From an uncultured Bacteriovorax sp. (GTDB lineage: Bacteria; Bdellovibrionota; Bacteriovoracia; Bacteriovoracales; Bacteriovoracaceae): a DNA stretch of 24,602 nucleotides. Within the stretch, counting starts at the first letter, position 1; every line of letters begins with the position of its first letter. Below are positions 1-24,602 of this stretch, piece after piece. The DNA lies in assembly GCA_946480715.1 (NCBI GenBank), contig CAMLKK010000036.1, positions 1 to 24,602 of the forward strand, in the 5' to 3' direction. The notes below the pieces were generated by a model. The model was not told the origin of the DNA. It did not search any database and saw only the letters and a program-made list of their open reading frames with translations. The position numbers and the translations under genes were made by a program.

Positions 1-317
1 TCGATACGTTGAATTTCTTCGTAAATTTCCTGAGTAGGTCCAACAGCACCACCAGGGCTATTCACACGAAGAATGATCGCTTGAAGTTGTTTGTCTTCTT
101 CAGCAATCTGCAAAAGTTCAATTGTGTCTTTAGAGTCCATGATGACTCCTTCAACTTCAATGACACCAATGCGGGCCTTGTTAGAATTTTTTTGAGCTGA
201 TGATGTTTCATCAAATGCGTTCATCGTAATAGCAGCGAATGCAATAAGGATGATGAAAAAAACGAACACCATGGCGAATATGCCAAATAAGGCCTTAGTA
301 TTTTTAGTCGAGGTCAC
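1..317 (-). CDS. sppA: Signal peptide peptidase SppA-like protease, 5' part (runs off window)
   Basis: Partial gene read leftwards; only the first 105 codons are in the window. A short cytoplasmic N-terminus is followed by one strong hydrophobic segment (about residues 9-34), then a polar linker and the start of an S49 peptidase domain. The segment RIGVIEVEGVI, followed by ILRVNSPGGAVGPTQEIYEE, is the typical SppA N-terminal beta strand and substrate-binding SPGG motif. The catalytic Ser and Lys would lie beyond the window edge and cannot be checked. SppA enzymes are membrane-anchored serine proteases that cleave remnant signal peptides in the inner membrane. The start is chosen as GTG at 317-315 because GGAG lies about 6 bases upstream and the nearby upstream ATG is out of frame and hits a stop at once. 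Family is confident; exact orthology is not. Confidence 0.85.
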   Translation of the reverse strand, partial: MTSTKNTKALFGIFAMVFVFFIILIAFAAITMNAFDETSSAQKNSNKARIGVIEVEGVIMDSKDTIELLQIAEEDKQLQAIILRVNSPGGAVGPTQEIYEEIQRI

Positions 318-473
318 AAAAACTCCATTTTTTGTTAGAACCGTAAATTCGATAATCACTCCTATAGTCTCAAAAACACGGGATTCCGTAAACTAAGTTT
401 AAATATACCGGACTCAAGTGCTCAAGTTTTACTGAAGCTTAACCGAAGAGATGATTGTTCCGATAAGAACTGC

Positions 474-479
474 AAGGAG
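474..479 (+). promoter_or_regulatory. Shine-Dalgarno fixing the start of the 487 gene
   Basis: AAGGAG lies 7 bases before the ATG at 487. This favours that ATG over an in-frame ATG at 451, which would put 12 residues in front of an otherwise well-formed signal peptide. Confidence 0.8.
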
Positions 480-486
480 TGAATCT

Positions 487-825
487 ATGTTAAATAAGAA
501 AATGATCTCTCTGACTCTGGTTACTTTAGGTCTTTGCTCTTTGGCGGTTGCCACTGAATATAATGCACCTAAGGTTCTTTACAAGGCCCATTCACCGGCA
601 GCAGCTCCTGCTCGCGCAGCTGACCTTGGTGAGAATATGAAGGTGGAAAGTGCTGATACCACTGACCGACAAATTGCTTCGGAAGAAGAAGCTGACCGTG
701 ATCCTTCATCATTAACAACTCATACTAAAAAGAAAGTTGTTGAAGAGGATAAAAAAGAAAATCCAGAAGAAGACATGGTACCTAAACCATGGATGTACAG
801 AACAAACGCTGACTCTCAAAAGTAA
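487..825 (+). CDS. Small exported acidic/lysine-rich protein of unknown function
   Basis: A 112-aa protein that I do not recognise. It starts with a typical Sec signal peptide: MLNKK, then a hydrophobic core to about residue 21, with probable cleavage after AVA near residue 22. The mature part has an Ala/Pro stretch (about residues 36-45) and a long highly charged region rich in Glu, Asp and Lys (about 65-98), and ends in a short aromatic segment (PKPWMYRTN). There are no cysteines in the mature part and no recognisable domain; it looks largely disordered, probably periplasmic. Its TAA stop directly abuts the stop of rlmN on the other strand, with no bases between. Exported status is well supported; function is unknown. 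Confidence 0.7.
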   Translation: MLNKKMISLTLVTLGLCSLAVATEYNAPKVLYKAHSPAAAPARAADLGENMKVESADTTDRQIASEEEADRDPSSLTTHTKKKVVEEDKKENPEEDMVPKPWMYRTNADSQK

Positions 826-1917
826 TTAAGCGTTAGCTTGGTCCCAAAGATTGAGCTTTTCGTACTCACTTTTTAATTGTCCACAAGCGGCCAGGATATC
901 CTGGCCTTTTGTCGTTCTCGTTGTACAAACAAATCCACGCTTCAAAAGTTGCTCTTGAAACCAGATGATTTTCGAGTTCGACGGACGCTTAAATTTCGAG
1001 TCTGGGAAATCGTTATAAGGAATGATGTTGATCTTTGATTCGCTCTTTTCAAGCAGCTTTGAAAGCCCTTCAATATCTTCCGGGCGATCATTAAGATCAG
1101 CAATCAAAATGTACTCATAAGTAATTCGGCGGTGAGCTTTAAGTGGAACTTTTTTAATTGCACTGAAGAGTCTTTCAAGATCGTACGCCTTATTGATCGG
1201 CATAAGTTCCGTGCGAATATCGTTGTGAGCAGCATGCAGAGAAATGGCGATATTCACAGGTGGGAAATCCCACATTTTTTCAATCTGCGGAACGAGACCT
1301 GAAGTTGAAAGAGTGATTTTTCTTTGTGAGAGACCGAGACCTTTATCTTCCATAAAAATAACAGTCGCTGTGCGAACATTGTCATAATTATGAAGAGGCT
1401 CACCTTGTCCCATATAAACGATATTTGTTAATCGTTCATCAGGGCCTACGTTATCTTTTAACCAATAGGTGATCGCCATGTATTGGCCCACAATTTCATC
1501 CACGCTCAAATTGCGTTTCAATCCCATCGTCCCTGTGTGACAGAATGTACAACCGATCGCACACCCTACTTGTGACGAAAGACAAAGTGTGAGGCGATCT
1601 TTGGCCGGAATAGCAACAGCTTCAACCGTCTGGCCATCTTTCATTTTAACAAGAAACTTGCGAGTCCCGTCTTTTGAGAGACCATTCCATACAATAGATG
1701 GAACGGAATAATCGAAATTTTCAGCGAAGTCTTCGCGGATTTTTTTCGAAACGTTCGTCCACTTACTCATGTCGCGCTCTTGGAGTTTATACATCCATTG
1801 GTAGACCTGATCGGCTGAAAATTTAGCAAGACCCTTCTCACTCAGATAGTCGCGTAATTCGACTAATGTCAGTGAATAAAGTGAACGGTTTCCAATTTGT
1901 TTCGGTTGTATACTCAA
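826..1917 (-). CDS. rlmN: Dual-specificity RNA methyltransferase RlmN (radical SAM)
   Basis: RlmN uses a [4Fe-4S] cluster and S-adenosylmethionine to methylate C2 of A2503 in 23S rRNA and of A37 in certain tRNAs, which supports ribosomal fidelity. The radical-SAM CxxxCxxC triad is visible as CAIGCTFC (Cys 119, 123 and 126 of the 363-aa form). The two methyl-carrier cysteines of the family are also present: the Cys in TLCLSSQVGC (112) and the Cys in AACGQL (345). An MGQGEPLHNYDNV motif and an SLHA motif also fit. Length matches the family. The start is taken as TTG at 1917 because GAGGAG lies 7 bases upstream; an in-frame TTG at 1932 would overlap that SD and leave almost no leader. It is transcribed divergently from the 2033 gene and its stop abuts that of the 487 gene. 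Confidence 0.95.
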   Translation of the reverse strand: MSIQPKQIGNRSLYSLTLVELRDYLSEKGLAKFSADQVYQWMYKLQERDMSKWTNVSKKIREDFAENFDYSVPSIVWNGLSKDGTRKFLVKMKDGQTVEAVAIPAKDRLTLCLSSQVGCAIGCTFCHTGTMGLKRNLSVDEIVGQYMAITYWLKDNVGPDERLTNIVYMGQGEPLHNYDNVRTATVIFMEDKGLGLSQRKITLSTSGLVPQIEKMWDFPPVNIAISLHAAHNDIRTELMPINKAYDLERLFSAIKKVPLKAHRRITYEYILIADLNDRPEDIEGLSKLLEKSESKINIIPYNDFPDSKFKRPSNSKIIWFQEQLLKRGFVCTTRTTKGQDILAACGQLKSEYEKLNLWDQANA

Positions 1918-1924
1918 GTGTCTG

Positions 1925-1930
1925 CTCCTC
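1925..1930 (-). promoter_or_regulatory. Shine-Dalgarno deciding the rlmN start
   Basis: On the minus strand GAGGAG is followed after 7 bases by TTG at 1917-1915. This favours that codon over the in-frame TTG at 1932. Confidence 0.65.
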
Positions 1931-1942
1931 AATAAGAGATTC

Positions 1943-1951
1943 CTTATAGCA
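1943..1951 (-). promoter_or_regulatory. Candidate extended -10 promoter for rlmN
   Basis: The minus strand reads TGCTATAAG, close to the extended -10 consensus TGnTATAAT, with no convincing -35 box. Transcription would begin near 1936, leaving a leader of about 19 bases that contains the GAGGAG site. Based on sequence match only. Confidence 0.45.
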
Positions 1952-1996
1952 AAAGGGGCATGACTCTGGCCATCTTAGGACGCCCGTAAGGAAAAT

Positions 1997-2025
1997 TTTA
2001 CATTTGTAAAACCCAGTAATAGACT
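1997..2025 (+). promoter_or_regulatory. Candidate promoter for the 2033 gene, possibly giving a leaderless mRNA
   Basis: TTTACA (1997-2002) and TAGACT (2020-2025) are separated by 17 bases. The expected transcription start, about 7 bases after the -10, falls at or next to the ATG at 2033. No Shine-Dalgarno is visible before that ATG, which is consistent with a leaderless transcript. Both hexamers are imperfect. Confidence 0.4.
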
Positions 2026-2032
2026 AATCTTT

Positions 2033-2887
2033 ATGAAAGTTTTATCGACTTTTGCGCCAGTTATGAGCGCAATCTTATTTAGTTCAGTCTTTTCGGGTCT
2101 AGTATCAGCTCAGGACATCAAGCGCGATGCTTTCCCTGTTCCTGCTGACAATGACGTTATTACATCTTTCGGGATGGATTCTAAGAATCAACTTCCTCCG
2201 AAAAAATTAAGATTTCTCGTTTGGAACCTCTACAAAGGCTCTGAAGATCGCTTCAGATCAGAATATATTTCTCTCGCTTTCAACCGCGATATCGTTGTTC
2301 ATCAGGAAGTTTTTCTTGATGAAAAAATGCGTTCAACGTTCGCTTTTCTTCCTTATTTCAAACACAATGTTGCGACTTCTTTTTTCTCCGGAAAGGATAT
2401 GATCCGCACAGGTGTAGGAACAGCTTCACCTGTTGAACCATCATCAGTGGCATATGTTCGCACACAAACATTGGAGCCTGTTGTGAAGTCACCGAAAGTG
2501 ACACTCATTACTCGTTATCCGATTCGTTTTTCAACAAAACAGCTCACAGTAGTCAACATTCATAGTATTAACTTCGTATCAAACAAAGCTTTCAGACTTG
2601 AACTTGAGCGAATCTATCAAGCGATCAAAGACATTCCTGCTCCGCTCGTTTTCACGGGTGACTTCAATACATGGAATGAAGAGAGACATGAAATTTTAAA
2701 AGAGTACTCAAAAAAATTGGGACTCTCTCCGGCTTCTTTTTATCCAGACAACCGCATGACGTTCAATGGATATGTGCTCGATCATTTCTTGCACACAAAA
2801 GATATCGTTGTGAAGAAAGCAATGGTTGATGGATTCTATCAGGGATCAGATCACAAACCTCTCGAAGTGGAAGTTGAGCTGCTCTAA
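2033..2887 (+). CDS. Secreted endonuclease/exonuclease/phosphatase-family protein
   Basis: A 284-aa protein with an N-terminal Sec signal peptide (probable cleavage after VSA, residue 26) and one EEP (DNase I-like) fold domain. All the family's catalytic landmarks are visible in order: Asn in VWNLYKG (residue 65), Glu in HQEVF (92), His in NIHSINF (177), Asp and Asn in TGDFNTWN (210, 212) and the SDH triad in GSDHKPLEV (272-274). It is therefore probably an active Mg-dependent phosphodiesterase or phosphatase in the periplasm or outside the cell. The EEP family covers nucleases, sphingomyelinases and inositol phosphatases, and the sequence does not separate these. An extracellular nuclease would suit a cell that digests other cells' nucleic acids, but that is inference. 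There is no visible SD at its ATG. Confidence 0.85.
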   Translation: MKVLSTFAPVMSAILFSSVFSGLVSAQDIKRDAFPVPADNDVITSFGMDSKNQLPPKKLRFLVWNLYKGSEDRFRSEYISLAFNRDIVVHQEVFLDEKMRSTFAFLPYFKHNVATSFFSGKDMIRTGVGTASPVEPSSVAYVRTQTLEPVVKSPKVTLITRYPIRFSTKQLTVVNIHSINFVSNKAFRLELERIYQAIKDIPAPLVFTGDFNTWNEERHEILKEYSKKLGLSPASFYPDNRMTFNGYVLDHFLHTKDIVVKKAMVDGFYQGSDHKPLEVEVELL

Positions 2888-2984
2888 ATAAATCATAGGC
2901 AACTTTTTCCGCTCCCATCGAAAATTTTCCTTAAATCCCTTAAAATAGAAAGAAAGTTTCTAAGGTCTCTAATGAGGGGTTTCA

Positions 2985-4031
2985 GTGAAAAAAAACACGA
3001 TGTTTAAAATTATCTTTCTTTCTCTAATTCTATCTTCATGTGGATTGATCGAAAGATTTAAAACGCCAGAACAACCAAGCGATACAATGACAGAAGAAGC
3101 TTCAAGCGAAACTGCTTCATCTGAAACTCCAACAACAGATGCTGATGATCTCTTCAGCCAATCAATGGATTCAGCAAGCGCTTCAACATCTGAAACAGCA
3201 GCAACTGACTCACCTTCAAATGTTGATTCAGATCTTAAATCACTCGAATCAGAATTTAGCGGAACAGCTTCAAGTGAAGTTCAAGTAAAAGAAGAAATTC
3301 CAGAAATCAAAGAAGAGCCAGTAGCAATGGCCTCTAACACGTCTTCAGGTATGTCGGGTGAAGGCGGAACAATTCAAACCTACCGTGTTCAAAAAGGCGA
3401 AACGCTTATGCAAATCGCTTTCAAAATCTATGGTGACATCGGAAAGTGGAAAGACATCAAAGCGATGAACCGTGGACAACTCTCAAGCAACAATTCGCTC
3501 AGAACAAACATGGAACTTAAATACATGGCACCTGAAACTCCATTTGTGTGGAATCCAGTTGGCGTTCCTTACATGATCAAATCAGGTGAAACACTAGGAA
3601 CAATTTCGAACACTGTGTACTCTACTCCAAAAAAATGGAAATCAATTTACGAAAACAACAGACCTCTTATCAAAAATCCTAACGTGATCTTCGCCGGCTT
3701 CACTCTTTACTACAAAAAGAATCCAAGCATGGCCAACTACGTTCAACCAGCTGCTGCTCAACCGAAATCAGCTGCTAAAACAACTGAAGAAGTGATCGTA
3801 GAAGAGTTGATGAATGAAGACAAAACATCAGCAGCTAAGCCAACAATTGAATCACTTACAACAGATGAAGCCGCTCAAATTCAAGCAGCTCCTGCTCGTC
3901 CGGAAATCCAAGAAGGGGAAATCGATCTTATCAACAACGTATCAGCTCCGATCAAAGACGAAGCTGTTCAAGGCATCAACTCTAGAGACCTTCCGCCGAT
4001 GATCGATGAAGAAATCCAAACTCTCGAATAG
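2985..4031 (+). CDS. Lipoprotein with two LysM peptidoglycan-binding domains
   Basis: A 348-aa protein. The N-terminus MKKNTMFKII leads into a lipobox LSSC (acylated Cys 19), so it is a lipoprotein of the cell envelope. Residues 30-125 are a low-complexity Ser/Thr/Glu/Ala-rich spacer. Two LysM domains follow at about 132-182 (YRVQKGETLMQIAFKIYGD) and 195-243 (YMIKSGETLGTISNTVY), then an acidic Ala-rich tail. LysM modules bind N-acetylglucosamine-containing glycans, so the protein probably tethers or senses peptidoglycan. No catalytic domain is seen. The start is GTG at 2985 with a GAGGGG site about 6-8 bases upstream. Its TAG stop is the first three bases of repeat copy A, and a strong terminator follows 25 bases later. 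Domains confident, role inferred. Confidence 0.88.
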   Translation: MKKNTMFKIIFLSLILSSCGLIERFKTPEQPSDTMTEEASSETASSETPTTDADDLFSQSMDSASASTSETAATDSPSNVDSDLKSLESEFSGTASSEVQVKEEIPEIKEEPVAMASNTSSGMSGEGGTIQTYRVQKGETLMQIAFKIYGDIGKWKDIKAMNRGQLSSNNSLRTNMELKYMAPETPFVWNPVGVPYMIKSGETLGTISNTVYSTPKKWKSIYENNRPLIKNPNVIFAGFTLYYKKNPSMANYVQPAAAQPKSAAKTTEEVIVEELMNEDKTSAAKPTIESLTTDEAAQIQAAPARPEIQEGEIDLINNVSAPIKDEAVQGINSRDLPPMIDEEIQTLE

Positions 4032-4056
4032 GTTCCAACACACTTTTCTTGTTGCA
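4029..4056 (+). repeat. Repeat copy A (28 bases) overlapping the stop of the LysM gene
   Basis: It begins TAGGTTCCAACACAC and ends CTTGTTGCA. It is identical over 28/28 bases to copy C on the opposite strand (5361 to 5334) and matches copy B (4499-4525) at 26 of 27 bases. The first three bases are the TAG stop codon of the LysM lipoprotein gene. It points away from that gene, like the other two copies with respect to theirs. Confidence 0.9.
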
Positions 4057-4086
4057 AAGCCTCACTTCGGTGGGGCTTTTTTTTTT
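4057..4086 (+). terminator. Rho-independent terminator after the LysM lipoprotein gene
   Basis: A 9-bp stem, AAGCCTCAC paired with GTGGGGCTT (one G-T pair), closes a TTCG tetraloop at 4066-4069. It is followed by an unbroken run of ten T (4077-4086). This is a classic intrinsic terminator for plus-strand transcription. It lies immediately after repeat copy A, so the repeat would be part of the 3' UTR. Confidence 0.9.
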
Positions 4087-4167
4087 GAACTCTTTCTTTT
4101 TTACAGGACCGCCCACCTAAACGAGATTTTGCTATATAGTGACTTATCTTAATTTAGAGGGGTCATT

Positions 4168-4497
4168 ATGAAATTCATCGCACTTTTCGCTTCACTTATT
4201 ATTGCTTCATCATCATTCGCTCAAACAAAATGTCGCGATTATAAAATCGATGAAAAGCTGGAATTAAAAGTGGCCGCCTGTAAGGGAATTGCCGCTCTAG
4301 ATCCTTATACAAAAATTGACCTCAACGGTTGCGTGAGCAAGTCGAAATTCAATATTTGCGAATCACTCGAGAATGGAATTGTTAGCAAAGATCTTGAAGT
4401 GAAAGGTTACTTGGTTCCGGGAACTTTATATGTCTGTACTATGGGCATCTCTCATAGAGATGAAGTTTATCGCGTAGACTGTAACGGAAACTACTAA
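4168..4497 (+). CDS. Small exported six-cysteine protein, unknown function
   Basis: A 109-aa protein that I do not recognise. MKFIALFASLIIASSSFAQ is a clear Sec signal peptide with cleavage after SFA (residue 18). The mature domain of about 91 residues contains six cysteines (TKC, AAC, NGC, NIC, YVC, VDC), enough for three disulfides, and so should be a compact periplasmic or secreted fold. A good Shine-Dalgarno (AGAGGGG, 5 bases before ATG) supports the start. It lies inside the region bounded by repeat copies A and C, and repeat B begins two bases after its TAA stop (a 1-base gap). It may therefore be cargo of a mobile segment or simply the neighbour into which the element inserted. Confidence 0.75.
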   Translation: MKFIALFASLIIASSSFAQTKCRDYKIDEKLELKVAACKGIAALDPYTKIDLNGCVSKSKFNICESLENGIVSKDLEVKGYLVPGTLYVCTMGISHRDEVYRVDCNGNY

Positions 4498-4498
4498 A

Positions 4499-4525
4499 AG
4501 GTTCCAACACACTTTCCTTGTTGCA
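4499..4525 (+). repeat. Repeat copy B, just after the stop of the six-cysteine protein gene
   Basis: A 27-base copy starting AGGTTCCAACACAC and ending CCTTGTTGCA. It differs from copies A and C only at 4516 (C instead of T). It starts two bases after the upstream gene's TAA. Its last 13 bases form the left arm of the hairpin described at 4513-4564. Confidence 0.9.
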
Positions 4526-4564
4526 CGACGATGAACACATTGAGTGCTATCTGCAACAAGGAAA
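4513..4564. repeat. Inverted repeat / hairpin beside the transposase gene
   Basis: TTTCCTTGTTGCA (4513-4525) is perfectly complementary to TGCAACAAGGAAA (4552-4564) around a 26-base loop. It lies between the six-cysteine gene and the 3' end of the transposase gene. No T-run follows on either strand, so it is not a good terminator. A hairpin at this position is what RAYT/IS200-type enzymes recognise in single-stranded DNA. Confidence 0.75.
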
Positions 4565-4578
4565 ATATCCCACACAAC

Positions 4579-5244
4579 TTACATAATTAAATTCAAATTA
4601 GCGGTAGAAGGCATAGTCAATCTATTGGTTAATTTGTCTTTCCCATACTCAAAAACTGATTTCTTCAAACCACACCGTATGCTCTCAGCTTCTTCATTCC
4701 CGAACGATTGGTTGATCCATTCGAGCTCGCGTTCACCATTTATCACTCCTAAAGTGTTATCAATTTCCACTAGCTTCACACCCGCCGAAGTAAGCATCGT
4801 AGGATGATTCTTCAAAAATAAACTACTATAAGGATATTTTTCTGCTCGATCGACCAAGCCGGCAGCAACAGGATTTCGGCAAATATATTTGTGAGCGTTC
4901 ATGAGATATTCTTGTGACCGAATCAAGGAACCTTTGTATCGCCCGCCAAAAATGCGGTTGATCCGCCCTGCACTTCTTTGAATGTCACTCGTTAGCCCCT
5001 TCATAAAAAAATACATTACGCGATCAATGTCTTCGTCTGGAGTGAGCATCATCAAATGAAAATGATTGTTCATGAGGACGAATGTGCTGATGACGAGATC
5101 GTGTTCCTTCTGCACGCGCTTCAGTCGATCCAAAAAAATTTGCCAGGTGACTTCCAAGGGAATGTAAAAGTTCTCCTTGTTATTGGAACGTGCGGTGATG
5201 TGATAGTAGTGCTCGTTGGAGCGGATGATGGGCTTTCTTGGCAT
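4579..5244 (-). CDS. REP-associated tyrosine transposase (RAYT, Y1/HUH family)
   Basis: A 221-aa single-domain Y1 transposase (Transposase_17/IS200-like). The family landmarks are present: the N-terminal YYHITARSNNKENFY strand, the metal-binding HUH motif as HFH in LMNNHFHLMML (residues 61-63), the RIFGGRYKGSLI segment, and the likely catalytic tyrosine in KYICRNPVAAGLV (Tyr 120). Family members nick and join single-stranded DNA at hairpins and mobilise or maintain REP sequences. The start is taken as ATG at 5244 (MPRKPIIRS), preceded by AAAGGAG 5 bases upstream; an in-frame ATG at 5277 lacks such a site. The gene is intact and all motifs are present, so it may be active. Confidence 0.88.
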   Translation of the reverse strand: MPRKPIIRSNEHYYHITARSNNKENFYIPLEVTWQIFLDRLKRVQKEHDLVISTFVLMNNHFHLMMLTPDEDIDRVMYFFMKGLTSDIQRSAGRINRIFGGRYKGSLIRSQEYLMNAHKYICRNPVAAGLVDRAEKYPYSSLFLKNHPTMLTSAGVKLVEIDNTLGVINGERELEWINQSFGNEEAESIRCGLKKSVFEYGKDKLTNRLTMPSTANLNLIM

Positions 5245-5249
5245 GGAAA

Positions 5250-5282
5250 CTCCTTTGTTTGAAGCCCTGAATTGCAAACAAA
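5250..5282 (-). promoter_or_regulatory. Transposase Shine-Dalgarno with an upstream hairpin
   Basis: On the minus strand AAAGGAG (5256-5250) precedes ATG 5244 by 5 bases and fixes the start. Directly upstream, TTTGTTTG (5282-5275) can pair with CAAACAAA (5261-5254) around a 13-base loop. The downstream arm overlaps the first bases of the SD, so the hairpin could damp translation. The stem is AT-rich and only moderately stable. Confidence 0.45.
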
Positions 5283-5313
5283 AAAACTACTCGCTTTATT
5301 TAAGCACTAGAAA

Positions 5314-5328
5314 TTTCAGTGACTGAAA
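5314..5328. repeat. Short near-palindrome upstream of the transposase gene
   Basis: TTTCAGT G ACTGAAA is a perfect 7-bp inverted repeat with a one-base centre. It lies between the transposase gene and repeat copy C. It could be a protein operator or part of the element end; nothing else supports either role. Confidence 0.4.
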
Positions 5329-5333
5329 CTCTC

Positions 5334-5361
5334 TGCAACAAGAAAAGTGTGTTGGAACCTA
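5334..5361 (-). repeat. Repeat copy C, supplying the stop of the 142-aa gene
   Basis: Identical over 28 bases to copy A, in opposite orientation. Read on the minus strand it starts with the TAG stop codon of the 5359-5787 gene. Together with A it forms a perfect inverted repeat pair around 4057-5333. Confidence 0.9.
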
Positions 5362-5787
5362 TGAGAAGAATTTGCTTAGGAAACCACCTTTTTTCTTGCG
5401 TTCGATGTTCTCCATCACGTTTCCTTTTTCGAGGAGGTCGCGGTGGAAATCAGAGGCAAGATGTGAGTTTTCAAGCAGCGAATTGTATTCGCTGACAGAG
5501 AGAAGACTCACGCGAGCAGCGTTTACTTCTTCGCAAAGAGCGAAGGCGTATTGATTGAGGCGATCGACTGAATCGAAAGGGCCGATTGATTTTGCCGGAG
5601 CTTTAATTTCTTCGTCAGTGAGGCCTTCTGGTTTGAAGTTTGAATCAAAAAGTTTTTTTGCACCTTCGTGATCGAGCAGTCCTTTTTCATCGAGAAGATA
5701 AAGCAGGTAGTAGGCCGACTCCCCCATTTCTTCCGGATAAGGATTCATGAAATTGTAGACACCAACGATATATTCAACGTCTTTCAT
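5359..5787 (-). CDS. 142-aa protein of unknown function, coupled to the upstream TIM-barrel gene
   Basis: I do not recognise this protein. It has no signal peptide or membrane segment and looks like a soluble, mainly helical cytoplasmic protein: alternating charged and hydrophobic stretches, an EEMGESAYYLLYLLDEKGLLD helix near the N-terminus, and a basic C-terminus (IERKKKGGFLSKFFS). Its ATG overlaps the TGA stop of the upstream gene by four bases (ATGA, 5787-5784), so the two are almost certainly translationally coupled and functionally linked. Its TAG stop belongs to repeat copy C, so the C-terminal end could have been altered by insertion of the repeat. Confidence 0.7.
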   Translation of the reverse strand: MKDVEYIVGVYNFMNPYPEEMGESAYYLLYLLDEKGLLDHEGAKKLFDSNFKPEGLTDEEIKAPAKSIGPFDSVDRLNQYAFALCEEVNAARVSLLSVSEYNSLLENSHLASDFHRDLLEKGNVMENIERKKKGGFLSKFFS

Positions 5788-7508
5788 GAAAACACTCCAA
5801 AATCCACAATGACCGAGCCTTCAGGCGAAAGTTCAATTTCAAGTTCGTTAGGGTAAGTTTGAACGATAACATTAATCTCATCGATAACTTTGTAGACAAC
5901 AAAGTTCTTCGTAAGATTCATTTTTATTTTTTTACGGTACGAAGTTGGGTTGTACAAACTCAGTCTGCGCACTTCTTCGAAGCGAAGTTCATTCGTCGAT
6001 GATGGACGAGTTCTCCAATAGAAATCGATTCCTTCAACGTTTTGAATTGGAACATGCACGATCGAGAAAGTGTCGACCAATGTTTTCCAGAAAGTCACAA
6101 AATCATTTTTGTTCATATCTTTGAAGCCTTCGCCCTCAAAGAAAACAATGCGGCCTTCGCCTAAATTGATGTTTTGAACCTGAGTTTGAAAATGAACTTT
6201 TTCAACAACAAGTGAGTTCTCGAGGAAAAAAGTTTCAAAGCGTTTTGAATATTCTTCTGATAAACCCGAACGGTTGAGGATAATTCGTCCGCCGTTCATA
6301 AATGTTTTCAAAATGAAATTAAATAATGTGCGATCTACATCATGCCCATGAAACAGGTGAATGTGTTCTTGGTATGGTGTTTTATTTTCATGCAACTTTA
6401 GAGTGTCGTTGCTGATAATCTTGTAGCTCCAACCGAAATTATTTTTCAGGTATCCCCAAAGATTAAGATCGTTCCAGCTCTGGAAAAGTGAACTTACTCC
6501 ATCGATTTTTTCATAAACTTTGAAAAATGAAAGCGGCATGAAAACAGAAATGTCTTCGTGTTCGTAAGCGGCACTTGCAAGTCTTGCTGGTAAATATGAA
6601 TTGGCGACGAGATCATTTAGTTCGCGATTAAGTACACCCTTCTTTAAATTATGAGAGATGAGAACCGACGAAGGAATGAGATCTTTTGCCAATGATTCAA
6701 ATAATTCTTGTGAATAATCGATTGTCGTCACTGTTCCAGAAAGTCTTTTTAAAAAGTTTTCTGTAGAAGCACCGAGGAAAGCTACTTCGAGACTGCCTTC
6801 ATAGTTGTTGCCGATACAATCGCGAGCATTCGTTTCGTAGAGATCTTGAATTTTTTTGCTGAATTCGAACGCGTGCTGTTTTTCTTCGATGGGAGAAAGC
6901 ACTTGCTCTGGAGTTTTTTTCGTTTGCAGGTAGCGCGTGAACGCCTGATCAAACGTTGGCCCCGTGTCTTCCATAAAACTTCGGAAACGTCCTTCGCAGA
7001 AATACCCTGAGCGAATTCCCCACACGTCTGAAGCAATTCGATTGGTCGCAAAGTACGAACCTAGTTTTTTTACAAAACGCTCGAAGGCTTCAAAGACTCT
7101 TGTATCGAAAAAAGAAAATATTTTTATTAAATGGTCGTCAGCGTCAATTACCCCGTAGGCCATCTGTTCTGAGTTTAGAGAAAGGCTTCTGGCCAGAAGA
7201 TGCGGCATTCCTCCGTTCGGAAGAAACGGTGCCGGTGTCAGTGGTAAAAAGAAAGTCACTTGTTTACCCACTTCCTGGGCAATTTCGACTAATTTTTTGA
7301 GATTTGTCTCTGGACGATGATCATCGAAATCGAACTGATCACCCGTTTCCGAGTGAAAAGACCAGTTGATGGGAATGATTATTCGAGTGCCAGGAAACTC
7401 CTGCAGCTTTGTTTTCCACAACGAGGCAGACGTTTTCCAATAAAAAAACCAATTTTCGCCCGGGAAAACAGTATCGAGATCGCGGGGTACTGGGGTGGTA
7501 AGAGTCAC
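5784..7508 (-). CDS. Large protein with probable GH42/GH35-like TIM-barrel N-terminal domain
   Basis: A 574-aa protein without a clear signal peptide. The first about 190 residues resemble the TIM barrel of GH42/GH35-type glycosidases: PINWSFHSETGDQFDFDDHR, then LVEIAQEVGKQVTFFLPLTPAP, as in the strand-helix pattern following a substrate-facing Trp. The canonical acid/base Glu-containing motif of those families is not obvious (the matching region reads SDVWGIRSGYFCEG), so activity and substrate are uncertain. The middle has strand-loop patterns compatible with a trimerisation-type domain of GH42, and the last 70 residues look like a small beta-sandwich. The start is put at GTG 7508 because GAGG lies 8 bases upstream; GTG at 7517 overlaps that site. 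It overlaps the 142-aa gene by 4 bases. The fold assignment is by eye. Confidence 0.55.
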   Translation of the reverse strand: MTLTTPVPRDLDTVFPGENWFFYWKTSASLWKTKLQEFPGTRIIIPINWSFHSETGDQFDFDDHRPETNLKKLVEIAQEVGKQVTFFLPLTPAPFLPNGGMPHLLARSLSLNSEQMAYGVIDADDHLIKIFSFFDTRVFEAFERFVKKLGSYFATNRIASDVWGIRSGYFCEGRFRSFMEDTGPTFDQAFTRYLQTKKTPEQVLSPIEEKQHAFEFSKKIQDLYETNARDCIGNNYEGSLEVAFLGASTENFLKRLSGTVTTIDYSQELFESLAKDLIPSSVLISHNLKKGVLNRELNDLVANSYLPARLASAAYEHEDISVFMPLSFFKVYEKIDGVSSLFQSWNDLNLWGYLKNNFGWSYKIISNDTLKLHENKTPYQEHIHLFHGHDVDRTLFNFILKTFMNGGRIILNRSGLSEEYSKRFETFFLENSLVVEKVHFQTQVQNINLGEGRIVFFEGEGFKDMNKNDFVTFWKTLVDTFSIVHVPIQNVEGIDFYWRTRPSSTNELRFEEVRRLSLYNPTSYRKKIKMNLTKNFVVYKVIDEINVIVQTYPNELEIELSPEGSVIVDFGVFS

Positions 7509-7516
7509 TAGTAACA

Positions 7517-7520
7517 CCTC
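7517..7520 (-). promoter_or_regulatory. Shine-Dalgarno deciding the start at 7508
   Basis: Minus-strand GAGG lies 8 bases before the GTG at 7508-7506. The alternative in-frame GTG at 7517 starts inside this site and has no SD of its own. Confidence 0.5.
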
Positions 7521-7557
7521 ATGTCTTATCGTGATTGCAATCTTCTGCTAAACTCAC

Positions 7558-7585
7558 GTGACTTAAATTACTAGGAAATTATAAG
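7558..7585 (+). promoter_or_regulatory. Candidate promoter for the acyl-CoA dehydrogenase/pgi/dgcB run
   Basis: GTGACT (7558-7563) and TATAAG (7580-7585) are spaced by 16 bases and lie 21 bases before the ATG at 7607. A perfect 10-base palindrome, GATTGCAATC (7533-7542), lies just upstream and could be an operator. Sequence match only. Confidence 0.4.
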
Positions 7586-7606
7586 CTCCAAAAAGGTGGT
7601 AATGCA

Positions 7607-8746
7607 ATGTGGTTTTTCACCCAAGAAGAAAAAGATCTGCAAAAAATTTGTCGCGATTTTGCACAGAAAGAATTAGCGCCTGTTGCTGAGAAACACGATC
7701 ATGATGAAACATTCAACATGAATGCTTTCAAAAAAATGGGAGAGCTCGGTGTTTTAGGAATCACTGCTGATCCAAAATACGGCGGAGCTGGAATGGGTGC
7801 ACTCGCTGCCACAATCGTGATGGAAGAGTTCGGTAAGGCATGTGCAGGATCGACGCTTTCATATCTCGCACATTCAATTTTGTGTGTGAACAATATTCAA
7901 AACAATGGTTCTGAAGAACAAAAGATGAAATATCTTCCGAAGCTTATCACTGGTGAGCATGTTGGATGTATGGGGATGAGTGAACCTGAGTATGGTTCAG
8001 ACGCTGTTGGTATTCAAACCAAAGCGAAAAAAGATGGCGACGGTTATGTTCTTAACGGAACAAAAATGTGGATCACGAACGCTCAGTATGCTGACGTGGC
8101 CTACGTTTACACGCGCACAGGTGAAGAAAGAAAAAATCTTTCAACATTCATCGTGGAAAAAGGAACTCCAGGATTCTCTGTTGGTAAACCTATCCACAAA
8201 ATGGGGATGCGCTCTTCTCCAACGGGTGAGCTTGTTTTCGAAAACGCGCGAGTTGGAAAATCTCAACTTGTGGGTAACGAAGGCGAATCGATTTATCACA
8301 TGATGAAGAACCTCGATATCGAGCGTATTACAATTTCTGGAATCTCGTTAGGTATTGCTCAAGCGTGTGTTGATCAATGTATTAAATACGCCGGCGAGAG
8401 AAAACAATTCGGCAAGCACATCGGAAATTACCAGCTCATTCAAAAAATGATTGCAGAGATGGCGACTGAAACAGAAATGATGAGAGCGTTCCTCTACAAC
8501 ACAGCAAAACAATATGACGATGGTGTGAAAGGTCCAAGTGTTGCGGCGATGGTAAAACTCGCTCTTCCAAAAATGGCGACAAAAATTGCTCTCGATGCAA
8601 TTCAGCTTCACGGTGGATACGGTTACTCTCGCGAGTTCCCGCTTGAGCGCATGATGAGAGATAACAAACTCAACGAAATCGGCGCTGGAACAAACGAAGT
8701 TATGATCATGATTATCGCTAAGAATTTATTGAAGGAAATGCGCTAG
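7607..8746 (+). CDS. Isovaleryl-CoA-dehydrogenase-like acyl-CoA dehydrogenase
   Basis: A 379-aa FAD-dependent acyl-CoA dehydrogenase oxidising an acyl-CoA to the 2-enoyl-CoA and passing electrons to ETF. FAD/substrate motifs are present: MGMSEPEYGSDAVG (about 122-135) and MWITNAQ (154-160). The C-terminal position where most family members carry the base (YEGT) reads EIGAGTNEV, with Ala instead of Glu. In isovaleryl-CoA dehydrogenases the base is moved to a DLER segment, and this protein has LDIERITISG with Glu 239 at that place. It therefore most resembles the IVD/LiuA subgroup of leucine breakdown, although no other liu genes are in the window. A strong SD (AAGGTGG) precedes the ATG. Its stop overlaps the next start by one base. 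Confidence 0.9.
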   Translation: MWFFTQEEKDLQKICRDFAQKELAPVAEKHDHDETFNMNAFKKMGELGVLGITADPKYGGAGMGALAATIVMEEFGKACAGSTLSYLAHSILCVNNIQNNGSEEQKMKYLPKLITGEHVGCMGMSEPEYGSDAVGIQTKAKKDGDGYVLNGTKMWITNAQYADVAYVYTRTGEERKNLSTFIVEKGTPGFSVGKPIHKMGMRSSPTGELVFENARVGKSQLVGNEGESIYHMMKNLDIERITISGISLGIAQACVDQCIKYAGERKQFGKHIGNYQLIQKMIAEMATETEMMRAFLYNTAKQYDDGVKGPSVAAMVKLALPKMATKIALDAIQLHGGYGYSREFPLERMMRDNKLNEIGAGTNEVMIMIIAKNLLKEMR

Positions 8747-9882
8747 TGAACGACTTACAAATAGAACTTAAAAATCAACTTGAAAAATTTCGTCTTGCTA
8801 AAATCGAACCGCACATGGAACACGATGATGAGACAGAAGAGTTCCGTATGGATCTTTTCAATGAACTTGGTTCATTGGGTTTCACTGGAATGACATTGCC
8901 AGAAGCTTACGGTGGAATGGGAATGACATATGAGGATTTTTCAATTGCACTTACTGAGATTGCAAAAAGTTCTGTGGCCTATGCAGTTACGATTTCAGTT
9001 TCAGCAATGGTTCAAGCGATTCTAAATGAATTTGGAAATGAAACACAGAAGAAAAAATATCTTCCTGCTTTAACTAGCGGTGAAGAAATTGGTGCTTTTT
9101 GTTTGAGTGAATCGGGTGCTGGTTCAGACGCTGCTGGATTACAAACAACAGCGAAGAAAACAGAAGGCGGATACATTTTGAATGGTTCAAAAATCTGGAT
9201 CACTTCAGGTGGAATCGCTAAAACTTATATCGTCATGGCCCGCACTGGTGCTGAAGGCGGTAAAGGTGTTTCTGCTTTCATCGTTCGTGATGGAACTCCA
9301 GGTTTTAGTTACGGAAAGAAAGAAAAGAAAATGGGATGGCGAGTGTCGCCTACTCGCGAGCTTCTATTCCACAATTGTTTTGTGCCTTCAGAAAACCTTC
9401 TTGCTCTTGAGGGGGAAGGATTTAAAATCGCCATGGCCGCTCTTGAAAAAGGTCGTTTTACAATTGGAGCGATTGCCGTTGGATGTGCTGAGCGCGCACT
9501 TGATGAAGCTGTGAAATACAGCTTAACACGTCAGCAATTTAAACAAGCTATTTTTGACTTCCAGGGCCTGCAATGGATGATGGCCGACATGGCCACTGAA
9601 ATTGAGTGCTCGCGTTTATTAGTTATGCAGTCAGCGCGTGACTACGATAACAAAACACCAAATCCAAAACTTGCCTGCATGGCCAAACTGAAAGCAACTG
9701 ATACGGCGATGAAAGTCACGACAGATGCTGTGCAAATTCTAGGCGGTGTTGGTTACACCAAAGAATATCCAGTTGAAAGATTTATGAGAGATGCTAAAGT
9801 TCTTCAGATCGTAGAAGGCACTAACCAAATTCAACGTGTGGTTATTGCCCGTCAATTGAAAAAAGAATACACAACTCACTAA
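8746..9882 (+). CDS. Acyl-CoA dehydrogenase (short/medium-chain type)
   Basis: A 378-aa FAD-dependent acyl-CoA dehydrogenase. Motifs: FCLSESGAGSDAAG for FAD/substrate binding, KIWITSGG, and the normal C-terminal catalytic base in VEGTNQIQRVV (Glu 357). Unlike the preceding gene it keeps the SCAD/MCAD-type base, so the two are related but not simple duplicates and probably act on different acyl groups. Translation starts at a GTG whose G is the last base of the previous TAG stop (8746), with AAGGAA about 8 bases upstream; coupling is likely. pgi follows after 14 bases. The substrate cannot be fixed from sequence; isobutyryl-, 2-methylbutyryl- or butyryl-CoA are reasonable guesses. Confidence 0.9.
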   Translation: MNDLQIELKNQLEKFRLAKIEPHMEHDDETEEFRMDLFNELGSLGFTGMTLPEAYGGMGMTYEDFSIALTEIAKSSVAYAVTISVSAMVQAILNEFGNETQKKKYLPALTSGEEIGAFCLSESGAGSDAAGLQTTAKKTEGGYILNGSKIWITSGGIAKTYIVMARTGAEGGKGVSAFIVRDGTPGFSYGKKEKKMGWRVSPTRELLFHNCFVPSENLLALEGEGFKIAMAALEKGRFTIGAIAVGCAERALDEAVKYSLTRQQFKQAIFDFQGLQWMMADMATEIECSRLLVMQSARDYDNKTPNPKLACMAKLKATDTAMKVTTDAVQILGGVGYTKEYPVERFMRDAKVLQIVEGTNQIQRVVIARQLKKEYTTH

Positions 9883-9896
9883 TCAAGGATGCTTCA

Positions 9897-11147
9897 ATGG
9901 GTTTAACATTCACGACATTTCCTGAGCACACGACAAACTTGGATTTGAAGAAGCTAGAAGTTTTCAAACAAATTGTTTCGGAACCAACGACGCAATTCTT
10001 TTACACATTTGAAAGAAGTGAATTGTTGATTTCAAGCAAACAACTTTTCGAAAAATATAAAAGCAGAAAAACTTTCGTTCATGTTGGTATCGGTGGATCA
10101 AGTTTAGGTCCTGAAATGTTAGTGGCCGGATTAAAAATTTCTGACTGCAAATTTATTTTCATTAACAACATTGATCCTGAAGAAATTCACGATCAATTAG
10201 AATTGATCAATCCTTCCGAATCTCTCTTCTATTTTGTATCAAAATCTGGTGGAACGGCTGAGACCCTTGCGGCCCTAGCGATCATCACCAACTTCCTTGA
10301 GAAAAAAGGAATCGTTCAATCAGATCTTAAAAATTATTTTGTGTTTGCAACTGATCCAGTGAAAAGTGAATTGCGTACAATCGCTCAACCTTTAGGCATC
10401 GAATGTCTGGAAGTTCCTAGTGATGTCGGCGGTCGTTTTTCAGTGCTTACGCCAGTTGGTTTTCTTCCCGCACTCTTTGCAGGCATCAATGTTGATGAAC
10501 TGCTAAAAGGTGCGAAGACAGCTCAACAGCAATGTTTAGCCGAGAATCAAAATAATTCTCTACTACGTGTCTGCGACTTTCTTTTAAAATTAAAAAATGA
10601 TCACAACGTTAATCAAACTGTGCTGATGCCTTATTCGTCTAAGCTGAAATATTTTTCGTTCTGGTTCACGCAATTGTGGGCGGAAAGCTTAGGAAAGAAA
10701 AAAGATAAGATGGGAAAAATTGTGAACACGGGATTCACTCCTATCGTTGGGTACGGGGCCACTGATCAACATTCGCAAATGCAACTCTTCATGGAAGGTC
10801 CAAAAGACAAATGTGTGATCATGGTTGAAGTAGAACACTTCTCGCATGATTTTAGATTAAGCACTTCTATTAAGAGCAATAACCTAGAAAAGCTATCAAG
10901 CTTTAGTCTTGCTCAATTGATGAAAGCTGAATTTTACGGAACATTAAAGGCATTACAACGTGAAGAGCGCCCAACTTTGCATGTAAAAATTGAAAAGAAT
11001 GATGCTTATCACATGGGAATGTTAATTGTATTTTTTGAATCTCTAACAGCACTTATGGGACACGAATTAATGATTGATCCTTTTGATCAACCGGGTGTGG
11101 AAGCTGGTAAGATTTACGCCTTCGAATTCCTGAAGCAGTTGAAATAA
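9897..11147 (+). CDS. pgi: Glucose-6-phosphate isomerase
   Basis: Interconverts glucose 6-phosphate and fructose 6-phosphate in glycolysis/gluconeogenesis. The 416-aa length matches the shorter bacterial PGI type (about 420-450 aa), not the 550-aa enterobacterial one. Family motifs are in order: VGIGGSSLGPE (63-73), SKSGGTAET (115-123), PROSITE-type signature DVGGRFSVLTPVG (175-187), the MEG segment with the expected catalytic Glu (FMEGPKDK), and the C-terminal signature DPFDQPGVEAGK. AAGGA lies 7 bases before the ATG, and the gene begins only 14 bases after the upstream acyl-CoA dehydrogenase, so it is probably cotranscribed with it. That is an unusual neighbour for pgi. Confidence 0.96.
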   Translation: MGLTFTTFPEHTTNLDLKKLEVFKQIVSEPTTQFFYTFERSELLISSKQLFEKYKSRKTFVHVGIGGSSLGPEMLVAGLKISDCKFIFINNIDPEEIHDQLELINPSESLFYFVSKSGGTAETLAALAIITNFLEKKGIVQSDLKNYFVFATDPVKSELRTIAQPLGIECLEVPSDVGGRFSVLTPVGFLPALFAGINVDELLKGAKTAQQQCLAENQNNSLLRVCDFLLKLKNDHNVNQTVLMPYSSKLKYFSFWFTQLWAESLGKKKDKMGKIVNTGFTPIVGYGATDQHSQMQLFMEGPKDKCVIMVEVEHFSHDFRLSTSIKSNNLEKLSSFSLAQLMKAEFYGTLKALQREERPTLHVKIEKNDAYHMGMLIVFFESLTALMGHELMIDPFDQPGVEAGKIYAFEFLKQLK

Positions 11148-11204
11148 TTCCATGTGTTGGGTAAAATTGAAGTCTAGAAAACACCTTACGAAGGATCTCG
11201 CTAA

Positions 11205-12113
11205 ATGAGTACTGATGATACAACCATTGTCTTAACGGACATACGAGCAGCATTGCAGGCTTCGGAAAAAGAAGCTCAAAAAAAGCCCGCTGCTTTATTA
11301 GTAGTCGGTGGTGATCTGAACGGTACGCTTTTTGATCTCGTTGACCAAGTTGTGGGCGTTGGTAGAAATGCCGACAATACAATCGCTCTGGAATTTAATG
11401 GTGTTTCACGCTACCACTTTAAACTTCACGCTTCGGGTGAAGGACATGTTCTTGAAGATTGTGGATCTAAAAACGGTACTTACCTCAATAACAAAAAAAT
11501 TGAAGGTCAGACGACACTTGCTCGCGCTGACATCATCAAGATTGGAAGTATTGCTTTAAAGTATCTTCCAAAAGGTGATCCTGAGCGATTAACGTACGAT
11601 AAACTTAATCTTGAAGCGAACACAGACAAACACACTGGTTGTTATAACAAAGGTTATTTCAATAACCGTATCGCACTCGAAGTGAATAAATCTAAAGTAA
11701 CAGGTGATCCTCTATCACTTATTATTTTCGATCTCGATCATTTCAAAAAATTAAACGATAACTACGGCCACGATGCTGGTGACTTTGTCTTAAAAGAAAT
11801 GGCCAACCTCATCCGCACGGGTGGGATTCGTGAACAAGATGTCTTCGCTCGCTACGGTGGTGAAGAGTTCGTTATCCTTCTTCCAAAAACAAACTTGAAG
11901 CAGTCTTTTGAGATCGCTGAACGTTTAAGAAAATTAATCGAAAACAAAGAATTTATTTACGACGGGAAACGACTTCCCGTAACCGCATCTATTGGAGTTG
12001 CAGATTACCGCCAGGGTGTAAACACAGGAACTGATCTCTTTAAGAGAGCAGATGAAGCTGTTTACAAAGCTAAGGAAGGTGGACGGAATCAAGTGCAATT
12101 CTATAGGGGCTAA
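11205..12113 (+). CDS. dgcB: FHA-GGDEF diguanylate cyclase, DgcB-like
   Basis: A 302-aa cytoplasmic protein. After an N-terminal tail comes an FHA phosphothreonine-binding domain (about 48-120) with GRNADN, SRYHFKL and GSKNGTYLNN, and then a GGDEF domain (about 140-300). The cyclase signature is intact as GGEEF (218-222), with DLDHFKKLND upstream for metal/GTP and an RxxD inhibitory site (REQD, 209-212) five residues before it, so product inhibition is expected. This is the architecture of Bdellovibrio DgcB (Bd0742), which makes c-di-GMP for prey invasion and whose FHA domain reads its own phosphorylated N-terminus. The tail here also carries threonines in a suitable context (DDTTIVLTDI, residues 4-13). 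The stop overlaps the mutL ATG by one base. Orthology to DgcB is inferred from architecture. Confidence 0.85.
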   Translation: MSTDDTTIVLTDIRAALQASEKEAQKKPAALLVVGGDLNGTLFDLVDQVVGVGRNADNTIALEFNGVSRYHFKLHASGEGHVLEDCGSKNGTYLNNKKIEGQTTLARADIIKIGSIALKYLPKGDPERLTYDKLNLEANTDKHTGCYNKGYFNNRIALEVNKSKVTGDPLSLIIFDLDHFKKLNDNYGHDAGDFVLKEMANLIRTGGIREQDVFARYGGEEFVILLPKTNLKQSFEIAERLRKLIENKEFIYDGKRLPVTASIGVADYRQGVNTGTDLFKRADEAVYKAKEGGRNQVQFYRG

Positions 12114-13783
12114 TGAATCCAATTGAAATTCTTCCCGAACATATTATCGATCAAATTAAGGCCGGTGAAGTTCTAGAACGTCCCGCTTCTTTGATCAAAG
12201 AACTCATTGAGAATTCTCTCGATGCAGGATCAACTGAAATTAATATTCACCTTGTTGAAAACGGCATGGATCTTCTTTCAATCGAAGACAACGGCCATGG
12301 AATGGATTTTAAAAATCTTCCGTACGCGTTTCTTCGTCATGCAACCAGCAAGTTGAAAAATTATGAAGATCTCTATCGTCTTCGCAGTTTTGGTTTCCGA
12401 GGTGAAGCTCTCGCCAGTGTGGCCGCTTCTTCTCGTTTAACGTGCACGACTCAACCGAAAGATCTGACGAAACAAGGTGGGAAGATCATCATAAATGGCG
12501 GTCAGACGGAATTAATAGTTCCTCAACAAGCGAGTGTTTCGGGAACTTCGATTTATATCAAAGATCTTTTTTACAATACACCTGCCCGCTTAAAATTTGT
12601 TAAATCAAAAGTAAGCGAAAAGTCTGCGCTTAAAAAAATTCTCTATTCATTTATTCTTTGTCATCCGCAGGTCACATTCACTGTAAAGTGGGATGAAAAA
12701 GAAAAAGAAATATATAAAGCTCAAGAGAACCATTACGATCGCGTGGCCCAGGTATTCTTTGGAAAAAATAAACCACATCCTCAAGCTCTCATCGAAACAA
12801 GCGAAGATTATGATCAATATTTGGTGAAGGTTTTTTTCACACCAGAGACTTACTCTACTCCGCAATATCGTCATCACTATCTTTTTGCCAACAGTCGCTA
12901 CTTTCAGGATAAATCCCTGCACGGAGCAGTTCTTCGTAATCTGGATACGTTTTGGCGTTTTGGAGAAAGCGGACATTATGTTGTTCTCATTAACACTCCT
13001 CCAGAAGAGCTCGATGTAAACGTTCATCCCAATAAAACGCAGATCAAATTCATGCGAATGGATGTCGTGTATTCACTTATGGTCACAGCTCTTAAAAAGG
13101 CCATCAAGAAGATAAACGATGAGAAAGTTGTGACAGAGCAAATTCCTATGGAAGCTCCAAACTTTTTTTCTCGCTCAGAAAATCAAAGTTTTGATCTCAT
13201 GCATTTTGCGAGTCAAGATAATGAAGAAGCAGAAGTCGTTGGTCGTCCTTTTCAATATGACATTATCAACGAATCAAACGCCAATTATATACAACTCTCT
13301 CCTCGCTTCATCATTGATCAAACGGTGAAACCGCCGCGTCTCATTGATGCTAAAAAATGTGTTTCATTTTATCTCGCCTCTGAATTCTTAGCAGTGAAAA
13401 ATTCACAAGAAGTGCCTACGCCATTACTTATAAGTGAGCCTTTCAATATTAAAGACAAAAAAATTGATCAATACTTTGAAGAGTTAAAAACTCTCGGTTT
13501 AGAATTTGATCGTCTCAATCCAGAGTTTATTGTGTTGAGAACGATTCCTCGTTTTCTTCCGAATACGTGGTCTGCAGATGCCGTTGGATGTCTCATTGAA
13601 CATTGTTTGCAGAAAAAACCTTTTGAGCAAACTTTATTAGTCGCCACATTCGAGAAATTTCTCCCTGATACTCTTTTACAGGAACTCTCACCTGCTCTTA
13701 TTGAAAAGGCACTTAAAAATTCCGATCAGAACCTAAGTTGTGAACTTGATGATGAAAAATTAGCTTCATTGTTTAAGAGTTAA
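12113..13783 (+). CDS. mutL: DNA mismatch repair protein MutL, apparently without endonuclease motif
   Basis: A 556-aa MutL that couples mismatch recognition by MutS to strand removal. The N-terminal GHKL ATPase is complete: KELIENSLDAGS with catalytic Glu 30 and Asn 34, EDNGHGM (58-64), RSFGFRGEAL (91-100), followed by a transducer domain with NVHPNKTQIKF. The C-terminal third is divergent. The DQHAxxExxxxE metal motif of nicking MutL proteins is not seen (the probable equivalent region reads LIDAKKCVSFYL), and no CPHGRP motif is found. It thus looks like an ATP-driven matchmaker of the E. coli type rather than a nicking enzyme. The ATG overlaps the dgcB stop (TAATG). miaA follows after 2 bases, a common mutL-miaA order. 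Confidence 0.93.
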   Translation: MNPIEILPEHIIDQIKAGEVLERPASLIKELIENSLDAGSTEINIHLVENGMDLLSIEDNGHGMDFKNLPYAFLRHATSKLKNYEDLYRLRSFGFRGEALASVAASSRLTCTTQPKDLTKQGGKIIINGGQTELIVPQQASVSGTSIYIKDLFYNTPARLKFVKSKVSEKSALKKILYSFILCHPQVTFTVKWDEKEKEIYKAQENHYDRVAQVFFGKNKPHPQALIETSEDYDQYLVKVFFTPETYSTPQYRHHYLFANSRYFQDKSLHGAVLRNLDTFWRFGESGHYVVLINTPPEELDVNVHPNKTQIKFMRMDVVYSLMVTALKKAIKKINDEKVVTEQIPMEAPNFFSRSENQSFDLMHFASQDNEEAEVVGRPFQYDIINESNANYIQLSPRFIIDQTVKPPRLIDAKKCVSFYLASEFLAVKNSQEVPTPLLISEPFNIKDKKIDQYFEELKTLGLEFDRLNPEFIVLRTIPRFLPNTWSADAVGCLIEHCLQKKPFEQTLLVATFEKFLPDTLLQELSPALIEKALKNSDQNLSCELDDEKLASLFKS

Positions 13784-13785
13784 TC

Positions 13786-14742
13786 ATGAATAAACTGATT
13801 ATCATTTCCGGACCAACAGCTTCAGGAAAAACGGGAACAAGTATTAAGCTTGCCCAAGCGATGCGAACTCTTGGACACAATCTTGAAATCGTAAATTTTG
13901 ATTCACTTCTTTTTTATAAAGAAATTTCTGTTGGAACTGCTAAACCCACTAAGGCCGAACAAGCTGGCATTCCTCACCATTTGATTAATATCGAATCTAT
14001 TCAATCTCCGATGAATGCCTCGCAATTTATTGCTCGTGGTGAAGCTGTCATCAAACAATTATTCGCTCAAAATAAAAGTGTCATTCTCGTTGGGGGAAGT
14101 GCTTTTTATTTACGTGCGCTTTTAAAGGGCATGTATGAATCACCTCCGCTAGATGAAGTGATAAAGGCCAGATTTGAAAAGGATTACGCTGATCATGGCA
14201 TTACTCCTTTTCTTGAGTATCTTAAAAAACATGACCCTGAATCATTAGTCACTCTCCATGAAAATGATCACTACCGCTTGATTCGCGCCGTAGAACATCA
14301 CGCCAGTACCGGTGAAAAAATATCACTGCAGAAAAAATCGATGGACGACCAGAATCCTTATGATTTTTCCACTATTGTTCATCCTTGGGACACATTGCAC
14401 ATTTATCTCGACCTTCCAAAAGATCAGCATTTTGAAATTATCCAGAAACGCACGCAAACAATGTTTAATGATGGTCTTGTGAATGAAGTTGAAAACCTGT
14501 TAAAGGCCGGTTTTTCGCCGGAACTCAAACCTCTGCAATCCATCGGATACAAAGAAACGATCGCCTATTTAAACGGGGAATTTAAATCTTTGCCTGAATG
14601 CATTGAACGCATTTCGATCTCAACCCGTCAATTGGCCAAGTCTCAGCGGACATTTTTTAACAAGATTGGGCCAAAAGAAACTTTTAATCCGCTTCATGAC
14701 TTTGATAGAATAAAAGAGCAAGTCATCCAATTTCTCGCATAA
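13786..14742 (+). CDS. miaA: tRNA dimethylallyltransferase
   Basis: Transfers a dimethylallyl group to N6 of A37 in tRNAs reading UNN codons, next to the anticodon. The P-loop GPTASGKT (9-16), the FDSLLFYKEISVGTAKPT segment (38-55, compare DSxxxYxxxxxGTAKP in the family), the VGGSAFYLRALLKG motif and the C-terminal STRQLAKSQRTFF segment that binds tRNA are all visible. The 318-aa length is normal. It begins 2 bases after the mutL stop, with no strong SD of its own, so translational coupling to mutL is likely; the mutL-miaA pairing is common in bacteria. Confidence 0.96.
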   Translation: MNKLIIISGPTASGKTGTSIKLAQAMRTLGHNLEIVNFDSLLFYKEISVGTAKPTKAEQAGIPHHLINIESIQSPMNASQFIARGEAVIKQLFAQNKSVILVGGSAFYLRALLKGMYESPPLDEVIKARFEKDYADHGITPFLEYLKKHDPESLVTLHENDHYRLIRAVEHHASTGEKISLQKKSMDDQNPYDFSTIVHPWDTLHIYLDLPKDQHFEIIQKRTQTMFNDGLVNEVENLLKAGFSPELKPLQSIGYKETIAYLNGEFKSLPECIERISISTRQLAKSQRTFFNKIGPKETFNPLHDFDRIKEQVIQFLA

Positions 14743-14751
14743 GGATATGCC

Positions 14752-15606
14752 ATGACACTTGAAACACAACGTTTGAAAATTATCATTATCTCTGACGGTA
14801 CAGGAGAAACAGCAACCGCAATCTCTCGTGCAGTTATGGCGCAATTTAAAGATCGTGAAGTTTATTTCACTCGTTATAAAAATATCAGAACGACAGAGCA
14901 GATCGATGCCATCTTCAACGAAGCGGCCATCCATCATGATCTTGTTATGCATACAATTGTTTCGGGAAAACTTCGTGAGTACATTGCCGAACTTTCTCGC
15001 ACAACTCATGTTCGTACACTTGATCTCATTGGACCTGCATTAACGGCATTTTCAAATTTCTTTAACCAAGAGCCAATGTCAGAACCTGGTCTTCTTCACG
15101 CGGTTAACGATGACTACTATAAACGTGTTGAAGCGATGGAGTTCACACTCAACCATGATGATGGAAGAAATCTCGCTTCTCTGCATCTGGCCGACGTAAT
15201 TCTCGTTGGTGTTTCTCGTACTTCAAAAACACCGCTTTCTGTATACCTCTCTCAACACGGTATCAAAGTCGTCAATATCCCGATGATTAAAAATCAACCG
15301 CTACCGACTGAACTTTTCGAAGTAGATCAACGTAAAATTTTCGCTCTCACGATCGATCCTGATAGCCTCAGTGAAATTCGTAAAAACCGCCTTCAACGTT
15401 TAGGAGCTGATCGCCACCAAGGTGATTATGCTGAACATAACAAGATCGTGGAAGAAGTCGAATGGGCCAACACTATTTTCAAAGAAAATAAGCGCTGGCC
15501 GGTATTTGATGTTACGGATAAAGCATTAGAGGAAACGGCGGCGGATATTATGAAGCTGCTTAACATGCGGAAAAACAACATCTTTAAACAGTCAAAACAA
15601 GAATAA
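14752..15606 (+). CDS. ppsR: PEP synthase/PPDK regulatory kinase-pyrophosphorylase (DUF299)
   Basis: A 284-aa bifunctional regulatory protein. Family members phosphorylate (with ADP) and dephosphorylate (with Pi) a threonine on PEP synthase or pyruvate phosphate dikinase, turning entry into gluconeogenesis off and on. The N-terminal IIISDGTGETA (11-21) and the P-loop GVSRTSKTP (153-161) are characteristic, as is VNIPMIKNQPLP after it. The C-terminus has RLQRLGADRHQGDYA and KRWPVFDVTDKALEETAADI, also typical. AAGGA lies about 7 bases before the ATG and 9 bases separate it from miaA, so it is the last gene of the plus-strand run. The target enzyme is outside the window, so the PEP synthase and PPDK subtypes cannot be separated. 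Confidence 0.93.
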   Translation: MTLETQRLKIIIISDGTGETATAISRAVMAQFKDREVYFTRYKNIRTTEQIDAIFNEAAIHHDLVMHTIVSGKLREYIAELSRTTHVRTLDLIGPALTAFSNFFNQEPMSEPGLLHAVNDDYYKRVEAMEFTLNHDDGRNLASLHLADVILVGVSRTSKTPLSVYLSQHGIKVVNIPMIKNQPLPTELFEVDQRKIFALTIDPDSLSEIRKNRLQRLGADRHQGDYAEHNKIVEEVEWANTIFKENKRWPVFDVTDKALEETAADIMKLLNMRKNNIFKQSKQE

Positions 15607-15608
15607 AC

Positions 15609-17582
15609 CTAGAGAAGCTCACAAAGATCAACCGATTGATCTTCGCGCTTAATAGTAATCTCTAATTTCTTTTCAAGCTCTTCGCCATGCTTTTTGAAAT
15701 AGATGTCATAGGCAGCAGGAATAAGCACACCGTTGTCATCTAAGTTTAGAGGGAAAGCAATTCCGAATGAGTTTTCCATTGGAATCGGACTTGATCTCTT
15801 TTCACCGTAGATTTCAAAACGGATCTCACCTTGAGCACAGGCCATTGACGTGTGAACATATCCATAAGCAATAGCTGGCATTTCAGGGATTTCAATTTCA
15901 ACCGCGGCCCCATTATCAACTTGAACTTCTTTTACGAAGTGCTTGCGACCTTCGATCTGAACTCGCAACATAAATGGTTTTCCAACAGGAACTTGAATAG
16001 AACTTAGAAGATCTACATCCTTTCTCACACCATCAACAAAAATTTGCATTTTCTGTTTATCAAAATGAGAGAGAACGATTTTCCCTACACCATTTTCTTC
16101 AACGCTCTTTGCTTGTTGAGCTGGAGAACGTTCTTTCGTCTGCTTTATATGTGCTGTATGAACCGGCGGCATTTCTGGTTCAGCAAAGAAAGATGTATAT
16201 GCATAAAAAGCACCACCAGCAATGCACGCTAAAAGTGCAGCGTAAGTACCTGGATGAGTTTTCGCTTTTTCATTTTTCTTGGTATCAACTTTGAGGACTT
16301 TCGTTGCTTCTTTTTTAACAGAAGATTTTGTTGATCCACCCTGCTTAATTTTTGTGACTGAAGACTTATTCAGGTCCGCAATTTTGCGAGACATCGTATT
16401 GTCTTCAGAAGCATAAGTTGTCTCTTTAAGAGCAGCTGAACGCTTAACTGTAGCTGTTTTCTTTTTCTCAGCTGGTTGTTGTTCAAAACCAAAATCAAGA
16501 ATAACTTCTTTCTTTGGAACAGGTGTATTATCAACAGGAGTAGAACTGGCGTTCGGAGTTGTTCCACCTTCTACTTCTTTCTTGAGATCTTCCAGGAAAG
16601 GTTTGATGTCGATTTTACCGAACTCAAACATTTTCTCGCGGTCTTTTTTAATTTCATCGCGAAATAATTCCTGAGAGAAGTATGATAAATCCGTGGCATT
16701 GAAGTCCGGGTATTTTGCATACAAGAACTTCATGAGCGCGCGGTTCATTTGATCTAAGTTTTCAAAACGTTGATTACGATCTTTTGAAAGTGCTTTTAAT
16801 ACGATCGCATCGAGTTCTTTTGGAACGTTCGGGTTAATCGAAGAAGGTACAGGAATTTTACATTCTTGAATCTTCTTTAAAACAGCAAGGTCATTATTCT
16901 CTTTGAAAAGTTTACGTGAACATAACATTTCCCAAAGAGTGATACCTACTGCGAATTGGTCATAACGAGCATCAAGCTCCAGACCTTCAAGATATTCAGG
17001 AGCAAGATAAGAAAGTTTACCTTTGATCGTTCCTGCTTGTGTTGCTTCTGAATTCGTTTGTGATTTTGCGATACCGAAGTCGATAATCTTAACCGCTCCA
17101 TCATACGTTAGCATGATGTTGTGTGGAGAAATATCACGGTGAATGATGTTTGCTTCCTGACCAGTTAATTTATCACGGAATGTGTGAGCGTAATAAAGTC
17201 CCTGACAAGCTTGCGATACGATATAAGTGGAAATCTCGACTGGAAAAACAAACTTACGTTCTTTTAATTTTTCGAGATACTCTTTTAAGTTACGACCATC
17301 ACAATACTCCATCGCAACGTAAAGTTGCCCTTTGTGCATACCATAGTCGTAAGTTTGAATTACGTTTGGGTGAAGAAGACCAAATGTAACTTTGATCTCA
17401 TCCATGAACATAGTTTTGAAAGCTTCGTCTTTTGAATACTGTGGCTGAACCATTTTGATAGCAACGACTTTGTCTGCTTGCTCACCTAAAAAGCGCGCGC
17501 GACAAATCTTTGCCATACCCCCATCCACCAAATGGTCTAGGATGAGATAACGTCCGAAGCGTTCGCGTTTTGTGTCAGTCAT
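15609..17582 (-). CDS. Transmembrane Ser/Thr protein kinase with periplasmic PEGA-like region
   Basis: A 657-aa Hanks-type kinase. The catalytic domain (about 10-285) has a glycine-loop GGMA (21-24), VAIK Lys 43, the helix-C Glu (DEIK, 62), HRDISPHN with catalytic Asp 150 and Asn 155, DFG (168-170), a Thr-containing activation loop (EATQAGTIKGKLSYLAPE) and an APE motif, so it should be active. A basic, Ser/Thr/Lys-rich linker (about 335-442) leads to one membrane segment (about 446-466). The remaining 190 residues would be periplasmic; IFVDGVRKD ... VPVGKPFMLRVQIEGRKHF resembles a PEGA domain. SD AGGAG lies 7 bases before ATG. It is the last gene of a minus-strand set and its stop is 2 bases from that of ppsR. 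Substrates unknown; the nearby FHA-GGDEF protein is a candidate. Confidence 0.9.
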   Translation of the reverse strand: MTDTKRERFGRYLILDHLVDGGMAKICRARFLGEQADKVVAIKMVQPQYSKDEAFKTMFMDEIKVTFGLLHPNVIQTYDYGMHKGQLYVAMEYCDGRNLKEYLEKLKERKFVFPVEISTYIVSQACQGLYYAHTFRDKLTGQEANIIHRDISPHNIMLTYDGAVKIIDFGIAKSQTNSEATQAGTIKGKLSYLAPEYLEGLELDARYDQFAVGITLWEMLCSRKLFKENNDLAVLKKIQECKIPVPSSINPNVPKELDAIVLKALSKDRNQRFENLDQMNRALMKFLYAKYPDFNATDLSYFSQELFRDEIKKDREKMFEFGKIDIKPFLEDLKKEVEGGTTPNASSTPVDNTPVPKKEVILDFGFEQQPAEKKKTATVKRSAALKETTYASEDNTMSRKIADLNKSSVTKIKQGGSTKSSVKKEATKVLKVDTKKNEKAKTHPGTYAALLACIAGGAFYAYTSFFAEPEMPPVHTAHIKQTKERSPAQQAKSVEENGVGKIVLSHFDKQKMQIFVDGVRKDVDLLSSIQVPVGKPFMLRVQIEGRKHFVKEVQVDNGAAVEIEIPEMPAIAYGYVHTSMACAQGEIRFEIYGEKRSSPIPMENSFGIAFPLNLDDNGVLIPAAYDIYFKKHGEELEKKLEITIKREDQSVDLCELL

Positions 17583-17632
17583 ACCACGTCTCCTGATAGT
17601 TCATATCGGGAGAAATGAAGAATAACTTAAGC

Positions 17633-18145
17633 CTAATTTAAAGATATTTCATTGAAACCGGGAAAATTTAAAACCAATGGTTTTAGTTCCTTAGCATCCC
17701 TACACAAACCATAAACTTGGTACAAACGTGTGGAATTCATTTCGGAATCCGGGTGAGAAAGAAGGTGTTTTTTGAATTCAATTAATTCGATTTTCTTAAA
17801 ACCTGAGCGTTCTAGTTGCTCATTTAAAATAGAGTATGGAATGATTTTCGTGTCTAAAGAATAAACAAGTGCAAGTCTGAAGTCGCCGCATTTCTGGACA
17901 TCTTCCAGCTCTGCTTTCGAAAACCAAAAATTAAAACTCGATTGTGGAGTAATTGGCGTCATCATCAAATCAAATTGAAGTGTGAGTTCGTGATACCAGG
18001 AAGTGCGACGAAATTGTAGATCTTCATCCCACGTCTTATCAGCGAAGGCCCCATTGCGAATATAGTAAGTCCCTTCTCTCGTAATATTTTTACTGAGATT
18101 TCCACAACCACTTAATACTAACAATAAGACTAATAAATACTTCAT
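17633..18145 (-). CDS. Lipoprotein of unknown function
   Basis: A 170-aa protein with MKYLLVLLLVLSGCG, a clear lipobox LSGC (Cys 14), so it is anchored to a membrane of the envelope. The mature part has an aromatic-rich stretch (TSWYHELTLQFDLMMTP, SSFNFWFSKAEL) and two further cysteines (KCGD, LCRD) that could pair. I do not recognise a domain. Its ATG overlaps the stop of the hydrolase-like gene by 4 bases (18145-18142), so it is translationally coupled to it, and the Ser/Thr kinase gene starts 50 bases downstream. The context suggests a partner of the kinase's periplasmic part or of the hydrolase-like protein; this is inference. Confidence 0.75.
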   Translation of the reverse strand: MKYLLVLLLVLSGCGNLSKNITREGTYYIRNGAFADKTWDEDLQFRRTSWYHELTLQFDLMMTPITPQSSFNFWFSKAELEDVQKCGDFRLALVYSLDTKIIPYSILNEQLERSGFKKIELIEFKKHLLSHPDSEMNSTRLYQVYGLCRDAKELKPLVLNFPGFNEISLN

Positions 18146-19038
18146 GCTTTACTCACCCATTCAGCGATGTCTTTGAAAACAATTTCTTTTTCACTTTCAT
18201 TATACAAGTCGTGCTTCAAAAAAGAATACTTCTTTTGAGTTAAAAGGTTTTTTTTGAGTCCGCGCGCGAAAGAATCTGTTCCATTTTCTATAAGTGAAGG
18301 TCCCTTGCTCTCTAAAACAAGTGTGGGTTTATCGAGAAAATATGAATCTTGATAAATATGTCGTACTTTTTGAGCAATTGCCCTTAACGATGAAAGTGTC
18401 GGACGGTGAACAATCAGTGGATCTTGCAAATACTCAAGCTGCTCTCGACGAAAGCTAAGCATATCTGGAGACGGATAAATTTCGAGCAATCGAAAGTGAT
18501 CCATACTCTCTTTTCCAGCTTGATTGAATTTTTCGTAAATTCTATTTTGTAAGCTAAATCCTGGTGATTCAAACTGCAGCATAAAATTGGAAAGAACAAG
18601 AGAATCGATTTTATTTTTAACTGTGCCTTCGACTCGATTGAGCAAATCAAGCAGCACAAGTGCACCTAGGCCATGCCCGAGCATCACCCATTTTTCACCA
18701 AATTTTTTATCAATACTCTCCAAGAGCGCACTTACATCGGCGATGAGATCATTCATGTGCGAGACATGTCCGCGAGTACCGCTGGATAGACCGTGGCCGG
18801 CGAAATCCATCATGACAAAATTGAATTCAGGATGCTCGCCTTGAAACCAATTAAGGAGATGATTAAATCGTCCATGATATGAGCCAATATCATGAAAGAG
18901 AAAAATAGTTGTTGATCCCTTCCCTAATTGGCGTTTTACATAAATTTTTTGATTTTTTATGCAAGAATCAAAATGAGTGACTTGAACATTAGAACGAATT
19001 TCTTTCCACTCTAATTCCATGTGCGTTTTACACAGCAT
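18142..19038 (-). CDS. Alpha/beta-hydrolase fold protein lacking the nucleophile serine
   Basis: A 298-aa protein resembling monoacylglycerol lipase/lysophospholipase (Hydrolase_4 type). TTIFLFHDIGSYHGRF is the first strand and oxyanion region, MMDFAGHGLSSGTRG the strand after it, and the C-terminal FLKHDLYNESE keeps the expected His (276). The nucleophile elbow, normally GHSxG, reads GHGLG (121-125): the codon is GGC, so Ser is replaced by Gly. The usual acidic-residue segment (LVLESKGPSLIENG) is also degenerate. It may be a non-catalytic binding protein. There is no signal peptide. The start at 19038 overlaps the upstream gene by 11 bases; an ATG at 19020 is an alternative and neither has a good SD. 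It is coupled to the lipoprotein gene downstream. Confidence 0.8.
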   Translation of the reverse strand: MLCKTHMELEWKEIRSNVQVTHFDSCIKNQKIYVKRQLGKGSTTIFLFHDIGSYHGRFNHLLNWFQGEHPEFNFVMMDFAGHGLSSGTRGHVSHMNDLIADVSALLESIDKKFGEKWVMLGHGLGALVLLDLLNRVEGTVKNKIDSLVLSNFMLQFESPGFSLQNRIYEKFNQAGKESMDHFRLLEIYPSPDMLSFRREQLEYLQDPLIVHRPTLSSLRAIAQKVRHIYQDSYFLDKPTLVLESKGPSLIENGTDSFARGLKKNLLTQKKYSFLKHDLYNESEKEIVFKDIAEWVSKA

Positions 19039-19804
19039 GATTCAGCATAATTTTTTTTGCTTGAGAATCGAGACTTTCGAAAGCGAATTCAATCGTCTGC
19101 TCTTTAGTATGGTATTGATCAATTCGCACTTTTAAATTGCGAGCTTTCACTTCATTTCCAGCATACAAAGTTGCAAGCAAAGTTTGGCCTGTATATTCCC
19201 CGAATGGTCCGGCCCCCAACAAACGACCTCCAACAGCGCCCGCCTTTTTTACGACCGTAACAAGCGGAAGTGGCGAATGATTAAGAACAATCATGAGAGG
19301 GACTTCTTCAATTGTTAAATCTTTTGATGAACCAGTTCCACTTAATCCTGCACTCGCTGGAGTATGTTGAATTTTCATCCAACCATCCATTCCTGGAGCA
19401 AAGATAAGTGTGTTTTGATTAATGCGTTTATCTGTTAAAGCTTCACGAAGTTCTGTCAGTGAATATGGCCCATAAATATCTGTGCCTTCGAAATTTTTAC
19501 GATCGTGTCCGATGCGTAAATAGAATTGCTCTTCCTGCTCTTTCACTTTGTTCCAGTCGAAGTTGAAACGGACTTCTGGTGAATTTTCTTCTTCCACTAC
19601 TGCTGCTTCTGCTTCAACATTTTCAGAACTGCTGTCAGCACCATTTAATTCAGCAACATCTTTTAATCGCTCCCATCCGGAAAAACCTTTTCTCCAGACA
19701 TAAGAATCAGCATTGATTTCACCGGCCGTAATCAATCCTTTAAGCATGATCTCGCTTACGGGACCAACGCGTTCTGAACCTACTACATAAAACCAATTCA
19801 CCAT
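19028..19804 (-). CDS. GYF_2-domain protein with two repeats and a PilZ-like C-terminus
   Basis: A 258-aa cytoplasmic protein. Residues 4-50 are a GYF_2 (DUF4339) domain: NWFYVVGSERVGPVSE, then LITAGEINADSYVWRKGFSGWERL, with the conserved GP, the turn and the Trp pair. A second diverged copy lies at about 93-148 (YGPYSLTELREAL ... FAPGMDGWMKI). An acidic Glu/Ala/Ser linker separates them. The last 95 residues have the strand pattern of a PilZ-like barrel (EEVPLMIVLN ... VRIDQYHTKEQTIEFAFESL), but without the RxxxR and D/NxSxxG motifs, so c-di-GMP binding is unlikely. GYF_2 domains are probable protein-interaction modules. SD AGGAG lies 9 bases before ATG; it is the first gene of the minus-strand set. 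Confidence 0.75.
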   Translation of the reverse strand: MVNWFYVVGSERVGPVSEIMLKGLITAGEINADSYVWRKGFSGWERLKDVAELNGADSSSENVEAEAAVVEEENSPEVRFNFDWNKVKEQEEQFYLRIGHDRKNFEGTDIYGPYSLTELREALTDKRINQNTLIFAPGMDGWMKIQHTPASAGLSGTGSSKDLTIEEVPLMIVLNHSPLPLVTVVKKAGAVGGRLLGAGPFGEYTGQTLLATLYAGNEVKARNLKVRIDQYHTKEQTIEFAFESLDSQAKKIMLNHAV

Positions 19805-19831
19805 ATAAAGATGCTCCTAAAAAAATGCTTT

Positions 19832-19860
19832 CTTATTATTTTAACGTTTTGAAATTACAA
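19832..19860 (-). promoter_or_regulatory. Weak candidate promoter for the GYF_2/hydrolase/lipoprotein/kinase set
   Basis: On the minus strand TTGTAA (19860-19855) and AATAAG (19837-19832) are spaced by 17 bases, 28 bases before the ATG at 19804. Each matches the sigma-70 consensus at four of six positions, in an AT-rich region where chance matches are common. Confidence 0.25.
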
Positions 19861-19971
19861 AAAAAGCGCGACTCAATTTTGCCCGGGTCGTACAAAATCA
19901 CTCAACTACTCAAGAAATACAACAAACCTCCGATAAGACTAAAGTATTGTGCTCCTTTATGAGGGATCGTT

Positions 19972-21477
19972 ATGAAGAAAACATTATTGTCATTGGCAAC
20001 TTTGCTCATACTCAGTTCGTGTGCCAAAGAAGAATTTGCGGCCAATAAAGGTTTGCAGAGTGGATCAGTAAGCCCGATCACAACAACTTCTAATAAACTT
20101 TGTTCGCAACATACACTGATTTCACCTCAAGTTGATATCCTCATGTTGTGGGATAACTCTTCAAGCTTCAACATTGTTACTCCAGCGACTCGCGCTTCAA
20201 TGGGCAACCTTATTAAGAGTGTTTCAGAAAACTTTGATTATCATATTCTTTCAGTCCCTCTAATTTCATCGAATGCTAATACCCTCTTTGAAGGTCAACT
20301 TGTTGTAAAAAATGATACGGGTCTTACGACCGACGCAAAAAACATTGTGCGTACAAAAGAACAAGTGGCTTCAAGTCTTTCTTTCACTTCTTCAGGTTCT
20401 TCCGCCGAACCAGGAATTGATCGTGCAATCAATATTATTCAGGCAAACCGCGCGAATGGTATTTTCAGACAGAATGCTTACACAATGATTGTTGTTATTT
20501 CTAACGAAGATGATGATAGCTGTGAAAGTGAAACAGGCGTTTACAATTGTGGATCTTACGATTGGAAACCAAAAGTTCAGGCAAAAATTAATAAACTTCT
20601 CTGCCTTCGTGGAAACACAACTGTAAGTTGTGGTTCAACTGGAGTTACAAACCCTCTTGATTCAACAATGATGAGATTCGTAAACATCTCTCCTCTTACA
20701 GCATGTTCGACTGGTGCAAACAGAATCAATGCTCGTTATAGAGAAGTAGCAAAACAAATTTACGAAGCTCCTTATACTAACGGATGGCCGACATCAAATG
20801 ATCATTTAAGTCCAGATGTGACAGGTGCTCCTGATAGTTACAACCTTTGTTCGATCGACTTCAATCATATTTTTGATGGCGTAAACGCAGCGATCAAACA
20901 AACTCTGATCAAACACAAATATGATTACTGGCCGGTTGCTGGTTCATCTGCAGACGTTGATCCGGACTCTTTAAGAGTTGTTCGTTCAGATGGAAAAATT
21001 TTAACAAACAGAACTGGTGAAACTAACCCAACTGACGGTTACCAATATGTTGGAAATCTTACAAACCAAAATACGCGTGTCCTTCCTACTCCAGGTGAAC
21101 CATTTACTGGAAAATTGATTCGTCTTTTTGGACCAGATGGAAATGACCGTGTTGTTTATCCAGATTGTTTAACAGTAACGTTCAATGCAAACAAATTAAA
21201 ATACGGATACATTTATTTGAAATACGGACAGCCACTAGTCTCTTCAATCGAAGTACGTGTCAATGGAGTTCTTGTTCCACAAAGCACGACGAATGGTTGG
21301 GATTATATGGGGAACCAGTTAGTCACTGGTTTAGATCCAAATCTTAAAGTGTTTGATCTTCCGGCCGGTGCTCCATCAGGATACATGCTGAGACTGAATG
21401 GTACAGCTCAATTTGTAAACAGCCCAAGCTCACCAGTGAGTGTAAGCGTGTATTACAATTCTGGCGCTACACCTTAA
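19972..21477 (+). CDS. VWA-type (MIDAS-containing) lipoprotein
   Basis: A 501-aa envelope lipoprotein: MKKTLLSLATLLILSSC gives lipobox LSSC (Cys 17). The domain from about residue 54 starts VDILMLWDNSSSF, a von Willebrand factor A strand ending in a DxSxS metal-ion site (Asp 61, Ser 63, Ser 65). YTMIVVISNEDDDSCES is a later VWA strand ending in acidic residues. Eight further cysteines (among them SCES, NCGS, SCGS, ACST, LCSI, DCLT) could form disulfides. From about residue 320 onward it is strand-rich and resembles Ig-like or lectin-like modules. VWA proteins bind protein or glycan partners through a metal ion, so surface adhesion is a reasonable guess. GAGGG lies 7 bases before the ATG. Its TAA abuts the stop of the convergent cNMP-binding gene. 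Confidence 0.8.
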   Translation: MKKTLLSLATLLILSSCAKEEFAANKGLQSGSVSPITTTSNKLCSQHTLISPQVDILMLWDNSSSFNIVTPATRASMGNLIKSVSENFDYHILSVPLISSNANTLFEGQLVVKNDTGLTTDAKNIVRTKEQVASSLSFTSSGSSAEPGIDRAINIIQANRANGIFRQNAYTMIVVISNEDDDSCESETGVYNCGSYDWKPKVQAKINKLLCLRGNTTVSCGSTGVTNPLDSTMMRFVNISPLTACSTGANRINARYREVAKQIYEAPYTNGWPTSNDHLSPDVTGAPDSYNLCSIDFNHIFDGVNAAIKQTLIKHKYDYWPVAGSSADVDPDSLRVVRSDGKILTNRTGETNPTDGYQYVGNLTNQNTRVLPTPGEPFTGKLIRLFGPDGNDRVVYPDCLTVTFNANKLKYGYIYLKYGQPLVSSIEVRVNGVLVPQSTTNGWDYMGNQLVTGLDPNLKVFDLPAGAPSGYMLRLNGTAQFVNSPSSPVSVSVYYNSGATP

Positions 21478-22536
21478 TTAAGAAGAAGCTTTCTCATTGG
21501 CCTTCGCCTTCAAGTCATTAACACGATTGAGGGCGTTCATGAATCTCACAACAGGAAACATTCTCTTCAGATAGTCGATATTAATCGCTGCTGATATTGA
21601 ATTGTTCTCTCCCATTTTGTATTCACCACAAAATTTAGCGGCCTTCGCGCCGGCAAAGTCATCGAGGGTGATGGGAATGTTGTATTCTTTGAAGTGTTGA
21701 GTGATTTTTGTCAGTTCGATTTCACACTTGCCGTCTTCTTGCGGAAGCTTTTCACATTCTTCCATGACTTTCATAAGAAACTTTTCACACTTTGCTGAAA
21801 TATTTAGTTTCTTATCATCGCGAAGTGTTCTTTGCGTATTAAAAAATACCTGGAAGATACGGAATGTTTCTGGTTCACGAGTTGAAATGATTTTAGTTGC
21901 ATCTGATTCATCAATAGACACTTCAACAATCTTTTCATCAACGAGAAGCTGGACGAACTCTTCGAGTTTCGCCTCGTTCACATTGAAAATTTCAAGAGCG
22001 TAAGTTTTGATTTTGTTGAAATTCAGTGACCATTTTCCGTCTTTGTTTTCTGCAAGACTTCTGAATGTTAAAAACAAAATAGAAAGAATTTTTACAACAT
22101 CAGCAGACTGAAAAAATTTATAGTCTGATGAAAAACCCACTGAGTTTGATTCGAGGGCCTTCACTCTTTCGTTTGTTTTGCGGAGACGATCTGCGAGCGT
22201 GTTGATGAGAGTTTTAAACCATGGATTGAGTGCGGCCATAGTTTTTTCAAGAGCAGTAAAAGAGATTTCGATAATCTCGGCTCCAGTGATAGCTGCAGCC
22301 GAGACAGAACGTTTTTTTGAATCGGGATCGAAATAGGCCATCTCCCCTAACATTTCACCAGAGCGAAGAACGGCGATTTCTACAAAGCCTTTTCCTTTCG
22401 GGCGAAACAAGCGCACTTGGCCTTTTTGAATGATGTACATTGAAGTAGCGACATCATTTTCATTGAAGAGAATTTCACCTGGTCTAAGTGTTTTAATCCC
22501 AGATTTCTTCTGTGCTCCAGCTGCCGGTGTCGTCAT
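21478..22536 (-). CDS. Cyclic nucleotide-binding domain protein
   Basis: A 352-aa protein whose first about 130 residues form a CRP-like cNMP-binding domain: LRPGEILFNENDVATSMYIIQKGQVRLFR, then the phosphate-binding cassette GEMLGEMAYFDPDSKKRSVSAAA with the conserved Gly-Glu and Arg 76. The remaining about 220 residues are helical and lack the usual C-terminal HTH signature that I could recognise, so it may not be a transcription factor. Such stand-alone cNMP-binding proteins often regulate a partner. There is no membrane segment. It follows the thiolase gene by 33 bases on the same strand, suggesting cotranscription. The ligand (cAMP, cGMP or none) is not decided by sequence. Confidence 0.8.
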   Translation of the reverse strand: MTTPAAGAQKKSGIKTLRPGEILFNENDVATSMYIIQKGQVRLFRPKGKGFVEIAVLRSGEMLGEMAYFDPDSKKRSVSAAAITGAEIIEISFTALEKTMAALNPWFKTLINTLADRLRKTNERVKALESNSVGFSSDYKFFQSADVVKILSILFLTFRSLAENKDGKWSLNFNKIKTYALEIFNVNEAKLEEFVQLLVDEKIVEVSIDESDATKIISTREPETFRIFQVFFNTQRTLRDDKKLNISAKCEKFLMKVMEECEKLPQEDGKCEIELTKITQHFKEYNIPITLDDFAGAKAAKFCGEYKMGENNSISAAINIDYLKRMFPVVRFMNALNRVNDLKAKANEKASS

Positions 22537-22569
22537 CCTTGACCCTTGAAATTTGTTACGGTGAAAAAA

Positions 22570-23727
22570 TTAGAGGCGCTCGATAATCATCGCTAGAGCT
22601 TCTCCACCACCAATACAAATTGAGGCCATACCATATTTTGCTTTTTTGTTTTCCATTGCATTCATCAATGTCACAACAATTCTGGTACCACTGCAACCGA
22701 TTGGGTGGCCAAGGCTCACGCCACCACCGTAAACGTTTACTTTATTATGATCTAATTTTAACTCTTTCATAGCGGCTAGTGCAACTACTGCAAAAGCTTC
22801 ATTGATTTCAAAAAGATCAATTTGATCAAGTTTAAGATTTGCTTTAGCTGCAACTTTTTTCATCGCTTCAACTGGAGCTGTTGAGAACCAAGTTGGGTTT
22901 TGAGCGTGGTTAGCATAAGCAACGATTTTAAATTTTGCTTGATTCTTGTACTCTTCTCCACCAAGAACGATCGCCGCAGCTCCGTCATTAATCGTTGAAG
23001 CGTTCGCTGCTGTAATTGTTCCTGTTTTTTCGAAAGCTGGTTTTAATGTCGCCATTTTTTCGAAGTTAGCTTTTCCTGGACCTTCATCAGTTGTCACAAC
23101 TGTATCGCCTTTTGGTCCTTTAATTGTTACGGCCGCGATTTCTGAATTGAAGATTCCATCTTTGATCGCCGCTTGAGCACGTTTGAATGATTCAATCGAG
23201 TAAGCATCTTGTTCTTCACGGTTAGAATATTTTGTTGCTGCTTCTTCAGCACAATTTCCCATAGCGCGGTTTGAATAAACATCCCACAGACCATCCCATT
23301 GCATAGAATCTTTCATTGCGCCTTCGCCGAATTTAATTCCGTTGCGAGAATTCATCAGAAGGTGTGGAGCTTGAGACATATTTTCCATCCCACCTGCAAC
23401 AACAAGTTTGTTATCGCCCGCTAGGATCGTTTGAGCAGCAGTGATGATTGTTTTTAAACCAGAGCCGCAAACTTTGTTCATCGTTGTACATGGAACTGAT
23501 TCCGGAAGACCAGCAAAGATCGCTGCTTGACGGGCAGGAGCTTGGCCTACACCAGAACTCACAACATTCCCCATGAACACTTCATCGACTTTTGATCCGT
23601 CGATTTCTGCTTTTTTGAGAGCAGCTTCAATAGCAACAGCTCCTAATTTTGGGGCCGGTACTGAACTAAGGGACCCTAAAAAGCTTCCAGATGGAGTTCT
23701 AGCTCCAGATAAAATATAAACGCTCAT
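22570..23727 (-). CDS. Acetyl-CoA C-acetyltransferase (thiolase)
   Basis: A 385-aa thiolase that condenses or cleaves acetoacetyl-CoA/acetyl-CoA (3-ketoacyl-CoA thiolase activity also possible). The nucleophile is in NKVCGSGLK (Cys 87), the NEAFAV segment is intact, the catalytic His is in GGVSLGHPIGCSGTR (His 341) and the general acid/base Cys in SICIGGGEALAM (Cys 371). Length fits the AtoB/PhaA type (about 390). SD AGGAG lies 6 bases before the ATG. No 3-hydroxyacyl-CoA dehydrogenase or enoyl-CoA hydratase is adjacent, so the pathway (fatty acid breakdown, ketone use or PHB synthesis) is open; the acyl-CoA dehydrogenases elsewhere in the window favour breakdown. Confidence 0.95.
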   Translation of the reverse strand: MSVYILSGARTPSGSFLGSLSSVPAPKLGAVAIEAALKKAEIDGSKVDEVFMGNVVSSGVGQAPARQAAIFAGLPESVPCTTMNKVCGSGLKTIITAAQTILAGDNKLVVAGGMENMSQAPHLLMNSRNGIKFGEGAMKDSMQWDGLWDVYSNRAMGNCAEEAATKYSNREEQDAYSIESFKRAQAAIKDGIFNSEIAAVTIKGPKGDTVVTTDEGPGKANFEKMATLKPAFEKTGTITAANASTINDGAAAIVLGGEEYKNQAKFKIVAYANHAQNPTWFSTAPVEAMKKVAAKANLKLDQIDLFEINEAFAVVALAAMKELKLDHNKVNVYGGGVSLGHPIGCSGTRIVVTLMNAMENKKAKYGMASICIGGGEALAMIIERL

Positions 23728-23786
23728 ATTGCTCTCCTATTGGGAAAATTAGTTAAAAAATCGCCTCAGTTTAGCCTATTCGCCCC

Positions 23787-23815
23787 TTAATGACTAGGTC
23801 GGAAAAGCCGATAAA
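23787..23815 (+). promoter_or_regulatory. Weak candidate promoter for the 23824 gene, possibly leaderless
   Basis: TTAATG (23787-23792) and GATAAA (23810-23815) are spaced by 17 bases. The expected transcription start is at or next to the ATG at 23824, which has no visible Shine-Dalgarno, the same arrangement as at the 2033 gene. Both boxes are poor matches. Confidence 0.25.
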
Positions 23816-23823
23816 TACCAATA

Positions 23824-24602
23824 ATGACGAGACTTAAATTTCTTACATTTTTACTATTTTCCCTCTGGCATAGCTGGGCGGGGGCGGTATCTCCGCTCTG
23901 TAAGGAAACTTTTGAACTCGGAAGTCCCTGCGCCGTTCAATCAAGGCCATCCCCGACGGGAAGCCTCAGTAGTCTTGAACAGAAATTATGGATTGCTTCC
24001 ACTGCAGAAAGCTTGCAAGACATCTACAAATTCAAAAAAGATCAATTCGCCAATATGTTCCGGCTTATCGAGAACGGCAAACTCGATGACAAAAAATTAG
24101 AACCTGCGATAAAAAAAGAAATCGATGCAACGATGGTTGATGCTGAATCGCTTTTTATCCTTGCTCAAACAATCAATGCAGTTAAAACGCGTTTACAAAT
24201 TTGTTATACACGCAGTTTATGTAGTGCTGGCGGACGATCTGATCTTGAGTATCAATTGCTCCAATTACAAATTACTAAATCATCAATGCTCGTGAAACGT
24301 CCCTTATTCACTCACCCCTTATTTGAAGAACAACTTCAAAAAACAACTGAAGACAATCCTCTCAAAGCCGATGATTTGAAAAAAATTATTAGTCAGGCCA
24401 GTCGTGAAACGGCGGCTACACTACTTGATCGCGTCGATGCGTATTCGCGTTTTCTAGATGGCGATATGAAAGAACTTCCACCGACGATAGCCGATGATTT
24501 CGTCAATCGATTTGAAATGGAAGGTGCACCTCCTGGACAAGAAAAATGGCTCTGCTCGCTTGCGAGCACAAGGGAAAAAACAAGAGAGCGCGAGGCCTTC
24601 AC
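23824..24602 (+). CDS. Exported protein of unknown function, 5' part (runs off window)
   Basis: An open frame of 259 codons continuing past the end of the window. MTRLKFLTFLLFSLWHSWAGA is a good Sec signal peptide with cleavage near residue 21. The mature part has Cys in PLCKETF and SPCAV, then a predicted long helical region (about 50-120, QKLWIASTAESLQDIYKFKK, many Lys/Asp), two more Cys (QICYTRSLCSAGG), and further helical, charged sequence. I do not recognise a domain. Plausibly a periplasmic protein with disulfides. The ATG at 23824 has no clear SD; no better start lies nearby and the signal peptide begins right at this codon, which supports it. It is transcribed divergently from the thiolase. 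Confidence 0.7.
   Translation, partial: MTRLKFLTFLLFSLWHSWAGAVSPLCKETFELGSPCAVQSRPSPTGSLSSLEQKLWIASTAESLQDIYKFKKDQFANMFRLIENGKLDDKKLEPAIKKEIDATMVDAESLFILAQTINAVKTRLQICYTRSLCSAGGRSDLEYQLLQLQITKSSMLVKRPLFTHPLFEEQLQKTTEDNPLKADDLKKIISQASRETAATLLDRVDAYSRFLDGDMKELPPTIADDFVNRFEMEGAPPGQEKWLCSLASTREKTREREAF

Follow-up and report, generated by a model that had tools for sequence, protein, structure and literature searches.

What do the perfect inverted repeats around a RAYT-type transposase gene in this DNA represent: the ends of a mobile unit, members of a new REP family, the arms of an invertible segment, or copies of a repeat that stand at the ends of genes? We examined the locus within the window (the whole stretch of 24,602 nucleotides analysed) and in 129 genomes of the family, with individual genomes and loci labelled by G and L numbers. 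The features of the locus, in window coordinates, are:

2985..4031, plus strand: LysM-domain gene with a lipoprotein-like start (Pfam LysM, 1.1e-8); its TAG stop (4029-4031) lies inside copy A
4029-4056, plus strand: repeat copy A, TA + GGTTCCAACACACTTTTCTTGTTGCA
4056..4079, plus strand: terminator-like hairpin, starting at A's last base, with a T tract running on to 4086
4168..4497, plus strand: small predicted exported protein from the ORF list, 109 aa, six cysteines
4499-4525, plus strand: repeat copy B, with a single-base difference (C for T) from A and C
4552-4564, minus strand: half copy (tail only, 13 nt, with B's variant base), the perfect inverted partner of B's tail across a 26-nt loop
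4579..5244 (4582-5244 without the stop), minus strand: intact RAYT-type HUH/Y1 protein, 221 aa, assigned from motifs, NCBIfam and predicted fold
5361-5334, minus strand: repeat copy C, same sequence as A
5359..5787, minus strand: conserved gene, 142 aa, convergent with the LysM gene; its TAG stop is overlapped by C

Sequence comparison bears out the 28-base identity of A and C in opposite orientation and the one-base difference of B, and A and C are 97% identical when extended over 32 nt. The 26-mer GGTTCCAACACACTTTTCTTGTTGCA has three matches in the window at up to three mismatches and none in 100 shuffles. The original prediction placed B just inside A; this is wrong, as B lies deeper inside by about 470 nt, with the small gene on one side and the RAYT gene on the other, and hence the immediate flanking copies of the RAYT gene, in inverted orientation, are B and C. 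The half copy, searched as a 13-mer with two mismatches, does not exceed chance (at least four such matches in 8 of 100 shuffles), but the stretch formed by B and the half copy folds much more stably than its shuffles (z -4.75). Single copies of A and C fold no better than shuffles (z -0.38 and -0.10, respectively), and one copy from Bdellovibrio sp. qaytius gave z -2.02. The convergent genes on either side each end in a TAG stop codon that is shared with a repeat copy (A or C), the repeat's GG coming directly after TA, and B begins 1 nt (its GG 2 nt) past the TAA of the small gene. TA is present at both outer sides of the A-C interval; this could be a target duplication, but TA is also stop-codon sequence. 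Copy A occupies the whole stretch from the LysM stop codon to the terminator-like hairpin, hairpins of this type being pattern matches only (two in 3900-5500 versus 1.5 expected). Rfam and tRNA scans returned no matches, the exact 26-mer had none in GTDB r220 contigs, and a PHROGs search gave a weak match only, to a family of unknown function.

The transposase does belong to the RAYT class, as had been proposed, since it combines HUH and Y---NP motifs (HFH at residues 61-63, YICRNP at 120-125) with a predicted HUH/Y1 fold. Residues H61, H63, Y120, N124 and P125 are invariant across 32 of 32 aligned sequences, the window's RAYT included. The AlphaFold model (pLDDT 85.9) has as its top Foldseek match 4er8_A, TnpA_REP with a REP hairpin (E 1e-8, prob 1.00), followed by TnpA of IS200, IS608 and ISDra2. 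The NCBIfam match (NF047646, 72.1 bits, E 4e-20) falls below the curated cut-off of 80, and Pfam-A gave no match to the window's RAYT, PF01797 being carried by many of its listed relatives. We keep the name because motifs and fold fit and the NCBIfam shortfall is small. A TTG-start version of the open reading frame extends the gene to 5277.

Flanking repeats are a recurrent property of such loci. Inverted repeats both upstream and downstream were found at 36 of 51 RAYT loci, or 34 of 47 distinct loci after removal of four duplicates, and 24 of these 34 pairs fit the pattern GG[GT], 5-12 bases, [AC]CTT. No acceptable pair was found at the other 13 distinct loci, some of which are broken or truncated. 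The repeat core varies between RAYT subfamilies: among the RAYT loci examined, TTCCAACACACTT was found only at those of the window, L001-L004 and L008.

The repeat is also dispersed in relatives. A 16-base core gave 99 matches in 29 of the 129 family genomes (up to 13 per genome), compared to 13 matches in 13 genomes for the reversed core; the core itself occurs in relatives as singles, as inverted pairs and as RAYT flanks. This search of related genomes makes it unlikely that the three copies in the window are a mere local duplication, the counts coming from relatives' genomes. Sixteen of the 29 core-bearing genomes have one match each, like the one-per-genome pattern of the control, while 57 of the 99 matches fall in G001-G007, the genomes with the closest RAYTs (best match 52-62% identical to the window's). 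The coupling between repeat copies and RAYT is loose: G044 has eight core matches and a RAYT of 43%, and G098 (six matches, variant core), G117 (four) and G069 (three) carry core copies without any RAYT match.

That the repeat does not resemble the GTAG REP is confirmed. A new REP family in the strict sense is not supported, as A and C alone form no better hairpins than shuffles do and the window repeat, GGTTCCAA, lacks a GT[AG]G head. The locus shares with GTAG REPs and REPtrons a Y1 HUH protein between inverted repeats together with dispersed pairs, as the published accounts describe (PMC2817692, PMC6006769). GTAG REPs are given there as usually exceeding 100 copies (Nunvar 2010, PMC2817692), whereas the genomes searched here held at most 33; they are also described as lying near gene 3' ends and as having ends that supply TAG stop codons (PMC3733652). 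IS200/IS605 elements share the HUH/Y1 fold, here a predicted one, and differ in that the window's RAYT has a class 2 Y motif (Y---NP), 221 aa and one to four matches in each family genome that has any; the Pfam matches of five proteins encoded in and next to the interval include no tnpB. The published description of TIRtrons/TIRYTs fits better than a strict REP family, because the repeats flank the RAYT and are dispersed in relatives, and A and C alone are not hairpins. As described there, the inverted repeats that enclose a RAYT-class gene are long and bear no relation to GTAG REPs, and additional copies, single or dimeric, are moderately abundant (PMC3733652); we counted such additional copies in relatives. 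The window-type core GGTTCCAACACACTTT differs from the GGGGWSAS motif, absent from the window repeat and given in that account as present in some but not all TIRs (PMC3733652); the downstream repeat of the related locus L015 has GGGGTCAG, which fits GGGGWSAS. The words Bdellovibrio and deltaproteobacteria are absent from the main text of Di Nocera et al. 2013 (PMC3733652), and searches of the open literature for Bdellovibrio with REP-associated tyrosine transposase, or for RAYT with deltaproteobacteria and inverted repeats, found no report. We consider it quite probable that the repeat is a short directional element of about 28-34 nt linked to the RAYT, with B and C as the inverted terminal repeats of the RAYT and A as a further copy.

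This arrangement is ordinary in kind; what is sharp is the register of the repeat with gene ends. The original prediction, which had not noted the contact of A, B and C with stop codons, proposed measuring the distance of copies to them, and copies do often abut them. Among copies of the window-type repeat, 26 of 69 start no more than 6 nt from a stop codon (random points, 61 of 4000); the 69 come from 42 chosen sources rather than all 99 places and include G001/G002 orthologues, and the 26 include at least one, L066, that counts through an open 83-codon frame, the real gene ending earlier with a terminator between. In the complete genome of Bdellovibrio sp. qaytius the figure is 19 of 29 (random, 59 of 5000), and in the G024 repeat family 9 of 31 (random, 63 of 5000), the latter set covering 30 of 33 places with one of its 31 rows being the same copy cut at the locus end. 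Random rates are thus 1.2-1.5% in the three families; measured against non-coding points only, the counts are 23 of 69 and, in B. qaytius, 19 of 29, against 2.5% and 2.7%, respectively. It is the GGT side of the repeat that points to gene ends: tail sides, set 36 nt on, lie at stop codons in only 5 cases versus 26 of 69, 7 versus 19 of 29 (B. qaytius) and 3 versus 9 of 31 (G024), and the repeat's first G often completes a TAG stop (TA + G). The stop falls inside the repeat in four copies of B. qaytius (TAG at -5) and three of G024 (TGA at -12). By eye, the strand of B. qaytius copies follows no clear pattern relative to replication.

We rejected the idea that the repeat provides new stop codons: G004, which lacks the repeat there, has the TAA of L072 at the corresponding codon, in a comparison against DNA of only 69-81% identity. 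Compared with its G008 and G021 counterparts, the window's LysM protein has one extra residue, whereas the end of its 142-aa protein is like that in G008, G089 and G100. Against this rejection stand the B. qaytius and G024 copies that contain the stop themselves.

The stop-codon register leads to a simple prediction of the cutting site. We infer that the RAYT would recognise the repeat as a single strand, cut at or near the TA/GG junction, and have spread copies, and once the RAYT unit, to places immediately downstream of stop codons or of terminator T tracts, where they may do little harm. Near-identical genome pairs gave no clean filled and empty site that would show such movement directly; the best case, G001/G002 at L066, is a shrunken repeat pair rather than an empty site, and L072 was compared against 69-81% identical DNA. 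B and the half copy could form a 13-bp hairpin at the RAYT's terminal repeat, and A would be an extra copy set against the LysM gene's stop codon. A bolder version, which we offer as a tentative possibility and would not expect to hold as it stands, is that RAYT target choice reads gene ends, the repeat being joined behind TA so that TAG is rebuilt at TAA or TAG, with terminator T-tract ends, a second class of position seen here, also used, in at least three repeat families of Bdellovibrionota. This would make the repeat an insert that targets stop codons and seals itself. The register with stop codons is seen in three repeat families, all of them represented at a RAYT, and the genomes concerned include the complete chromosome of Bdellovibrio sp. 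qaytius.

How the copies are directed relative to genes, and how tightly they keep register, could also be read as a host signal at gene ends, acting as RNA or DNA in termination or mRNA 3' stability and kept by selection, which the RAYT merely uses or resembles. Consistent with this, A is placed exactly between the stop codon and the terminator-like hairpin, orthologous copies are kept in both G001 and G002, and three genomes have copies and no RAYT match. However, copies per genome are few, the core differs between RAYT subfamilies, and A and C alone do not fold, so we regard such a signal as unlikely.

The original prediction took A and C as the ends of a mobile unit with the small protein, which as a rival reading would be a 1.33 kb transposable unit with 28-bp ends and an exported cargo. 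In its favour, A equals C in sequence and B does not, relatives have a RAYT and other genes between outer repeats (a DUF2461 gene at L075, a DUF6973 gene at L081), and, in keeping with the main reading as well, the whole A-C interval is absent from G008, G021, G089 and G096, where the LysM and 142-aa genes, neighbours in relatives too, lie close together. The equivalent site in G007 has an FHA-domain gene, and in G100 the contig stops after a further 351 nt and lacks the LysM gene. The six-cysteine protein, its export judged by eye from the N-terminus, had no match but itself in a search of 5.8 billion proteins, at the sensitivity of that search, and its one relative (35%) in the 129 family genomes lies at a different place, in a 3.3-kb locus of G004 without a core match at up to four mismatches. 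With its sole relative elsewhere and free of repeats, cargo status is not supported, and the small protein is probably a neighbour rather than a passenger. L062/L068, L063/L069, L079, L075 and L081 initially resembled cassettes between repeats that encode small proteins, some of them exported; the test of one pair led us to put this reading aside. Gene enclosure was tested for one pair (L062/L068): the 121-aa gene enclosed in G001/G002 has the same neighbour gene on one side, without repeats, in G004 and G114 (2 of 20 loci), which argues against a unit with cargo. Its other-side neighbour adjoins it in G001 and G002 only among the 20 loci, and the closed site is not visible. Moreover, A, B and C each abut a different gene's stop, and we hold a cargo-bearing A-to-C unit to be quite improbable.

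Finally, the inversion of 4057-5333 by recombination between A and C, suggested by the perfect 28-bp inverted repeats, is extremely improbable: 28 bp is short for general recombination, and the RAYT loci L001, L002 and L004, apparently orthologous, keep one orientation relative to the upstream frame.

The three repeats in the window are as the original prediction described them, except that copy B, placed just inside A, actually lies 470 nt inward of it. The immediate flanks of the RAYT gene are B and C, within the following arrangement:

2985..4031, plus strand: LysM gene, its stop overlapping A
4029-4056, plus strand: repeat A
4168..4497, plus strand: small six-cysteine exported protein gene
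4499-4525, plus strand: repeat B
4579..5244, minus strand: RAYT gene
5361-5334, minus strand: repeat C
5359..5787, minus strand: 142-aa gene, its stop overlapping C

The transposase also appears to be a RAYT as proposed: the intact 221-aa protein has HFH and YICRNP motifs and a TnpA_REP-like predicted fold, and scores 72.1, below the cut-off of 80, against the NCBIfam model 'REP-associated tyrosine transposase'. By sequence comparison, the closest matches of the RAYT and neighboring genes fall in the Bacteriovoracaceae group, and the window looks Bacteriovoracaceae-like. B's tail forms a hairpin with an adjoining half copy. A terminator-like hairpin (4056-4079) starts at A's last base, A exactly filling the gap between it and the LysM stop codon.

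The LysM and 142-aa genes are 1.33 kb apart in the window. A search for the suggested empty site found them as convergent neighbors less than about 55 nt apart in four relatives (G008, with 12 nt, G021, G089, and G096); hence, the small gene, RAYT, and repeats are extra in the window. The G100 contig stops 351 nt beyond the 142-aa gene, a stretch that does not include the LysM gene. An FHA-domain gene lies between the same two convergent genes in G007 (locus L088, 1127-1465), indicating that this site received different inserts. No clean recent filled/empty site pair was present among the genomes compared. In the comparison for locus L072, G004 has TAA at the same codon and no repeat, so that the L072 copy was most likely added later behind a pre-existing stop. 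The repeat pair at L066 of G001 is present in G002 (L238, 2115-2132) as an 18-bp palindrome, GGTTCCAAGCTTGGAACC, directly behind a terminator-like T tract; it is a remnant or minimal form of that pair.

RAYT relatives at 30 loci provided entry points to the repeat family. The exact 26-mer of the repeat had no match in GTDB r220 contigs. Allowing one mismatch, a 17-nt core gave 13, 11, 12, 2, 3, 0, 10, and 0 copies in G001 to G008, respectively (reversed control: 1 match over all eight). The copy count proposed for related genomes yielded 99 matches to a 16-nt core in 29 of 129 family genomes (reversed control: 13 matches, 13 genomes), with two or more in 13 of the 29 and one only, which may be chance, in the other 16. 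RAYT matches occur in 84/129 genomes. The seven whose RAYTs most resemble the window's (G001-G007; 52-62% identical, in two cases over only a portion of the protein) contain 57 of the 99 core matches. Stops interrupt the closest RAYT copy of G007, yet 10-11 repeat copies persist in that genome; another RAYT there is at 43%, and one of the repeat copies (L087) has the window repeat's tail type. Copies stand alone, form inverted pairs separated by 35-58 nt or wider pairs enclosing a gene, or flank RAYTs. Locus L075 of G003 (1577-3106) reads repeat, RAYT, repeat, DUF2461 gene, repeat, mirroring the window's layout with another neighbor gene. At L086 of G007 (1533-1562), two repeat ends are fused; the product, GGTTCCAACACACTTTCCTGTGTTGGAACC, is an inverted repeat of 30 bases whose arms measure 12 bp.

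Inverted repeats scoring 13 or more were accepted as flanks, and lie both up- and downstream at 34 of 47 distinct RAYT loci (36/51 before four loci fetched twice were dropped); 24 of the 34 share the form GG[GT], 5-12 bases, [AC]CTT. RAYT subfamilies other than the window's each have their own core: GGTAGGCCGTCCCTTTTT in the complete genome of Bdellovibrio sp. qaytius (B. qaytius; 29 copies at up to 3 mismatches, control 1) and GGTACGGCCTGACTTTTGGGG in G024 (33 copies, control 0).

For each copy, we measured the distance to the nearest stop codon closing a reading frame that is open for 80 codons or more and reads toward the repeat's GGT side. A stop lay within 6 nt in 26/69 copies of the window's GGTTCC family (window plus 41 chosen loci; random points 61/4000), 19/29 in B. 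qaytius (59/5000), and 9/31 in G024 (30 of 33 places fetched; 63/5000). These counts are not fully independent, as the 69 include G001/G002 orthologues and L066 via a doubtful frame, and one of G024's 31 is a double. Against random points in non-coding stretches only, the figures were 23/69 versus 2.5% for the GGTTCC family and 19/29 versus 2.7% for B. qaytius. On the tail side (36 nt on), a stop lay within 6 nt in 5/69, 7/29, and 3/31 copies for GGTTCC, B. qaytius, and G024. In B. qaytius (9/29) and G024 (6/31), the most frequent single distance was -1, where the G of the repeat comes directly after TA; the GGTTCC family has -1 in only 4/69, including the window's A and C, with 0 to +5 more frequent. 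A second group lies 49-72 nt from a stop, directly behind a T-rich tract (L001, L002, L078, L202, L219, L223, and L230).

We consider it probable that these are directional, RAYT-linked repeats, B and C flanking the RAYT, whose copies spread behind gene ends. That the repeat is instead a host gene-end signal, which the RAYT merely uses or resembles, seems unlikely. Core copies without a RAYT match in G098 (6, variant core), G117 (4), and G069 (3) raise this alternative slightly and lower the RAYT-linked explanation slightly; together with G044 (8 copies, RAYT at 43%), they count against tight RAYT-repeat coupling.

Di Nocera 2013 (PMC3733652) describes TIRtrons/TIRYT, in which long TIRs border a RAYT-like gene and additional TIR copies exist; it also reports REPs near gene 3' ends and GTAG REP ends that often supply TAG stops. 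The window's RAYT is similarly flanked by inverted repeats with further family copies in relatives, and this kind of arrangement is thus known. Quentin 2018 (PMC6006769) reports no REP-like sequence found for subclass 2.1, which includes 20 of 26 published TIRYT. Added to this here are a repeat family, the host group that carries it, and a stop-codon register seen in three repeat families.

The small protein (4168-4497) matched only itself among 5.8 billion proteins at that search's sensitivity; a whole-genome search found one relative, at 35% identity, in G004 (L243, 1498-1821). That 3.3-kb locus contains no match to the repeat core at up to 4 mismatches, so the protein represents a rare, predicted exported six-cysteine family, with two members seen, rather than one demonstrated to move with the RAYT. 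Both members end in DCNGNY.
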